Shown: in pieces, positions 1 to 64,000 of the stretch
Position numbering within the stretch: the first letter of the stretch is position 1
How the letters are laid out: each line of letters starts with the position of its first letter
NCBI GenBank assembly: GCA_021108275.1
Contig: JAIORD010000037.1
Coordinates: forward strand, 124,001-188,000
From: Methanococcoides sp.
Lineage (GTDB): Archaea; Halobacteriota; Methanosarcinia; Methanosarcinales; Methanosarcinaceae
Length of the DNA stretch: 64,000 nt
Reading direction: 5' to 3'
Made by a program: the position numbers and the translations under genes
Notes under the pieces: generated by a model
The model's database searches: none
What the model saw: only the letters and a program-made list of their open reading frames with translations
Told to the model about the DNA's origin: nothing

Positions 1-184
1 GAAAGATAAGTATGGTTGTGTGCCCGTATATTATGCCACCGATGAATATGGTTCTTGGCTTATAATGGACACAACATCAGGACTTTATGCAGGCGGTCTT
101 TCTGCAGATGCCACGCCTTCCGCAGATGGCTGGCAGTTCACCGATACTGAAGAAGTAATTATCATCGACATAGTCCCCAAATAA
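1..184 (+). CDS. C-terminal end of an unidentified protein (partial)
   Basis: An open frame enters from the left edge (first full codon at base 2) and ends with TAA at 182-184, giving about 60 residues. The fragment is rich in Tyr, Asp, Thr and Gly and ends in an acidic/hydrophobic stretch (EEVIIIDIVPK). I do not recognise the family. The composition would fit an extracytoplasmic or surface domain, but that is a guess. It ends 11 bases before truD on the same strand and the truD ribosome binding site (AAAGGAGA) follows its stop directly, so the two are probably co-transcribed. Confidence 0.6.
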   Translation, partial: KDKYGCVPVYYATDEYGSWLIMDTTSGLYAGGLSADATPSADGWQFTDTEEVIIIDIVPK

Positions 185-195
185 AGGAGAGACAC

Positions 196-1515
196 ATGAA
201 TAACGTTCCAAATGTAGAAAAAAAGATAGGAATTGACCTATACACAACTAAAACTCCAGGTATTGGAGGTAAACTGCGCCAACAGACCGAGGACTTCGGG
301 GTCATAGAGATCACGAACAGGGAAGAGGGTACCGAAGGAAAATATCTGATAGTAGAACTTACAAAGCGTAACTGGGAAACCCACCACCTTATCAGGGACC
401 TGACACGAATATTAAGGATCAGCCAGAAACGCATTGGGTTTGCAGGTACAAAGGATAAGAGAGCTGTGACAACACAGAAGATCAGTATCTATGACGTGGA
501 TGAGGAAGAAGTACAAAATGTCCATCTTAAAGACACAGAGTTGAAGATACTGGGCCGATCAAATAAGGGACTGGAACTTGGAAATCTAACCGGAAATGAG
601 TTCATCATCACGGTAAGAGATATCGACACCGATAAGAATGAGCTTGAGAGCAGACTTTCCCAGACCACAGCATCCATTAAGGAACAGGGCGGCGTACCTA
701 ACTTTTTCGGCATACAACGCTTCGGTGCATTAAGACCAATAACGCATGTGGTCGGCGAATCAATTGTAAGAAATGATATTGAAAAAGCGGCACTGGCATA
801 TATTGCAGCATCATATCCCGATGAACCCGAAGATACACAACAAGTACGTGACCGTGTGTTCGAGACAAGGGACTACATCGAAGGGCTGAAAGAATATCCC
901 CTGCAATTAAGGTATGAACGTGCAATGATGCATCACCTTGTCTCCAGCCCTGAAGACTATGCAGGCTCCTTTGAGACACTGCCGGCAAACATCAGGAAGA
1001 TGTTCGTCCATGCTTACCAGTCGTACATATATAACACCATAATATGTGCCAGGATAAAGAAGGGATTGCCTTTGAACCGCGCTGTCGTAGGAGATATCGT
1101 CTGTTTTAAGAACAAGGCAGGACTGCCTGACAACTCTCGAAATGAAAGGGTCACAGAAGACAATATCGATGGCATGAACAATCTTGTCAGAAGGAACAGG
1201 GCCTTTGTTACAGCACCTCTTATAGGACATAGCTCAGAACTTGCATCCGGAGTTCCCGGAGAGATAGAGAGAGGAATTATCGAGGAGTTGAACGTGCCCA
1301 TCGAAGGTTTCAAGGTGCCTTCCATGGAACAGCTGAACTCAAAGGGATTGAGGCGAGAGATATTGTTATCAGCGGATCCGAAATACACCATCGGAGAGGA
1401 TGAGCTCAACGAAGGGAAATACAAGGTGACACTTGATTTCAGTCTCCCAAAGGGCAGTTACGCCACAACCATACTGAGAGAATATATGAAGGTAGAACCT
1501 TTGAAGATGAGCTGA
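196..1515 (+). CDS. truD: tRNA pseudouridine synthase D
   Basis: TruD-family enzyme that isomerises U13 of tRNA to pseudouridine in the cytoplasm. The signature GTKDKRA lies at residues 84-90, where Asp87 is the expected catalytic aspartate, and NFFGIQRFG follows near residue 174. The 439-residue length is normal for archaeal TruD, which carries the extra TRUD insertion domain. The start ATG at 196 is preceded by a strong Shine-Dalgarno sequence (AAAGGAGA, 183-190). It faces the convergent pyrG gene with a 125-base gap between them. Confidence 0.95.
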   Translation: MNNVPNVEKKIGIDLYTTKTPGIGGKLRQQTEDFGVIEITNREEGTEGKYLIVELTKRNWETHHLIRDLTRILRISQKRIGFAGTKDKRAVTTQKISIYDVDEEEVQNVHLKDTELKILGRSNKGLELGNLTGNEFIITVRDIDTDKNELESRLSQTTASIKEQGGVPNFFGIQRFGALRPITHVVGESIVRNDIEKAALAYIAASYPDEPEDTQQVRDRVFETRDYIEGLKEYPLQLRYERAMMHHLVSSPEDYAGSFETLPANIRKMFVHAYQSYIYNTIICARIKKGLPLNRAVVGDIVCFKNKAGLPDNSRNERVTEDNIDGMNNLVRRNRAFVTAPLIGHSSELASGVPGEIERGIIEELNVPIEGFKVPSMEQLNSKGLRREILLSADPKYTIGEDELNEGKYKVTLDFSLPKGSYATTILREYMKVEPLKMS

Positions 1516-1621
1516 GCTTTAGCAAGAATAAATTAAGAGCATTTAGAGAAGACAGAGATAAATACAGAAATAAATAGAATTGTAACATTGATCAAAAGGT
1601 GTTACAAATAAGAAATACGAA

Positions 1622-1654
1622 AGGAAGAAAGAAAGATCGCTTACTGATCTTTCT
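1622..1654 (-). terminator. Hairpin and T-rich terminator after pyrG
   Basis: A perfect 9-bp inverted repeat (AGAAAGATC at 1630-1638 and GATCTTTCT at 1646-1654, 7-base loop) overlaps the pyrG stop codon. On the minus strand it is followed by a pyrimidine-rich TTCTTTCCTT run, so it is best read as the pyrG terminator. Confidence 0.55.
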
Positions 1655-3251
1655 GTCCTTCGCTCTTTTTAAGCATTGCATTCATAAAGGCCTTGAAGGG
1701 TGGAGAAGGTCTGCCAGGTCGGGATTTGAACTCCGGGTGGAATTGGGATGCGAAGTAGAAATCATTTGAAGGGACTTCTGCAATTTCCATCCTGTTCTTG
1801 TTCTTTCCGGAAAAGATCATTCCAGATTCTTCGATCCGGTCCACATAGTTAGGGTTTACTTCATACCTATGCCTGTGGCGCTCGGTAATGACCGATTCAC
1901 CGTATATGGATTCAGCAAGGGAACCCTCCTTAAGAGTGGCCTCATAATCACCAAGACGCATGGTAGCTCCCATGTCCACTACATCCTCCTGTTCAGGCAA
2001 CAGATCGATCACCGGATAAGGGGTGTTCTCATCGAACTCACTGCTGTTTGCACCTTCGAGTCCAGTGACATTCCTTGCAAACTCTATGACAGCAAGCTGC
2101 ATACCCAGACAAAGTCCAAGATACGGGATGTTGTTCTCACGGGCATACTGGATAGCAAGCATCTTTCCTTCGGTCCCACGTTCACCAAATCCTCCGGGAA
2201 CGAGAATTCCGTCAAACCCACTCAATTTTACGACCTCACTGGGATCGTCATCGAACGCTTCAGCATCGAACCAGGTTATATCGAAATTACAACCGGTTTC
2301 AATAGCTCCGTGTTTGAGGGATTCCACAATGCTGATATATGAATCCTCGAGGTGTGTGTATTTACCGACAATTGCCACATTCACTCTGCCCTTGCAATTG
2401 TTCATCCTCACGACCATCTCTTTCCATCTGGTGTCCTCGACCTCAAGTTTGGATTCGAGGAGGAGCTTCTTTAAGAGGAAATTGCTCATACCCTCATTTT
2501 CAAGCTGGAGGGGCACTTCGTAAATGTCTGCAGAATCATGTGCACTAATGACAGCCTCTACAGGCACATCACAGAAAAGAGCGATCTTGGACCGGGTACT
2601 TTCCATAAGTGCTTTTTTGCATCTTGCAACAATTACATGCGGAGTTAGACCCAGTTCCCTTAGTTCTTTAACAGAATGCTGTGTTGGCTTTGTTTTTTGA
2701 TCCCCTTGAGAGTCAATGGGCACCAGGGTCACATGAAGGAATGCAATATTCTCAGGTGCTTCTTCCCTGTACATCTGCCTTACTGCTTCAAGGAAAGGCA
2801 TACTTTCAATATCACCGACAGTTCCGCCTACTTCAATAAGACAGACATCAGCACCACTTTTAGCAGCGATCCTCCTAATACGACCCTTGATCTCGTTCGT
2901 TATATGAGGGATGATCTGTACGGTCTTACCCAGGTATTCACCTTTACGTTCCTTGTCAATGACCGTCTGGTAGATCTTTCCGGTAGTTAGGTTATGGTCC
3001 CTTGTGAGTTCAGTATCAAGGAACCTTTCATAATTACCCAGATCAAGATCTACCTCACCCCCATCTTTAAGGACATAGACCTCACCGTGCTGGTAAGGAC
3101 TCATTGTACCTGCATCAATATTGATGTAGGGGTCGATCTTTATTGCTGTTACCTTATAACCTTTGTTTTTCAGATTCCTGCCGACTGAAGCCGTTGTGAT
3201 CCCTTTTCCAAGACCACTCATGACACCGCCGGTAACTATGATATATTTCAT
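1641..3251 (-). CDS. pyrG: CTP synthase (glutamine hydrolysing)
   Basis: Makes CTP from UTP, ATP and glutamine, the last step of pyrimidine nucleotide synthesis. The N-terminal amidoligase domain (about 1-265) opens with a P-loop-like [13 protein letters not shown] at residues 8-20. The C-terminal class I glutamine amidotransferase domain has the oxyanion motif VPGGFGERG near 351, the nucleophile Cys381 in GLCLGMQ, and the His/Glu pair in FHPEF. The 536-residue length is typical. It is transcribed with, but separated by 19 bases from, an upstream membrane-protein gene on the same strand. Confidence 0.97.
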
Positions 3252-3270
3252 ATGGACTCAACTACCTCAA

Positions 3271-3945
3271 TTACTTTTTCAACGTTGAAAGTTTGATGAA
3301 CAGATATGCCATCAGTGAAGTGAACAATATAGATAATGCTATGGCGGGATAAAAGCCGATATTAATGCTGTAACTCGTATCGCCTGAAGGTAATGAACGT
3401 ATTAACATGTAGATAAGAGCTACGATAACAATGGATGACAATACAACGATGATATGTTTTATATTAATGGACTTGTCAAAAGATGAAAGGAGCGTTGAAA
3501 ACCTGTCTGAGAACTGCATATTGAGATCGTTCTTCCTTTGAACAGAAATTGCCTTCGAGGGTAACGAGAGACTTTCATCGATGTCAATTGGAGGAAGACC
3601 ATCACCGGACCCTGAACCACCTATGCTCACAGAAAAGCTTTCGGTCTTTGAACCATAGCCAACAGTTACAGACACTTTGCCTTTGTTCACCAGGCGACCA
3701 TCAAAGGGTATCCTTGCAATGACCGGAATATATTCTTCGTGTGAAACGTAAGGGTTGTCTTCAAGAAATGTCAGGTTGTCATAGAGATCGTCACTTGCAG
3801 ACAGATGAACATGCGTTGGAGAGCCATAGTTGATTATAACTACCTCAAAACTTTGTTCACCACCAGGAGACAGGGGTATATCCAATATATCTGTTTCAAA
3901 TTCAATGGAATTAACACCAAGACGGTTAATGTGTACCTGCTGCAA
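3271..3945 (-). CDS. Conserved membrane-anchored protein of unknown function
   Basis: A 224-residue protein. The first 150 or so residues look like a beta-rich soluble domain (it speaks of an Ig-like or adhesin-like fold, with segments such as SFEVVIINYG). Two hydrophobic helices follow near residues 164-185 and 196-220, so the protein is anchored at its C-terminal end. No signal peptide is visible. It resembles a family of methanogen/haloarchaeal proteins of unknown function, but no reaction can be assigned. It lies 20 bases downstream of the Trm112-like gene and 19 bases upstream of pyrG, and the three probably form one unit. Confidence 0.7.
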   Translation of the reverse strand: MQQVHINRLGVNSIEFETDILDIPLSPGGEQSFEVVIINYGSPTHVHLSASDDLYDNLTFLEDNPYVSHEEYIPVIARIPFDGRLVNKGKVSVTVGYGSKTESFSVSIGGSGSGDGLPPIDIDESLSLPSKAISVQRKNDLNMQFSDRFSTLLSSFDKSINIKHIIVVLSSIVIVALIYMLIRSLPSGDTSYSINIGFYPAIALSILFTSLMAYLFIKLSTLKK

Positions 3946-3965
3946 GAATTCAACCTCAGTTTATA

Positions 3966-4148
3966 TTATTCCCGTAATTCTGGCGGGAGCATGTTAGGAA
4001 TCCCATCCGTGATCGGGTAATATTCATTACATTTTGAACAATAAAGAGTTCCTGAAATAATCTCTTTTTCATCTTCTTTGGTAATATTCAGAACAAGGTC
4101 GCCTTTGCATATAGGGCACGCCAGAATATCCATGAGATCTTTCTTCAT
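3966..4148 (-). CDS. Trm112-like zinc protein (methyltransferase activator family)
   Basis: A 60-residue protein with two CxxC pairs (Cys11/Cys14 and Cys37/Cys40), the ACPICKGDL opening and the ITDGIPNMLP ending typical of the Trm112p-like family. Eukaryotic and archaeal Trm112 proteins bind and stabilise several methyltransferases that act on tRNA, rRNA and translation factors; that role here is inferred from the family. It is the first gene of a probable minus-strand unit leading into pyrG. Confidence 0.85.
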   Translation of the reverse strand: MKKDLMDILACPICKGDLVLNITKEDEKEIISGTLYCSKCNEYYPITDGIPNMLPPELRE

Positions 4149-4255
4149 TTAATTTCACCAGACGGAAAAGCATTGCAATTCATATCAAGGTTTTGGTTTT
4201 AAACTATCCTTTATGATGCTACCTGATACCTGCAACTAGTAGAACACATGTTAGA

Positions 4256-4267
4256 TAAACTTAATTT
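4256..4267 (+). promoter_or_regulatory. Possible TATA box for a leaderless transcript
   Basis: AACTTAATTTAC lies about 25-35 bases upstream of the ATG at 4291. No Shine-Dalgarno sequence precedes that ATG, so a leaderless mRNA starting at or near the ATG is plausible. The match to a TATA box is weak. Confidence 0.3.
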
Positions 4268-4290
4268 ACATCTTCTATAATCATACATAT

Positions 4291-5235
4291 ATGTTCGATC
4301 TGTTCACCAGGGTTCTTGATTTTGCATTCCCCGTCATAATTACAATTTTCATTGGTCTTTTCGGGACAGGTGTTCTGATCGAGATGGGAATCATGCAAAA
4401 GCTTTCCCGTTTCACAGAACCCATTTTCAAACATACACATCTTCCACAGGCATGTGGATCCGCATTCATGGTGTCCCTCGGGTCTACTGTAGCTGCAAAT
4501 AGTATGGTAATGAAAGTGAAGGAGGAAGGGTGTATTGACGATCGTGAAACGATGTTATGCGCGATCCTGAACAGTACACCTGCCTATATAAGAGAGATAT
4601 TGACCTACCAGATCCCGATCGTCCTTCCCGCACTCGGCCCTATTGTTGGTGGATTCTACGTACTCGTGTTCATTATCAGTGCGTTGGTGAAAGTAAGTGT
4701 GGTTATGATCCTGAGCAGGTTCTGGTTCAAGGAACATAACTGTACATTAATAGAACCTGAAAAGATAGAGAGACCAAAATTAAAAGAGGCTATTCGAAAA
4801 GCATTCAATAGACAAAAGAGGCTTTTCACTAAAATAGCCATCATTTACCTTACGATGACAACGCTTGTCTTCGCTTTGAGGGAAAGAGGTGCGTTCGAGA
4901 CATTCAACGTACTGCCACTGGCAGATATATTTGGGATCCCGGCAGAGAGCATAATTCCCCTTACGACCTATGTGGCAAGCCCTATCATTGGAATATCGTT
5001 ACTGGGACCACTGATAAGTGACGGTGGGATAACATATCTTCAGGCAATGATAGTCCTCATGCTTGGAAGTATGTTCATGCTACCCATACTAAGCATCAGG
5101 TCGATCCTCCCACGTTATGTATCCATATTCGGACCCAAGGTAGGTTTTAGGATAGTGGCGTTCTCCACAGGAATGAGCATGTCGATAAGGTTCATCATTT
5201 TGCTAATACTATTATCAATAGCGAAAATGCAATGA
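4291..5235 (+). CDS. Nucleoside-recognition (Gate) domain membrane protein
   Basis: A 314-residue polytopic membrane protein with about eight hydrophobic helices. It contains the small-residue-rich segment (SAFMVSLGSTVAANSMV, about residues 57-73) typical of the Gate/nucleoside-recognition family (related to SpIIIA-type and YjiH-type proteins). The family probably transports or gates a small solute, but the substrate is unknown. It is a single gene between divergent and convergent neighbours. The start lacks a Shine-Dalgarno sequence. Confidence 0.75.
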   Translation: MFDLFTRVLDFAFPVIITIFIGLFGTGVLIEMGIMQKLSRFTEPIFKHTHLPQACGSAFMVSLGSTVAANSMVMKVKEEGCIDDRETMLCAILNSTPAYIREILTYQIPIVLPALGPIVGGFYVLVFIISALVKVSVVMILSRFWFKEHNCTLIEPEKIERPKLKEAIRKAFNRQKRLFTKIAIIYLTMTTLVFALRERGAFETFNVLPLADIFGIPAESIIPLTTYVASPIIGISLLGPLISDGGITYLQAMIVLMLGSMFMLPILSIRSILPRYVSIFGPKVGFRIVAFSTGMSMSIRFIILLILLSIAKMQ

Positions 5236-5238
5236 GAT

Positions 5239-5280
5239 AAAAAAGATAAAAAAGGAAAGGTCAGTATTATTACTGACCTT
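5239..5280 (-). terminator. Terminator of the fpo operon
   Basis: A perfect 10-bp stem (AAGGTCAGTA at 5257-5266, TACTGACCTT at 5271-5280) with a TTAT loop touches the fpoO stop codon. On the minus strand it is followed by TTCCTTTTTTATCTTTTTT. This is a hairpin plus T-run at the end of the 10-kb fpo operon. It may also stop transcripts arriving from the plus-strand gene at 4291-5235. Confidence 0.7.
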
Positions 5281-5630
5281 CAGTGATGTTCAGCACACAG
5301 TTCATCCTTTTTCTCAAAGGACTCACTGGATTCTTCAAGGCATTTCAGGCATATCTTTCTGGTTTTGACAATAGACCCTTTTGAAAATGAGGGAACATTT
5401 ACCCCTACATCTTGCAACTGGGTCTTTGTACCACAAAGATCACATTTTCCAAATGTGCCTGCAGCCACTTTTTCACTAGATTCGTCATAGGCCTTTTTAG
5501 CAGCAGCCAGACAGCCGCCACAAAGACCTTTCCATACACCTTCAGGGTAGGATTGCTCAAACCTTGGTGAGAATACCCTTACAGGACATACGGTTGGAAT
5601 CGATACTCCGCAAAGATCACAATCTGCCAT
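5280..5630 (-). CDS. fpoO: F420H2 dehydrogenase subunit FpoO
   Basis: Last gene of the fpo operon. The 116-residue soluble protein has four CxxC pairs (Cys4/7, 37/40, 63/66, 94/97), suggesting two zinc-ribbon-like or metal-binding modules. FpoO is specific to methanogen F420H2 dehydrogenases and has no counterpart in bacterial complex I; its exact role is not established. It starts 15 bases after fpoN. Confidence 0.9.
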   Translation of the reverse strand: MADCDLCGVSIPTVCPVRVFSPRFEQSYPEGVWKGLCGGCLAAAKKAYDESSEKVAAGTFGKCDLCGTKTQLQDVGVNVPSFSKGSIVKTRKICLKCLEESSESFEKKDELCAEHH

Positions 5631-5644
5631 ATCTTATTCCTCCA

Positions 5645-7087
5645 TTAGATCAATACACTTGCGGCTTCCATTGCCATGTTTACGAAAGGCTCTGGCCAGA
5701 TACCTATTACCAATACACCTGCAACTGCAAGAAGCAGTGCAACGACGTATGGAAGTGGTTCTGAGACCCGATCCCCATCAGTTGGTTTTGCATACATGTA
5801 CCTGACAACCCTTGCATAGTAGTACAGTGAAAGTGCGCTGTTAAGAATAGCGATCACTGCGAGCCATACAAGACCTGACTGGATAGTTGATGAGAACAAG
5901 ATGAACTTGCTCATGTAACCTGCTGTTGGTGGGATACCGGACAGTGCGAATACGAACACGGTCATACTGAGAGCAGTTATTGGCATTCTTCTGCCAAGAC
6001 CCTTGAAGTTGTCAAGATGGTCAGCATTTAGAATGTCCTTGTTCTCTGATGTTACCATGTAGACCACAGCTGCTGTTGCAATGAAAGCTCCTGCTTTCAT
6101 GAAACCGTGTGATAATGCATAGAGGATACCACCAGTTAATGCCATAGGGGTCATGACCACAAATGCCATTGTGATGTATCCTGCCTGTGCAAGAGACGAG
6201 TAAGCAAGCATGCGTTTTACACTTGTCTGGGACAGAGCAACGATGTTACCATAGGTCATTGTCAGGACTGCGAGTATCGCAAAAGCGATCTGCCAGTCTG
6301 CCTGAAGTGCAATGAGAGCTCCTATGAACACTTTGAACGCTGCGATGATACCCATCTTCTTAGAACCTGCTGCCAGAAGCGCAGACACAAGGGAAGGTGC
6401 TCCCTGATAGGTGTCAGGTGCCCACATATGGAATGGCACAAGAGCTATCTTGAAACCGAATCCTGCGATAAGCAGTACAAGGGAAAGAATTCCCATTGGG
6501 CTGTTAAGCAGAAGATCGATGTTCTGAGCAATTCCTTCAATGTTTGTAGTGCCTGTTGCACCATAGACATATCCGATACCAAGCAGCAATAGAGCAGCTG
6601 AAAGGGAACCGATGATGAAGTACTTCATTGAAGCTTCAATGGAAGCAGGGTTCTTTTTCTCGAAACCTGCAAGAGCATAGGTTGCAAGACTTGCCAGTTC
6701 GAATGCAACGAACAGGACCATGAGGTCATTCGCAGATGCTACCATCATCATACCGATGGTCGCGAAGAGCACCAGTACATAGTATTCATCTGCATGGTCG
6801 TTGCCATCAGTGTATTTTACGGATGCAATACAGACAAGGGTCGTAACTGTAAGGAACACTATCTTAAAGAACTGCGATAGTGCGTCAATGCTCAGTGAGT
6901 TCGAGAACATCACCGCTGTAGTACCAAAGCTGCTGATGGTCAGCAGCATGGCAACGAGACAACCAAGTGTTGCTATGTATCCGAGTATTTTCTTAGACTG
7001 GGCTGACAGGAAAAGACCTGCCAAAAGCACGATCAAACCTGTTACCAGGATTGTGATCTCAGGTGCAAGTAACATTAGATCCACCAT
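5645..7087 (-). CDS. fpoN: F420H2 dehydrogenase membrane subunit FpoN
   Basis: Homologue of complex I NuoN, an antiporter-like proton-pumping subunit with about 14 membrane helices. The 480-residue length and the conserved central region (KIALVPFHMWAPDTYQGAP, with Lys and His on the proton path) support this. It lies 4 bases after fpoM, with GGGGGTC as ribosome binding site. In the Fpo complex it helps couple F420H2 oxidation to proton translocation with methanophenazine as acceptor. Confidence 0.96.
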   Translation of the reverse strand: MVDLMLLAPEITILVTGLIVLLAGLFLSAQSKKILGYIATLGCLVAMLLTISSFGTTAVMFSNSLSIDALSQFFKIVFLTVTTLVCIASVKYTDGNDHADEYYVLVLFATIGMMMVASANDLMVLFVAFELASLATYALAGFEKKNPASIEASMKYFIIGSLSAALLLLGIGYVYGATGTTNIEGIAQNIDLLLNSPMGILSLVLLIAGFGFKIALVPFHMWAPDTYQGAPSLVSALLAAGSKKMGIIAAFKVFIGALIALQADWQIAFAILAVLTMTYGNIVALSQTSVKRMLAYSSLAQAGYITMAFVVMTPMALTGGILYALSHGFMKAGAFIATAAVVYMVTSENKDILNADHLDNFKGLGRRMPITALSMTVFVFALSGIPPTAGYMSKFILFSSTIQSGLVWLAVIAILNSALSLYYYARVVRYMYAKPTDGDRVSEPLPYVVALLLAVAGVLVIGIWPEPFVNMAMEAASVLI

Positions 7088-7090
7088 TGC

Positions 7091-8578
7091 TTAGACCCCC
7101 ATTACAGCCATCAGGCTGACAATATGTTCTGAATTCGTTATCATCATATCAAGCACCGGACTTGGGTTCAATCCAAAGTACAGTACGAGAAGGGCAATGA
7201 TCCCCATGGAGAACGTCTGGAAGGACGAAATATCCACGATATCACCAAGCTTTTCATTGAAAGGACCAAACATTGCCCTTTGCAATGCCCACAGGTGATA
7301 TGCTGCTGTAATTACAATAGCCAGCAGAGCGATCATCACGTAGATAGGCACGTTAATGAAACTGAATGTCAACACGAGGAACTCCGCGATGAAACCGGTA
7401 AGTCCCGGCAATCCAAGTGAAGCCATGAAACCGAGTACCATGATCACTGTGAGCTTAGGCATCTTCTGTGCAAGCCCACCAAGATTATTGATGATACTTG
7501 TACCAGTTTTGGTCTGTATCACACCACATGACATGAACATAATGCTCATGATCAAACCATGTGAGAACTGCTGGAACATTGCACCGGATATTGAAAGGCT
7601 CACAAGACCAGCAGCACCAAGGGTTACGTATCCCATGTGGCTGATACTGGAGTATGCGATCATTCTCTTAAGGTCCTTCTGTGCGAGTGCAAGGAATGCA
7701 CCGTAAATAATGCTTATTGCACCAAGAGCTCCCATGATAGTTATCATAAGGCTTGGAGTTGCTGTGAATGGCAACATTGGAAGCATTACTCTGAACAGAC
7801 CATATCCACCGATCTTGAGCAATATAAAGAGCACACTGCCTGCGGTAGGTGCTTCAGAATATGCATCAGGTAACCAGGAATGGAATGGCACTACAGGTGT
7901 CTTCACAATGAAACCGAACAGCAATGCAAGGAAGATCGCATCCCTGGCAATTTCGGATTCCAAGAACTGGAACTGACCTATAAGGTAAGCCATATCCATA
8001 TTTGGAACTCCGTTAAGGGACCATGCATTATAGTACAGTCCAAAGATACCCAAAAGCATCACAAGAGATGCTACGTGAGTGTAGATGAAGAACTTGATAG
8101 CTGCATGTTTCTTTTTGGCTCCTCCCCATATATTGACCATGAAGAACAATGGTACAAGGGTAAGCTCCCAGAATACGTAGAACAGGAAGAAGTCCAGTGA
8201 TATGAAAACACCGATGACTGCACCCTGCATTGCAAGGATCAGAGCATAGAACCTGTTAGGTGCTGCTCTGACATCATTCCAGGTGTAGATGATCAACAGT
8301 GGAATGACTATTGCATTGAGCAATATAAGTGGCATGGATACACCGTCAACACCAAGATGGTATGTGATACCAAGTGAAGGGATCCAGTTAGCCGCTTCTT
8401 CGAACTGCATTGCTGCAGATGTACTATCGAATGAGAAGTACATGTACATTGTCAGGACCAGGGTAATAAGAGTACCCACTAGTGCGGATATCCTTGCCTG
8501 CTCCTTTGTTTTTGTAAAGAATGTTACGGCTGAGAACAAAATTGGGATCAGCACGATCAAAGATAATATTGGTAACAT
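7091..8578 (-). CDS. fpoM: F420H2 dehydrogenase membrane subunit FpoM
   Basis: NuoM homologue, 495 residues, about 14 membrane helices. It carries the conserved loop motif KTPVVPFHSWLPDAYSEAP and the charged helix residues of the proton-pumping Mrp-antiporter family. The ATG at 8578 overlaps the fpoL stop codon by one base (TAATG), with GGAGGTC upstream as ribosome binding site, which indicates translational coupling. Confidence 0.97.
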   Translation of the reverse strand: MLPILSLIVLIPILFSAVTFFTKTKEQARISALVGTLITLVLTMYMYFSFDSTSAAMQFEEAANWIPSLGITYHLGVDGVSMPLILLNAIVIPLLIIYTWNDVRAAPNRFYALILAMQGAVIGVFISLDFFLFYVFWELTLVPLFFMVNIWGGAKKKHAAIKFFIYTHVASLVMLLGIFGLYYNAWSLNGVPNMDMAYLIGQFQFLESEIARDAIFLALLFGFIVKTPVVPFHSWLPDAYSEAPTAGSVLFILLKIGGYGLFRVMLPMLPFTATPSLMITIMGALGAISIIYGAFLALAQKDLKRMIAYSSISHMGYVTLGAAGLVSLSISGAMFQQFSHGLIMSIMFMSCGVIQTKTGTSIINNLGGLAQKMPKLTVIMVLGFMASLGLPGLTGFIAEFLVLTFSFINVPIYVMIALLAIVITAAYHLWALQRAMFGPFNEKLGDIVDISSFQTFSMGIIALLVLYFGLNPSPVLDMMITNSEHIVSLMAVMGV

Positions 8579-10578
8579 TAGAAGACCTCCATGATCAGCT
8601 TGACCAATATTACCAGTAGTCCGACTCCTGCAACAACTGCTGCTGCATAATCCTGTATAACTCCGGTCTGGAATTTCCTGAGGGAGTCTCCTGCCTCAAT
8701 AAGGAAGGTACTGGTTCCGTTGACAAGCCAATCCAGCATCTTGTCTGAATAGAAGCTTGCAAGTGCAAGACCTTCATAGATGATCTTTACGGAAAAGATC
8801 TCAACAAATATCTGATGCTGATAATATCTGTTATAGAGCAACTTGTAAACAGGATTTTCACTTGATACGATCCTGCTCATGTCAATGACCCTCTTGTTGT
8901 AGATCAGATAAGCGATCACAAGACCTGCAACTGCTACGATCAGAGGCATCCAGAGGATAAGAATGGGTTCAGCACCGTGGTGTGCAGAGATATGATAGCC
9001 ACCAAGTTCTGCAAGTGCATTCATATCAAGATGTTCAAAGTTCGATTTAATGAACTCCATGAACGTACCTCTGGTAAGTGCACCGAAGATCACTGCGAAG
9101 ACACCAAGTGTTGCCAATGGAATTGTCATGGATGATGGGGACTCATGTCCACCATAATCGCTCCTTGGTTTTCCTGTAAAGGTCATGAAGATCAACCTGA
9201 AGATATACAGGGAGGTCAGGAACGCAGCTGTTATAGCGAACAGGTATGGCATCCAATTGCCGGTCTCTGTTGCGAACAGGTACGCATATTCGATTATCGG
9301 ATCCTTACTGAGGAAACCACTGAAACCAATGCTGGTGCCAGGAATACCAAAACCTGCCAATGCAAGTGCTGCTGCGGTCATTGTAGCGAATGTTATAGGC
9401 ATTACTTTACCTACACCACCGAGCTGCCTCATGTCATGTGTACCTACAGCGTGAATAACACTTCCTGCACAGAGGAAGAGCAATGCCTTGAAGAATGCAT
9501 GGTTGATGAGGTGGAACATTGAAACTCCAACAGCCTCTGCACCAATAACTGCACCAAGACCAAGACCAAGCACCATGTAACCAAGCTGACTGATAGTCGA
9601 GAAAGCAAGAACTCTCTTAAGATCGTTCATCACTATACCCATTGTTGCTGCGAACAGTGCAGTGAAAGCACCGAGCATTGCAACGACCATCAAAGTACCA
9701 GGTGCTGCAAGGAACATTGGGAACGTACGTGCTACAAGATAGACACCAGCTGTAACCATTGTTGCTGCGTGGATAAGTGCTGAAACGGTAGTTGGACCTT
9801 CCATTGCATCAGGAAGCCACACATGTAGTGGGAACTGACCTGACTTACCAACCGCACCACCGAAGAACAACAGTGTTACAATGGTCAAATGACTTACTTC
9901 CATACCAAGGATCGTTGAGTTGATCGCAACGAGGTCAGGTATGAACTTGAATATCTCTTCGAACTGAAGGAGATAGACGCCTTCTGGAAGCTTGCCTTCG
10001 AGTATTGCGAATATGTCTGCGAAAAGCAGAACAATACCTGCAAGGAACATGACATCTCCGATTCTGGTGGTCAGGAACGCCTTCTTTGCTGCTGAAGCAG
10101 CTCCAGGCTTGTGGAACCAGAATCCGATAAGCAAGTATGAGCTAAGGCCAACAAGTTCCCAGCAAACGAACAGCTGAAGAATGTTGTCTGAAAGGATCAG
10201 ACCAAGCATTGCTGCTGTGAAAAGTGCGGTCTCTGCAAAGTAACGTGGCTTTGCAGGGTCATGTGACATGTAACCCACAGCATAGATGTGGATGAGCAAG
10301 CTCACAAAAGAGACCATTGAAAGCATTACCGCTGCAAGCGGATCGATCAATATTCCGAGATTGAGTATTGCAAACCAGTGAACAGATTGTGTTACAACAT
10401 GTTCGGGGTTAGCTAACAGACCTGCTGTGATTGAAAGAGAGATCACACAGGATATCGCTATTGCAATGATCGGAATAATTGCACCGCCGGATGGTAACTT
10501 CTTCCCAAGGAAGAAAGTCAGCACAAAGGCGAGTGCAGGGAGTAGTGGTATTAAAAATGCAAGATTTTCCATTGCCAT
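8578..10578 (-). CDS. fpoL: F420H2 dehydrogenase membrane subunit FpoL
   Basis: NuoL homologue, 666 residues from the chosen start, the largest pump subunit. It includes the motif KSGQFPLHVWLPDAMEGPT and the C-terminal extension (DYAAAVVAGVGLL region) that in complex I forms the long lateral helix. The open frame extends to a GTG at 10587, but GAGGTGGT sits just upstream of the ATG at 10578. That start leaves a two-base gap after fpoK and is preferred. Confidence 0.96.
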   Translation of the reverse strand: MAMENLAFLIPLLPALAFVLTFFLGKKLPSGGAIIPIIAIAISCVISLSITAGLLANPEHVVTQSVHWFAILNLGILIDPLAAVMLSMVSFVSLLIHIYAVGYMSHDPAKPRYFAETALFTAAMLGLILSDNILQLFVCWELVGLSSYLLIGFWFHKPGAASAAKKAFLTTRIGDVMFLAGIVLLFADIFAILEGKLPEGVYLLQFEEIFKFIPDLVAINSTILGMEVSHLTIVTLLFFGGAVGKSGQFPLHVWLPDAMEGPTTVSALIHAATMVTAGVYLVARTFPMFLAAPGTLMVVAMLGAFTALFAATMGIVMNDLKRVLAFSTISQLGYMVLGLGLGAVIGAEAVGVSMFHLINHAFFKALLFLCAGSVIHAVGTHDMRQLGGVGKVMPITFATMTAAALALAGFGIPGTSIGFSGFLSKDPIIEYAYLFATETGNWMPYLFAITAAFLTSLYIFRLIFMTFTGKPRSDYGGHESPSSMTIPLATLGVFAVIFGALTRGTFMEFIKSNFEHLDMNALAELGGYHISAHHGAEPILILWMPLIVAVAGLVIAYLIYNKRVIDMSRIVSSENPVYKLLYNRYYQHQIFVEIFSVKIIYEGLALASFYSDKMLDWLVNGTSTFLIEAGDSLRKFQTGVIQDYAAAVVAGVGLLVILVKLIMEVF

Positions 10579-10580
10579 TT

Positions 10581-10883
10581 TTACCACCTCAATATGTTAA
10601 GTTTATCAACATCTATCATATCTCGCATCCTGTAAATTGACATGAGTATTGCAAATCCAATAGCTGCTTCTGCTGCAGCGAGTGCAATGGAGAACAGAGC
10701 AAATACCTGTCCTGTCATATCATCGTTGTAACTTGAGAAGGCAACAAGGTTGATGTTTGCGGAGTTTAACATAAGTTCCACGCACATCAGCATCCTGATA
10801 CCGTTCTTATGAGTCATCAAACCATAGAGTCCTATGGAGAACACGATAGCTGAAAGAGCCAGATACCAATTTAATGGGATCAT
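10581..10883 (-). CDS. fpoK: F420H2 dehydrogenase membrane subunit FpoK
   Basis: NuoK homologue: 100 residues, three membrane helices, with the conserved [17 protein letters not shown] segment including the buried Glu of helix 2 and the Glu in [11 protein letters not shown] of helix 3. Its ATG overlaps the stop of the preceding FpoJ-type gene (TGATG), so translation is coupled. Confidence 0.96.
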
Positions 10884-11233
10884 CAGTTATCATCTCCTTT
10901 TGCCATGTATATTGCACCGATCAATGAAGAGAGCAATACTATGGAAAGTATCTCAAATGGAACTACAAAGTCTGTGAATATCAATACACCCAGCGCTTTG
11001 ATGTTACTTTGGTCAGCAATATTCTGTGGAAGCTGATCCACCGTTGTCCATCCAGTACCATATAATGATACAAAGATCACCGCAAGGAACAGAGCTGCGA
11101 TGGTTAACCTGAACATCGTATCAAGGACCCCTCTCAAAGAAGGTGCCTCTATGTCCAGTAACTTTACTATCTGTTTCTTAGGATGGAACTGGTGAATGAA
11201 TGAATCCAGAATTGTTGGACGATCATTGGTCAT
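10883..11233 (-). CDS. fpoJ: F420H2 dehydrogenase, second FpoJ-type subunit (C-terminal half of NuoJ)
   Basis: A 116-residue protein with two membrane helices. Its last part ([29 protein letters not shown]) matches the end of NuoJ, whereas the first half of NuoJ is encoded by the gene just upstream. Methanosarcina species also have two fpoJ-type genes. An upstream GTG at 11242 is possible, but ATG 11233 is preceded by GTGAG and overlaps the upstream gene by 11 bases. The split is ancestral in the family rather than a new frameshift, since both pieces keep starts and sensible ends. Confidence 0.85.
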
Positions 11234-11495
11234 TGTTCTCACGCCCCATTGTTTTCTTAGTCAGCATCACTGCGAACAGTATAAGAACTCCAATTGCTCC
11301 TACATACACAAGGATCTGGACAACACCCAAAAACTGTGCATTCAGCATTATGTAAACAGCGGCTACTGTGAACATAGAGATGATCAGTGCAAGTGCTGCA
11401 CGGACTATATCCCTTGTTACTACTGAAAGGATCGCAAATGAGATCAGTACAAGAGCAACGATCAAGAAAATGATGCCTTCGATTATACCTACCAT
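11223..11495 (-). CDS. fpoJ: F420H2 dehydrogenase subunit FpoJ, N-terminal part of NuoJ
   Basis: A 90-residue, three-helix membrane protein corresponding to the first part of complex I NuoJ (VTRDIVRAALALIISMFTVAAVYIML, followed by VQILVYVGAIGVLILFAVML). An ATG at 11507 would overlap fpoI by 11 bases. The internal ATG at 11495 has GGTGA five bases upstream and just clears the fpoI stop, so it is preferred. Its end overlaps the second FpoJ gene. Confidence 0.88.
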   Translation of the reverse strand: MVGIIEGIIFLIVALVLISFAILSVVTRDIVRAALALIISMFTVAAVYIMLNAQFLGVVQILVYVGAIGVLILFAVMLTKKTMGRENNDQ

Positions 11496-11496
11496 T

Positions 11497-11904
11497 TCAC
11501 TCACCATTCTCCCCTACCGGAATTTCACGTGCTAACATGTCCGGAGTGTACAATAATTCTTCATGAGTCAATCTGATCACACCGGTTGTGTAGACCTTTG
11601 TGCTTGAAAGCGCATCTTTTGGACACTGATCGATACAAAGACCACAGAACATACAGTGGCTAATATCGATAGCAGGGAACCATCTTGTTTTTTCACTGTC
11701 TTTGCTTACCCTTGCCCTTACGATCTTGATCGCACTGTTGGGGCAGGTGTTTGCGCAAATACCACAGCCTATACATTTACTTTTATCAAGTTTTTGAAGC
11801 CCTCTGAACCTGTCAGGTAATTCGGTGGGCACCTCAGGATACCTTCTGGTAATAGGGGGCTTGTAGATATTCTTAACAGCTCTAACAATATTTTTCAATA
11901 CCAT
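11497..11904 (-). CDS. fpoI: F420H2 dehydrogenase iron-sulfur subunit FpoI
   Basis: NuoI homologue, 135 residues. Two 4Fe-4S motifs are complete: Cys44/47/50/54 (CIGCGICANTCP) and Cys84/87/90/94 (CMFCGLCIDQCP). These carry electrons from the FpoF input module (not encoded in this window) towards the FpoB cluster. It lies four bases after fpoH. Confidence 0.97.
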   Translation of the reverse strand: MVLKNIVRAVKNIYKPPITRRYPEVPTELPDRFRGLQKLDKSKCIGCGICANTCPNSAIKIVRARVSKDSEKTRWFPAIDISHCMFCGLCIDQCPKDALSSTKVYTTGVIRLTHEELLYTPDMLAREIPVGENGE

Positions 11905-11908
11905 GGTA

Positions 11909-12943
11909 TCACATTCCCAGGTAAATACCCAGCATTATTGCCCATCCAAGGTTCAATAATGAAAGTGGGAGAAGTCTTTTCCAGCTCAGGTCAACGACCT
12001 GATCGATCCTGAACCTTGGAACAGCCCATCTAAGCATGATGATGGTCAGTATAACGAGAGCGACCTTCAACAGATAGAATAATGTTGGAAGGAAAATTCC
12101 AAGTATCGTGACATTTGTCAGGAATGAAGGGAGGTTCCAGCCACCGAGGAACAAGAGTACAACAAGCATTGAACCAAGAATAAGGTGGATATATTCAGCG
12201 AAGAAACCAAGACCGAATCTCATACCTGTGTATTCTGTGATCCATCCTGCGACCAGTTCTTCTTCAGATTCGTTCTGATCGAAAGGAAGACGACCCATAT
12301 CGGCCATCAATGCAATAAAGAACACGATGAATCCGAGAGGCTGAAGGAATATGAACCAGATCGGGCTCTGTGCCTGTGCTATCTCAACAATGTTCAATGA
12401 ACCTACCATGATCGCTACACTTACTATAGTGATACCGAGTGGAACTTCATATCCGATCATCCTTGCAAAGTTCCTGAAAGCACCAAGAAGTGAATACTTG
12501 TTGTTGGAACTGTATGCATACATGAAAGCACCGATAATAGAAATCGAAGACACTGCTTCAATATAAAGAATACTTATGTCCATTTCTGTACCCACGATAG
12601 GGTACTCGACACCATTGACAAAGACTGCACCGAATGGAATTGCCACAAGCATCAGGAAAACTGAACCCATGAGCACGATAGGTGCTGATACGAACAGTAA
12701 ACGGTCTGCTTTTGATGGAATAAGATCTTCTTTGGTCATCAACTTGATAGCATCGGCCACAAGCTGGAACATACCGAAAGGACCTACATATTTAGGACCC
12801 AGCCTGAACTGAATATCGCCTGATAGTTTACGTTCGAACCAGACAACTACCATTGCACCGCCGAAAACTACACCGATCAGACAAAGACCGATCAGAGTGC
12901 GAACCCAGGGATTGAAAAGAATATCTATAACTTCTGAAGACAT
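11909..12943 (-). CDS. fpoH: F420H2 dehydrogenase membrane subunit FpoH
   Basis: NuoH homologue with about eight membrane helices, forming the quinone (here methanophenazine) site at the arm junction. It contains the conserved acidic loop DQNESEEELVAGWITEYTG. The frame opens at a GTG (12952), but AGGTGATC precedes two ATGs; ATG 12943 gives the best spacing (344 residues) and avoids overlap with fpoD. Confidence 0.95.
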   Translation of the reverse strand: MSSEVIDILFNPWVRTLIGLCLIGVVFGGAMVVVWFERKLSGDIQFRLGPKYVGPFGMFQLVADAIKLMTKEDLIPSKADRLLFVSAPIVLMGSVFLMLVAIPFGAVFVNGVEYPIVGTEMDISILYIEAVSSISIIGAFMYAYSSNNKYSLLGAFRNFARMIGYEVPLGITIVSVAIMVGSLNIVEIAQAQSPIWFIFLQPLGFIVFFIALMADMGRLPFDQNESEEELVAGWITEYTGMRFGLGFFAEYIHLILGSMLVVLLFLGGWNLPSFLTNVTILGIFLPTLFYLLKVALVILTIIMLRWAVPRFRIDQVVDLSWKRLLPLSLLNLGWAIMLGIYLGM

Positions 12944-12948
12944 CATGA

Positions 12949-14073
12949 TCACCTGTCCGCCTCACTCGTACATCCGTCCATACTACCTGCAATTGCAGCC
13001 ACATCGGCAATAGTAGTGCCTTTTATCAGTGGAGGCAATGCCTGCATTGTTGGATATACCGGTCCCCTTATCTTTACACGATATGGTTTGTCTGAACCAT
13101 CTGATACCATATAGAATCCCATTTCTCCACGTGGGTCTTCTACCCTATGGAAAACATCTCCTTCAGGAACCCTCATCACAGGTGTCCTTACACCGTATAA
13201 TGAATCTTCGAAAAAGATAGGGCCGCTTGGCATCTGGTCAAGACATTGTTCTATTATGTACATTGCTTCCAGCATTTCTTCGAGCCTCACATTGATACGG
13301 GCTGCGATGTCGCCGTCAGTAGCTGTACATACTTTGAAATCAAGGTCCTTGTAAACAAGATAAGGCTCATCTTTCCTTATATCGAAAGGAACACCTGTTG
13401 CACGAAGTGCTGGTCCTGATACCCCAAGGTCTCTTGCGGTCTTTGAATCAAGAATACCAACACCGAAACAACGCAATTTGTAGATCTCATCATGATTGAA
13501 CAGTTTTTCGTAATCTGCGATCTGTTCCCTGAGACTTGCGAATACGGCTGCAGATTTCTCCTTGAATCCTTCAGGAAGATCGTCACGTACACCGCCAAAC
13601 CTGAGGAATGTGTGTGTAATACGTGCTCCTGTCACCATGTCCATCAAAGAGAGAATATCTTCCCTTTCCTTGATAGTATACATGAACATTGATACGAAAC
13701 CAATGAACTCACCGAACTCACCCATTCCAAGAAGGTGGCTCTGTAATCTTGACAGTTCTTCAACAATAACCCTGATATACTGGGATTTTTCAGGAACTTC
13801 AATATCTGCAAGTTTTTCAACAGCACCGACATAAGCTTCTTCGTTTGTCATTGCTGTAAGATAGCAGATCCTGTCAACGATAGGTATGCCTTGAAGGTAC
13901 GTTTTGTTTTCTAAGATCTTTTCAATACCCTTGTGAATAAATCCCAACTCGATATCACCATCGACCACGGTTTCACCTTTAAGTTTCAGGTTTAACCTAA
14001 ATGGTCCTGGTTGCATCGGATGTTGAGGTCCAAGGTGAACGATCATTTCTGATGGGCCAACTGTTTCATCCAT
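12949..14073 (-). CDS. fpoD: F420H2 dehydrogenase subunit FpoD
   Basis: NuoD (49-kDa) homologue, 374 residues. The family-typical HLGPQHPMQPGPFRL start and the C-terminal DPRGEMGFYMVSDGS segment are present. The [NiFe]-hydrogenase cysteine pairs are absent, as expected for complex I-type subunits. With FpoB and FpoH it forms the electron acceptor site. Start ATG 14073 lies 11 bases after fpoC. Confidence 0.97.
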   Translation of the reverse strand: MDETVGPSEMIVHLGPQHPMQPGPFRLNLKLKGETVVDGDIELGFIHKGIEKILENKTYLQGIPIVDRICYLTAMTNEEAYVGAVEKLADIEVPEKSQYIRVIVEELSRLQSHLLGMGEFGEFIGFVSMFMYTIKEREDILSLMDMVTGARITHTFLRFGGVRDDLPEGFKEKSAAVFASLREQIADYEKLFNHDEIYKLRCFGVGILDSKTARDLGVSGPALRATGVPFDIRKDEPYLVYKDLDFKVCTATDGDIAARINVRLEEMLEAMYIIEQCLDQMPSGPIFFEDSLYGVRTPVMRVPEGDVFHRVEDPRGEMGFYMVSDGSDKPYRVKIRGPVYPTMQALPPLIKGTTIADVAAIAGSMDGCTSEADR

Positions 14074-14083
14074 ATTTATACCC

Positions 14084-14560
14084 TCACACCAAATTTCTGG
14101 CAGTTCTGTTCGGGAAGCCTTCGTAATCCTTTCTCAAAGGCCAATCTCCCATCAATTCATCTGGAAGGACCAGAGGTTTGAGGTTGGGGTGATTGTTAAA
14201 TTTAACACCGAACAGTTCGTATGTTTCTCTTTCATACCAATTTGCATTCCAATAAACAGGAACAATAGACTCGATCTCCGGAGCATCACGAGGAAGTTTA
14301 ACTTTGATGGTCATTAGAACAGAATGATCATATGAACCAATATGATAGACAACCACGATCTCGTTCCTTTTAGGATAATCTACAGCAGTCTCGCTTGAGA
14401 GATGATCAAATAAAAGTTCATCTTTCATGTACTGACAGACTTCCACGATCTTTTCCGGTTCCAGATAAGCAGAGACTCTGATATCAGAATCCACTTTTGC
14501 ATCCACGAGGGAATCCTGGAACTTATTAACCAATGAATCAATAATGGTTTTTGCATCCAT
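14084..14560 (-). CDS. fpoC: F420H2 dehydrogenase subunit FpoC
   Basis: NuoC (30-kDa) homologue, 158 residues, with the signature YWNANWYERETYELFGV and the DWPLRKDYEG ending typical of the family. It is a peripheral subunit without cofactors. A ribosome binding site AGGTGATC precedes the ATG; the gap to fpoB is 9 bases. Confidence 0.96.
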   Translation of the reverse strand: MDAKTIIDSLVNKFQDSLVDAKVDSDIRVSAYLEPEKIVEVCQYMKDELLFDHLSSETAVDYPKRNEIVVVYHIGSYDHSVLMTIKVKLPRDAPEIESIVPVYWNANWYERETYELFGVKFNNHPNLKPLVLPDELMGDWPLRKDYEGFPNRTARNLV

Positions 14561-14569
14561 GCGATCACC

Positions 14570-15124
14570 TCAATAATCCGTCCCATGGTCCTTCTTGGCC
14601 ATAATCTTCTTCTGAAGCTCAATGAATCCCTGAAGCAGGGCTTCCGGCCTTGGCGGACATCCTGGAATAAAGACATCTATAGGGAACATTTTATCGATGT
14701 TCTGCACTGTGCTGTAAGATTCATAGAAAGGACCGCCACTAATAGAGCAGTCACCCATGCAAATCACCCACTTTGGTGCAGCCATCTGTTCCCAGAGCGT
14801 ATTAAGAGCAGGAAGGTATTTCTTTGTCACATATCCACTAATGATCATGACATCTGCAGCCCTTGGGGAATTACGTGGAATGATACCGAACCTGTCAGTA
14901 TCATAATGTGCACAACCGGTAGCGATCATTTCCACACCACAGCAACCCATTGGCTGGGTCAGGAACCACAGAGAGTTCTTCCTACCCCAGTTAATTATAT
15001 CCTGAGCCTTCGTCTTTTTCAAGAAATCAGTGATAGCCATGGAAGTGGTGGTGATTACACCGGGGATCTCTTCCACGTACCCCTCCTGATTCTCGACTGT
15101 TTCGTTATCGTTTAATTCATCCAT
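14570..15124 (-). CDS. fpoB: F420H2 dehydrogenase subunit FpoB (N2-type cluster)
   Basis: NuoB homologue, 184 residues. All four ligands for the terminal 4Fe-4S cluster are visible: the adjacent Cys61-Cys62 pair in MGCCGVEM, Cys126 in MGDCSISGG and Cys156 in PGCPPRPEAL. Its start overlaps the fpoA coding end by 13 bases, a sign of coupled translation. Confidence 0.97.
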   Translation of the reverse strand: MDELNDNETVENQEGYVEEIPGVITTTSMAITDFLKKTKAQDIINWGRKNSLWFLTQPMGCCGVEMIATGCAHYDTDRFGIIPRNSPRAADVMIISGYVTKKYLPALNTLWEQMAAPKWVICMGDCSISGGPFYESYSTVQNIDKMFPIDVFIPGCPPRPEALLQGFIELQKKIMAKKDHGTDY

Positions 15125-15507
15125 TTAAGAGCACCCTTCTTCCATAAGTATGCATATCCGAACAACAGAACAAAAATGAAGATCAGCATCTCAACGATCG
15201 CTGTTACCATATCGACAGAGGTACCCTGATAGATCATTGCCCATGGGTACAGGAAAAGAACTTCGATATCGAACAAAACAAATGCTATCGCATAAAGATA
15301 ATACTCAACATTGAACTGTATTCGCGCATCTCCTAACGGATCTGAACCACATTCATAGGTCGTGTATTTGTTAGGTGATTTGCTTCTGGGGCTTACCAAC
15401 TTAACCATAGCCATCGTTGCCGGAGGCATCAGAAGCGAAACAACAAGAAACACAGCAACCGGAATGTAACTATTGATAATACTGCTACTATCGATTATTA
15501 CTGACAT
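15112..15507 (-). CDS. fpoA: F420H2 dehydrogenase membrane subunit FpoA
   Basis: First gene of the operon; NuoA homologue with three membrane helices and 131 residues. It contains the family motif YECGSDPLGDARIQFNVEYYLYAIAFVLFDIEVLFLYPW. An archaeal ribosome binding site (AGGTGATTC, minus strand, around 15511-15519) precedes the ATG. Confidence 0.97.
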   Translation of the reverse strand: MSVIIDSSSIINSYIPVAVFLVVSLLMPPATMAMVKLVSPRSKSPNKYTTYECGSDPLGDARIQFNVEYYLYAIAFVLFDIEVLFLYPWAMIYQGTSVDMVTAIVEMLIFIFVLLFGYAYLWKKGALKWMN

Positions 15508-15549
15508 GATGAATCACCTGAAGATTAATAATCGTAGATATAGTATTCT

Positions 15550-15565
15550 CTATATAACTATTTCC
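15550..15565 (-). promoter_or_regulatory. Promoter of the fpo operon (BRE plus TATA)
   Basis: On the minus strand GGAAATAG (BRE-like) is followed directly by TTATATAG (TATA box, 15550-15557). Transcription would start near 15527, leaving a short leader with AGGTGATTC just before fpoA. Spacing is as expected for archaeal promoters. Confidence 0.6.
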
Positions 15566-15751
15566 AAAAAACACACATTCATAACAAAAGATGACTAAAT
15601 ATCAACAGGAGAAGAATAGAAGGACTGTGCGGATTTTGAATAGAAATTCAGCAGAAAAACGCATATTTAAGCTTATTACAAGCACCCAAAGTAAGTATTC
15701 TATAAAATTTAAAAAAGTCAAAGAAAGCAGGAAATACCTGCTTTACAAATA

Positions 15752-16258
15752 TCAGATCATCTTTGGAGAGTAATACTTCTTGACCATTTCGCCACAATTG
15801 GAACAAGTTATCACAAGCCACTCACCCACTTCTTCAGTTTCATACTTATCAAAGATTGAGGAATCACAGCTCGGACAGGTATAATATTCCTTGAAATAAT
15901 AATGATAGAACTGTGGCGTCTCCTCAAGCCAATCAAGCACCTCATGCATTCGTTCAAAATAACGCTGCTTTGAGGGCATCTTACTCTCATGAAGAGCATC
16001 ATCTGCGCGTTCAGAAGCATCTACAGTATACTTGTGTGATTTAGAGAGGATCTTCTTGTAATCACTCACATATCGACTAGTGCTATCAAGATAGTGCAGA
16101 TAGCCTTCATGCGCCTTCGGTTTTGTAGCATCACTCACCGTTTTCATGAAATACTCGCTCATCACGTCTTCCATGATATCGGCACATGAGGTACAGATAT
16201 TATAGCCCTCATATTGCTTGAAATCCTGATCCTTCCCACAGATCACGCATTTTTCCAT
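15752..16258 (-). CDS. Double zinc-ribbon protein of unknown function
   Basis: A 168-residue soluble protein. Cys4/7 and Cys22/25 form an N-terminal treble-clef-like site (EKCVICGKD and NICTSC), and two more CxxC pairs near the C-terminus (CPSC and CSNC) form a second zinc ribbon. The middle is helical and charged. I do not recognise a named family; RNA or DNA binding is possible, but nothing proves it. It is 22 bases downstream of the DUF22-like gene, on the same strand, so co-transcription is likely. A purine/pyrimidine-rich AT segment of about 240 bases separates it from fpoA. Confidence 0.7.
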   Translation of the reverse strand: MEKCVICGKDQDFKQYEGYNICTSCADIMEDVMSEYFMKTVSDATKPKAHEGYLHYLDSTSRYVSDYKKILSKSHKYTVDASERADDALHESKMPSKQRYFERMHEVLDWLEETPQFYHYYFKEYYTCPSCDSSIFDKYETEEVGEWLVITCSNCGEMVKKYYSPKMI

Positions 16259-16280
16259 TTAAAAGCCCCCTTGGATCAGT

Positions 16281-16700
16281 TCATTTTACAAGCATAGGTT
16301 TCATAGCTTCCCTTGTGAACATGATAGGGAAGACATTCAGTACACCAAGCAGGTCCCCTGCCCTAACCTTTCCAGTCTCCTGTCCGAATACATAGGCATG
16401 ATTGATGGTACGCGGACTTTCAACAAGGCAATTCCCTTCCTTTGAAGAGACCTTCAGAACGGAAGCAACTGCATGATAAGTGAACGCACATGGAATTGCA
16501 AGTGTGTCAGCATCCAATGTGACTTCCTTAATTGCGATCTTCTTATATTCGCCAGAACGAAGTTCCAGGTCCTCATCAGATATCACCATCTTCCACTTTG
16601 CGCGGGTGGCGATAGTAAATTCATAAGGCGCAGCCTTGAACTTTTTCGAAACCATTTCACCGTCTTTACGAGCTACTACTTGGATAGTTTCCGTGGACAT
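16281..16700 (-). CDS. DUF22-like archaeal protein
   Basis: A 139-residue soluble protein beginning ETIQVVARKDGEM and containing PYEFTIATRAKWKMV, followed by an all-beta ending (VRAGDLLGVLNVFPIM). This pattern matches my memory of the archaeal DUF22 family, whose function is unknown. The start ATG has TGGTGATATA upstream. A TATA box and a perfect palindrome lie just upstream, so it may be under specific control. Confidence 0.65.
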   Translation of the reverse strand: MSTETIQVVARKDGEMVSKKFKAAPYEFTIATRAKWKMVISDEDLELRSGEYKKIAIKEVTLDADTLAIPCAFTYHAVASVLKVSSKEGNCLVESPRTINHAYVFGQETGKVRAGDLLGVLNVFPIMFTREAMKPMLVK

Positions 16701-16730
16701 TATATCACCAGAGTATAATCGGACATATTA

Positions 16731-16740
16731 CTATAAAAGG
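16731..16740 (-). promoter_or_regulatory. TATA box for the DUF22-like gene
   Basis: On the minus strand CCTTTTATAG lies about 35 bases upstream of the ATG at 16700, giving a very short leader that contains GGTGAT. Spacing suits an archaeal core promoter. Confidence 0.45.
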
Positions 16741-16744
16741 ATTG

Positions 16745-16760
16745 TCATTATTGATAATGA
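16745..16760. promoter_or_regulatory. Palindromic operator candidate
   Basis: TCATTAT-TG-ATAATGA is a perfect inverted repeat with a 2-base centre, placed immediately upstream of the TATA box of the DUF22-like gene. The right half reads on into GATAATGATAATT, which looks like Fur-type metal-regulator boxes. It may be a binding site for a metal-dependent or other dimeric regulator; this is inference from symmetry and position only. Confidence 0.35.
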
Positions 16761-16973
16761 TAATTAGAGTACATTGCTAAATACAAAACAGACCAACAAA
16801 AAAACTATACGCCCACACATAATAGTACAATAAAGATAGAACGCATCAGTATTAATACGTTGCTTATGTTACCAGACGCACATAAGATAAATAATAGGGA
16901 TCACACTTCCCAAATTAGAACAAAATACTTTTACTATTAAGGAACTAAAAGAACTCCAACTCGAGGAAGATTC

Positions 16974-17135
16974 ATGAAGATCAACGACAACTGTGTTGGA
17001 TGCGGCCAATGTACAGCATTTTGTAAAATAGATGCAATCATCGTAAAAAGTAAGGCACACATCACCGATGCATGTGTAAATTGTGGCGTATGTGCAGCAT
17101 ATTGCCCCATGAAAGCGATTGAGGCAGATGAATGA
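16974..17135 (+). CDS. Small 2[4Fe-4S] ferredoxin, partner of the downstream flavoprotein
   Basis: A 53-residue protein. It has two complete 4Fe-4S motifs: Cys7/10/13/17 (CVGCGQCTAFC) and Cys34/37/40/44 (CVNCGVCAAYCP). The ATG at 16974 follows CGAGGAAG. The stop overlaps the start of the next gene (ATGA, 17132-17135), so the ferredoxin and the FAD protein are translationally coupled and probably act together, the ferredoxin supplying low-potential electrons. Confidence 0.9.
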   Translation: MKINDNCVGCGQCTAFCKIDAIIVKSKAHITDACVNCGVCAAYCPMKAIEADE

Positions 17136-18409
17136 AAGCGATCGTTATCGGAGCAGGACTGGGAGGTTTGCTCAGCGCAGCCAAACTATCCGGAGAAGGC
17201 TATGAAGTAGAAGTGTTCGAACGCCTCGCAATGATAGGAGGAAGGTTCACGAACTTCAACATCAACGGTTATCAATTGAGCACCGGTGCACTTCACATGC
17301 TACCCCATGGACCAACCGGGCCACTGGCACAACTTATCAAAGAGGTAAATGCCGATGTCGTCATTAAAAGACAGGATGATACCGCCTTCATGAGAATACA
17401 TGAAGACCTTGAGAAAGGAATATACAAAGATGTACCATTTGGGAAGTTCGGTTCGACCTTTTCAGCATGGAACCGCATAAAACTTGCATTATTATTGATC
17501 TCGACCAGAAAATGGTCACCTAAAAACTGCTCCCTTGGAGAATGGATAACAAAGAACCTTAACATGCCCGTTGCCCACCAGATGGCAGATTCCTTCTGTG
17601 GTTGGGCACTGAGCCTGAAAGCAGCAGATACCCCAGTAGAAGAAGCCTTTGAGATATTCGAGAACCTCTATCGACACGGAGGACCAGGAGTCCCCATAGG
17701 CGGCTGTAAAGCAGTCACCGATGCCCTTGCAAACGTTGTAAGGAAGAACGGCGGAAACATCGAAACAAAAACAGAGATCACAGAGATATTGGTGGAGAAT
17801 GGAAAAGCCATTGGCGTGCTAATTGATGGACAAAGGCATATGTCAGACATCGTCATCAGCAATATTGGACACCCATTCACAAATGACCTTTGCAAAGATG
17901 CACCCACATCACCCCAATATAAGCAATACCTTGACAAGATAAGAACGATAAAGCCCTCTGCCGGAGTGAAGATATGTCTTGCTGCCAATGAACCGCTCAT
18001 AGGCCACGGAGGAGTGCTTTTCACACCATCTGCAAAAAGGGTCAATGGCATCAATGAGGTAACTAACATCGATCCAAAACTCGCGCCCCCGGGAAAACAT
18101 CTTGTAATGGCACACCAGACAGTGCAATGGGACAGGATACCTTACCTCGAAGAAGAGATCGATTTGGGGATAGCTGACCTCGAACAGATATTCCCGAACA
18201 AGGACTACGAGATCATTCTTGCACAATCATATTATGACGGCTGGCCTGTCAACAGGTCTTCATCAGGAACCGATATTGGCAATACCACTCCGATAGAAGG
18301 ACTATACGTTGTCGGAGATGGTGCAAAGGGAAAAGGTGGGATCGAAGTGGAGGGGGTCGCCATGGGTGTCAAGAATACAATGAACATCATTTTAGGCGAA
18401 GGAAATTGA
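17132..18409 (+). CDS. Phytoene desaturase-like FAD-dependent oxidoreductase
   Basis: A 425-residue flavoprotein. The dinucleotide-binding fingerprint VIGAGLGGLLSAAKLSGEG is at residues 4-22, the GGRF motif follows near 36, and the C-terminal FAD motif LYVVGDGAKGKGGIEVEGVAMG is conserved, as in CrtI/phytoene dehydrogenase and related amine-oxidase-type proteins. The substrate is unknown; the fused-operon ferredoxin and a nearby geranylgeranyl reductase suggest isoprenoid redox chemistry. It ends with a hairpin/T-run terminator. Confidence 0.8.
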   Translation: MKAIVIGAGLGGLLSAAKLSGEGYEVEVFERLAMIGGRFTNFNINGYQLSTGALHMLPHGPTGPLAQLIKEVNADVVIKRQDDTAFMRIHEDLEKGIYKDVPFGKFGSTFSAWNRIKLALLLISTRKWSPKNCSLGEWITKNLNMPVAHQMADSFCGWALSLKAADTPVEEAFEIFENLYRHGGPGVPIGGCKAVTDALANVVRKNGGNIETKTEITEILVENGKAIGVLIDGQRHMSDIVISNIGHPFTNDLCKDAPTSPQYKQYLDKIRTIKPSAGVKICLAANEPLIGHGGVLFTPSAKRVNGINEVTNIDPKLAPPGKHLVMAHQTVQWDRIPYLEEEIDLGIADLEQIFPNKDYEIILAQSYYDGWPVNRSSSGTDIGNTTPIEGLYVVGDGAKGKGGIEVEGVAMGVKNTMNIILGEGN

Positions 18410-18447
18410 CCATTTCGCCCATTTCCTTTTTTCTTTTTCTTTTCAAG
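18395..18447 (+). terminator. Hairpin plus T-tract after the FAD oxidoreductase
   Basis: GGCGAA (18395-18400) pairs with TTCGCC (18414-18419), overlapping the stop codon. A pyrimidine run of CCTTTTTTCTTTTTCTTTTC follows. Likely end of the ferredoxin/flavoprotein transcript. Confidence 0.5.
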
Positions 18448-18542
18448 TAATTTTAAGAATATTATGCAACCCCCAACAAAAATCCATCAGTTGAAAACTT
18501 CAATTAAGCTTATGTACTAAATCCTTCATTCATTGACCAATT

Positions 18543-19472
18543 ATGCCCGAATTTGTGACATTCTCGCGCAATGTTTTCATTCCTGTTACCAATATTTGCA
18601 GGAACCATTGCGGCTACTGCACCTTTAGGCGCGATGCCGGACATCCTGAAGCCCGCCTAATGAACATGTCGGAGATAAGGCAGATCCTTGAAAAAGGAGA
18701 AAAGGCAGGATGTACTGAAGCCCTTTTTGTTTTTGGAGAATATGCTGAAGAAGTTCCAGAATATCTACTGGAACTTGAAAAGCTTGGATATTCCAGCACT
18801 GTTGAGTATGTTGCCGATCTTTGCAAAATTGCCATAGAAATAGGACTTCTGCCGCATACCAATGCAGGGATCCTTACCCAGCACGAGCTCGAGATATTAC
18901 AGCCTTTGAACATTAGCATGGGCCTTATGCTGGAAACCACCGCGGAACTGAAAGCACATTCCGAATCTCCTGGAAAAGCCCCATCTACACGCATAGAGAT
19001 GATAAGGACTGCCGGAAAGTTACAGATACCATTCACCACAGGCATACTGGTGGGCATCGGGGAAACAAAGGCTGACCGCAAACGTTCACTCAATGTCATT
19101 GCGGACATCCACAGGGAATTCGGACACATACAGGAAGTCATCATACAGAACTTCATGCCAAAACCTGACACCCCAATGGCCGACCATGCCCCACCATCAA
19201 AAGAAGAGATGATAGAGACCGTTTCCATTGCAAGGGAAATACTACCGGATGATGTTGCAGTCCAGGTCGCACCAAACCTTATCGACCCATATATATTGAT
19301 AAAAGCAGGCGCATCTGACCTTGGAGGAGTATCCCCCACAACCATTGACTGGATAAATCCGGAAGCTGAGTGGCCGGATGTCATCGAACTTCAAAGGATG
19401 ACAAAAGAAATAGAACTTAGAGAAAGATTGCCCATATACCCACAGCATATAAAGAAAGGATGGTACAGATAG
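18543..19472 (+). CDS. cofG: 7,8-didemethyl-8-hydroxy-5-deazariboflavin synthase subunit CofG
   Basis: Radical-SAM enzyme that, after CofH, completes the F0 chromophore of coenzyme F420. The radical-SAM motif CX3CX2C is at Cys19/23/26 (NICRNHCGYCTF). The 309-residue length is normal for stand-alone archaeal CofG, and the GIGETKADR and NFMPKPDTPM motifs are conserved. It is the first of four consecutive F420 genes. No Shine-Dalgarno sequence precedes the ATG, so the mRNA may be leaderless. Confidence 0.96.
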   Translation: MPEFVTFSRNVFIPVTNICRNHCGYCTFRRDAGHPEARLMNMSEIRQILEKGEKAGCTEALFVFGEYAEEVPEYLLELEKLGYSSTVEYVADLCKIAIEIGLLPHTNAGILTQHELEILQPLNISMGLMLETTAELKAHSESPGKAPSTRIEMIRTAGKLQIPFTTGILVGIGETKADRKRSLNVIADIHREFGHIQEVIIQNFMPKPDTPMADHAPPSKEEMIETVSIAREILPDDVAVQVAPNLIDPYILIKAGASDLGGVSPTTIDWINPEAEWPDVIELQRMTKEIELRERLPIYPQHIKKGWYR

Positions 19473-19512
19473 AGACACTTACTGATAAAAACGGATTTAA
19501 GAGGAAGCAGCA

Positions 19513-20580
19513 ATGATCCCCGAAGATATCTTAGAGAGAGCATATCAGGGTACTACTACCAAAGAAGATGCTCTTACCCTACTGAAAATAAAACCCTTTG
19601 AACTGTTCGCACTTGCAGACCAGATCAGAGCTGAAACCGTTGGTGGTGACGTTACGTACATCATCAACCGTAACATCAATTTCACAGACATATGCGTCGG
19701 AACATGTGGTTTCTGTGCATTCAAAGATAAAAAAGGATATCTGCTTTCCATTGACCAGATAAAGGAAAAGATAAAGGAAGCCCATGTTTCCGGTGCGACC
19801 GAAGTCTGTATCCAGGGTGGATTGCTACCTGATGTAAATATAAACCTCTATATTGATATTCTCAGAGCGGTCAAGTCCGAATATCCACACATCCACACCC
19901 ACTGCTTCTCCCCAATGGAGATCAATCATGCTGCAAGGGCAAGTGGTCTTTCAGTCGAAGAAACACTGAAAAAGCTCAAGGATAACGGATTGAACACTAT
20001 GCCCGGAACCGCTGCGGAAATTCTTGTAGACAAGGTAAGAAAGATCATCTGCCCGGACAAGTTAACAAGACAGGAATGGATAGACACTGTGACCCTTGCC
20101 CACAATATAGGAATTCAGACCACTGCAACAATGATGTACGGCCACGTGGATACGTGGGAGGACAGGATCGACCACATCCTCACCATCAGGGAAATTCAGA
20201 AGGAGACAGGTGGCTTCTCAGAGTTCGTACCTCTTTCTTTCATGCCTTACAATAACGCAATAGGCGAGAAAATGCTGGAAGAAGGACGATTTATGAACAC
20301 CGGTATGGACGACCTTAAGATCTATGCCATTGCACGCATATTGCTCAATACGCACATCAACAACATCCAGACAAGCTGGGTAAAACTTGGAAAGAAACTT
20401 GCACAAATGGCTCTGTCCTGTGGTGCGAACGACATGGGAGGCACGCTCATGGAAGAAAGTATTTCAAAGTCAGCAGGAGCATCCAGTGGGGAAGTCATCT
20501 CTGTGGCAGAACTGGAATGGATCATTAAGGCTACAGATAGGACACCAGTCCAGAGAGACACACTTTACAGGAGCATATGA
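19513..20580 (+). CDS. cofH: CofH, 5-amino-6-ribitylaminouracil:tyrosine 4-hydroxyphenyl transferase (copy 1)
   Basis: Radical-SAM enzyme that joins tyrosine to 5-amino-6-(D-ribitylamino)uracil, the first half of F0 synthesis. The cluster motif is Cys61/65/68 (ICVGTCGFC). Other family motifs are GATEVCIQGG, THCFSPMEI and MMYGHVDTWEDRIDH. The ATG at 19513 follows AGGAAGC. The next gene is a second, closely similar cofH whose ATG overlaps this stop (ATGA). Why two copies are kept is not known. Confidence 0.95.
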   Translation: MIPEDILERAYQGTTTKEDALTLLKIKPFELFALADQIRAETVGGDVTYIINRNINFTDICVGTCGFCAFKDKKGYLLSIDQIKEKIKEAHVSGATEVCIQGGLLPDVNINLYIDILRAVKSEYPHIHTHCFSPMEINHAARASGLSVEETLKKLKDNGLNTMPGTAAEILVDKVRKIICPDKLTRQEWIDTVTLAHNIGIQTTATMMYGHVDTWEDRIDHILTIREIQKETGGFSEFVPLSFMPYNNAIGEKMLEEGRFMNTGMDDLKIYAIARILLNTHINNIQTSWVKLGKKLAQMALSCGANDMGGTLMEESISKSAGASSGEVISVAELEWIIKATDRTPVQRDTLYRSI

Positions 20581-21653
20581 TAATGACCATTCCCGAAGAT
20601 ATCATTGAACGGGCACACAGGGGAAACGCAACAAAAGAAGATGCACTTGCACTTCTGGATGTAAATCCCTTCGAACTTTACACACTCGCAGACAACCTGC
20701 GTAAAGAAGCCGTTGGTGATACAGTGACCTATGTCACCAACAGGAACATCTACATCACCAATATGTGCAAGGGACACTGCGGTTTCTGCGGTTTCAGAGA
20801 AGAGAAAGGATACATACTGACCATTGAAGAGATACTTGAACAGGTCGGACAGGCAGAAAAGGCCGGTGCTGTGGAGATCTGCATCCAGGGCGGTTATCTT
20901 CCACAACTGGACCTTGAATTCTATAATGAGATCGTGAAAAGCATACACACAAAATATCCTAATATGACCATACATGGATTCTCACCCATGGAGATCCACT
21001 ATGCTTCATCCCTTTCAAAAACACCCATCGAAGATGCCTTTAGCGAACTGAAAAGAAGCGGCCTGGGCACTCTTACCGGGACATCCGCAGAAATACTTGT
21101 GGACCGTGTACGAAAGATCATCTGCGAAGATAAGATTACAACAGACCAGTGGATAGAGACCATCAAGGCATCCCACAGGGTAGGCCTGCGCACCAATGCC
21201 ACCATAATGTACGGTCATGTGGAGACCTGGGAAGAACGGTTCGATCACATACTGACAATACGTGATATACAGGAAGAGACTGGTGCGTTCACCGAACTGA
21301 TAACCATGCCTTTCATGCCCTACAACAACAGTGTTGGAGAGGAGATGCTACGTTCAGGGAAGTTTATGACAACCGGAATGGAAGACCTCAAAATGATAGC
21401 TATTGCGAGAGTACTGCTCAACAAACACGTGGATAACCTTCAGGCATGCTGGGTAAAACTTGGCAAGAAGCTTGCACATGTAGCTTTATCCTGTGGTGCA
21501 AATGATCTCGGAGGCACTCTTATGGAAGACCAGATCACCCTGGCATCCGGAGGGGGGAACGGGGAATATCTATCGCCAGAAGAGCTGGAATGGATCATCA
21601 AAAGTGCAGGTCGCAAGCCAATGCTAAGGAATGCATTATACGAGGAAATATAA
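20577..21653 (+). CDS. cofH: CofH paralogue (copy 2)
   Basis: A 358-residue tandem paralogue of the preceding cofH, with the same domain layout, Cys64/68/71 (NMCKGHCGFC), and all CofH motifs (CIQGGYLPQ, HGFSPMEIHY, MYGHVETWEERFDH), so it should be active. The ATG at 20577 overlaps the upstream stop by four bases. A second ATG at 20583 would give the MTIPED start that matches copy 1. Both copies seem constrained along their full length. Confidence 0.93.
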   Translation: MIMTIPEDIIERAHRGNATKEDALALLDVNPFELYTLADNLRKEAVGDTVTYVTNRNIYITNMCKGHCGFCGFREEKGYILTIEEILEQVGQAEKAGAVEICIQGGYLPQLDLEFYNEIVKSIHTKYPNMTIHGFSPMEIHYASSLSKTPIEDAFSELKRSGLGTLTGTSAEILVDRVRKIICEDKITTDQWIETIKASHRVGLRTNATIMYGHVETWEERFDHILTIRDIQEETGAFTELITMPFMPYNNSVGEEMLRSGKFMTTGMEDLKMIAIARVLLNKHVDNLQACWVKLGKKLAHVALSCGANDLGGTLMEDQITLASGGGNGEYLSPEELEWIIKSAGRKPMLRNALYEEI

Positions 21654-21654
21654 T

Positions 21655-22302
21655 ATGAGAGCGGTCATTCCTTATAAGAACGAAAATGCAAAATCAAGGC
21701 TATCTCCAGTCCTCTCAAAGGAAGAAAGAGAAGAGTTCGTAGAGCTTATGCTAGAAGATGTCATTAAAGCCCTTAACGATGCAGGAATGACAACTGTAGA
21801 CATCCTCACTACCTCAACGGAAGGAATTCCAAAGGAGTTCAAGGGGGATCTCATTGTCACAGAACCCGGACTGAACGATTCTATAAATGAATACTTGCAA
21901 AATGCCAGCGAACCCGTATTGATAATCATGGCTGACCTGCCCCTTGTGACCGGCGACCATATCAGAAAGATAACATCGGTTTCAGAAGATGTCGTCATCG
22001 TTCCGGGAAAAGGCGGAGGCACGAACATCCTTTTCATACGCCATCCGAACGAGTTCACTGTAAAATATCACGATTGCAGTTTCACAAGCCATTGTGAGAT
22101 CACTGAAGATCTCGACAAGAGCATTCACATATTCGATTCATTCCTTGCAAGTACCGATATCGATGAACCCCATGATATTGTCGAACTCATGCTTCACGGA
22201 AAAGGAAAGGCAAAAAAATACGCAGAGAAACGTTTCGGTTCTGAGACAGGAAAAGGAAGAGTGAAGATCTCACCCTTATCAAAGCTTTCCAGTTTCATCT
22301 GA
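21655..22302 (+). CDS. cofC: 2-phospho-L-lactate guanylyltransferase CofC
   Basis: Activates 2-phospholactate with GTP to give lactyl-diphosphoguanosine, the donor of the F420 side chain. It starts MRAVIPYKNENAKSRLSP, the nucleotidyltransferase (GT-A-like) loop, and has IMADLPLVTGDHI and VPGKGGGTNILF. The frame is open from 21631, but ATG 21655, one base after the cofH stop, matches the family start, giving 215 residues. Its 3' end overlaps the convergent cutA gene by 24 bases. Confidence 0.94.
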   Translation: MRAVIPYKNENAKSRLSPVLSKEEREEFVELMLEDVIKALNDAGMTTVDILTTSTEGIPKEFKGDLIVTEPGLNDSINEYLQNASEPVLIIMADLPLVTGDHIRKITSVSEDVVIVPGKGGGTNILFIRHPNEFTVKYHDCSFTSHCEITEDLDKSIHIFDSFLASTDIDEPHDIVELMLHGKGKAKKYAEKRFGSETGKGRVKISPLSKLSSFI

Positions 22303-22593
22303 GATCCATTGTAAATACTCCTCATCCCCGGAGATATCCCAGCAGACGACACATGGAAGCTCATAGCTATGCAGCGACCTTACCGTTTCTTTTAATTCAT
22401 CAAATCTTTCAGAGATAGTTTTTAGCACGACTGCAACTTCCTGATCTTCAACGACCTTGCCACCCCACCGGTAGACAGAGTCGATACGATGAAAGTTAGC
22501 ACATGCTGCAAGATTCCTTGAGACCAACTCTTTCCCCAACATTCGAGCTTCATCCATATTTCCCGCAGTAACGTAGACCATGATATGATGCAT
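22279..22593 (-). CDS. cutA: CutA family protein
   Basis: A 104-residue protein with the CutA motifs VYVTAGNMDEARMLGKELV, ACANFHRIDSVYRWGGKV and EVAVVLKTI. CutA forms PII-like trimers. A role in divalent metal tolerance is reported for E. coli but is not general. An ATG at 22581 (MVYVTAG) may be the true start instead of 22593. It overlaps cofC tail to tail. Confidence 0.92.
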   Translation of the reverse strand: MHHIMVYVTAGNMDEARMLGKELVSRNLAACANFHRIDSVYRWGGKVVEDQEVAVVLKTISERFDELKETVRSLHSYELPCVVCWDISGDEEYLQWISDETGKL

Positions 22594-22914
22594 ATAAAGA
22601 AAGACTGTTGTCAGAACATATCAAAATGTCGTTTAGTTCATCATACGAAAATATTACAAACTGTTATGTACGGCATCATTGACAATATTTTCTGCAATAT
22701 TGCCAAAAGCCACATAAAATACGAACAAAATATAGATCCTGAATAACTGATATTAGTATTATTGTCCTAAAAGAGAAAACTTATTTACGATTTTTAGCGT
22801 CTTATAAGTACTAACATATAAATATCACCATTATGAAAAATGGATGCCACGAAACATATATTATAATGGAAGTAATAATGATAGCAACACATCTGAACTA
22901 TTCGGTGATAATCA
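22594..22914. other. AT-rich intergenic region with a divergent promoter
   Basis: A 321-base, very AT-rich gap between cutA (minus) and the ferredoxin gene (plus). It holds a TATA-like ACATATAAATATC (22814-22826), about 90 bases upstream of the ferredoxin start, and a short inverted repeat CAATATT/AATATTG (22683-22702). No open frame of plausible coding quality was seen. Confidence 0.4.
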
Positions 22915-23088
22915 ATGAGCATCAGTGTAAATAAATATATATGTGGATACTGCGGTGCATGTGTAGGAGTATGCCCAACGGGAGCTCTGGAACTTGTCGA
23001 AACATGGATAGAAGTAGACAATAAATGTACTGGATGTGGCATTTGTCAGAAAATATGCCCGCTCGGAGCCATCGAGGTGAACAGATGA
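22915..23088 (+). CDS. Small 2[4Fe-4S] ferredoxin coupled to geranylgeranyl reductase
   Basis: A 57-residue ferredoxin. The first cluster motif is Cys10/13/16/20 ([12 protein letters not shown]) and the second Cys38/41/44/48 ([12 protein letters not shown]). Its stop overlaps the start of the reductase gene (ATGA at 23085-23088). In Methanosarcina acetivorans a ferredoxin adjacent to the reductase gene is reported to be needed to saturate archaeal lipids; the same pairing here supports that role. Confidence 0.92.
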
Positions 23089-24308
23089 AAGACCACTACG
23101 ATGTCATTATTGTTGGCGCAGGGCCGGGAGGATCCATTGCTGCAAAAACCGCAGCAAAGGAAGGACTCGACGTATTGATGATAGAAAAAAGACAGGAGAT
23201 CGGCGATCCAGTCAGGTGCGCTGAAGGCGTAGGTAAATTTCATTTAAAACAACATATTGAACCAGATCCACGATGGATATGTGCAGACGTAAAAGGATCA
23301 TGCATAATTTCACCTGACGGAACAAAGGTCGAAATGGCAGAGGAGATGTCCGGCGGGGAAGTGGGTTATGTACTCGAGCGGAAGATATTTGACAGGGCAC
23401 TTGCTAACGAAAGCGCATTGGCCGGTGCTGAGATCATGGTCAAGACAAGAGCAACTGACCTGATCATTGAAAATGATACAGTCTGCGGAATAAAGCTCAT
23501 GCATTTGGGGAAAATGTATGAAGTGCGCTCAAAGATAGTTATTGGTGCAGACGGAATGGAATCAAAGGTCGGACGTTGGGCAGGTATTGAAACAGCAGTA
23601 AAGCCATCCGATATGGAAACCTGTGCACAGTATCTTGTGAGCAATGCCAACATTGACCAGGAATTCTGCTATTTCTACCTAGGTAATGAGATAGCACCTG
23701 CCGGTTATGTATGGATGTTCCCAAAAGGTGGCAACAAGGCAAATGTGGGAATAGGCATACTGGGTAGCAAATCCGGAGAGGACAGACCCATAGACCTTCT
23801 CAATGACTTTATGGAAAAGAACATGCCTGATGCCAAGATAATCGAAATGGTCATCGGAGGTGTACCTGTTTGTGGGACTATCGATAGAACGATAGCCAAT
23901 GGACTTATGCTTGTAGGAGATGCTGCACGCCAGTCAGACCCAATAACAGGTGGTGGGATCATCAATGCCATGGATGCAGGCAAGATAGCCGGAGAAATAG
24001 CTGCCAAGGCGATTAGAAATGGAGATTGCTCCACAGATACACTTCAGGAATATGAAGAACTCTGGAGAAAGACGATCGGAAAAGAGATCAACAATAGCCT
24101 TATTGTCAAAGAAACTTTTGTCAAGTTCACTGACGAAGACCTTAATTCCCTTGCATATTCCCTTAAGGATATTAACTTCACAAGCATGAGCCTTCTTGAC
24201 CTTTTGAAAGCCTTGTTCAAAGCAAATAAGAAGCTTCTCTGGGACCTCCGAGGAATATTCAAAGATTTCATCAAGAACGACATTGATTTCAAGTACAAAG
24301 CAGAATAA
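23085..24308 (+). CDS. Digeranylgeranylglycerophospholipid reductase family flavoprotein
   Basis: A 407-residue FAD enzyme that should saturate the isoprenoid chains of archaeal ether lipids. The start [20 protein letters not shown] is the Rossmann fingerprint. [11 protein letters not shown] and [18 protein letters not shown] are the family motifs. The frame is open from 23025, but the ATG at 23085 overlaps the ferredoxin stop and gives the normal N-terminus. It ends just before a hairpin terminator. Confidence 0.92.
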
Positions 24309-24319
24309 AGCATCTTTTC

Positions 24320-24350
24320 GCTTCATCAAGGCTGATGAAGCAATATCTCT
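24320..24350 (+). terminator. Hairpin between convergent genes
   Basis: A perfect 9-bp stem (GCTTCATCA 24320-24328, TGATGAAGC 24333-24341) with a four-base loop lies between the reductase and trkH. On the plus strand AATATCTCTTTTT follows. Confidence 0.6.
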
Positions 24351-24352
24351 TT

Positions 24353-25795
24353 TTACCGTTTCCAGAACTCAGGGGTCAGCATCACTATAACAGTGAATAC
24401 TTCCAACCGTCCGACCCACATATTGGCAATAAGGACAAGTTTACCTATCGCAGGAACCGTGCTAAAGTTTGCCATTGGTCCCACCAGATTGAAACCCGGA
24501 CCAATATTTCCCAATGTTGCGATAGATGCAGTTATAGAACTTGTAAGGTCCATGCCAAGAATTGCAAGGATCGCAGAACTGAGTAAAAAGATAAGCAAAT
24601 AGATGACAACAAAGGAAATAATTGCATTCATAATGTCCCCTGGCACACTTTTTCCATTGAACTTAACAGGCATTATAGCTTTAGGATGAATTGCCTTAAA
24701 AAGTTCACGGCGGGCATATTTCAGTAATATCAGAACTCTGACGACCTTAATTCCTCCCGCAGTTGAACCGGCACATCCCCCGATGAACATTATAGCCAGC
24801 AGTATGACCTTTCCTGAATCAGACCATAAATTAAAATCAGCAGTTGCATATCCTGTCGTCGTCAGAATGGAAAGAACCTGAAATACCGCATATCTGAACG
24901 CTGTGGGTATCGTATCATAAGTATCCCTCAGAAGGATGCCGGTCAATAGAATAGTTGCGATAGCCACGATCACAAAATAGAACTTGAATTCATTGTCTTT
25001 TATGAGACTTTTTTTGTCAGAATATAGGGTCTTGTAATGCAAAGCAAAGTTTGCACCTGCTATGAACATGAACAATGTGATTATACCTTCTATCAAAGGA
25101 CTGTCAAAGGCAGCAACACTATCAGCATATGTAGAAAAACCACCACACGCCATTGTGGTGAACGTATGTGTAGAAGCATCGTAGAATGACATCCCTGCTG
25201 CAAGCAACAGTATAAGTTCAAGTACCGATATCGAGACATAGACCGCCCACAGTATCTTTGCGGTTTCCCTTATTCTCGGCTTGAGCTGATCCTCTTGTGG
25301 ACCCGGTGCTTCTGCGCGGAACATCTGTCTGCCAGCAACACCCAATTTCGGAAGAATGGCAATGAACAACATGATGATACCCATTCCGCCTATCCACTGG
25401 GTCATACTTCTCCAGAACAGAAGGCTTCGTGAATGACTTTCGATATCCACGAAGACCGTTGCCCCAGTAGTTGTAAAGCCTGACATGGATTCGAACAGGG
25501 CATTAAGAGGAGTTACACCATCGAACATGAAAGGTATGGAACCAAATAAAGCGGCTGCAAACCATCCAAATGCAACTATGGCAAAACCTTCCCTTCTTTC
25601 CCATTCGTCCTCACCGGTTGATATGAACCTAAAGGAAAGCAGAGACCCAACAATTGTCGTCACTGCGAATGATACTGCAAAAGGATAGGGTGACTCGCCG
25701 TAATACATTGCGACTACCAGAGGTATAAGCATCAAAGGCCCAAGAAAACAAAGAAGAGAACCCAATACGTTAAATACTACTCTATAGTTTATCAA
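24353..25795 (-). CDS. trkH: Trk-type potassium uptake channel subunit TrkH
   Basis: A 480-residue integral membrane protein with the four P-loop-type repeats of the TrkH/KtrB family (for example GFTTTGATVF, GGFSTY, TTGYATADF, CAGSTAGGIKV and the LGNIGPGFN loop). It imports K+ with TrkA as regulator. The start is a TTG; the family N-terminus (N-Y-R-V-V followed by a hydrophobic helix) supports it, since the next ATG would cut into the first helix. It lies 18 bases after trkA. Confidence 0.93.
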   Translation of the reverse strand: MINYRVVFNVLGSLLCFLGPLMLIPLVVAMYYGESPYPFAVSFAVTTIVGSLLSFRFISTGEDEWERREGFAIVAFGWFAAALFGSIPFMFDGVTPLNALFESMSGFTTTGATVFVDIESHSRSLLFWRSMTQWIGGMGIIMLFIAILPKLGVAGRQMFRAEAPGPQEDQLKPRIRETAKILWAVYVSISVLELILLLAAGMSFYDASTHTFTTMACGGFSTYADSVAAFDSPLIEGIITLFMFIAGANFALHYKTLYSDKKSLIKDNEFKFYFVIVAIATILLTGILLRDTYDTIPTAFRYAVFQVLSILTTTGYATADFNLWSDSGKVILLAIMFIGGCAGSTAGGIKVVRVLILLKYARRELFKAIHPKAIMPVKFNGKSVPGDIMNAIISFVVIYLLIFLLSSAILAILGMDLTSSITASIATLGNIGPGFNLVGPMANFSTVPAIGKLVLIANMWVGRLEVFTVIVMLTPEFWKR

Positions 25796-25813
25796 AATAT
25801 AGACCTTCCAATT

Positions 25814-27148
25814 TTACTTGAACAAACGTTCAACTTTTTGATGTGCAGAAGGTAATAAGAACACAAGGACACGATCCCCTTCTTTAATGATATAATTACC
25901 ACGGGGAACGAACGTATCCCCTTTATGCACCACCATACATACCAAAGCACCCTCAGGGAACGGTACGTTCTTCAAAGGTCTACCGGTTACTTTGGAGGTA
26001 CTGGATGCAATATACTCTATGATCTCGGCCTTTTCACCTTCGATCATTGTCAATGCTTCAATACCAGTACCCATCGTCAATTTCAGAACTTCATTGATCG
26101 TAGCTTCCCTTGGACTTACCGCGCGGTCCACGCCCACCAATTCGAACAATGGCACATAATCAAGATGGTCAGCCCTTACAATAACTTTCTTTGCACCAAG
26201 TTGTTTGGACAGAAGAGCGCATAACAGATTTTTCTCATCACTGTCAGTAACGGAGATCACGACATCCATGTCCTTTACACCTTCTTCTTTTAGAAGATGT
26301 ATATCAGTCCCATTTCCTTTCAGGATAAGAACTTTTGGAAGGAGATCTGCAATAGCTTCACATCTATCCAGATTCTTTTCAATTATCTTGATACTCGTGT
26401 TGCTTTTCTCCAGAAGCTTTGCAAGATAGAAACCAACTGTCCCACCGCCAATAATGAGAACTCGCTTCACACTTTCCGTATGCCCGGCAAAGAGGTTACC
26501 AATGTCCATCATGGCATCGGATTTGCCGATGACCACAACGTGGTCACCTTTGTGAATGACATCGTCACCATGTGGGATAATAATATTTGATTCTCTATAG
26601 AGTGCACTCACAATACAACATTCGGAAAGATCGAGGTCTTTCATTTTTTTGTCAACAAGATCGCTTTCATCCGATACAACGAATTCCATCATCTTGACCT
26701 TTCCATCTGCAAACACCTCAGCATCTATTGCAGAAGGCATAGAAAGGATCTCAGCGACCTCAGAAGCCAAAGCAAGCTCAGGGCAGATCATGACATCGAT
26801 ACCCACCTGAGTGCGCGTTGCAACAGGCCTGTCGATATAATCAGGATTCGTTACCCTCGCCATTGTCTTGAGCTGTTTGTGTAAAGGAGATATCAACTTG
26901 GCAGTTGTACAGGTAACAATGTTCAATTCATCTGAACCCGTTACGGCAACAAGGAGATCAGCATCGTTTATCAGACGCTCAAGGATAGAAACGTTTGCAC
27001 CATTACCCTGGATCACCTGTACATCCAGTTCATCAGCTCTCGCACATGCGTCCTCATCAATATCAATGACAACAACATCATTGTTGAGATAGAGAGAACT
27101 TGCAATATGAAATCCCACTTCTCCAGCACCTACGATAATTATCTTCAT
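25814..27148 (-). CDS. trkA: Trk potassium uptake regulatory protein TrkA
   Basis: A 444-residue cytoplasmic protein with two tandem RCK units, each a Rossmann domain (GAGEVGFHIA at the start and GGGTVGFYLAK near residue 230) followed by a TrkA-C domain. It binds NAD(H) or nucleotides and gates TrkH, encoded immediately downstream on the same strand. The full-length duplicated form is typical of this family. Confidence 0.95.
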   Translation of the reverse strand: MKIIIVGAGEVGFHIASSLYLNNDVVVIDIDEDACARADELDVQVIQGNGANVSILERLINDADLLVAVTGSDELNIVTCTTAKLISPLHKQLKTMARVTNPDYIDRPVATRTQVGIDVMICPELALASEVAEILSMPSAIDAEVFADGKVKMMEFVVSDESDLVDKKMKDLDLSECCIVSALYRESNIIIPHGDDVIHKGDHVVVIGKSDAMMDIGNLFAGHTESVKRVLIIGGGTVGFYLAKLLEKSNTSIKIIEKNLDRCEAIADLLPKVLILKGNGTDIHLLKEEGVKDMDVVISVTDSDEKNLLCALLSKQLGAKKVIVRADHLDYVPLFELVGVDRAVSPREATINEVLKLTMGTGIEALTMIEGEKAEIIEYIASSTSKVTGRPLKNVPFPEGALVCMVVHKGDTFVPRGNYIIKEGDRVLVFLLPSAHQKVERLFK

Positions 27149-27225
27149 AAATCACACAGCCCTGTGAAAATAATTGAAATTATAAAGAATGGTTAATGAA
27201 ACATATCCATGTTAAAGGTTACTGC

Positions 27226-27262
27226 AAAAAAAAGAGTGAAAAAAATATTTAGGCACGTGCCT
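27226..27262 (-). terminator. Terminator of the Hsp70 operon
   Basis: A 12-base perfect palindrome AGGCACGTGCCT (27251-27262) touches the dnaJ stop. On the minus strand AAATATTTTTTTCACTCTTTTTTTT follows, an intrinsic-like terminator. Confidence 0.6.
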
Positions 27263-28452
27263 TAATCGACAGTGCCAACAGAATTATTAGAGGTAGAACT
27301 CTCAAATGCGTCCTTCAGCTTATCAAAGAAACCTTTTTTTTTCGAACCCTTATGGTCACCGTTACTGAGCCCTTCGAATTCTTCAAGTAGCTCTTTTTGT
27401 TTACCCGTAAGGTTCGTAGGTGTTTCAACGATAACCCTGACAAGCTGGTCACCCTGACCATGCCCGTGAAGATGTGGCATACCTTTACCCTTTAAGCGCA
27501 ATACCGAATGCGTCTGAGTGCCAGGTTTGATCTTCATCTTCACTTTCCCGTGAAGTGTAGGTACTTGTATCTCAGTACCCAGGGCCGCCTGTGAGAATGA
27601 TATTGGAATTCCATAGACAATATCATCACCAACACGCTCGAACTCATCGTGTTGCTTGACATGGATGACAATATAGAGATCACCGGGTGGTGCACCTGGA
27701 CTGCCAGCTTCGCCTTCCCCAGACATCTTCAGTCGCAGACCTGTATCAGCACCCTTTGGAACCGAGACACCCATCTTGCGCACTTTCTTTTGTTTGCCTG
27801 AACCTCTACAGACAGGGCAGGGAGATTCAATGACCTGACCCTTTCCATGACAAACATCACAAGTGGTTGTGGTCATGAAGTTGCCAAGAGGTGTTCTTCT
27901 TGCATGGGTTACCTGGCCGCTGCCACGACATGTGGCACATGTTTTAGGACTTGTGCCTTCCTTTGCACCGGTTCCCCCACAGGTTTCACAATTCTCTGCA
28001 CGAGGGATATTTATCTGTACCTTTTCTCCGAAAGCAGCCTGTTCCAGCGTTACGCCAAGGTCATACCTCAGGTCCGAGCCTCTTGTAGGTCCCTGCCTGC
28101 GGCGCCCTCCGCCACCAAAGCCGCCGAAGCCGCCACCGCCTCCGAATATACTGCCAAAGATATCACCGAGGTCACCAAAATCGCCAAAATCAGCATTTCT
28201 AAAAATGTCTTCAGTACTGTATCGACCATCGATACCCGCATGTCCAAAGCGATCATACTGCGCCTTTTTCTCAGCATCTGAAAGGACAGCATAAGCTTCG
28301 GAGATCTCCTTGAACTTCTCTTCAGCATCCGCTTCTTTGTTCTTGTCAGGATGAAATTTCATCGCAAGTTTGCGGTAAGCTTTTTTCAACTCAGTATCAG
28401 ATGCATCTTTCGATACACCAAGTATTTCATAATAATCTCGCGTGGTCGACAT
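27262..28452 (-). CDS. dnaJ: Chaperone protein DnaJ
   Basis: A 396-residue Hsp40 of type I. It has the J domain with His34-Pro35-Asp36, a Gly/Phe-rich linker ([13 protein letters not shown]), a zinc domain with four CxxCxGxG repeats ([32 protein letters not shown]), then the substrate-binding C-terminal domains. It stimulates the ATPase of DnaK, encoded upstream on the same strand. The set is of bacterial origin in Methanosarcinaceae. Confidence 0.96.
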
Positions 28453-28518
28453 TAGAACTCCTTTAAAGGTAAATAAAAGTGCAGATGGAAATCATCTGCA
28501 CATATTGCCTTCAGGTAT

Positions 28519-30381
28519 TTATTTGTCTTCGTCAACGACTTCATAGTCCGCATCAACGACATTATCATCTGATGCAGAGCCAGCTGATGAAGGACCACTT
28601 GCATCTTCAGAAGCTTCAGCACCAGCACCAGCCTCTTTCTGAGCTTTCTCGTACATTGCAGCAGAAACCTTATAGACAGATTCCTGAAGTGCTTCGGTCT
28701 TGCTCTTGATAGCCTCGAGGTCTTCCCCTTCAAGTGCAGTGTTCAGATCAGCTATCGCAGCTTCGATCTGCTCTTTCTGCTGATCGGTTGCAACATCTCC
28801 AGCTTCCTTCACGGTCTTTTCAGCAGCATTGACAAGAGAGTCAGCATTGTTCCTGACCTCGACCTCTTCCTTGCGAGCCTGATCTTCCTCAGCGTGCAAC
28901 TCTGCGTCCTTTACCATCCTTTCGATCTCCTCATCGGTCAATCCACCAGGTTTCTGTATGGATATGGACTGTTCCTTGCCGGTACCGAGGTCCTTTGCAT
29001 TGACATGAAGGATACCATTGGAATCGATATCGAATGTTACTTCGATCTGTGGCATTCCTCTTGGTGCAGGTGGTATGCCATCAAGCACAAAGCGGCCAAG
29101 GGTCTTGTTACCGGATGCGACACCACGCTCACCCTGCAGGATATGGATCTCCACAGATGGCTGGCTGTCTGCCGCAGTTGAGAATATCTGGCTCTTCTTA
29201 ACAGGAATGGTGGTGTTCCTTTCGATAAGTGGTGTTGCGACCCCTCCGAGAGTTTCTATACCCATTGTCAGTGGTGTGACATCGAGAAGGAGAACATCGT
29301 GAACCTCTCCAGAAAGTACGCCTGCCTGAATAGCCGCACCTACTGCAACTGCCTCATCAGGATTTATGTTCTTGTACGGGTCCTTTCCGATGAAGTTCTT
29401 GACAAGATCATATACTGCAGGGATCCTTGTAGAACCACCGATAAGAAGTACACGGTCAATGTTCTGTGTGCTCAACTTTGCATCACTAAGGGCCATCTTC
29501 ATTGATTCGAGGGTCTTAGCTACAAGGTCTTCGGTCATCTTCTCGAACTGTGCCCTTGTAAGGTCAATATCGATATGTTTTGGCTGACCATTGGAATCTG
29601 CTGTAATGAACGGAAGGTTCACATTTGTAGAAGCAACACCGGAAAGTTCGATCTTTGCTTTCTCTGCAGCATCACTGAGACGCTGGAGTGCAGCCTTGTC
29701 ATTTGACAGATCGATACCTTCAGCCTTCTTGAATTCCTCAACAAGGAACTCTGTGATCCTGTGATCAAAATCATCTCCACCAAGCTTGGTATCACCGCTT
29801 GTGGAAAGTACTTCAAAGATACCATCGCCCAATTCGAGGACGGATACATCGAAAGTACCTCCTCCGAGGTCGTAAACGAGGATCTTGTGGTCGCCTTCCT
29901 CTTTATCAAGACCATATGCAAGAGATGCTGCAGTAGGCTCATTGATGATCCTTAGGACCTCAAGACCTGCGATCTGTCCTGCATCTTTGGTAGCCTGTCT
30001 CTGAGAATCATTGAAATAAGCAGGAACCGTGATGACGGTATCAGTGATAGTCTCACCAAGATAAGCCTCAGCGTCTTCCTTGAGCTTCCTCAGGATCATA
30101 GCAGAAACTTCCTGCGGAGTGTAATCCTTACCGTTGAGATTGACCTTATAGTCGCCTTCGCCGATATGACGTTTGATAGAACTTACACTGTTCCCAGGGT
30201 TAGCTATCATCTGTCTTTTTGCTACCTGACCTACAAGCTTGTCTCCCTTCTTAGAAAAACCAACCACTGATGGAGTTGTCCTTCCACCTTCAGCGTTTGG
30301 AATTACAGTAGGTTTACCGCCTTCGATCACAGCCATACATGAATTCGTAGTTCCAAGGTCAATACCCAATATCTTTCCCAT
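28519..30381 (-). CDS. dnaK: Chaperone protein DnaK (Hsp70)
   Basis: A 620-residue Hsp70. It starts [17 protein letters not shown] (phosphate 1 loop) and has [32 protein letters not shown] and the linker [14 protein letters not shown]. The C-terminal end is [13 protein letters not shown], similar to bacterial DnaK. It lies between grpE (78 bases upstream) and dnaJ (66 bases downstream), giving the order grpE-dnaK-dnaJ. Confidence 0.97.
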
Positions 30382-30459
30382 AATAATACCTCACTTATAT
30401 TTGATTAAAATCAGATTAACGGTAGTCTAGTTAGTTCTTTCGTAAACGATAAGAACAGT

Positions 30460-31035
30460 TCATTCATCATCCGGATTCTGCGCAACTGTGACCATCGCAT
30501 GACGGATGACCTTTGAGTTTAGCTCATAACCGGCTTTACAGACATCAACAACATGATTGTCATCATGCTCAGTAGTCTGCACATGCATCATAGCCTCATG
30601 AAAATGGGGGTCAAATTCCTTTCCATCACAATCTATCATCTTAACGCCTTCTTTTTCGAGGATAGATGTGAATTGCTTGAACACCATTTCAACGCCTTCT
30701 ATAATAGAATTCACATCATCTGCCTTTTTAGCAGATTCGAGAGCACGTTCAAAATTGTCACGCACTTCAAGCAACTCGACCATTATTTTTTCAAGAGAAA
30801 ATTTTCGAAATTCGTCTTTTTCCCGCAGGCTTCGATTTCTGAAATTCTCAAATTCTGCTCTCTGGCGCATTATTTGTTCATTTAGTTCAGCGATCTGAGA
30901 ATCACAGGAAGTTTGCAGATCCTCTGTGCTATCAGAAGCATTTTCCTTTAAGGCTTCTGCATCCTCATCTGCACAGCACGTACAAGGATCGGACTTCTTC
31001 TCAGATTTAGATTTCTTTCCAAATTTACCTGTCAT
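30460..31035 (-). CDS. grpE: GrpE nucleotide exchange factor
   Basis: A 191-residue protein with an acidic, Cys-containing N-terminal tail (CTCC at residues 18-21), a long central coiled coil, and the beta-domain motif GVKMIDCDGKEFDPHFHEAM, all typical of GrpE. It promotes ADP release from DnaK. It is the first gene of the operon and has a TATA-like element about 65 bases upstream. Confidence 0.93.
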   Translation of the reverse strand: MTGKFGKKSKSEKKSDPCTCCADEDAEALKENASDSTEDLQTSCDSQIAELNEQIMRQRAEFENFRNRSLREKDEFRKFSLEKIMVELLEVRDNFERALESAKKADDVNSIIEGVEMVFKQFTSILEKEGVKMIDCDGKEFDPHFHEAMMHVQTTEHDDNHVVDVCKAGYELNSKVIRHAMVTVAQNPDDE

Positions 31036-31097
31036 TTCTCACGACTCCGCCATAATTTGTGAGCGGTATAATAATAACAGCTGATTGTTTGATGTTC

Positions 31098-31113
31098 TAT
31101 AAATAAGTCCCGG
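31098..31113 (-). promoter_or_regulatory. Candidate promoter of grpE-dnaK-dnaJ
   Basis: On the minus strand CTTATTTATAG (TATA-like, 31098-31107) lies about 65 bases upstream of grpE, preceded by GGGAC. The spacing gives a leader of about 40 bases. Confidence 0.45.
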
Positions 31114-31187
31114 TTAGAAAAAATACGTAATACTAAAATATAATAGACAAAAAAACAAGCACAAACGCCAGTCCCGATCCGATATGA

Positions 31188-31601
31188 TCAGGCATACTCG
31201 GTTTGCATCTTATAAGATAATAATTTGACAAGCAAAATACTGGCGATCATACATACCGCAAGTGCGGAGACCATCTTATCCCAACCCAATGCCTCAAGTC
31301 CACCGGTCCGCACAAACTCAACGCCTCCAAAGAATGAGAAAATGGAGAGCGTAGCTGCAAATGAGACCATACACCCACCAATAAGTGCACCGACCTGATC
31401 GGCACCCCTCATTTCAAAGAAGACAGAGCCTACAATGAACAATACAGCAAAGATCAGTAATATCATTGAAGATGGCATCGGACTTTTACCGGTCTCTAAA
31501 AGATTCATTACACCCAAGGCCATGCCTATCATGAATAAAGACAATGTGCCTGAAACTGCCAGTGCCTGTACAAAAGGATTATCTGAAATATCTATATCCA
31601 T
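31188..31601 (-). CDS. Small four-helix membrane protein of unknown function
   Basis: A 137-residue protein with four hydrophobic segments (about residues 13-33, 43-60, 67-93 and 105-128). No conserved catalytic motif was recognised. Its start follows GGGATGG, and it is a single gene upstream of grpE on the same strand, 152 bases away. Confidence 0.6.
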   Translation of the reverse strand: MDIDISDNPFVQALAVSGTLSLFMIGMALGVMNLLETGKSPMPSSMILLIFAVLFIVGSVFFEMRGADQVGALIGGCMVSFAATLSIFSFFGGVEFVRTGGLEALGWDKMVSALAVCMIASILLVKLLSYKMQTEYA

Positions 31602-31733
31602 CCCTTATCATCCCTCTTTCTGTAATTGTATTGCTGCTATATATATTAATTGTTAAGAATACACCTCAAAAAGAATTGAATATAGAATAAAGTCACAGTA
31701 AATAACAAATAAGATGATATAATCTCAGCTTAT

Positions 31734-32657
31734 ATGAAAATACTTCTTTCTGAATACGCTGTCAGCACAGGGATGAGCGGCACCTACCTCCTGGAAGGAA
31801 AAGCAATGCTATACACCCTGGCATCCAGCTTTTCGCGTCTCGGGCACGAAGTGATATACACAACCTCCGATACGACCATCGAGCATGGGAAACCTGTCAG
31901 ATCATCCGAAGAAGATATCGAAGCAACGATAAGGAAATGTGCCAAAGAATGTGATGCGGGACTCGTTATAGCCCCCGAAGAGATCCTTCCGGGACTTACA
32001 GCAATAATTGAAGATAATACACTGAACCTTGGTTGTTCCCCGGATGCAGTATCCATCTGCTCAGATAAACTTGAGTGCACCAGAATGCTCGAAAATGCAG
32101 GGCTTGCAGTCCCCAGAACATATGCGCCCGGACAGAAGATGCCACTGGAAGGATGCTGGGTAACAAAACCCAGATATGGTTGTGCATCTGAAGATACTTT
32201 TGTTTGCCACCGACCAGAGATTAAAAGCAGCCATATTGCGACCGAATATATCGAAGGCGAACATCTAAGTATTAGCCTGATATGCGGAAAAGAACAGCTC
32301 CCCCTCACAGTGAACTCACAGAGGATGGAGATAGACCCCTCAAAGGATGCTTCCAGGATCGAATATTGCGGTTGTACTACCCCATACAGGACAGATAGAG
32401 AACAAGAGCTCTATGATGTAGCAAAGAAAGCTACAAGAGCACTAGGCTGCAATGGATACATAGGCGTGGACATCATACTTGGGGACAGACCGTACATCGT
32501 AGATGTCAATCCAAGACCTACAACATCCCTTGTGGGCATTACAAAGATAATGGACAAAGAAATAGCAGAACTTCTCCTCAAGAACGGGATGGGAGAAACA
32601 CTGCCAGAAATAAAGATAACCGGAGAATATTCATTCACCAAAGAGGAACTGAGATGA
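31734..32657 (+). CDS. mfnD: Tyramine--L-glutamate ligase MfnD (methanofuran synthesis)
   Basis: A 307-residue ATP-grasp ligase that forms the gamma-glutamyl-tyramine part of methanofuran from tyramine, glutamate and ATP. ATP-grasp features are visible (ATEYIEGEHLSISLI for nucleotide binding; GVDIILGDRPYIVDVNPRPTTS for Mg2+ binding). The ATG of the next gene overlaps its stop (ATGA), and the two following genes are the mfnF and mfnE homologues, which strongly supports the assignment. Confidence 0.88.
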   Translation: MKILLSEYAVSTGMSGTYLLEGKAMLYTLASSFSRLGHEVIYTTSDTTIEHGKPVRSSEEDIEATIRKCAKECDAGLVIAPEEILPGLTAIIEDNTLNLGCSPDAVSICSDKLECTRMLENAGLAVPRTYAPGQKMPLEGCWVTKPRYGCASEDTFVCHRPEIKSSHIATEYIEGEHLSISLICGKEQLPLTVNSQRMEIDPSKDASRIEYCGCTTPYRTDREQELYDVAKKATRALGCNGYIGVDIILGDRPYIVDVNPRPTTSLVGITKIMDKEIAELLLKNGMGETLPEIKITGEYSFTKEELR

Positions 32658-33631
32658 GATATATAGGAATAGACATCGGCGGAGCAAACACCAAAGTTGC
32701 ATCAAGTGATGGCGAGATTACAGAATTGCTCTACATTCCACTCTGGAAAGACACGACCCTCCCATCTGCACTTAAGGAACTGGCTGACAGAATGCAACCT
32801 GACGGATTGGCCGTTGTTATGACAGGAGAACTGGCAGACTGTTTTGTCGACAAGGAAGAAGGTATCAACTTCATAATGGATGCAGTGAACAGTGCCTTCG
32901 ATTGTGAAATTAGATACGTCAACAATACCGGGAATTTTCAGGAAAGTACACAAAACAACAGAGAACTTGCCGCTGCAAACTGGGCTGCATCTGCCCGCCT
33001 GATAGGAGAAGAGGTAGGAGATTGCATTTTTGTGGATGTAGGCAGTACCACAAGTGATGTGATACCCATCAAGAACGGAAAACATGTTGCAGGACACACT
33101 GATTTTTCAAGATTGCTCAAAGATGAACTGTTCTATGCAGGCACACTGCGCACGAACCTTGCGGCATTACTTGAAACCGTGGACCTTGATGTTGGCACAT
33201 GCAGAGTATCATCTGAGCTCTTTGCAAATACCGCAGATGCATATATGCTGCTTGGAGATATCGATAAAGAACTCTATACATGCGAGACAGCAGACGGTGC
33301 AGGCAAAAACATGATCGACTGCATGAGAAGACTTGCGCGCGTGGTCTGTGCAGACCTTACCGAAATATCAGAAGATGATGTATACAGGCTAGCAAAGAAC
33401 GTTAAGGAAAGACAGATAGAACTGCTATGTAATTCAATATCCACAGTTGCGCAAAAGAATGACCTTGATATGATAGTATCGGCAGGATTGGGAGAGTTCA
33501 TGATAGAAGAGGCTGCAAATAGGCTCGGTTTTGACTGTTTCTCAACTGCGGACAAGTGGGGCAAGGACATATCAAAGGTATTTCCCGCATATGCTGCAGC
33601 CAGATCGATGGATAAGGAAAAGAACGAATGA
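32654..33631 (+). CDS. mfnF: MfnF-type synthase of methanofuran (hydantoinase/oxoprolinase fold)
   Basis: A 325-residue protein with an actin/hexokinase-like start (YIGIDIGGANTKVASSDG) and a second phosphate loop IFVDVGSTTSDVIPI near residue 125. This is the family long annotated as a tetrahydromethanopterin-linked C1 pathway protein and later shown to be MfnF, which couples the furan phosphate to gamma-glutamyltyramine. It sits between mfnD (overlap) and mfnE. Confidence 0.87.
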   Translation: MRYIGIDIGGANTKVASSDGEITELLYIPLWKDTTLPSALKELADRMQPDGLAVVMTGELADCFVDKEEGINFIMDAVNSAFDCEIRYVNNTGNFQESTQNNRELAAANWAASARLIGEEVGDCIFVDVGSTTSDVIPIKNGKHVAGHTDFSRLLKDELFYAGTLRTNLAALLETVDLDVGTCRVSSELFANTADAYMLLGDIDKELYTCETADGAGKNMIDCMRRLARVVCADLTEISEDDVYRLAKNVKERQIELLCNSISTVAQKNDLDMIVSAGLGEFMIEEAANRLGFDCFSTADKWGKDISKVFPAYAAARSMDKEKNE

Positions 33632-33646
33632 GAAGGGGAATTGCTC

Positions 33647-34279
33647 ATGAAGGTCGTCCTTAAACTTGGAGGAAGTCTGATAGACAGATCAGCAGAGCTC
33701 ATAGATGCCATATCTGACCACTTTGCCGGAACCGAAGGGGATACGCAATTGATCATCGTACCCGGTGGAGGCATCTTTGCCGATAATATACGCAGGATAT
33801 CCGAAGAGTATTCACTCACGGAAAAAGCATCTCACTGGATGGCCATAGCAGCAATGGAACAATATGCACATCTCCTCGAAGATATGACAGGGATACCAAC
33901 CATAGAGGATACCAGCAATGTCAACGAAAAGGTATCAATTCTGCTCCCATACAGACTTTTGAAGGATACGGATGAATTACCTCATTCATGGGATGTTACC
34001 TCTGACACCATTGCAGCATGGGTAGCGCAAAGGATGAATGCAAGACTTGTCAAAGCCACCGATGTCGATGGTATTTTCAATGATGGGAAAATGATAGAGG
34101 AGATCACCCTAAGAGAACTTGAGAGGATGGGAGAAACATGTGCCGACCGGATGTTGTCCACAATGCTGATAAAGCACGGCATGGACTGCGTGATCGTTAA
34201 TGGAGATCATCCGGAGAGAGTGGTTGCAGCTATCGACGGTAAAAAAGTCATAGGAACTTACATCAAGGGGAATACTTAA
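33647..34279 (+). CDS. mfnE: MfnE-type kinase of methanofuran synthesis (amino acid kinase family)
   Basis: A 210-residue member of the amino acid kinase family. The start MKVVLKLGGSLID is the phosphate-binding loop, IIVPGGGIFADN follows near residue 37, and KATDVDGIF is the adenine region. MfnE phosphorylates the furan phosphate intermediate to its diphosphate. A TTG at 33641 opens the frame, but GAAGGGGAATT spaces well to the ATG at 33647, which is chosen. Confidence 0.87.
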   Translation: MKVVLKLGGSLIDRSAELIDAISDHFAGTEGDTQLIIVPGGGIFADNIRRISEEYSLTEKASHWMAIAAMEQYAHLLEDMTGIPTIEDTSNVNEKVSILLPYRLLKDTDELPHSWDVTSDTIAAWVAQRMNARLVKATDVDGIFNDGKMIEEITLRELERMGETCADRMLSTMLIKHGMDCVIVNGDHPERVVAAIDGKKVIGTYIKGNT

Positions 34280-34288
34280 ATTATATAC
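34279..34288 (+). promoter_or_regulatory. Candidate TATA box for the zinc-ribbon/EF-1beta genes
   Basis: AATTATATAC begins on the last base of the mfnE stop codon. It lies about 100 bases upstream of the zinc-ribbon gene, which has its own strong AAAGGAG ribosome binding site. Confidence 0.4.
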
Positions 34289-34383
34289 CGCGTATGTACA
34301 GAAACCGTTAATAGCTTACAGCGACACAAAACGTTTCGTTCTAGCATCATACAATTTACTGAATTAAAAAGGAGATTTATAAT

Positions 34384-34548
34384 ATGGCAAAAGTTGAACA
34401 ATGCACATCATGCGGAATTCACCTTGTTGAGAAAGGATTCACAAGACTCCCTTGCCCAACATGCGAAACCGAACTTGGAAGATGTACCAAGTGCAGACAA
34501 CAGAGCAACCCTTACACATGTCCAAAATGCGGATTTGTAGGGCCCTGA
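34384..34548 (+). CDS. Small four-CxxC zinc-ribbon protein
   Basis: A 54-residue archaeal protein with four CxxC pairs (Cys7/10, 24/27, 34/37, 46/49), ending CPKCGFVGP. It resembles the short archaeal zinc-finger/RNA-binding proteins (HVO_2753-like), usually encoded next to EF-1beta, as here (9 bases apart). The ribosome binding site AAAGGAG precedes the ATG. The link to EF-1beta suggests a translation-related role. Confidence 0.85.
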
Positions 34549-34557
34549 GGAATCATA

Positions 34558-34827
34558 ATGGGTGAAGTAGCAGCAACAATGAAGATCATGCCAGAAGGTG
34601 TAGATACCGACCTGGATGATCTGAAGATCAGGCTTGAAGCAGCATTACCAGAAGGCGCATCTGTCTTTGGCTCAGAGATAGAACCTATTGCATTTGGTTT
34701 GAAAGCACTTAAACTAGTAGTCCTCGTTGGCGATCTCGAAGGCGGCACAGAGCCGGTAGAAGAGGCTTTTGCAGCAGTTTCTGGTGTAGAGAGCGTACAG
34801 GTCACCGAATTGGGAAGACCTGTTTAA
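34558..34827 (+). CDS. Translation elongation factor EF-1beta
   Basis: The 89-residue archaeal aEF-1B guanine-exchange domain (MKIMPEGVDTDLDDLKIRLE, IAFGLKALKLVVLVGD), which recharges EF-1A with GTP. Length is typical of archaea, which lack the eukaryotic N-terminal extension. It lies 9 bases after the zinc-ribbon gene and is followed by a T-rich termination region. Confidence 0.95.
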   Translation: MGEVAATMKIMPEGVDTDLDDLKIRLEAALPEGASVFGSEIEPIAFGLKALKLVVLVGDLEGGTEPVEEAFAAVSGVESVQVTELGRPV

Positions 34828-34828
34828 T

Positions 34829-34865
34829 TATATTTTTTTTATTTTTTTATTTCTCTTTTTATTGT
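34829..34865 (+). terminator. T-rich archaeal-type terminator after EF-1beta
   Basis: A run of TATTTTTTTTATTTTTTTATTTCTCTTTTTATTG without an obvious hairpin directly follows the EF-1beta stop, as is common for archaeal transcription ends. Confidence 0.6.
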
Positions 34866-34874
34866 TTAGCCATA

Positions 34875-34946
34875 GGACTCTTAGATCAGAGGGAGATCAT
34901 TAAGTTCGCAACGTAAAGGCCACGAGTTCAAATCCCGTCGAGTCCA
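34875..34946 (+). tRNA. tRNA-Ala(CGC)-like gene, degenerate
   Basis: A 72-base cloverleaf can be drawn: acceptor GGACTCT/CGAGTCC, D stem GATC/GATC, anticodon loop TTCGCAA (anticodon CGC at 34907-34909), T loop TTCAAAT, discriminator A, no encoded CCA. The anticodon and 3' half match tRNA-Ala. However, base 3 is A (A3-U70 replaces the G3:U70 identity pair), and there are mismatches at 7-66 (T-C), 30-40 (A-G) and 52-62 (A-C). It is probably a pseudo-tRNA or an unusual tRNA. It lies 47 bases after EF-1beta, with no clear promoter of its own. Confidence 0.6.
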
Positions 34947-35001
34947 TAGAGAGATCATTGAAATAAAACAATAGGATGAATAAAAAAGAGTAAAAAGGGG
35001 A

Positions 35002-36195
35002 TTATTTATCCCTCATATGGATGACTTTTGCATTAGAGACCGCCTCATTCACAAGAGCCTCAATGTCCACCTTTTCTTCTTCTTTGACAATGGAGCCAAA
35101 TGTTGCTTTCACCTCTGGATGAACAGGAACAGCACCACAGCCTGAAGTTGGCATTATCGAAATATCATAGGAACCAATACGTTTGGCAATATCGATTATT
35201 TCGGTCTTGTCAAGCCCTATGAGAGGATGATAAAGAGGGATTCCCAGACCATATACCTCAGCATGCATATTGGCAGCGGTCTGTGAAGCCACCTGACCGA
35301 TGGATGAGCCTGTGATGATACCATCAGCATTCTCTTTTTTCATGATCTCATATGCCATACGATACATTGTGCGTTTACAGAGAAGGCAGGTATTCTTCAC
35401 AATACACTTATTCATGAACTCGTCAAGGTTCTTTCCATGAGGAACCTCATACATTTTCATGTGATCTGCAGGAGACCATTTTTGAAGCAGTTCAACAGCT
35501 TTGATCGCACGTTCAAGTGCTCTCTCATCAGAAAAAGGTATGTTGTTAGCATACATCGGTATAACCTTCACACCACGCTTCATCATGAGCCATGCTGCAA
35601 CCGGAGAATCGATGCCTCCTGACATTAAAACGATCATAGTACCCTGACTGCCAAGTGGAAGACCACCCACACCTTTGACGATATCTGTAAAAACATAGGC
35701 CTTGTTCTGCCTCATTTCAACAGAGATAGCACGATCAGGGTTTGAAAGGTCCACCTTAGGAGTTATTCCAATCGATTCAAGCCTGGTCCAGACCGCATCC
35801 CCACATAATCTGCCAATGTCCGTGGAAGAAGGACCCTCTTTTCCCACACGACGTGCACGAATTCCGAAGGATTCGCCTTCATTTATAATATCGGCACCAA
35901 TATCGGCACAAAGCTTTGCAGCTTCATCAACATCAGCATCTATAATTTTAGCTGACGATGTGGAAACAACACCAAAGACATCCGCAGCTGCTATTGCAGC
36001 TTCCGGGTCATCGGAAGTGATGAAGATACGACCCCATTCACGATGAACTCTGGAAAACGATACGTTTTTCTGCCTCAACATAGCTTCAAGGTTCTTTACA
36101 AGAATCCTTTCATAGAGATTCCTGACACCCGGACTCTTGAGCGCTAGTTCTCCATACCTTACAATAACCACATCGAACATGAACATAGTAATCAT
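35002..36195 (-). CDS. thiI: ThiI-type tRNA 4-thiouridine synthetase
   Basis: A 397-residue enzyme that activates U8 of tRNA with ATP for sulfur insertion. It has an N-terminal ferredoxin-like/THUMP region (about 1-175), the PP-loop motif SGGIDS at 192-197 and a cysteine group Cys264/270/273 (CIVKNTCLLC). It lacks a C-terminal rhodanese domain, as in other methanogens. Start choices are 36195, 36186 and 36180; the last (MFDVVIVRYG) best matches the family. The 3' end lies 56 bases after the tRNA-like gene. Confidence 0.93.
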   Translation of the reverse strand: MITMFMFDVVIVRYGELALKSPGVRNLYERILVKNLEAMLRQKNVSFSRVHREWGRIFITSDDPEAAIAAADVFGVVSTSSAKIIDADVDEAAKLCADIGADIINEGESFGIRARRVGKEGPSSTDIGRLCGDAVWTRLESIGITPKVDLSNPDRAISVEMRQNKAYVFTDIVKGVGGLPLGSQGTMIVLMSGGIDSPVAAWLMMKRGVKVIPMYANNIPFSDERALERAIKAVELLQKWSPADHMKMYEVPHGKNLDEFMNKCIVKNTCLLCKRTMYRMAYEIMKKENADGIITGSSIGQVASQTAANMHAEVYGLGIPLYHPLIGLDKTEIIDIAKRIGSYDISIMPTSGCGAVPVHPEVKATFGSIVKEEEKVDIEALVNEAVSNAKVIHMRDK

Positions 36196-36243
36196 ACATC
36201 GGTTTTAAGCTATTTGGTAGAGGCAAATGATAGCAATTTTCAG

Positions 36244-36337
36244 AACAAAAAGCGCTTTGCCCGAAAGATCAATATGACCGAAAAATCGTGATTTTGACTG
36301 ATAAAAGAGGTATTTTTCGGGCAAAGCGAACAAAAAG
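36244..36337. mobile_element. MITE-like element with target duplication
   Basis: A 76-bp segment (36253-36328) has perfect 14-bp terminal inverted repeats, CGCTTTGCCCGAAA (36253-36266) and TTTCGGGCAAAGCG (36315-36328). It is flanked on each side by the 9-bp direct repeat AACAAAAAG (36244-36252 and 36329-36337). Terminal inverted repeats, a flanking target-site duplication and no coding capacity are the hallmarks of a miniature inverted-repeat element. The parent transposase is not in this window. Confidence 0.6.
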
Positions 36338-36512
36338 GAAAACTATATATATGGATGAATCCCCTATGTAGGGTTATCCACAAGGAAAAAGACTATATTG
36401 AAATGCAATATAGGAAAAAAGAGTGAGGTTGGGGAGTGGGATTTCCAATACACTTTTTTACGCCATATAAACGCAATATTACTTACATATCATTAATCGG
36501 TGGGGGTATATA
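36338..36512. other. Structured intergenic region upstream of two small zinc proteins
   Basis: After the MITE-like element come a TATA-like ACTATATATATGG (36341-36353) and a nested hairpin with CCCTA/TAGGG (36362-36373) inside GGAT/ATCC. A further hairpin, CTATATT/AATATAG, lies near 36393-36414, followed by GGAAAAAAGAGTGAGG. The region could hold a small RNA or a structured leader. GGTGGGGG at about 36499-36506 is the ribosome binding site of the gene at 36513. Confidence 0.3.
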
Positions 36513-36650
36513 ATGAAAACATTAGACGAATGTCCAAAGTGCAACTCAGAGCTTGAACTAGAAAATAACAGCTTGCAGGTATGCAAGGTATGCAAATACT
36601 GGACAAAAGCAGGAACTGTAAGACTTGATTCGATCACAATAATGGGATAA
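36513..36650 (+). CDS. Tiny two-CxxC zinc-ribbon protein (45 residues)
   Basis: The 45-residue frame MKTLDECPKCNSELELEN... has Cys7/10 and Cys24/27, a minimal zinc ribbon. The GGTGGGGG ribosome binding site and the second small zinc protein 9 bases downstream support a real gene. Function unknown. Confidence 0.65.
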   Translation: MKTLDECPKCNSELELENNSLQVCKVCKYWTKAGTVRLDSITIMG

Positions 36651-36659
36651 GGCGATCTT

Positions 36660-36827
36660 ATGACAGGTTCACTAAAATGCCATCGTTGCGAGGTCGATCT
36701 TAAGCGGATGAAGATGGGAGGCAATCTCATGCACTACTGCAGTAAATGTGGCAGTACAACATCAGTAGAGACCATTTCTAAAAGTGCCACACGATCAGGT
36801 ACATATCGTGATCAGATATCGATCTGA
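36660..36827 (+). CDS. Small zinc-ribbon protein (55 residues)
   Basis: A 55-residue frame with Cys7/10 (KCHRC) and Cys27/30 (YCSKC) and a basic/Ser-rich tail. It follows the 45-residue zinc protein in the same direction. Its last 16 bases overlap the end of the convergent Toprim gene. Function unknown. Confidence 0.6.
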   Translation: MTGSLKCHRCEVDLKRMKMGGNLMHYCSKCGSTTSVETISKSATRSGTYRDQISI

Positions 36828-37288
36828 TCACCAGCGACTATTTTCCTTAATTTTATAACATAAGTGAAAAGGCTTTCAACATCCTTGATCTCTTTTTTAA
36901 CCAAAGAACTTAGCTTATCACGTAGCTGTATATCAACATCAGCACCGAGATATACCAGGTCCTCAGAAAGTTTCGCAGCAAGGATGTTACCCCTCCGATC
37001 CCAATCAGTAAGAATGATGACTCGTTTTTTCTCACTTGCAACCCTTTCAGATATTACCGTTAGAGGGGACTGAGTAACGAGTTCAATAGAACCATTGATT
37101 CCAAGTTTTTTCAAAGAAACGATGTCACGTTTCCCTTCAGCCAGAATAATATCACCATTGTTGGAACATTCTATCAGCTCAGCAAGTATGACCTCAATCG
37201 ATTCGAGCCTCCATTGATAGTCAGAAAAGGGAGCTTTCAAATGATCCTTAATTGCAGAGGAACCAGTGCCAGGATGATATTTTGACAT
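36812..37288 (-). CDS. Toprim domain protein (UPF0292 type)
   Basis: A 158-residue archaeal protein with a single Toprim domain: the glutamate motif AEGKRDIVSLKKLG (residues 55-68) and the DxD motif ILTDWDRRG (96-104). The Toprim fold is the metal-dependent catalytic core of primases, topoisomerases and RNase M5-like nucleases, and the family is often named UPF0292. It is convergent with the small zinc proteins, with a 16-base overlap. Confidence 0.85.
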   Translation of the reverse strand: MSKYHPGTGSSAIKDHLKAPFSDYQWRLESIEVILAELIECSNNGDIILAEGKRDIVSLKKLGINGSIELVTQSPLTVISERVASEKKRVIILTDWDRRGNILAAKLSEDLVYLGADVDIQLRDKLSSLVKKEIKDVESLFTYVIKLRKIVAGDQIDI

Positions 37289-37431
37289 TAATATAGAATA
37301 TCACATACATGCCTAAATAATCACCCCAAACAGACATTATTTTTTTCAGATAAAACGATAGCATTATATAGAGAGATTTACGAAACTTGTAAAGGATGGT
37401 ATAATTGATCAGGCCATCAGGAGTGGTAGAA

Positions 37432-37638
37432 ATGAGTTGTATATTTTGTGGGAAAACATGCCTCGAAGCAGGTGTTGAAGGGGACTATGGCAAAGACATG
37501 CCAGAAGGCAGAATAATAGGTCGCAGTCATGTTTGCATGGATTGTATCATAGAACTAAAAGAGGTTCTGGGATTAGAGGATATTGAAAAAAAGGTTGCTG
37601 AAACTGAATATGAGATGTTCGAAGAGAGCGAAGACTAA
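37432..37638 (+). CDS. Small zinc-finger protein of unknown function
   Basis: A 68-residue protein with Cys3/6 (CIFCGK) and Cys35/38 (CMDC), then an acidic helical tail ending EESED. The frame opens at a TTG (37405), but CAGGAGTGG precedes the ATG at 37432, which is chosen. The pattern recalls ClpX-type zinc-binding domains. Function unknown. Confidence 0.65.
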   Translation: MSCIFCGKTCLEAGVEGDYGKDMPEGRIIGRSHVCMDCIIELKEVLGLEDIEKKVAETEYEMFEESED

Positions 37639-37701
37639 ATTATGACTATATCCTTTTGAAAAAAGAGATATTTCAGATAATAGTGACCACAGGTCAACCA
37701 A

Positions 37702-37992
37702 TCATCTTTTGATAAGAAAGTCTGTGAAAGTATCGGAGAGAGCTACCCAGCTAACTTCAATACTTTCAACATTTGATAGCTCAGGGCCAACATGCAGATG
37801 GTCCAACAGTTCTGAAATGCAGGACCTTTTCCCCTGAGCAAACACTTTGACACGACCGTCCGGGAGATTTTGGGCATACCCCACCAGACCTAAACTGGCA
37901 GCGGTCTTCTGAGTGAATCCCCTGAAATATACTCCCTGTACCCTGCCAGAGACATATATCTCTGCACAGGACACATCCTCTGCCGTATTCAT
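37702..37992 (-). CDS. acyP: Acylphosphatase
   Basis: A 96-residue enzyme that hydrolyses acyl phosphates such as acetyl phosphate and carbamoyl phosphate. The signature SGRVQGVYFRGFTQ includes the phosphate-binding Arg, and YAQNLPDGRVKVFAQG contains the catalytic Asn. It lies 22 bases after thrS on the same strand. Confidence 0.94.
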   Translation of the reverse strand: MNTAEDVSCAEIYVSGRVQGVYFRGFTQKTAASLGLVGYAQNLPDGRVKVFAQGKRSCISELLDHLHVGPELSNVESIEVSWVALSDTFTDFLIKR

Positions 37993-38014
37993 AAATTCAA
38001 CACCGTACAGACCA

Positions 38015-39922
38015 TTAAATGAACTTTGGCCTCATGGAAAGCAGTTTGGCAAGAGGTAGACTGCGATATGGCATATCACCGATCTCATTGAATACGCGTT
38101 CACTCAACTCTTCAGCAGTCATTTCTACTTTCATCGGCTTCTTTGGCTCAGATTCTGCACGAATTGTCACAGTAACCTTGCCGCTCTCGACCTCACTATC
38201 ACCGATCACTGCCACATAAGGTATCCACTCACGGCCTGCATCACGTATCTTCTTACCAACGGACTCTTCCCGGTCATCAATATCTGCACGACACAAGAGA
38301 GAATCAGCAACCTCTTGAGCGAAATCCATATGCCGTTCAGCAATTGGAATAACACGCACCTGAGTAGGTGAAAGCCAGACAGGAAGATTTGGAACCTTGC
38401 CCTCCTCTGCATCCATTGCCGCCTTTTCAAGAAGGGCATAGATACACCTTTCGATGGCACCGCTTGGAGAACAATGCAATACAGTAGGACGTTTTATCTC
38501 GCCATTGGAATCAACATAATTGATATCATAGCGCTCTGCATTCTCCACGTCTATCTGCACAGTGGAAAGTGCACTCGCTTTTGCTGTCGCATCAACGAAA
38601 TTGAACTCGAACTTAAGTACGAAATAGAAGAACCGAGTATCCCACATCTCCACAAGGACAGGCTTATCGACCTTCTTTGCAAGCTCGGTTATGAACTCCC
38701 TGTTATCATCATAGAACTCACGGGTAAAGCGAATAGCAACCTCAAAGTCACTCACATCGATACCGATCTTACGAAGGATATCAATACACATGCTGTACTG
38801 TTCACCGAATTGAGAGATAGCAGCTTCCATGTCAGGACAGAGAGTATGCATATCAGGCATTGTGAACGCACGGAGTCTGCGAAGACCTACAAGCTCACCA
38901 CGCTGTTCCTTCCTGAAGCTGTACCTTGTCATCTCGATCATCTTAAGAGGGAGATTCTTGTAAGAGATCGTCATGTCATGGTTCATGAGGAACTGCCCGA
39001 AACATGCAGCAAATCTCAGGAACATGCTACGTTTGTCAGACTCGATGGAGTACTGACGTGCCGGGAACCTGTCAAGGTACTTTTTCAAGGTCGGGTGATT
39101 CATATCATACATCAATGGAGTCTCAACTTCCATTGCCCCGATCTTTGAAGACTCCTCAAGAACGAAGTTCTCGATAAGTGATTTCATCAATCTGCCTTTT
39201 GGGTAATAGCGCATGTTACCGGAATCAGACCCGGGCTCATAATCCGCGATCTCGAGGCGGCGCATGAGCTCAACGTGAGGAGGAGCTTTCTCGATGTTCC
39301 TGTTCTTGGAGATCTCATAGTTCACGAACTTCTGAAGATTATCATGTCCTGTAAGGTCAAAGGTTTCCGCATCATGGAGCTCACCGTCTGGTGTCAGAAT
39401 ACGCCAGTAGGACTTTGCAGAATCCTCTGCTTTAAGAGCTTCAGAAACAACCTCTTTCTTTTCAGCATCTATAGAGACAACCTTTCCACAAGGTTCAGCA
39501 CCTTCCGGCCTGATAGTACGTGAAAGTTCAGAAAGCGGATGTCCTTTACAACTGATACTGAATGCTTTATACCAGCCAAATGGAGCCCTCATGACATTGT
39601 ACTTGCCCTCAAGTGCCTTTTCAATACTTTTTAGGACAGAAACAGCTACTTTCGGAGATGAAAGGTCGGAGCTTAAATGTGCATAAGGGTAAAGCATTAT
39701 GTTCTCTGCCTTGACCTGGCCTGCAACATTCTCTATCTCAGAGACTGCACGATCTATTATCTCCTGAGGGTTTGCCTCATCGAAGCTCTCAACGGCCATG
39801 AATGCCGTAAGTGCGTCCTCAAGACGACCCTGTTTAAAGGACTCTTCAATCTCTTCCGCTACAGGAGTGCTCTTTTTTACTTCGTATTCGATATAATCGG
39901 AATGGATGAGTAATAATTGCAT
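38015..39922 (-). CDS. thrS: Threonyl-tRNA synthetase, archaeal type
   Basis: A 635-residue class II synthetase. The N-terminal 140 residues form the archaea-specific editing domain (related to D-Tyr-tRNA deacylase), beginning [15 protein letters not shown]. The catalytic core has motif 2 ([30 protein letters not shown]) and motif 3 ([21 protein letters not shown]), then the anticodon-binding domain. The GGTGAAATC ribosome binding site precedes the ATG. Confidence 0.96.
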
Positions 39923-40222
39923 GATTTCACCGCTTGATGGTCCTGTGAACAGAACAACCTCTACAATATTGAAGATATATCAAGATCTGAACATCTCCAG
40001 TAAAGATTGTAAACACAGGATGATTACTTGATGTCTTGCGACATGTTATACATACATTCTTTAAATATCCTTTGTGATGAGAACTTAATAGAATTTAGAA
40101 GAAAAGGACTATTCGCCAATTAAAGACCATAACCCATATTTTTGCATTGGACTTAAATGAAAATGACAATGGAAGAAGCTATATTTTAGCAAGTCCTGAA
40201 CAACAAGAAAAAAAGGAAATGT
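39923..40222. other. Intergenic region upstream of thrS
   Basis: A 300-base AT-rich gap. On the minus strand GGATATTTAAAG (40059-40070) could be the thrS TATA box, with a leader of about 120 bases. A TTTCCTTTTTTTCTTG run just after the next gene on that strand (around 40203-40218) probably ends it. No gene was seen. Confidence 0.35.
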
Positions 40223-40543
40223 TCAAGCATCTTTAAACTCTATGCTCAAACCTCCAGCCTTTTTGACAAGGGACCTAGCAAGAAATCCAGCCTCTATCTT
40301 ACAAACATTCAGAATAGCACATGGAACAAGGCAATTTGATGAACAGTTCTCTTTCTGAGCCCTAAAAAGAACATAATTATCCTTAATGTCGAAGGTCTCC
40401 ATAATAGGAACTTCCATGTGAGCCATCCTTTGGATCTTCTCACAAGAAGAATCGATATCTATCACAATATTCCCACCATCCAGGATACCACGTATATTGT
40501 GTACGAAACCACATACTTCAGAATTTACTATAACCTCTGTCAT
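40223..40543 (-). CDS. Cysteine-rich conserved protein (DUF6951-like)
   Basis: A 106-residue protein with six cysteines: Cys11, Cys34 and the cluster Cys67/71/75/81 (CX3CX3CX5C). It opens with EVCGFVHNIRG. It resembles a small methanogen family of unknown function (I recall DUF6951). The cysteine spacing suggests bound iron-sulfur or zinc, but this cannot be shown here. It lies alone between thrS and an AI-2E-type permease on the same strand. Confidence 0.6.
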   Translation of the reverse strand: MTEVIVNSEVCGFVHNIRGILDGGNIVIDIDSSCEKIQRMAHMEVPIMETFDIKDNYVLFRAQKENCSSNCLVPCAILNVCKIEAGFLARSLVKKAGGLSIEFKDA

Positions 40544-40573
40544 AAAAAACCAATTTTTATTGTAAAAATTTTA

Positions 40574-41635
40574 TTAGTCTGCTGAAGTCTCAGGCGGAAC
40601 ATACTCCAGATCTTCAACATAAACGCGGTAAGCCGATACCAAAGTACCAAGAAGTATGGGTGCTGCAAAGAAACCCGCGATACCGCCAACAAATGCACCG
40701 CCGAGGAAGGCCAGCATTATCAAGAAAGGATGAATGCGTGATTTGATGCTTGCAAGATAAGGACGCAGGAAAAATTCAGGCGGAGCATAGATAATTATTG
40801 AGGATACAACAAAGAAGATCAGCGCACTTTCAAATCCCAAACTGAAATAACGTATAATTGTAAGCACTACCAAGACCATGTACCCTGCAAACATAGGAAT
40901 GGCCGATGCTACGAATATGAGAGTCGCCAGTGCAAGTACATGCGAAAGACCGAAAGCATAGAACACTATGACCGAAAGAGTGCTCACCGAGAGTGCTGCA
41001 TAAGCATTCCCTATGAAGACCCCACTAAGGATAATATCCATGTGATGGACATACCTTTTAACTAGATGCTGATTAGCTTTTGGAATTATTCTAAGGACAG
41101 AACGATAAAGTCCATCCCCGTCCGCAAGAAGGAAATAACAAACTAGAACAGCAACTAACAGATTGATCATGAACATTGCTATACCGCGGGCATAGGATAC
41201 GAAAACCAGATTCCCAAGAAGAGGGAGGATGGAGAGAGAAGAATTCCATATTGTTTGCTGAATGTTCTCGTAATAAGCATCCGGAATATTGAGATTGCGA
41301 ACAAAATCGAGTAGAGACTCAATGACTACCCCCTGATTCTCAGTTATCCAGATCAACTGATTAGCGATCTCAATGACGCCCATTCCAAGTATCAGCACAA
41401 TAGGTATCACAATGAACATCGTAGCCACCAGAGCACCGAGATGGCGTTTCATTTTTATAAAATTGTAGATCGGGCGGGCAATATATGCGAATACGAGCCC
41501 TAGCATGATACCATCAGCAATGGGTAGGAGAATGATGATGAATAGTGAAAAAAGTAGAACTAAAGCTACACTAAGGACCATCTTCCATTTAGAACTAATT
41601 TGAGGGAACAAATCGCCCGATATATCTGTGACCAT
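40574..41635 (-). CDS. AI-2E family (UPF0118) transporter
   Basis: A membrane protein of about 353 residues with eight predicted helices, including a long periplasmic-like loop (about 85-160), and the family motif FFAAPILLGTLVSAY near the C-terminus. Members export small molecules or Na+; the substrate here is unknown. The frame opens at GTG 41644. The ATG at 41635 is preceded by an ACACATATTTAG TATA-like element at leaderless spacing, so it is preferred. Confidence 0.82.
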   Translation of the reverse strand: MVTDISGDLFPQISSKWKMVLSVALVLLFSLFIIILLPIADGIMLGLVFAYIARPIYNFIKMKRHLGALVATMFIVIPIVLILGMGVIEIANQLIWITENQGVVIESLLDFVRNLNIPDAYYENIQQTIWNSSLSILPLLGNLVFVSYARGIAMFMINLLVAVLVCYFLLADGDGLYRSVLRIIPKANQHLVKRYVHHMDIILSGVFIGNAYAALSVSTLSVIVFYAFGLSHVLALATLIFVASAIPMFAGYMVLVVLTIIRYFSLGFESALIFFVVSSIIIYAPPEFFLRPYLASIKSRIHPFLIMLAFLGGAFVGGIAGFFAAPILLGTLVSAYRVYVEDLEYVPPETSAD

Positions 41636-41723
41636 TGGATACACGCTAAATATGTGTGAATAATATTAATTATTATATAATATACAGCTGCACTGTATTA
41701 AAAGTTCACTCAAAAATATATTA

Positions 41724-43736
41724 TCACTTCCCGCCATTCAACATGGCAGAAAGGATCTTGTCCGAATATTTCAGCACCACACATCCATCAGTGCATTTCC
41801 CACAGCGTATACACGAATCATTTATGTATACCCTGCCTTTTTCAGAACCCAGTTCAATGGCATTTACAGGACAGACCTTCAAACATATCCCGCATTCAGT
41901 GCACTTACTTGCACGCAAAAGTTGCTTAGCGGTCGCTTCAAGGCAGGAATGCGCATCTTCTTTAGAATTCGCTGTGACCTTCAAACTGCCTGATGAAAAG
42001 AATTTCACAGTTCCAGAATCCATTTTAAGGAGGACCATTCCGAGTTCTTCAGAAAAGACAGTTGAGCCCAGCATGTTCAGAATCGCAGAAGCTTCGCTGA
42101 CAAGTACACCTTTGACACTTGCCTCCACAGTAAAGCCACCTTCCCTACATGGTGAAAAACCAGATGTCAACGTAATATCGAAATCGTCAATTACACTGGA
42201 AGGTTCGGTCTCAATACCAAGTTCGCTCGCAAGTTTTAGCATTTTAGGAGGAAGTTCCTTCCAGCGCCACATACCGTGCCGCACATATTCATCAGAAAGG
42301 CCTTTAGACTTTGCCCATTTCAAAAGGAAACTGTTCCAGCGATCATAGATAGAAGGATGGAGATCTTTCAGCCTTTCATACTCAGCAGAAAGTTCTGCAG
42401 GACAAAGGTAGCAGCCCACCCGTTCATAACCAACATCATAGAGTGGATTATAATCGAGCTTCCTCCAATGGATATAAAGCCATACCTCAATGGCACGCCA
42501 ATCACGAATAGGGAATATGTTCAACTGGTTCGGAACAAAGGGGTTCTTTTCGCTGGCAGAGATATTTGACCTGGAGAATGATTCAAATTTACGCTTCCCA
42601 TCAATGGTCAAACATACACCCCCATCCTCGCTGCATTGATCAATGATAGCACCCGCAGGCCCAAGTTTACAAACCTTGCAGCACCACCGGAAATCCTTTG
42701 CAGGAGGACCAAAGCTCTCAAGATTCTCCCAAAAGGCATTTTCAGCTTTTGATTCAATAAGTTCGATACCCCTTTTTTCGCAATGAGAATGAACAAATTC
42801 TACAGTTTCAGGGAATTCGATACCGGTATTAAGGAAAAATGCCCTTACATCCCTGCCTTTCAGGGCACTTAGGGCAAGGTCAAGAACAACAAGGCTATCT
42901 TTTCCACCACTGAATGAAACATGAACAGGAAGTTTGCGGTGCTCCTTCTGGCTCGCAATTCCTTTGATGGTATTCATTGCGTTCTTACCAATTTTTCGCA
43001 GGTGAGGAAGATTAGCAGTAATGGCATCTTCGATAGTTGCTACCCTGGAGCTTAACTTAAGGTCACTACTGGATATCTTCCGAACCCTTAACACAGGACC
43101 ATCTGGAGTTGCCATATTATCACCATCTACAAGTGATATACCGACCCCAACGAGATTACCGGACACAACTATCACAGGGTCCCCTTTTTTTATGTCATTG
43201 GTAGAACTTTCGATCAGTTCAGAACTGACCTTTTTTCCGTTCAGGTGCATTTTGGTCTTTTTCAGAATAACGGTCCTGCTTTCGACCATACCATGAAGTA
43301 CCTGTGCCCCTGCCTCTGACATCTCGAAGCGGTGTTCCATCAGGGACATATCAAAAAGAAGAGTACCGATGTTCAGACCGTCCACTATGACCTGAGCGGT
43401 TTTATCCTCCCCGGAGATCTTGTTCAACAGGACCAGCCTTTCCCCCAGAGGATCACGGCCAAATTCAGAAAGCAAAAGCTTACCTAGAAGTTCACGTTCA
43501 TACGGCGAACAGAATCTTATGTCACCAGGCCCGGATAGCTTAATTTCAAAGATCTCGCCTTCGCAGACACCACATTTCTTATCGAGAAGGGGAACATTGC
43601 AATCTTTACACCAGTATATAATAGACTGCTCGTTAGACACTGGATTCCTTGAATGCTTCTTTTTATCAACTACGCCTTTTCTCGAAGGCATCTTGTGAAT
43701 TCGGGCATCACTCTTTTTCAAATGCATTGAATTCAA
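41724..43736 (-). CDS. Zinc-ribbon/PUA/PP-loop ATPase/ferredoxin fusion (PAPS reductase-like)
   Basis: A 670-residue protein. A zinc ribbon lies at Cys43/46 and Cys55/58, a PUA-like RNA-binding segment at about 150-225, and a PAPS reductase-type PP-loop domain from about 270 (SGGKDS at 276-281) with several Cys (WCCKVC; GCYLCPAEL). Near the C-terminus are two 4Fe-4S motifs (CTECGICLKVCP and CIRCGKCTDGC). It is found in methanogens under names such as PAPS reductase. The PUA domain points instead to ATP-dependent RNA thiolation. It is a single gene here. Confidence 0.8.
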   Translation of the reverse strand: MNSMHLKKSDARIHKMPSRKGVVDKKKHSRNPVSNEQSIIYWCKDCNVPLLDKKCGVCEGEIFEIKLSGPGDIRFCSPYERELLGKLLLSEFGRDPLGERLVLLNKISGEDKTAQVIVDGLNIGTLLFDMSLMEHRFEMSEAGAQVLHGMVESRTVILKKTKMHLNGKKVSSELIESSTNDIKKGDPVIVVSGNLVGVGISLVDGDNMATPDGPVLRVRKISSSDLKLSSRVATIEDAITANLPHLRKIGKNAMNTIKGIASQKEHRKLPVHVSFSGGKDSLVVLDLALSALKGRDVRAFFLNTGIEFPETVEFVHSHCEKRGIELIESKAENAFWENLESFGPPAKDFRWCCKVCKLGPAGAIIDQCSEDGGVCLTIDGKRKFESFSRSNISASEKNPFVPNQLNIFPIRDWRAIEVWLYIHWRKLDYNPLYDVGYERVGCYLCPAELSAEYERLKDLHPSIYDRWNSFLLKWAKSKGLSDEYVRHGMWRWKELPPKMLKLASELGIETEPSSVIDDFDITLTSGFSPCREGGFTVEASVKGVLVSEASAILNMLGSTVFSEELGMVLLKMDSGTVKFFSSGSLKVTANSKEDAHSCLEATAKQLLRASKCTECGICLKVCPVNAIELGSEKGRVYINDSCIRCGKCTDGCVVLKYSDKILSAMLNGGK

Positions 43737-43836
43737 GAATAGAATAGGCAGGTATTAAATACTTCCATATGGTCAGAAGCAAAATAAAAAAAAATAGAGG
43801 GCAGATCAATATATCTGCCATTTATCGAACTTATTT

Positions 43837-45198
43837 TCAAAGATAGTTGTTGATGGTATCAGCAGCCAGCTTACCTGCACCCATTGCACTGATAACGGTT
43901 GCTGCACCAGTCACTGCGTCACCACCGGCACAAACGCCTTCGATAGAGGACATGCCTGCCTCATCTACGACAATTGTACCCCACGGCGTAACCTCGAGAC
44001 CTTTTGAACCATCGAAAATGATGGGGTTCGGTGAAGTGCCTATGGCCATTATAACAATATCAGCATCGACTATGTGCTCAGAGCCTTCTACGACCTCAGG
44101 CCGCCTGCGTCCTGAATCATCAGGTTCGCCAAGTTCCATCCTGACACATTCGACACCATTGACAGACATGTTCTCGCCTTCGATGATACGCACAGGATTG
44201 GTCAATAAGCGGAATACTATACCCTCTTCCTTTGCATGCTCGATCTCCTCACGCCTTGCAGGAAGTTCCTCATCGCTGCGTCTGTATACAATGCTGACCT
44301 CATCTGCACCAAGTCTCAAGGCACTGCGTGCAGCATCCATTGCCACATTTCCGCCACCTACAACAATAACGTTGCTGCCCCGCTTTATTGGTGTGTCGAA
44401 ACTATTATTGTATGCCTTCATCAGGTTCACACGCGTAAGGAACTCATTGGCAGAATAGACACCATTGAGATTCTCACCCTCGATCCCCATGAACTTTGGC
44501 AGACCTGCACCAGTTCCGAGGAAGACTGCATCAAATCTGTCAGTTAGCTGGTCAAGGGTCAGTATGCGACCGATAACGTAATCCATTTTGATATCAGCAC
44601 CGAGCTTTCTGATATAATCCACCTCTTCCTTTACAATGGCCTTTGGAAGCCTGAACTCAGGAATACCATAGATAAGTACACCGCCTGCCTCATGCAGAGC
44701 TTCGAATATGGTAACTGAGTGCCCTGCCTTTGCAAGGTCGGAAGCTGCAGTCAGACCTGCAGGGCCTGAACCGACTATTGCCACGGTCTTACCGGTAGAT
44801 GGTGCTACAACAGGGTCCTTTACACCAACTTCACGCTCACGGTCCGCACAGATCCTTTCAAGACGACCAATTGCAATTGGCTCGCTTTTCTTTCCGAGGA
44901 TACAAAGTTCCTCACACTGCTCTTCCTGAGGGCATACACGGCCGCACACAGCAGGGAGAGTGTTAGTGTATTTGATGATATTGATAGCTTCCTGGAAGTC
45001 GCCTTCCTTGATCTTTGAGATAAAGCCTGGAATATCAATGTTCACAGGACAGCCTTCCACACATTTAGGGTTCTTACACTCGAGGCAGCGCTCTGCTTCA
45101 AGGATAGCCTGCTCTTCGGTGTATCCTAAAGCGACCTCATCAAAGTTAGTGATACGTTCTTCAGGAGCTTGCTGAGGCATTTCCGGCCTTATTGACAT
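43837..45198 (-). CDS. NADPH-dependent glutamate synthase small subunit-like (NfnB/SudA type)
   Basis: A 453-residue flavoprotein. The N-terminal part has the four-cysteine iron-sulfur motifs (CLECKNPKCVEGCPV and CGRVCPQEEQCEELC). Two nucleotide-binding folds follow (VAIVGSGPAGLTAASDLA and IVVGGGNVAMDAARSA). With the next-upstream gene it forms an NfnAB/SudBA-like pair that exchanges electrons between NADPH, NADH and ferredoxin. The true function (glutamate synthase, sulfide dehydrogenase or bifurcating transhydrogenase) is not decided by sequence. The ATG at 45198 has GGAGATG upstream. Confidence 0.85.
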   Translation of the reverse strand: MSIRPEMPQQAPEERITNFDEVALGYTEEQAILEAERCLECKNPKCVEGCPVNIDIPGFISKIKEGDFQEAINIIKYTNTLPAVCGRVCPQEEQCEELCILGKKSEPIAIGRLERICADREREVGVKDPVVAPSTGKTVAIVGSGPAGLTAASDLAKAGHSVTIFEALHEAGGVLIYGIPEFRLPKAIVKEEVDYIRKLGADIKMDYVIGRILTLDQLTDRFDAVFLGTGAGLPKFMGIEGENLNGVYSANEFLTRVNLMKAYNNSFDTPIKRGSNVIVVGGGNVAMDAARSALRLGADEVSIVYRRSDEELPARREEIEHAKEEGIVFRLLTNPVRIIEGENMSVNGVECVRMELGEPDDSGRRRPEVVEGSEHIVDADIVIMAIGTSPNPIIFDGSKGLEVTPWGTIVVDEAGMSSIEGVCAGGDAVTGAATVISAMGAGKLAADTINNYL

Positions 45199-46040
45199 TT
45201 GCAATCATCTCCGCAGCCTTTCTGAGACTTTGTGATAGCATCAGCTTCTTCTTTACGATAAAAGGACAGACGGCTCATCAACAGATTGAAGTCCACATCC
45301 TTTGCGTTGAACTCAGGACCATCCACACAAGCGAATTTGACCTCACCACCAACATTGACACGGCAGCCGCCGCACATGCCGGTACCATCGACCATTATTG
45401 GATTGAGGCTAACGAGAGTCTCAACATCATATGGGGCAGTAACACCTGCAACTGCGCGCATCATGATAGGAGGACCGATAGCTACTATCCTGTCGATATG
45501 CTCCTCACCATCAAGAAGCTGCTTGACAAGGTCCGTTACAAAACCGTGGTGTCCCTTTGAACCATCATCTGTGGCCACAAGGACCTCATCGCTGGCAGCG
45601 ATCATCTCATCTTCGAGGATGAGCATGTCCTTATTTCGTGCCCCAATGATGGAAATTACCTTGTTCCCAGCTGCGCGATATTCTTTTGCCTGAGGATAGA
45701 TAGGAGCGATACCAACACCGCCGCCAACAAGCACAACAGTACCGAGCTTTTCGACCTCGGACTCTTTGCCAAGAGGGCCTACAAAATCAAGAAGTTCCTC
45801 GCCGGCGCTCATCTTTGCGAGCTGTTTTGTCGTTTTTCCCATTTCCTGGAAGATAATGGTGACAGACCCCTCATCTGCGTTGTAGTCTGCAATTGTAAGA
45901 GGGATCCTCTCACCAGCTTCATCGATACGAAGAATAATGAACTGCCCTGCCTTTGCGGCCGCAGCCACATCGGAAGCCTGGATGTTCATAAGGTGCACAT
46001 CCGGCACCAACTGACGTTTCTCTGTTATTTTGTATGCCAT
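45189..46040 (-). CDS. NfnA/SudB-like FAD/NAD-binding subunit
   Basis: A 283-residue protein of the ferredoxin-NADP reductase/dihydroorotate dehydrogenase electron-transfer family. It has FAD motif QFIILRIDEAGERIPLTI, NAD-binding VLVGGGVGIAPIYPQAKEY, and a C-terminal 2Fe-2S motif with CGGCRVNVGGEVKFAC. Its end overlaps the partner gene by 10 bases. An upstream promoter (46119-46132) serves both. Confidence 0.87.
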   Translation of the reverse strand: MAYKITEKRQLVPDVHLMNIQASDVAAAAKAGQFIILRIDEAGERIPLTIADYNADEGSVTIIFQEMGKTTKQLAKMSAGEELLDFVGPLGKESEVEKLGTVVLVGGGVGIAPIYPQAKEYRAAGNKVISIIGARNKDMLILEDEMIAASDEVLVATDDGSKGHHGFVTDLVKQLLDGEEHIDRIVAIGPPIMMRAVAGVTAPYDVETLVSLNPIMVDGTGMCGGCRVNVGGEVKFACVDGPEFNAKDVDFNLLMSRLSFYRKEEADAITKSQKGCGDDCKCQ

Positions 46041-46118
46041 GTGATCACTTTCATGCTACAGTCGGAAGTAAGTGTACTTTATAATATTATAATAATGTTT
46101 CTCGGAAACTGCTTATAT

Positions 46119-46132
46119 TATATAAAGGTTTC
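46119..46132 (-). promoter_or_regulatory. Promoter of the NfnAB/SudBA-like pair
   Basis: On the minus strand GAAACC (BRE) is followed by TTTATATA (TATA, 46119-46126), about 80 bases upstream of the ATG at 46040. Confidence 0.5.
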
Positions 46133-46219
46133 TTACAAATCCGAAAACCAAAGCAGTAGGCAGTTCTAGGACCTTAAAAGAAAAAAATACAATGAGCTTA
46201 ACGATAACTCAAAATTTAC

Positions 46220-46259
46220 AAAAAAAAGATGGGGTTTACCGGCATTTTCAGCCGGTAAA
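46220..46259 (-). terminator. Terminator of tRNA-Asp
   Basis: A perfect 9-bp hairpin (TTTACCGGC 46235-46243, GCCGGTAAA 46251-46259, loop of seven) lies 6 bases after the tRNA-Asp 3' end. On the minus strand CCCCATCTTTTTTTTG follows. Confidence 0.7.
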
Positions 46260-46265
46260 ATTGTA

Positions 46266-46338
46266 CGCCCGAACCGGGATTCGAACCCGAGTCGGAGCCT
46301 CGACAGGGCTCCATGATAGGCCTCTACACTATTCGGAC
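46266..46338 (-). tRNA. tRNA-Asp (GTC)
   Basis: A 73-base tRNA on the minus strand. Acceptor GTCCGAA pairs with TTCGGGC (one T-G wobble), the anticodon loop is CTGTCGA with anticodon GTC at 46302-46304, the T loop is TTCGAAT and the discriminator is G, as expected for Asp. CCA is not encoded. It lies 79 bases downstream of tRNA-Tyr and is followed by its own terminator, so the two are probably made from one transcript. Confidence 0.9.
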
Positions 46339-46417
46339 ATTGCGTTTGTTTGCTGTGTGAGCACACCCTTAATGCGCTGCCAGGTATATAAACCTTTTGC
46401 GAATTTAGGATGTTAAG

Positions 46418-46526
46418 TCCCGCCTCCCAGACTCGAACCGGGGACATCGCGGTGCCTGCGCGTTATGTGCGACAAGTCGCATATTCCATACTACAGCCGC
46501 GCACTCTACCACTGAGTTAAGGCGGG
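46418..46526 (-). tRNA. tRNA-Tyr (GTA) with a 37-base intron
   Basis: A 109-base gene on the minus strand with mature length 72. Acceptor CCCGCCT/AGGCGGG has the C1-G72 pair and A73 that mark archaeal tRNA-Tyr; the D stem is ACTC/GAGT. The anticodon GTA is at 46492-46494. An intron of about 37 bases (46454-46490) follows base 37, the usual site. The exon CTGT can pair with intron GCAG to give the 4-bp helix of a bulge-helix-bulge motif, with AG^T and GC^A bulges at the cut sites. The intron also contains a perfect GCGAC/GTCGC hairpin. Confidence 0.88.
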
Positions 46527-46824
46527 TCATACTGAAATCAGCATTATCCCATCCCACTAGTGTGAGATACATCCCCTTCATTGCCACAATAATATTTAAT
46601 CTTTTCGCCATATTGCCCATGAAAGCGACAAATGTGAACATAATGACGATCAAAATGAACAAAGGACAGCTGGATTACAGAGATTACGGATGAAGTTGTG
46701 AAGGAAGAACAGAGAGAATCGTAGAAAAATAACAGAAAAGACGGAACAAAAGAAAAGATGGGGCAGCCTGGATCGAAGATCGATCTTGCAGACGCCCGTA
46801 TTATCCAATATACAGATATCGGAA

Positions 46825-48011
46825 TTAGAAAGTATCAAGTTCGCCTTTGACCACCATATCAGTGATCTTGGTGATGTTCTCAAGCCAGTCGTCAATGACC
46901 ACTTCTGCTTCAGACCTGATGGCAGCAAAGTTCGCACCATCTTCAGGGATGACCTGTGCACTTGCCACGAGTGGCTGAGAGATAGAAGCTTGATATGGAC
47001 ATCGCTTACTTCATCAACAGCACTTACAACATCCCTTGCCATCTGTGTGGAAAGCAGGTTGTAGATCTTACCAATGTGGTTGATAGGATTCTTACCGCTT
47101 GTTGCTTCCATGCTCATTGGCCTGCTTGGAGTGATAAGACCGTTGCTTCTGTTACCACGACCTACTGAACCATCATCACCCATTTCAGCAGATGTACCTG
47201 TAACGGTAAGGAAAACGCAGTCACAGCCACCATCGACCTTATCAGCAGCATTGATATGAGCTGAAACTGTCCTGTCGGTATACTTTGTAGCAAGATCAAG
47301 AACGTATTCGGTCATCTCTTCCTTTGCATTGATGTAGTGGTCCATGTCATCGATGTGCCTGCCCACCATACCACAGCAGATGGTAAGAGAGATATCATCG
47401 TTCTCCCTGAGACCCATGACCTTTATATCTTCCCCGATTCCAGGGATCTTCTTTTTCTTAAGGTCTGTCAAAAGCTGTCTCTCGGTATTGTAGACGACCT
47501 GTTCAAGTTCCGAGAAAGGAGCATGCCCCACACCGAATGAGGTATCGTTAGCCATTGGAACATGGTCCCTGGTGAAAACATCCCTGAGATCAGAAGAACC
47601 CGTCCCAAGCTTGCAGTCAATGATCATATCCCGCTCAAGGTCCATAGCAGGAATGGTGTTACGAACATATTCACGTGCAGCCTGGAGGGCAACTGCCTCT
47701 GCAGGGATCTCCATACCATCGAATTCCATGGTAGCCCTTCCGACAAGAAGAGTGTAAATAGGTTTGAGAACCTCGCCGCCTCCGAATTCAGGCCGGGACC
47801 TTCCTGCAACGATCTGGGTCTCATCTGTGTTGTGGTGAAGGATAGCTCCACACTTGTCAATGTATTCTTTACAAAGAGCACGGCTCACAGCTTCTGCGAG
47901 ACCATCACTGATACTGTCCGGATGACCTATACCTTTCCTTTCAACAAGCTCGGTCTCCTGTTTTTCGATAGGAGTCTCATGGAGATGTTCCACTTTGATA
48001 TTTCGGATCAT
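46825..48011 (-). pseudogene. metK: S-adenosylmethionine synthetase (archaeal MAT) with disrupted reading frame
   Basis: The first ~345 codons (48011 to about 46985) match archaeal MAT, including ERKGIGHPDSISDGLAEAVS and [18 protein letters not shown]. After the VHIKLLS segment the frame runs into unrelated sequence and on to 46650. The true C-terminus (QPLVASAQVIPEDGANF ... KGELDTF then TAA at 46825-46827) continues in another frame. About seven family residues (QIGxPIx) are missing at the join (about 46975-46990), so a deletion of roughly 19 bases is likely. The enzyme is normally essential. Confidence 0.8.
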
Positions 48012-48099
48012 ATGTAGCCTCTTTTTTATAAATTTGATAAATCAGATAGAAATGTGAAAACCACATGTCGGTTGGATTCAATCTATAAGATGAACAATT

Positions 48100-48114
48100 T
48101 ATATATAATCATTA
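48100..48114 (-). promoter_or_regulatory. Candidate metK TATA box
   Basis: On the minus strand ATTATATATAAATTG lies about 90 bases upstream of metK. This divergent 298-base region serves metK and hisG. Confidence 0.4.
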
Positions 48115-48208
48115 CTACTCATGTGCACATTCATAACCTACAGTAATAAGAGTAGATGATGAAAAAGGATGGAAATTATCGTCAACATTCTCAATGCCAC
48201 CATGCAAT

Positions 48209-48219
48209 ACTTATAAAGG
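48209..48219 (+). promoter_or_regulatory. Candidate hisG TATA box
   Basis: ACTTATAAAGG about 90 bases upstream of the hisG ATG is the best TATA-like match on the plus strand of the gap. Confidence 0.4.
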
Positions 48220-48309
48220 ATAAATGTGTTTCAAGACATAGACCCAAGAACAGTTCTATAATAGATAGAACAAAATACAACTAAACCCGTTCTGTGAGAA
48301 GGACTTCAT

Positions 48310-49164
48310 ATGATACGTATTGCAATACCTAACAAAGGAAGATTACACGAGCCCACCATACAGATGTTCAAGGAAGCAGGACTTCCCGTACTTGGTGGAT
48401 CCAACAGAAAGCTGTTTGCAAAAACAAACGACCCAGAGATCACATTCCTGTTCGCAAGAGCAGCCGACATTCCGGAATATGTTCAGGATGGGGCGGCAGA
48501 TGTCGGCATCACCGGACTGGACCTTATCTCTGAGACCGAGTCAGATGTAGAGATGCTCCTTGACCTTAAATATGGAGGAGCAGACCTTGTACTTGCAGTA
48601 CCTGAAGAATCAGACATCTCATCGGCAAATGGCCTTGAAGGAATGCGTGTGGCAACTGAGTTCCCCGGCATCACTGAAAGGTATTTCAAAAATCTCGGGA
48701 TAAACATTGATGTAGTAAAGGTCAGCGGTGCATGTGAGATGACACCACATGTTGGTATTGCAGATGCCATTGTGGACATCTCCAGTTCAGGAACGACGCT
48801 TGTGATGAACCATCTCAAGGTCATCGAAAAGGTGTTCTCATCATCCATATATCTGATCGCAAATCACGAAACAGCAAAAACGGAAGAGAAGATAGAACAC
48901 ATCAAAACAGCCCTTGAGAGCGTCATGCATGCCAAAGCAAAGCGATATCTGATGATGAACGCTCCAACCACGGTGCTCGATGATGTAAAAGAAGTCCTCC
49001 CCGGACTTGCCGGACCAACTATAATGAAAGTCGAATCCAAGGAAGATATCGTGGCAGTACATGCCGTCGTGGACGCAGACATCATCTTTGCCACCATTAC
49101 AAAGCTTAAAGCTGCAGGTGCTTTCGACATACTCGTAATGCCCATCGAGAGAATGATACCCTGA
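48310..49164 (+). CDS. hisG: ATP phosphoribosyltransferase, long form
   Basis: First enzyme of histidine synthesis: joins ATP and PRPP. The 284-residue length includes the C-terminal ACT-like regulatory domain (from about 215) that binds histidine, so the enzyme is the HisG-L type and needs no HisZ. Motifs: RIAIPNKGRLHEP at the start, DVGITGLDLISE, and CEMTPHVGIADAIVDISSSGTTL (PRPP binding). hisA and hisB follow on the same strand. Confidence 0.96.
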   Translation: MIRIAIPNKGRLHEPTIQMFKEAGLPVLGGSNRKLFAKTNDPEITFLFARAADIPEYVQDGAADVGITGLDLISETESDVEMLLDLKYGGADLVLAVPEESDISSANGLEGMRVATEFPGITERYFKNLGINIDVVKVSGACEMTPHVGIADAIVDISSSGTTLVMNHLKVIEKVFSSSIYLIANHETAKTEEKIEHIKTALESVMHAKAKRYLMMNAPTTVLDDVKEVLPGLAGPTIMKVESKEDIVAVHAVVDADIIFATITKLKAAGAFDILVMPIERMIP

Positions 49165-49174
49165 AGGTGACAAG

Positions 49175-49915
49175 ATGAGCTTTGAAGTGATACCGGCAGT
49201 CGATATGAAAGGCGGCAAATGTGTGCAGCTCGTTCAGGGCGTACCCGGAAGCGAGATGATATCCCTCGATAACCCCGTTGAAGTCGCCCTTGACTGGGTT
49301 TCCCAGGGCGCAAGAACACTACACCTCATCGATCTTGATGGTGCAATAGAAGGGAACAGAACGAATGCACCCATTATAAAGAAGATCGTCGAGAAATGCA
49401 AACTCCAGGGAATATACATTCAGGTAGGCGGAGGAATACGTTCCTTCGAAGATGCTGCAGCTTTACTCGATATTGGTATTGACAAAGTGATCATCAGCAC
49501 CGCTGCATTAAGGGATCCCGAACTTATCAAAAGGCTCTCCGATGAATTTGGAAGTGAACATATAAATGTTGCACTCGATTCAAAGAACGGAAAGATATCC
49601 ATCGAAGGTTGGACAAAGGAATCAGAACATACAGCAGTTGAGATGGGAAGCCAGTTTGAAGAGAAGGGCGCTGGAAGCATTCTGTTCACGAACATTGACT
49701 CCGAAGGCCTGTTAAATGGAGTGGACCCGAAACCTACTGAAGCGCTTGTCAATGCTGTCACCATACCCGTGATCGCATCCGGCGGTGTAACTACCCTTGA
49801 AGATATTGTCACACTGAAGAACACCGGTGCAGCAGGTGTTGTTGTGGGAAGTGCATTATACAAGAAAAAGTTCACACTGACAGAAGCAATAGATATCATC
49901 AGTGATGAAAATTGA
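49175..49915 (+). CDS. hisA: HisA, ProFAR isomerase
   Basis: A 246-residue TIM-barrel enzyme that isomerises the fourth intermediate of histidine synthesis. [15 protein letters not shown] near the start carries the catalytic Asp (residue 10), [15 protein letters not shown] and [13 protein letters not shown] are the two phosphate loops. The start ATG lies 10 bases after hisG, with AAGGTGACA as ribosome binding site. Confidence 0.96.
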
Positions 49916-49940
49916 TCATCGAAACCGGCAGAGGAACAGC

Positions 49941-50516
49941 ATGAGAAACGCAAAGATCGCACGTAAGACAAAAGAGACGGATATCCAGATGGAACTCGAT
50001 CTGGATGGCAATGGTTCATCTAATATTGACACAGGCATCGGTTTTTTCGACCACATGCTTACCGCTTTTGCAAGACACGGAAATTTTGATCTGACCATCG
50101 AAGCCACCGGTGACCTCATCGTTGATGAACATCACCTGATAGAGGACACCGCAATAGTTCTTGGCCAGGCACTCTCTGAAGCACTCGGAGATAAGAACGG
50201 GATCGCCAGATTCGGAGATGCACGCATCCCAATGGATGAAGCCCTTGCAGATGTGGTTCTCGACCTTGGAGGAAGGACCTACCTTGTAATGAATGCTCAG
50301 TTCGAGTCCCCTAGGGTCGGTGAAATGAACACTCAACTTGTGAGACACTTCTTTGAGTCCATCACAGACAATTCAAAGATGAACCTGCACATAACTGTCA
50401 CAGGTTACAATGACCACCACAAGATAGAGGCCCTTTTCAAAGCCTTTGCATACGCCCTCCGCCGTGCTGTCAAGATTGAAGGCGAAGGCATCAAAAGTAC
50501 AAAAGGTGTGCTTTAA
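49941..50516 (+). CDS. hisB: HisB, imidazoleglycerol-phosphate dehydratase
   Basis: A 191-residue enzyme with the paired metal-binding motifs [15 protein letters not shown] and [22 protein letters not shown]. The frame is open from 49902, which would overlap hisA, but ATG 49941 has CAGAGGAACAGC upstream and the family-typical start [13 protein letters not shown]. It dehydrates imidazoleglycerol phosphate. The end lies just before a bidirectional-type hairpin. Confidence 0.95.
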
Positions 50517-50536
50517 AGCAACCTAACAAAATGGAA

Positions 50537-50571
50537 AAGCCGTATTATTACGGCTTACTTGAACTTTTTTT
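50537..50571 (+). terminator. Hairpin terminator between hisB and the MutS-like gene
   Basis: An 8-bp perfect stem AAGCCGTA/TACGGCTT (50537-50544, 50549-50556) with loop TTAT is followed on the plus strand by ACTTGAACTTTTTTTG. The same TTAT loop occurs in the fpo terminator. It sits at the stop of the convergent MutS-like gene and may serve both. Confidence 0.6.
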
Positions 50572-52675
50572 GTAATCTTTTATAAAAGTCCTGCTCCAGA
50601 CCATTTGACTTTCTTGACAGACGCTCGACTATGAGCTCAGGAGTGCTCTTTGCAACATAATTGTACCTTGGCGTCCTTTCAACTATAAGGTTCAGGTCCT
50701 TGTCAAGCCCGCTTGCCTCGATACCATCAACGCGTACATTGCATTCAGTGTTCTCAAGGATCAGTTCTGATAAATGGGACACAAAAATTGACATGCCGTT
50801 ATTATTCTCAGAAAGCACCTCCAGTATTCCCGAGATTATCTTTGCAGAAGCTCCCGGCTCAGTAATGGATTCCAGTTCATCTGCCAGAACAAGCTTTGAA
50901 GAATCATTTGCAACAACCGAGAAATCAACAAGGGTGGTCTCGAAAGCTCCTGCATCCAGAGTACCTTTGGATTTTCCAAAATGATAGAACTCTTCCGCAA
51001 GACCTATCTCCATGTTCATGGCAGGGGTTGGGAAGCCCATGTGAGCAAGAATAACACACTGTGCCACCAATTCAAGCAGAGAGGTCTTTCCCCCTGAATT
51101 GACACCACTCAAAAGAACAACACGACTACCATTCCCATCAGGATCATAGGAGGTATTACCTACCGAATAATCAATAGGTACGACCGAACCATGCCGCGTT
51201 CTTATGAAAAGGTTCGATGCCGACTCGAACGCAATACCAGTCCCTTCAATGAACTCAGGAAGATGAAGGTCGAACTCCTTTGCAAAGCACCCTATTGAAA
51301 AGCCCACATCGAAATCAAGGGCTTCGTGAACCATCCTTTGTGCAACATCATGGAACTCCGAGAGTGTTCTCGCAATATTGCATTTGTGACGAACCTTCAA
51401 TTTTTCCACTTGATTTGCGATCTGCTGTTTAAAAGAATACAGGCATTCCTGTTTCACTTCAATAGGATGAGAGATCTCGTCCGAGAAAAAGGAAGCAAGG
51501 GACAACAGCTCATTCCGTTCAAGCCCCAGATCCGCCACGATCTTCTCTTTTGCGGTCTTGATAACAGAACTGTAAGAATGGAACAGCTCTTTTTCTAGCA
51601 GGTCCTTTATCTCCATTTTCCCGTTCATCACCTTAAGCATGTCCTGACCGCTAAGCGTAAGTTTGCTCTCCTCCAGACAGGAATTAAGAGTGACATTGGC
51701 AGCAGTAATGGTTTCTGAAACACAATTATCGACATTTCTGGTGATCATCATAAGGCGATCGATACTATTATCAGAACCCTCCCTGACATCCCCATCCCCA
51801 TCTATAAGAGAAAGGGTCTGCTTTAATCTTTCAATATCATCGTCCGCAATATCTTCAAGGGAACATATACCTGAACAGCGTAATATTTCAACCATTTGGA
51901 TACAGCATTCAAGCGTATTAAGATTCCTCGCAAAGAAGTAGATCTCCTTCTCCGGCACTATCTGCCACATATTTGCTTTGCGAATATCAGGAATGAACTC
52001 AGGATCAACATCTTCAGGAAGGTCAAAGGCCATACACTTGTCATCAGCAGCAACAACATGGGAATACCCCCTTGCAGTATCAACGAACTCCCCCGCACCC
52101 TTCACGAACTGGACATCCAGAAGATCCCCGAACATCTGCCGTGCAACTTCATACTGCTTGCTATCAGCGGTCAGGATCGCCCTGGACCTAACTTTCGGCG
52201 GGTTGCATTTGACATCCAGAGCCTTTACATTGGATAGAAGCGAGATAAGTTCTTCATTGTCCCCCAATAAGCAAGCAGTCCTAATATGCCCGGCAACATC
52301 CTTCCTAATATCCTCAATGAGTGCCTTTTTGCTTGCAGGATAAGGTATGTAGACATGAAGCTTGTCCTTTGCATATCTTGTATGTGTGAACTGCTTGATG
52401 ATATCCAGGAGCCTCTCATAGATATCCGAAGCTTCCTTTGTCTTAAGGAAATCTTCCATACTAACACCTTCGAACTGTGCACGCACTTCGTGTACAAGAG
52501 AAATAGCATATCTTTGCCCCACTCCTTCAACTTCGGAAATACTTGCGATGTCACCGCTTAAAATAGCATCCATTGCCCTATCCTCCCCACCAAAATGCTC
52601 CTGAAAGCGTTTCGCCATTTTCTCACCAATACGCGGAATATCCTGTAACACATTCATTTTCTCACCCATTTTCAT
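50555..52675 (-). CDS. Helix-hairpin-helix MutS-like ATPase
   Basis: A 706-residue protein. Residues about 8-66 hold two helix-hairpin-helix units (VLQDIPRIGEKMAKRFQ, ISEVEGVGQRYAISLV). The MutS-type ATPase domain is C-terminal: Walker A GVNSGGKT (524-531), the MutS segment GAFETTLVDF (576-585), Walker B LVLADELES. No N-terminal mismatch-binding domain and no Smr nuclease domain are visible, so it is not classical MutS or MutS2. The ATG at 52675 overlaps the upstream gene; GGGTGAG also suits ATG 52657. Probable DNA-junction or repair ATPase. Confidence 0.82.
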   Translation of the reverse strand: MKMGEKMNVLQDIPRIGEKMAKRFQEHFGGEDRAMDAILSGDIASISEVEGVGQRYAISLVHEVRAQFEGVSMEDFLKTKEASDIYERLLDIIKQFTHTRYAKDKLHVYIPYPASKKALIEDIRKDVAGHIRTACLLGDNEELISLLSNVKALDVKCNPPKVRSRAILTADSKQYEVARQMFGDLLDVQFVKGAGEFVDTARGYSHVVAADDKCMAFDLPEDVDPEFIPDIRKANMWQIVPEKEIYFFARNLNTLECCIQMVEILRCSGICSLEDIADDDIERLKQTLSLIDGDGDVREGSDNSIDRLMMITRNVDNCVSETITAANVTLNSCLEESKLTLSGQDMLKVMNGKMEIKDLLEKELFHSYSSVIKTAKEKIVADLGLERNELLSLASFFSDEISHPIEVKQECLYSFKQQIANQVEKLKVRHKCNIARTLSEFHDVAQRMVHEALDFDVGFSIGCFAKEFDLHLPEFIEGTGIAFESASNLFIRTRHGSVVPIDYSVGNTSYDPDGNGSRVVLLSGVNSGGKTSLLELVAQCVILAHMGFPTPAMNMEIGLAEEFYHFGKSKGTLDAGAFETTLVDFSVVANDSSKLVLADELESITEPGASAKIISGILEVLSENNNGMSIFVSHLSELILENTECNVRVDGIEASGLDKDLNLIVERTPRYNYVAKSTPELIVERLSRKSNGLEQDFYKRLQKKFK

Positions 52676-53511
52676 GCAAAACTATCCAGGGTACAGCCAG
52701 CAATGCCCCTTTCAACCTTATAACGATCTCTTTTTGACATCTTGCTCATCGAAGCAGAACTTTTGGGCTGCATTTTCTTTGCAAGCCCATGATTTCTCCT
52801 TGAATCTATCATCTGGGAATTATAGTAGAGGTCCCAGAGCTCATCCACATCATCCGATTTTGATGTTGACCGAAGGCTTTCCACAAAGGATGAGGTGATC
52901 TTTGCAAACCTATCAAGTCCAATAAGATCACCATTGCCTACCCACGCAGAACCATTTTTGATAACTGCCACAGGAACGTCTGGATTTTTCCTGACAAGCC
53001 ACCTGCAGAACATATCCGCGATATCGTGAGGAGTATCAATAACAACAGACAGTATGCCACCTTTAAGCTCCGGTCGTGCGAACATACACAACCTCTCGTA
53101 TGCTTTGCCAACCTCACGCATATAATTATAATACCGTTTTGCGATCTTGCTCTTCCCTGAATAAAGTCCATCAGTATCGCCATTACAGGAAACCAACAGT
53201 CGCACAAGCCCAGCAGGATCACAACCCTTGTGCCTTAGAAGAAGATCTACGTACCGTAGAGGATCGGGGTCGAACCTTGCCATACGAGGTTTACTTTTTC
53301 CGAATATCTCCTTGGATAAGGACTCGGACCGATAAGAAGGATCAAAACCTACCATATTGATTTCACCCTCGATACCTGAAAGATCGAGTTTCCCCTTAAG
53401 CTCCCCCACATCGCTCGCAAATATCAGTTCAGAACCAGGGTCTTCCCTGAAAGCTAAACATGCAAGCAGTACACCCTCTACACTGGACCTAAAAGCTATT
53501 ATTATGAGCAA
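52672..53511 (-). CDS. DUF4130-like protein partner of a radical-SAM enzyme
   Basis: A 279-residue protein beginning LIIIAFRSSVEGVLLACLAFRED, with a charged Arg/Lys-rich middle and a C-terminal MSKRDRYKVERG. It matches my memory of the family (TIGR03915/DUF4130) that is encoded beside radical-SAM protein TIGR03916 in bacteria and archaea and has been named a probable DNA metabolism protein without experimental data. Its TTG start (53511) overlaps the radical-SAM gene by 10 bases; its stop overlaps the MutS-like start (ATGA). Confidence 0.78.
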   Translation of the reverse strand: MLIIIAFRSSVEGVLLACLAFREDPGSELIFASDVGELKGKLDLSGIEGEINMVGFDPSYRSESLSKEIFGKSKPRMARFDPDPLRYVDLLLRHKGCDPAGLVRLLVSCNGDTDGLYSGKSKIAKRYYNYMREVGKAYERLCMFARPELKGGILSVVIDTPHDIADMFCRWLVRKNPDVPVAVIKNGSAWVGNGDLIGLDRFAKITSSFVESLRSTSKSDDVDELWDLYYNSQMIDSRRNHGLAKKMQPKSSASMSKMSKRDRYKVERGIAGCTLDSFA

Positions 53512-54641
53512 GCCCCCATAAAAGAGGAAAGGTTCGTCTGCCTTGAACCATTGATAGAAATGTAGGGCCTTGCACGGGAAACTACGACACCCACCCGAGA
53601 AAGTTCCTGCTCGGAAACTATCGGACGGCCACGCACGATCCGGTTAGCACTGATCGGCCCGATACCGGGAACAAGGAGCAGATCGGATATTTCAGCGGAA
53701 TTGATATCCACCGGAAAACGATCAGGCTGTGATCGTGCAAGCACTTCCTTTGGGTCAGCATTTGAGAGATACCCATACTCATCGTAGATCTCATCGAGAT
53801 CGCTTGACCTGAGACCATAGTCCTTTAAAAGAAAGGACATCTGATACAGCCTCTGCTCACGCCATTTCGGCGAAGGGGACCCATTCTCGAGCGGAGTATC
53901 AGGCACAGGGTCAAAGCTCATAAAATAAGGCCTTCGCAATGCATACTTGTCCATGAACTTGTGGACCGTCTTCACGACCTCTTTGTCAGACTCAGGGACC
54001 GCACCCACCACGAATTGAGTGTCATTTGCACCAACCATTTTTCCCATACCGCAATATTCACTTCTTTTCTTCTCAATGAGGTCCCTTGTCCATTTCAACC
54101 TCTGCAGAACATCGTTCTTATAATCGAAATTCGGGCATATCTCAGAATAATTAATAGAATTGGTGGTCTCCGCATTAACACCGAACTTATCCGCATGATC
54201 TGCGATCTGCTCAAGTAGATATTTCGGAGTGCCAGGCATCACACGAATATTGATGTAACCTTTAAAACCCTGACCTCGCAACAGTTCCACCACCTCTAAT
54301 TGCTTCTGCGAAGTATACTCTGCATCCCCCATGATGCCGGAAGACAGGAACAGACCCTCGATGGCATTCCTTCTGTAAAATGACCAGGTGATCTTTGCAA
54401 TTTCTGCAGGTTCAAGAGAAGCTCTTTTAGTCTCACGCTCACAGCGATTTGGACAATAGGCACACTCCCCTGCACAGGAATTCGATAACAGTGTCTTATA
54501 GAGCTGTATACACCTTCCATCGGGACCAAAAGCATGACAGACAGCACTCTGATTGCAACTGTCATATTTAGTACCTGCAGAGAGGATCTGCATTCTCTCA
54601 GATAAGGTCAGATGATGTTCGTTCTGTCTATAAGCACTCAT
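53502..54641 (-). CDS. Radical-SAM DNA modification/repair protein family
   Basis: A 379-residue protein with a CX3CX2C radical-SAM motif at Cys56/60/63 (CAGECAYCP), further conserved Cys29/35/44, and a C-terminal helix-hairpin-helix pair (DINSAEISDLLLVPGIGPISANRIV), which suggests DNA binding. It fits the uncharacterised family annotated as putative DNA modification/repair radical-SAM. The GTG at 54659 opens the frame; ATG 54641 matches the expected leaderless start 26 bases from a TATA box and is used. Operon with the DUF4130 and MutS-like genes. Confidence 0.82.
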   Translation of the reverse strand: MSAYRQNEHHLTLSERMQILSAGTKYDSCNQSAVCHAFGPDGRCIQLYKTLLSNSCAGECAYCPNRCERETKRASLEPAEIAKITWSFYRRNAIEGLFLSSGIMGDAEYTSQKQLEVVELLRGQGFKGYINIRVMPGTPKYLLEQIADHADKFGVNAETTNSINYSEICPNFDYKNDVLQRLKWTRDLIEKKRSEYCGMGKMVGANDTQFVVGAVPESDKEVVKTVHKFMDKYALRRPYFMSFDPVPDTPLENGSPSPKWREQRLYQMSFLLKDYGLRSSDLDEIYDEYGYLSNADPKEVLARSQPDRFPVDINSAEISDLLLVPGIGPISANRIVRGRPIVSEQELSRVGVVVSRARPYISINGSRQTNLSSFMGACS

Positions 54642-54663
54642 TGGATGATAAATTGGCACTTAA

Positions 54664-54671
54664 TTATATAA
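54664..54671 (-). promoter_or_regulatory. TATA box of the radical-SAM operon (leaderless)
   Basis: TTATATAA on the minus strand has its centre 26 bases from the ATG at 54641, the usual archaeal TATA-to-start distance. No ribosome binding site precedes that ATG, consistent with a leaderless mRNA. Confidence 0.55.
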
Positions 54672-54803
54672 CCGACAGCCAAGCGAGGTGAAAGTATTAT
54701 TTAAAAAAAATGTCAAAAAGCCATATAAAAAAGAACAGTGCGAAATAATGTAATAATAAGTAGGAACAATGCAAAAAAGAAAGAAAATTGATAACGTTCA
54801 AAG

Positions 54804-55319
54804 TCATTTCTTGACATGAATATCAAGTTTGAGCTTAGTGACCGGTTCAAGTTTCTTCCATTCGATAGTTGTGTCCTCATCAAGTACACAGTTCTGAACT
54901 GACTTCTCAGAGAACTCGCCATTTATCTCATAAACATAAAGACCATCTTCCCCATCTGTAGAGATAATAACTTCCCTATCGCCTTTCTTCTTCACCTTTA
55001 TTGCAGCTACACCACGCAGCGCATCCAGAAGAGTAGTACCTTTTTCCACCTCTATGGACTTTGTCGGTGCAAAAGAATTCATAGCAATATAGATATTATC
55101 CTTATGTGGTTTCAGCACATGGGTCTTCCCGAATATCTTGCGCTCAATAAGATCCGCAGCTTCCAATATCTTAACATGCTTCGCAGCAACCGGAACAGAG
55201 ATCCCTAACGTCCTTGCCAACTCGGAGATATGCATCTCCTCCACACTAAGTAGCTCAAGCATTTTAATGCGTGTATCGCTTCCCAGTGCGCTAAAGACTT
55301 TGTTTTCCAATTGGCTCAT
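54804..55319 (-). CDS. ArsR-type winged-helix regulator
   Basis: A 171-residue protein. The N-terminal winged helix is ENKVFSALGSDTRIKMLELLSVEEMHISELARTLGISVPVAAKHVKILE (about residues 4-52), a typical ArsR/HTH_20 fold. A beta-rich domain of about 100 residues follows, with no obvious metal-binding cysteines. The frame is open from 55379, but ATG 55319 is the sensible start. It may control the adjacent radical-SAM operon 145 bases downstream or the kinases upstream; this is unproven. Confidence 0.8.
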   Translation of the reverse strand: MSQLENKVFSALGSDTRIKMLELLSVEEMHISELARTLGISVPVAAKHVKILEAADLIERKIFGKTHVLKPHKDNIYIAMNSFAPTKSIEVEKGTTLLDALRGVAAIKVKKKGDREVIISTDGEDGLYVYEINGEFSEKSVQNCVLDEDTTIEWKKLEPVTKLKLDIHVKK

Positions 55320-55394
55320 ACATGTAAATGGAAATATGAGATATATAAGGATATCAGTCCCATTTTTAAGTACATACACAAAAAAATATTGGAT

Positions 55395-56774
55395 TTAACT
55401 GTTCAAGAGTTCCACCCATCGCAAAAAAGTAGCTGCCATGACAGTGTCCCCCAAGCCCACCGTAGAGATAGGATCATCACATATCAAAGTTGGCAAGATG
55501 CAAACATTAAGGTCGCCATATTTTCCACACCATCCCATATCCGACCCTACACAAGAGCCCGCATGAACATCATCCCCTTCAATGAGCGCTTTCAACCTCA
55601 TGACCTGCTCTAACCCATATTCACTTCTGGAAAACTCGTCTACGGAATCCCTTAGATCGGACCTAACTGGAAGTTTACCTGTCGCTGCAAAAAATGCAGC
55701 ACACATGATTCCAAATTCCAGACTCTGTATCTCATGATCACATGAAGAGACCGTATCCCTAAAGACCGATACAATGAGATCACGTGTATGGACAACCATT
55801 TTCTTCAGACCGGTTGCACGAATACATTTCACACATGCTTCAACGATAATACTGGAATCCATTCCCTGGAATCGCTCTTCTGGAATACTATGTATCCCAA
55901 ATAGCATAGCAATTTCATCCTCGTTCATCCCAATACTGTCCGCAATACCCGAAAGTTCCGTAAATATGAAAACTGCCAGCTCGGTGGTTGAAAAATGTCC
56001 AAGCTCGGCATGGACCAGCAGGTCCGAATTCAGTTCTTTCCATTCCCTCATCAAAGACCGGGCCTTTTCAAACTTCTCAACAGGACCAGAACCATCCGGA
56101 TAAACTGAACGAAGCTGATTAAAACCTGAAACGATAGCACCATTCGCAACTTTTACATATTCACGACTGTAATCTTCAAAAGCAGGAGATATATAGAGTT
56201 CAGTATTCACATTATCATAAGTGGCAATGAACCTGTTCTCCCTCGGAACAGTAATATTCTTCCCGAAAAGCTCAAAATGGAGCCCTTTCTTAAAATCAAA
56301 GACAAAATGGACGATCTTTTCCTTATCACCTTTAAAAGTGCTTTTTATATCATTATCACTTTCTTCCGGAAAGACCATGCTCTCCCCCGACATCAACGGC
56401 CTTATCGAACCAACATCCCCCACCGGATTAATTACAACCTCTTCTGCACCCATCCCGGACATAACGTTTGCCATGATCGCCATATTACCCCCAAGCCGTA
56501 TAACCGCCCGCTCATAAAAATGCTCCATCAGAAAAATAAAAACAGACATATCCTGAATGAACCATTCCGCACCAGTCCCTTCCTGCATACAGCCAACAAG
56601 ACCTGCGAGGAGGTCAGAGATAGAATTAATATTACTCGAAGAATGCTGAAAACTTTCTAATAGAACAGCAGGGTCCACTGATGCCAGCAATTCAGCAATG
56701 TCCTCCCCGGTAATGGAATAAACAGCATCCAGGTTCATATTGTAGCCGCAGAGGAACTTCATGGGAACCCTCAC
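55395..56774 (-). CDS. ADP-dependent sugar kinase paralogue (ADP-PFK/GK family)
   Basis: A 459-residue ribokinase-fold enzyme. It has HAEL (HxE, phosphate/metal) and NEDE (NxxE, Mg2+) motifs and a GLGD loop (STVGLGDTVMAATF) with the catalytic Asp. It shows low similarity to its tandem neighbour (56771-58231). The substrate (glucose, fructose 6-phosphate or another) cannot be told from sequence. Its start overlaps the stop of the upstream kinase by four bases (ATGA). Confidence 0.82.
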   Translation of the reverse strand: MRVPMKFLCGYNMNLDAVYSITGEDIAELLASVDPAVLLESFQHSSSNINSISDLLAGLVGCMQEGTGAEWFIQDMSVFIFLMEHFYERAVIRLGGNMAIMANVMSGMGAEEVVINPVGDVGSIRPLMSGESMVFPEESDNDIKSTFKGDKEKIVHFVFDFKKGLHFELFGKNITVPRENRFIATYDNVNTELYISPAFEDYSREYVKVANGAIVSGFNQLRSVYPDGSGPVEKFEKARSLMREWKELNSDLLVHAELGHFSTTELAVFIFTELSGIADSIGMNEDEIAMLFGIHSIPEERFQGMDSSIIVEACVKCIRATGLKKMVVHTRDLIVSVFRDTVSSCDHEIQSLEFGIMCAAFFAATGKLPVRSDLRDSVDEFSRSEYGLEQVMRLKALIEGDDVHAGSCVGSDMGWCGKYGDLNVCILPTLICDDPISTVGLGDTVMAATFLRWVELLNS

Positions 56775-58231
56775 TTAAGCTTTGAAAGAAATGCCACAAA
56801 CGCAGTAGCTGATATCGCATCTCCTATTCCAACTGTGGCAACCGGTTCGCTTACGACCTTTGTAGGAATGACAAGTGCATCATAATATGGAGTGCAAATA
56901 CATCCATTCTCGAAGTCTTCCATGCTTGACATTCCACTCCTTACAAGGTGTTTCTCAAGCTTTACAAGTTCCTTGTGACCTTCATCGGAAATGGGAACAT
57001 TAAGACCTGCCTCCGTACTTTCAAGAGAGATTATCTCACCGTAAGATGCCTTTGCAGCTGCAACTGTTGATCCAAAAAGCAGGGCTGCTCGGTGGTCTTC
57101 AACAGATATAGGGCAGTCCTTCGATACAAGACATATGTAAAATCCAAGGGAATGGATGTGCACCCTTTCAAGTTCAAGCTCCCTCAAAAGCTTCACAGCA
57201 CCTTCATAAAGTGAAATGATAGCATTCTCGCCCTTATTGATAACAGAATATGCAAGTTCCTCATAACCAAGAACGTTCAGGGCATTTGCAACCTCAACTG
57301 TATCAAGACCAAGAGAATGCACATGTTTCCGGACTATATGTTTGAGTATGGCTTTCCTGATGACCTTGTTCTGTATCGAAGTGAATTCCACATGTATGCG
57401 TATGTCAGGATTCCCTTCCTTGAGCTTTTCGATGACATTTACGGCTTTCTCGACATAGTCCATGTAGGTGGAACCGTCTTCGTATTCTTCCCTTATCATC
57501 TGGTAACCTGCAAGTATAGCACCGTCAATGTCCGCCTGCAACTGAGGTATCCTCTCGTAAAGCTCAGGATCCATCTCGATGCGGATCCACTTTGGTCGGG
57601 AAGAGATGATCAAACGATTATCCCTTGGGATCACGAAATGCTCTCCCGCAAACTTCACCTCCATTCCCTTTGAGAATTCCAGTATCCAGTTGACCTTTGG
57701 ACTGTTACCAGGATCAAATGCCTCTTTAGGATGCTTGAGAACAAGCTTCCCGTCCTCCACCACAGGGAACAGCAGGTTCTCGGAATCAACAAAGTACTCT
57801 GCCTGCTCCTCAGAAAGCCATGGTACATAGGTAATGACCTTTTCAATTCCCATGGATGCAAGAAGATTAGAGATAATTCCTGCCTGACCACCCATTCGTG
57901 CAGAATCAAAAACCAGATGATCGGTGAGCCAGTCATGGATGTCAGTCGTATTCGTCGGCACCTCTGCAGCCTTTCCATCACGCATAGCGATGATAAGTCT
58001 TGCAACAAGGTCAGAAGGAGAATCTATCTGGCGTGGATACTCAAAGACCTTCTCCCTAACCTCTGATATATCCACATTCATCAGCAGATTTTTAATATCC
58101 ACCGCACCTACGTGCTTTATGGCATCGATATTACTGTTATAGGCAACAAATATTCCCCTGACATTTCCAATAGATGAAAGAATGTCCTCATAGGACTCAC
58201 GATAAACAGATTCCCACTCCCCAATATCCAT
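56771..58231 (-). CDS. pfkC: ADP-dependent phosphofructokinase/glucokinase
   Basis: A 486-residue ADP-dependent kinase of the modified glycolytic pathway. It uses ADP to phosphorylate fructose 6-phosphate (and in several methanogens glucose). The HVEFTS motif (HxE), the catalytic Asp in VGIGDAIS and the RxNR motif PRDNRLI are present. At the NxxE site it reads GLDTVEVA, with Asp for Asn. GGTGATC precedes the ATG. It is closer to canonical enzymes than the downstream copy. Confidence 0.85.
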   Translation of the reverse strand: MDIGEWESVYRESYEDILSSIGNVRGIFVAYNSNIDAIKHVGAVDIKNLLMNVDISEVREKVFEYPRQIDSPSDLVARLIIAMRDGKAAEVPTNTTDIHDWLTDHLVFDSARMGGQAGIISNLLASMGIEKVITYVPWLSEEQAEYFVDSENLLFPVVEDGKLVLKHPKEAFDPGNSPKVNWILEFSKGMEVKFAGEHFVIPRDNRLIISSRPKWIRIEMDPELYERIPQLQADIDGAILAGYQMIREEYEDGSTYMDYVEKAVNVIEKLKEGNPDIRIHVEFTSIQNKVIRKAILKHIVRKHVHSLGLDTVEVANALNVLGYEELAYSVINKGENAIISLYEGAVKLLRELELERVHIHSLGFYICLVSKDCPISVEDHRAALLFGSTVAAAKASYGEIISLESTEAGLNVPISDEGHKELVKLEKHLVRSGMSSMEDFENGCICTPYYDALVIPTKVVSEPVATVGIGDAISATAFVAFLSKLK

Positions 58232-58269
58232 AAGATCACCTTCGAATTTAAAAAGTCAGATCGGCTATT

Positions 58270-59454
58270 TTACGTAGTATATTCAGCATTGATCCTTACA
58301 TAATCATACGTAAGATCACAACCCCATGCCTTCGCATTTGCACTGCCAAGAGCAAGGCCCACCATGATAATGACTTCCGAACTTCCCATGATAGCTTCCA
58401 GCTTCTGCAGATGTTCTTTATCTTCAGAGAGGATATTACCCTCGTTTACAAGATAAACAGTATCCACACCATTGGAAAAAGCAAGAGATAGCCTATCCTG
58501 CTCCAGTTCAGCACCGGAATATCCTGCTGCTGCAATAACTCTACCCCAATTCGGGTCCTTGCCGAAAATAGCAGATTTCACAAGCGGAGAACGTACGATA
58601 GCTTTTGCGACAAGGCGAGCATCCTCTTCAGAGACTGCACCAGTTACCTGTGCTTCGATAAGCCGGGTAGCACCTTCACCGTCCTTTGCGATCTGTTTTG
58701 CAAGGTCCACAAGAACATGCTCAAGTACTGCCTTAAATTCATTTATATCAGGAGAGATACCGGTAGCTCCCGTAGCTGTAAGAAGCACCATATCATTAGT
58801 ACTTGTGTCCCCGTCCACTACGACCATATTGAAGCTTCTGTCAACTGCTTCCTTGAGGCATTCATCAAGTACGTCCGATGAAAGAGCTGCATCAGTGTAG
58901 ACAAAACCAAGCATAGTTCCCATGTTAGGCTCGATCATGCCGGAACCCTTTGCTATCCCACCTATACAGACACCACAATCAAGCTCTATCGCAGTCATCT
59001 TTGGGAACGTATCAGTGGTCATTATAGCCCTTGCAGCATGGCTGTTACCCTGAGGTGATGCTACAAGACCGTTCATCACTTCATCGACATTATCACGTAT
59101 CCAGTCAATATCGAGCTTCCTGCCAATAACACCAGTAGATGCCACTGCGATAAGGTCACTATCGACATCCAGTCTTTCAGAAAGGATAGAGGCCATTTCC
59201 CTTGCATCGGCGAGACCTTGCTCACCTGTAAAAGCATTGGCATTGCCACTGTTTGCTATTACTGCTGCCAGTCTGCCGTTCTTACCAAGGGCTTCCCTCG
59301 TAACGATCAGTGGAGCAGCTATGACCTTGTTCCTGGTAAAAACACCCGCAGCATTCCCTTCAGCCACGATGATCGCAAGCCCCATCTTTCCCGGCTTGAT
59401 ACCGAAAGCACGAACTCCTTTTACTGCACATAGGCCGCTATCTTTCGCTTTCAT
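58270..59454 (-). CDS. argJ: Arginine biosynthesis protein ArgJ
   Basis: A 394-residue ornithine acetyltransferase (and possibly N-acetylglutamate synthase), which cleaves itself before a Thr. The usual AxMATML cleavage site reads GMIEPNMGTMLGF, so the residue before the Thr is Gly, not Ala. Other motifs, VVANSGNANAFTGEQG-like (AVIANSGNANAFTGEQG) and KSAIFGKDPNWGR, are intact. It is followed by a CBS gene and argC on the same strand. Confidence 0.95.
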   Translation of the reverse strand: MKAKDSGLCAVKGVRAFGIKPGKMGLAIIVAEGNAAGVFTRNKVIAAPLIVTREALGKNGRLAAVIANSGNANAFTGEQGLADAREMASILSERLDVDSDLIAVASTGVIGRKLDIDWIRDNVDEVMNGLVASPQGNSHAARAIMTTDTFPKMTAIELDCGVCIGGIAKGSGMIEPNMGTMLGFVYTDAALSSDVLDECLKEAVDRSFNMVVVDGDTSTNDMVLLTATGATGISPDINEFKAVLEHVLVDLAKQIAKDGEGATRLIEAQVTGAVSEEDARLVAKAIVRSPLVKSAIFGKDPNWGRVIAAAGYSGAELEQDRLSLAFSNGVDTVYLVNEGNILSEDKEHLQKLEAIMGSSEVIIMVGLALGSANAKAWGCDLTYDYVRINAEYTT

Positions 59455-59463
59455 AACACCACT

Positions 59464-59928
59464 TTAAATGCCTGCAAGACCGCGAATGATATCGCCGCGG
59501 GTTATGAGCCCTACAAGTTCACCATTATCGACAACAGGAAGTCTGTTAATTTTGTGCCGGCTCATTGATCTGGAAGCATCCTCCACAGAACTTTCCGGAC
59601 CTACCGTGAACACATCCTTTTCCATTATGTCGCTGACAGGTTTTGAACCAACATCAGAAAGCATCTTTTTGGTATCTTCCCAACTAATGAGCTCACGTAT
59701 GGGAATCTCAATTATCTCGAAAGGACTGGGAAGCCAAAGACCGCCATGCTCAGGGATGTTAAGCAATTTCAATAGATCAACTTCGGAAACGATCCCTACG
59801 ACCTTACCCTCATCAACAACAGGAACACCGCTAATGTTCTCTTTCTTCAACAACTGTGCAGTACTGCTAATAGTAGCCTGCGGACTGCATACAATGACAT
59901 TAGTGCTCATAATATCTTTTACATTCAT
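59464..59928 (-). CDS. Two-CBS-domain protein
   Basis: A 154-residue protein made of two CBS domains, about residues 1-60 (MNVKDIMSTNVIVCSPQATISS, NISGVPVVDEGKVVGIVSEVDLL) and 95-154 (MEKDVFTVGPESSVEDASRS, INRLPVVDNGELVGLITRGDII). CBS pairs bind adenine nucleotides or SAM. It sits between argJ and argC, so it may sense energy or SAM state for this pathway. Start ATG 59928 follows ATAGGAGATATG. Confidence 0.9.
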   Translation of the reverse strand: MNVKDIMSTNVIVCSPQATISSTAQLLKKENISGVPVVDEGKVVGIVSEVDLLKLLNIPEHGGLWLPSPFEIIEIPIRELISWEDTKKMLSDVGSKPVSDIMEKDVFTVGPESSVEDASRSMSRHKINRLPVVDNGELVGLITRGDIIRGLAGI

Positions 59929-59949
59929 GATCATATCTCCTATCGTAAT

Positions 59950-60972
59950 TTATGGGGATGTCGCCGCAATGCGAAGACCGGTGGTCTCATCAAAACCACA
60001 CATAAGGTTCATGTTCTGGATCGCCTGACCTGAAGCACCCTTTACCAGATTATCAATTGCTGAAACAACAACGATACGGCCGGTGTTGGCATCTACCTCA
60101 AAACCGATATCACAGAAATTAGAACCCTTTACAGCGCTAAGGGATGGAATATCATCAACGACCCTCACAAAAGGCTTGTCCCTGTAGAATTCGTGATAAA
60201 GCTCACGTACATCCTCCAATGACATCTTCTCCTTTGTGAAAAGATGTGCAGTGGTAAGTATACCACGAATGGAAGGAACAACGTGTGGCGTGAAATTCAC
60301 ATCAGTAAAACCATTATCCAGCCTGTTCAGTTCCTGAAGGATCTCTTCCCGATGCCTGTGAGTGGTCAGTTTATATGCCTGGACATTTTCTGCCATGTTA
60401 GGATAATGGGACGCCATTGTAGGATTTATCCCTGCCCCGGTTATTCCGGATTTGGAATCGAATATGGCCATCTTGAGAAGTTTTGCAGCCGCAAGAGGAG
60501 CAGCTGACAGAATTGCTCCTGTGGGATAACATCCCGGATTTGCAACGAAGGACTCATCCTTCACTTCAGGATGGAGTTCCACAAGACCGAAAACAGCATC
60601 CCTTGGGTCAGCATGTTCCATGTTGTAGACCTTCTCGAAAACACTTGTCTTCAAACGATAATCGGCACTAAGATCGATAACTTTAGTATTATCATCAATA
60701 AGCTGGGGAACTATGTTCATTGCGGTCCCATGAGGCACAGCTACGAAGACAACATCACATCTGCCCCTGATATCTTCAGGAGAAAGGTCCTCAAATTCAA
60801 TATCCACCAGTCCGCGCAGATGTTTGTGAGTGTCACTTACCGCTTCACCTGACAAACGGCGTGAAGTAGCCGTTTCAATATTGACATACGGATGGTTCAA
60901 AAGCAGACGCATCAGTTCACCACCGGTATAACCGGAAGCGCCGACAATTCCTGCATTTATCATATCGGTCAT
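59950..60972 (-). CDS. argC: N-acetyl-gamma-glutamyl-phosphate reductase ArgC
   Basis: A 340-residue NADPH-dependent enzyme of arginine synthesis. The Rossmann start INAGIVGASGYTGGELMRLL and the catalytic Cys148 in FVANPGCYPTGAI are present. It is encoded after argJ and the CBS gene on the same strand, in reverse order of transcription (argC first). ATG 60963 is an alternative start. Confidence 0.95.
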   Translation of the reverse strand: MTDMINAGIVGASGYTGGELMRLLLNHPYVNIETATSRRLSGEAVSDTHKHLRGLVDIEFEDLSPEDIRGRCDVVFVAVPHGTAMNIVPQLIDDNTKVIDLSADYRLKTSVFEKVYNMEHADPRDAVFGLVELHPEVKDESFVANPGCYPTGAILSAAPLAAAKLLKMAIFDSKSGITGAGINPTMASHYPNMAENVQAYKLTTHRHREEILQELNRLDNGFTDVNFTPHVVPSIRGILTTAHLFTKEKMSLEDVRELYHEFYRDKPFVRVVDDIPSLSAVKGSNFCDIGFEVDANTGRIVVVSAIDNLVKGASGQAIQNMNLMCGFDETTGLRIAATSP

Positions 60973-61084
60973 GATGTTATGTATATTTCCAATACTAATT
61001 AAGGTTGTTATTTTCTAAATGAGAATAATTATCAACCTTGACCAACATTACATCGAGGGCACTATTAAGACTAAAGGAGATAAA

Positions 61085-61513
61085 ATGAATACTACCAAAA
61101 ATATATATTTGGCAGCACCACTTTTTTCAGAAGCTGAACAGGATTTTAACAGGAAACTGGAAACTGCACTGAAAGATCTCGGATTCGATGTCTTTGTGCC
61201 ACAGGAAGATTCCAACGATACAGAAGCAGCAAGGGAAGAAATGGACTCCAACAAGATATTCCAGTTGAACCTTGACGCTATTGACAATTGCGATATAGTG
61301 GTTGCAGTCCTCGATGGCGGCAGTGATATCGATTCAGGTACAGCATGGGAGATAGGGTATGCATATTCAAAGAAGAAGACCATCGTTGGCCTAAAGACCG
61401 ATTTCAGGACACTGGGACCTGAAGGGCTTGTAAATCTCATGATCGGAGAATCCGCAAATGAGCTAGAGACGAATGTATCCGACCTTCTGGAGACCATGAA
61501 AAAATATAGATGA
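61085..61513 (+). CDS. Nucleoside 2-deoxyribosyltransferase family protein
   Basis: A 142-residue protein with the family motifs NIYLAAPLFSEAEQDFN, DIVVAVLDGGSDIDSGTAWEIGYAY (active-site Asp and Glu). It exchanges bases on deoxynucleosides or cleaves the glycosidic bond. The frame opens at 61019, but TAAAGGAGATAAA directly precedes ATG 61085. It is divergent from argC. Confidence 0.88.
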   Translation: MNTTKNIYLAAPLFSEAEQDFNRKLETALKDLGFDVFVPQEDSNDTEAAREEMDSNKIFQLNLDAIDNCDIVVAVLDGGSDIDSGTAWEIGYAYSKKKTIVGLKTDFRTLGPEGLVNLMIGESANELETNVSDLLETMKKYR

Positions 61514-61539
61514 AAGCATTTCTTTCATCTACTCTATTT

Positions 61540-62142
61540 TCACTTACAACAGGAATTGAACTTCTCTTCCTCGATATCCCCACGGGGCTCGACCTCTTTG
61601 AATATCTGTCCTTCGAACCAGTACATCTGTGCCCCAGTAAGCCATGCATCCTGTGGTAAGCCTGCCTTTAGACAGGTATGGTTTAAAAGATCGATAGCAT
61701 CAAAATCGTTCTCCGGTGCGACCTGCGGAAGCAACAGACCCTGATACATTCCCATCTTCGCGATCAGACCGTGACGACCGATTTCGATGACCTCAGGCAA
61801 CTTCTCCGGAAGAACATCGATAAGTTCCGGTTGTGTCAGGACCGTGACCTCTACAATAATATCAGACATCTCGGAAATACCGACCATTGGAAAACGAGGG
61901 TCCCTTGTAGCCGCCGAGATCGCAGAATCTACAATAGCACTTTCCAAAGCCGAATCCGCATAAGGATGACCGATACACCCTCGCAGATCGCCGTTCTTCG
62001 TCAGAGTCACGAAAACCCCACGCGATTCACCGAATACCTCCGGCAGATCGATATCCTCTGACAGCTCCCCATCTTTCAGAAATGACTCAATAGTATTCCT
62101 TGCAAGCCTTACGGCCTGTTCCCCTTCAGAAGCACTTAGCAT
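61540..62142 (-). CDS. AMMECR1 domain protein
   Basis: A 200-residue protein with the AMMECR1 signature RGVFVTLTKNGDLRGCIGHPYA (RGCIG, about residues 56-60) and QGLLLPQVAPENDFDA. The molecular function of the family is unknown. The frame opens at 62193, but GTGGGGGTTAAT precedes ATG 62142, which avoids overlap with pgk. Confidence 0.9.
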   Translation of the reverse strand: MLSASEGEQAVRLARNTIESFLKDGELSEDIDLPEVFGESRGVFVTLTKNGDLRGCIGHPYADSALESAIVDSAISAATRDPRFPMVGISEMSDIIVEVTVLTQPELIDVLPEKLPEVIEIGRHGLIAKMGMYQGLLLPQVAPENDFDAIDLLNHTCLKAGLPQDAWLTGAQMYWFEGQIFKEVEPRGDIEEEKFNSCCK

Positions 62143-62161
62143 ATTAACCCCCACACAGATT

Positions 62162-63403
62162 TTATTCAAATTCCCTATATCGTTTTGCAGCAACCTTTAA
62201 AGCTTCAATGCCAGGCAAGAGGTCCCCGGCAAGAAAATCAATACATGCCCCGCCACCTGTGCTGATGTGTGAGAACATCTTCTCATAACCCATATTACGC
62301 ACCTCGGCAGTAATGTGGCCACCACCAGCAATTGAATACCCGGCATTCGTTGCTGCCTTGATTATCTCAGATGTGCCGATCTCAAATCCCTCTATCTCGG
62401 AAACGCCCGCAGGACCATTTAGAACAACGGTCTTCGCATTTTCGATCTCGCTTGAGTAGGCCACAATGGTTTCAAGACCGATATCGTTTATTGGAAGGTT
62501 CGTCGAAGCCACATCATCGATGTTTGCCTCGATTCTTTCTCCATTATTATTAAGAGCAACATCCCTTGGAAAACCGAGCTTACCATCAAATCTCTCAAGG
62601 ATATTTTTCGCCTTATCTATCTGGTCGAGATATCCCTGGGATTCGATGAACTTCATATTCGGTGCACCAATATCGACACCTGATGCAGCAAGCACGACAT
62701 TTGCAACCACGCCTGTGACCAGAACCCTGTCAGCACCGCCACTTGAAAGGACATGCTCAGCCACCTTGAGGGAATCATCAACCTTCGCACCGCCGAGAAC
62801 GAATATACACGGAGATTCAGAACCTTTAAGGCTCACATCCAGAGAAGTTATTTCCCTCTCCATGAGACGGCCTGCCCCGGAAGGAAGAAGTCCGGTAAAC
62901 CCTGTGATCGAAAGCTGGGAACGGTGGGATACCGCAAATGCATCGTTCAGGAAAATATCGAACAAAGGAGCAAGTTTTCGCACCATGTGAGTTCCCTGAT
63001 GTTCACTAACAGGTCTTTTCAGTGTTTCCTCGGAATAGAAACGTACGTTCTCCAGAAGGATAACATCCCCCTTTTCCATTGAAGCAATGTTCTCTCTTGC
63101 ATGGGAACCAAAAATATCATCGATATAGGTAACCTTCCTACCCAATGAACTGGACATCACATCAGCATGTAGTTGCATAGTAGTGAAATCGTTCTTTCCT
63201 GGTCGACTCTGGTGAGCTAACAGCACTACCTTCGCATCCTCCAGGTCCCTAAGTGTCGGTACATGGCTTTTGATCCTCATATCATCAAGTATGCCACCGC
63301 CAGGGCTCATTGGAGAGTTCAGGTCCACCCTCACAAGAATTGTTCTATCCCCTATATCAAAATCGTCTATCGTGAGAAAATCTTTAGCAGTCAAGGTATT
63401 CAT
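62162..63403 (-). CDS. pgk: Phosphoglycerate kinase
   Basis: A 413-residue archaeal PGK, transferring phosphate between 1,3-bisphosphoglycerate and ADP. The N-terminal RTILVRVDLNSPMSPGG, MVRKLAPLFDIFLNDAFAVSHRSQLS, CIFVLGGAKVDDS and GGGHITAEV (C-terminal nucleotide site) are conserved. A GTG at 63406 could also start. It is adjacent to the AMMECR1 gene, 20 bases apart. Confidence 0.95.
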   Translation of the reverse strand: MNTLTAKDFLTIDDFDIGDRTILVRVDLNSPMSPGGGILDDMRIKSHVPTLRDLEDAKVVLLAHQSRPGKNDFTTMQLHADVMSSSLGRKVTYIDDIFGSHARENIASMEKGDVILLENVRFYSEETLKRPVSEHQGTHMVRKLAPLFDIFLNDAFAVSHRSQLSITGFTGLLPSGAGRLMEREITSLDVSLKGSESPCIFVLGGAKVDDSLKVAEHVLSSGGADRVLVTGVVANVVLAASGVDIGAPNMKFIESQGYLDQIDKAKNILERFDGKLGFPRDVALNNNGERIEANIDDVASTNLPINDIGLETIVAYSSEIENAKTVVLNGPAGVSEIEGFEIGTSEIIKAATNAGYSIAGGGHITAEVRNMGYEKMFSHISTGGGACIDFLAGDLLPGIEALKVAAKRYREFE

Positions 63404-63551
63404 CACCGGTAATACTGATCATATAATCCTGATAATTTGAATTTGCAATTGAAATTAATGAGATGCACGACATTATAAACCAATCTATATTTATGCATAT
63501 CCATCTGAGGTCTCAAAAAGTGTTTTCAAAAATATTAAAGAATGAAGGACA

Positions 63552-64000
63552 TCAAAGGCCGATCAGCGACATAAGCTCTTTGACATTCACATTGTTATTA
63601 ATAAGCTCTACCATACGACCAAGCTTATGTTCACGCCTGAACCTTGCACGCCCTATTAGCCGTTCCATTCTTTCAATGGTCGACATCGTATCCCCTCGAA
63701 CGAGGATCACAGGTATCTGTGCCTCATCCGCACTACCAAGTACAGCTGCACTTGGCTGAAGATTTCCGGTCAGGACAAGACATTTCACGCGTGCCTCGAT
63801 CGCAGCCATCTGAATATCAGACCTGTCACCCCCTGTGATCACAACAGAATTGGGAGTACGCCTAAAATACTTGATAGCTGAATTCACTTCCATTGCTCCC
63901 ACAAGATAGTGATCCACAAGCACCTCGAGATTCTCAGAACCTGCAAGAACCTCTGCGTGAAGGTCTTCAACTATCTCAGAGATAGGGACCGAACGAAGGG
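63552..64000 (-). CDS. DRTGG-domain protein (phosphotransacetylase/BioD-like family), partial
   Basis: The C-terminal 149 residues of a protein that continues off the right edge. The visible part is a DRTGG domain, with ITGGDRSDIQMAAIEARVKCLVLTG, VILVRGDTMSTIERMERLIGRAR and the stop at 63552. In methanogens the same domain follows a BioD-like ATPase in proteins annotated as phosphotransacetylase family. Whether the N-terminal part is present is outside the window. Confidence 0.75.
   Translation of the reverse strand, partial: LRSVPISEIVEDLHAEVLAGSENLEVLVDHYLVGAMEVNSAIKYFRRTPNSVVITGGDRSDIQMAAIEARVKCLVLTGNLQPSAAVLGSADEAQIPVILVRGDTMSTIERMERLIGRARFRREHKLGRMVELINNNVNVKELMSLIGL

Follow-up and report, generated by a model that had tools for sequence, protein, structure and literature searches.

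A radical-SAM, DUF4130 and MutS5-type operon in Methanococcoides and its candidate place in a DNA-damage regulon

Three genes packed almost without gaps on one strand of a Methanococcoides genome encode a radical-SAM protein, a DUF4130-like protein and a MutS-type ATPase, and the question is whether they form an operon, whether their products work together, and in which process. An earlier note, written from the letters of the window (the whole stretch of 64,000 nucleotides that was analyzed), proposed a DNA-repair or nucleic-acid modification system of three parts. We compared the genes, their neighbors and their promoter region among relatives; below, the radical-SAM and DUF4130 genes together are called the pair.

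Layout of the operon and nature of its products

The operon in the window is real, and its three minus-strand reading frames (54659-53502, 53511-52672 and 52675-50555) lie where the earlier note had placed them. The features of the locus are as follows.

54804..55379, minus: upstream ArsR-like winged-HTH gene with a possible DUF4430-like C-terminus (domain and locus comparison)
54681..54698, minus: conserved operator AATACTTTCACCTCGCTT, found in 16/16 compared loci
54664..54670, minus: TATA box TATATAA, at fixed spacing from the operator and 26 nt before ATG 54641
53502..54659, minus: radical-SAM gene, TIGR03916-like, with a C-terminal helix-hairpin-helix (HhH); probable true start ATG 54641
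52672..53511, minus: DUF4130 gene, constant companion of the radical-SAM gene; starts with TTG, 10-nt overlap with that gene
50555..52675, minus: HhH-MutS ATPase gene, probably archaeal MutS5-like; ATG 52669 is the likely conserved start

The radical-SAM gene probably starts at ATG 54641, which encodes Met7 and is invariant in the alignment, and its distance from the TATA box suggests a leaderless transcript. The start of the MutS gene that matches relatives is probably ATG 52669, 2 nt past the DUF4130 stop; of the two overlaps described before, 10 and 4 bases, both are literally present and the first stands, and the 4-base one between the DUF4130 and MutS genes may therefore be nominal. Among relatives, the radical-SAM and DUF4130 genes keep their overlap in almost every locus (-10, -4 or -1 nt), and the gap between the DUF4130 and MutS genes runs from -11 to +44 nt (47 loci, including a few duplicates). 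The ArsR-like HTH gene is probably a separate transcription unit, and it is a constant neighbor in the genera of the family that were checked, including genus g4, which lacks the pair. A plasmid search using the operon region gave no match.

The radical-SAM protein matched TIGR03916 (rSAM_link_UDG) with 279.7 bits, under the cut-off of 343.5 that no genome in the phylum sample reached, and also matched HHH_3, in agreement with the radical-SAM identity and C-terminal HhH read from the sequence before. It has the traits of the TIGR03916 type, namely the CX3CX2C motif (C62, C66 and C69 in the alignment of relatives), a C-terminal HhH and an adjoining DUF4130 gene. Further conserved cysteines in the alignment, C35 (invariant), C41 and C50 (both nearly invariant), could hold a second cluster. 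In a search against solved structures the HhH matched ComEA (2duy). The AlphaFold model (pLDDT 88) was closest in fold to HydE, followed by ThiH, BioB and lipoyl synthase (LIAS), and the fold comparison tied the enzyme to no known DNA-lesion enzyme; a relationship to spore photoproduct lyase was not supported, as that enzyme was absent from the best 50 fold matches.

The second protein scored 27.6 bits against PF13566, barely above the gathering cut-off of 27, which upholds the proposed DUF4130-like identity, and 17.9 bits against TIGR03915 (cut-off 112.25); the DUF4130 protein of an f14 relative scored 56.7 against PF13566. A sequence search against solved structures returned nothing useful. 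Its AlphaFold model (pLDDT 86) weakly matched DHH phosphoesterases/RecJ (Foldseek E 2e-5, TM 0.40), but a profile-profile comparison with three DHH proteins from the same genome gave a probability of about 0.1% and no DHH motif was present, so that a DHH/RecJ-type phosphoesterase remains a lead. An earlier prediction placed DUF4130 among mutagenesis-related enzymes (PMC3765255).

In the third protein only HHH_5 (aa 9-64) and MutS_V exceeded their cut-offs, with the core/ATPase at about aa 405-705, and the domain search found no mismatch-binding domains I/II and no Smr, just as expected of the MutS-type ATPase with an N-terminal HhH and without mismatch-binding or nuclease domains that had been described. 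Against solved structures its profile matched only the MutS core/ATPase of MSH3, MutS and MutS2, and its N-terminus matched the HhH of Topo V, XPF and Hef. Assignment to MutS1 (26 bits, cut-off 641.7, domains I/II absent) or to MutS2 (50.4 bits, cut-off 400, no Smr) was rejected. The nearest NCBIfam families were KamC and MutS2, both far under cut-off. KamC was the best of all (69.7 bits, E 2e-19), and a role like that of KamC for lysine 5,6-aminomutase, in which the ATPase would serve the radical-SAM enzyme as chaperone or reactivase, would account for that match; however, the score is far under the cut-off of 300, the protein has an N-terminal HhH, it persists in genomes without the radical-SAM gene, and in the MutS tree a KamC-like protein lies apart from it at the end of a very long branch. 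We rejected KamC identity and regard the reactivase role as very improbable. In a tree that held no named MutS5 sequence, the protein grouped with long haloarchaeal-like paralogues (94% SH-aLRT). Archaeal MutS5 is reported to bind Holliday junctions (Ohshita 2017, as cited in PMC11276520), and therefore the proposed sensing of a DNA structure is plausible by analogy, a recombination intermediate being more likely than a mismatch.

Distribution of the pair and of the MutS gene

Among the 150 genomes of the class sample, 147 had the MutS gene, 94 the radical-SAM gene and 54 the DUF4130 form of the window. The order radical-SAM, DUF4130, MutS was found in all 49 genomes of the same family that have the pair (47 contiguous, 2 split at contig ends), which is more than chance; the trio is not confined to one genus and occurs in seven, all of one family. 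The radical-SAM and DUF4130 genes had been called a known pair, and they do recur as a unit: in most of 80 loci the DUF4130 gene follows the radical-SAM gene. Among the 80 named loci, the MutS gene stands next to the pair in Methanococcoides alaskense only (locus L052, radical-SAM identity 98%) and is absent there from the other 79.

Nearly all of these archaea carry the HhH-MutS gene, a core gene that persists where the pair is absent; of 100 genomes from a second archaeal phylum, 94 have it too. MutS without the pair occurs in genera g4, g6, g7 and g12, and the g4 locus is otherwise identical (HTH gene, MutS, hisB, hisA, hisG). The MutS tree places g4 within the clade of the trio, and therefore g4 has lost the pair. 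Family f5 has both the pair and MutS, and in none of its 44 genomes with the radical-SAM gene are the two adjacent. The pairs of the window's family and of f14 form one clade, and a pair copy without MutS in one f2 genome (G141) falls inside the window's family; from its position in the tree we take this copy to be a transfer or contamination. The MutS tree indicates that pair and MutS were joined in one operon once, within the window's family.

These counts bear on whether the three proteins make up a single machine, with the MutS ATPase recognizing a DNA structure and passing it to a base-modifying radical-SAM enzyme. The near-zero gaps in 47 loci, the retained adjacency in every pair-bearing genome of the family and the HhH domains on both the radical-SAM enzyme and the ATPase are what one machine would lead us to expect, and to them the independent elements in f14 (below) can be added; but MutS is far more widespread than the radical-SAM gene, 79/79 other named loci have the pair without MutS, and g4 kept MutS after losing the pair. 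An obligate three-part system does not hold, and we consider a single machine unlikely.

The pair in bacteria has other neighbors. The alphaproteobacterial DUF4130 protein carries a fused uracil-DNA-glycosylase (UDG) domain and the error-prone DnaE2 is encoded by the next gene, the C. acetobutylicum pair CAC3343-3344 is a predicted LexA target (PMC3828012), and the Acinetobacter homologue of the radical-SAM gene goes up on desiccation (PMC13130816). At seven loci of Bacilli type, groEL follows immediately behind the pair. This was the sole groEL found in each genome, and groEL was ruled out as a special partner of the pair; such packing behind the pair can therefore be incidental, and tight packing alone proves little. 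This example favors the view that pair and MutS are passive neighbors, that is, that the pair was inserted once upstream of a housekeeping MutS and that synteny alone keeps the order without functional link, and so do the single origin in one family and the adjoining his genes, which are about equally conserved. We nevertheless hold passive neighborhood to be rather improbable, because MutS5 and the pair can bear the same promoter element even when they lie apart, as in f14.

A promoter element recurring on the operon and on repair genes

The sole conserved stretch in the 5' flanks of the operon (16 loci) was AATACTTTCAnnnnGCTT, with TTATAT 9 nt later, and its core AATACTTTCA was present in 16/16 flanks. 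In the 2.67-Mb genome of the window the operator pattern had 4 exact and 6 one-mismatch copies, and a reversed-pattern control had 0. Good sites precede this operon (L212), hef (L213), radA (L214) and RPA (L217, one mismatch), as well as a 26-aa microprotein (L218/L331) and a small-RNA-like locus (L215/L330); the leftover one-mismatch sites look like chance. An Rfam search of the small-RNA-like loci carrying the operator gave no family. At the level of sequence, the tightly packed unit thus stands behind a predicted operator-TATA promoter common to radA, hef and RPA. A common operator on a recombinase, an SSB and repair genes is what characterizes an SOS-type regulon, and since the operon has the same operator, it looks like part of a DNA-damage regulon. 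The upstream HTH gene is a doubtful regulator of this operator, because g4 keeps the HTH gene yet has one poor element copy genome-wide.

With a looser pattern in 28 genomes, many members of the family again showed the element before radA, hef and RPA, and it was also found before dinB (g6, g7), recQ (g5, g6), xseA (g3, g5) and orc1/cdc6 (two f14 genomes). Among 69 element sites, position -1 was A in 99% and the TATA box lay at +26 to +32 with constant spacing; both lay outside the looser search pattern, yet they were strongly conserved.

The element is also found where the modules lie apart. In f14 the lone MutS gene has it 44-46 nt before its start in 3/3 genomes (0, 2 and 2 mismatches), and the separate pair has a weaker copy in one genome (3 mismatches) and none in another (L180). 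In several f5 genomes a variant such as AGTACTTTCGCCCCGCTT (2 mismatches) lies before the pair, and the pair copy of f2 has the element with 1 mismatch; by comparison, 3 of 4000 random 250-bp windows contained a match with two mismatches or fewer. No element was found before the MutS gene of g4, g6, g7, g12, f2 and f3 (5-7 mismatches) or before that of f5, and regulon membership of MutS5 is thus not universal. Both modules thus came under this element, each on its own in f14 and together in the family of the window. The element common to the separated modules is the best evidence for a functional link, one that does not require physical association.

The operator also bears on the nature of the process. 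Some radical-SAM enzymes modify RNA or produce antiviral nucleotides, and by that general precedent the operon might be a defense or RNA-modification system and not one that repairs the cell's own DNA. But a PADLOC search gave no meaningful match, the operator is common to core repair genes, the operon is not mobile within the family, and the pair in bacteria carries a LexA prediction (PMC3828012), so that we find defense or RNA modification hardly credible. The DNA-repair context suggested by the earlier note is instead supported, by the operator on radA, hef and RPA and, in bacteria, by the UDG fusion, the DnaE2 neighbor and that prediction.

Proposed role in the damage response and likeness to known systems

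On balance, the locus is probably a DNA-damage-response operon with two co-regulated and biochemically separable modules, radical-SAM/DUF4130 and MutS5. For damage induction, substrate, chemistry and complex formation of the operon products we infer the following scheme. Upon DNA damage or at stalled forks, a regulator at AATACTTTCAnnnnGCTT would raise or derepress the whole gene set. With DUF4130 and its own ComEA-like HhH keeping it on DNA, the radical-SAM enzyme would process a damaged nucleotide using the 5'-deoxyadenosyl radical, either by direct reversal or by conversion to a form handled by base excision or translesion synthesis; this lesion-processing role is suggested by the HhH, the bacterial partner genes and the regulon. 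MutS5 would grip branched DNA (Holliday junctions or forks) via its HhH and the MutS clamp, and would spend ATP to stabilize or remodel intermediates from RadA and Hef, a role proposed because of the Holliday-junction binding reported for an archaeal MutS5 and the co-regulation with radA and hef. Further, we offer as a bolder conjecture, one that may well go too far, that Methanosarcinia and f14 possess an SOS-like damage regulon at AATACTTTCAnnnnGCTT, upstream of the TATA box, which would unite radA, hef, RPA, dinB, recQ, xseA, orc1/cdc6, a new conserved microprotein, a new small RNA and the radical-SAM-DUF4130-MutS5 operon, whose radical enzyme would repair DNA lesions by as yet undescribed chemistry.

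The regulation of archaeal DNA repair is among the closing questions of a review (PMC7690668), and the operon supplies a specific operator, one also borne by radA, hef and RPA. It places the pair, which is spread over bacteria and archaea, in the damage response of both domains on independent evidence (the operator on one side, the LexA prediction, UDG fusion and DnaE2 on the other), and through it archaeal MutS5 is linked to the same response. The pair and MutS5 were each known before; in the literature searched, which covered sources other than subscription journals, we found neither the operator element or an archaeal radA/hef regulon nor a description of an operon of the pair with MutS5, and the joint operon and common element appear new within that scope. 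If confirmed, a euryarchaeal SOS-like regulon would exceed a new operon.

The closest parallel in regulation is the bacterial SOS (LexA) regulon, where a short operator is likewise common to recombinase, SSB, helicase/nuclease and Y-polymerase genes and where the radical-SAM pair itself is a predicted target in C. acetobutylicum; here, in contrast, the promoter is an archaeal TATA promoter. The Sulfolobus Orc1-2 DNA-damage response element is ANTTTC (PMC9738581), and the core ACTTTC of the present operator fits it, a six-base match that alone is weak, but here the element is 18 bp long with fixed TATA spacing and other target genes; together with the orc1/cdc6 element in f14, the match makes a possible Orc1-2 link a lead only. 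SplB, the spore photoproduct lyase, is also a radical-SAM enzyme and repairs DNA, whereas the present model is closest to HydE, ThiH, BioB and lipoyl synthase, with SplB outside the best 50. Archaeal MutS5 (H. volcanii HVO_0191 and HVO_1354) has in common with the present protein the MutS core and ATPase and the lack of mismatch and Smr domains, and haloarchaeal-like genomes carry paralogues with an HhH, long and short, that are similar to MutS5; the present protein, in contrast, sits in an operon with the radical-SAM pair. Finally, the TIGR03916/TIGR03915 pair with DUF4130 (and UDG in many bacteria) has the same gene order, overlap, CX3CX2C motif and C-terminal HhH, whereas here the scores are under the curated cut-offs and no UDG domain is present, MutS5 follows instead of the DnaE2 of bacteria, and the operator is archaeal.

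Conserved short sequences behind the operator

In many genomes of the archaeal family to which the window belongs, the operator, that is, the promoter element conserved before the operon, is located immediately 5' of a conserved microprotein of 26-51 aa (MDDFFxELVNRARYYEQFEEF...), which looks like a new member of the proposed DNA-damage regulon. An RNA-like conserved stretch of about 90 nt (ACACGCCTTTACAAGTTTCAAGGCTAGGT...) without a long ORF was also found 3' of the operator, and at some loci it was flanked on both sides by CACGGAT...ATCCGTG. The Rfam search of these RNA-like loci returned zero families reaching the gathering threshold, and the stretch is possibly a small RNA of the regulon.

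Loci of the two sequences behind the operator (G000, the window's own genome; C, contig; L, locus)
Microprotein: G000, C5, 118289 (L331, position 210 onward); also L276, L284, L292, L304, L285, L272, L313, L318 and L271
RNA-like sequence: G000, C26, 9700 (L330, 201-350); also L278, L283, L264, L293, L300 and L305

Frame breaks and in-frame TAG codons

Near the operon, the S-adenosylmethionine synthetase gene (window 46650-48011) is frameshifted, with a break near 46980, and residues 2-344 and 350-401 of a relative's protein align in separate frames. The frameshift in the window is likely an assembly error; the trio locus of Methanococcoides alaskense (L052) also has a break in this gene, at a different place. 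An in-frame TAG was reported for the DUF4130 gene of genome G003 (L047, 8503-9372) and at the MutS of G129. In a family able to decode TAG as pyrrolysine, these codons may represent readthrough, or else extension beyond the start, or decay.

Gene neighbourhoods outside the family

In alphaproteobacteria (L107, L123, L124), a DUF4130-UDG fusion comes after the radical-SAM gene, and error-prone DnaE2 then follows with almost no gap. Small Bacilli-type genomes have groEL directly 3' of the radical-SAM/DUF4130 pair (L062, L078, L092, L100, L109, L117, L121); it is the only groEL found there, and is divergent, scoring below the GroEL cut-off.

In the related lineage f14, locus L180 (genome G175) also carries hisB and hisA near the MutS gene, while the pair is found past the his genes at a distance of about 10 kb; a loose neighbourhood may therefore predate the operon. 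The HhH-MutS match lies inside an open frame of 3000-4000 aa in three genomes (L192, L193 and L194; G364, G382 and G345) that belong to another phylum of archaea.

Other genes carrying the operator

The operator was also observed 5' of a CoiA-like competence gene in a relative from the genus (G078, L280), and a GCAT variant of it on an orc1/cdc6 gene of f14 genomes G157 and G175 (L246, L247/L255). An orc1/cdc6 gene with its own copy of the element recalls the autoregulated Orc1-2 of Sulfolobus.
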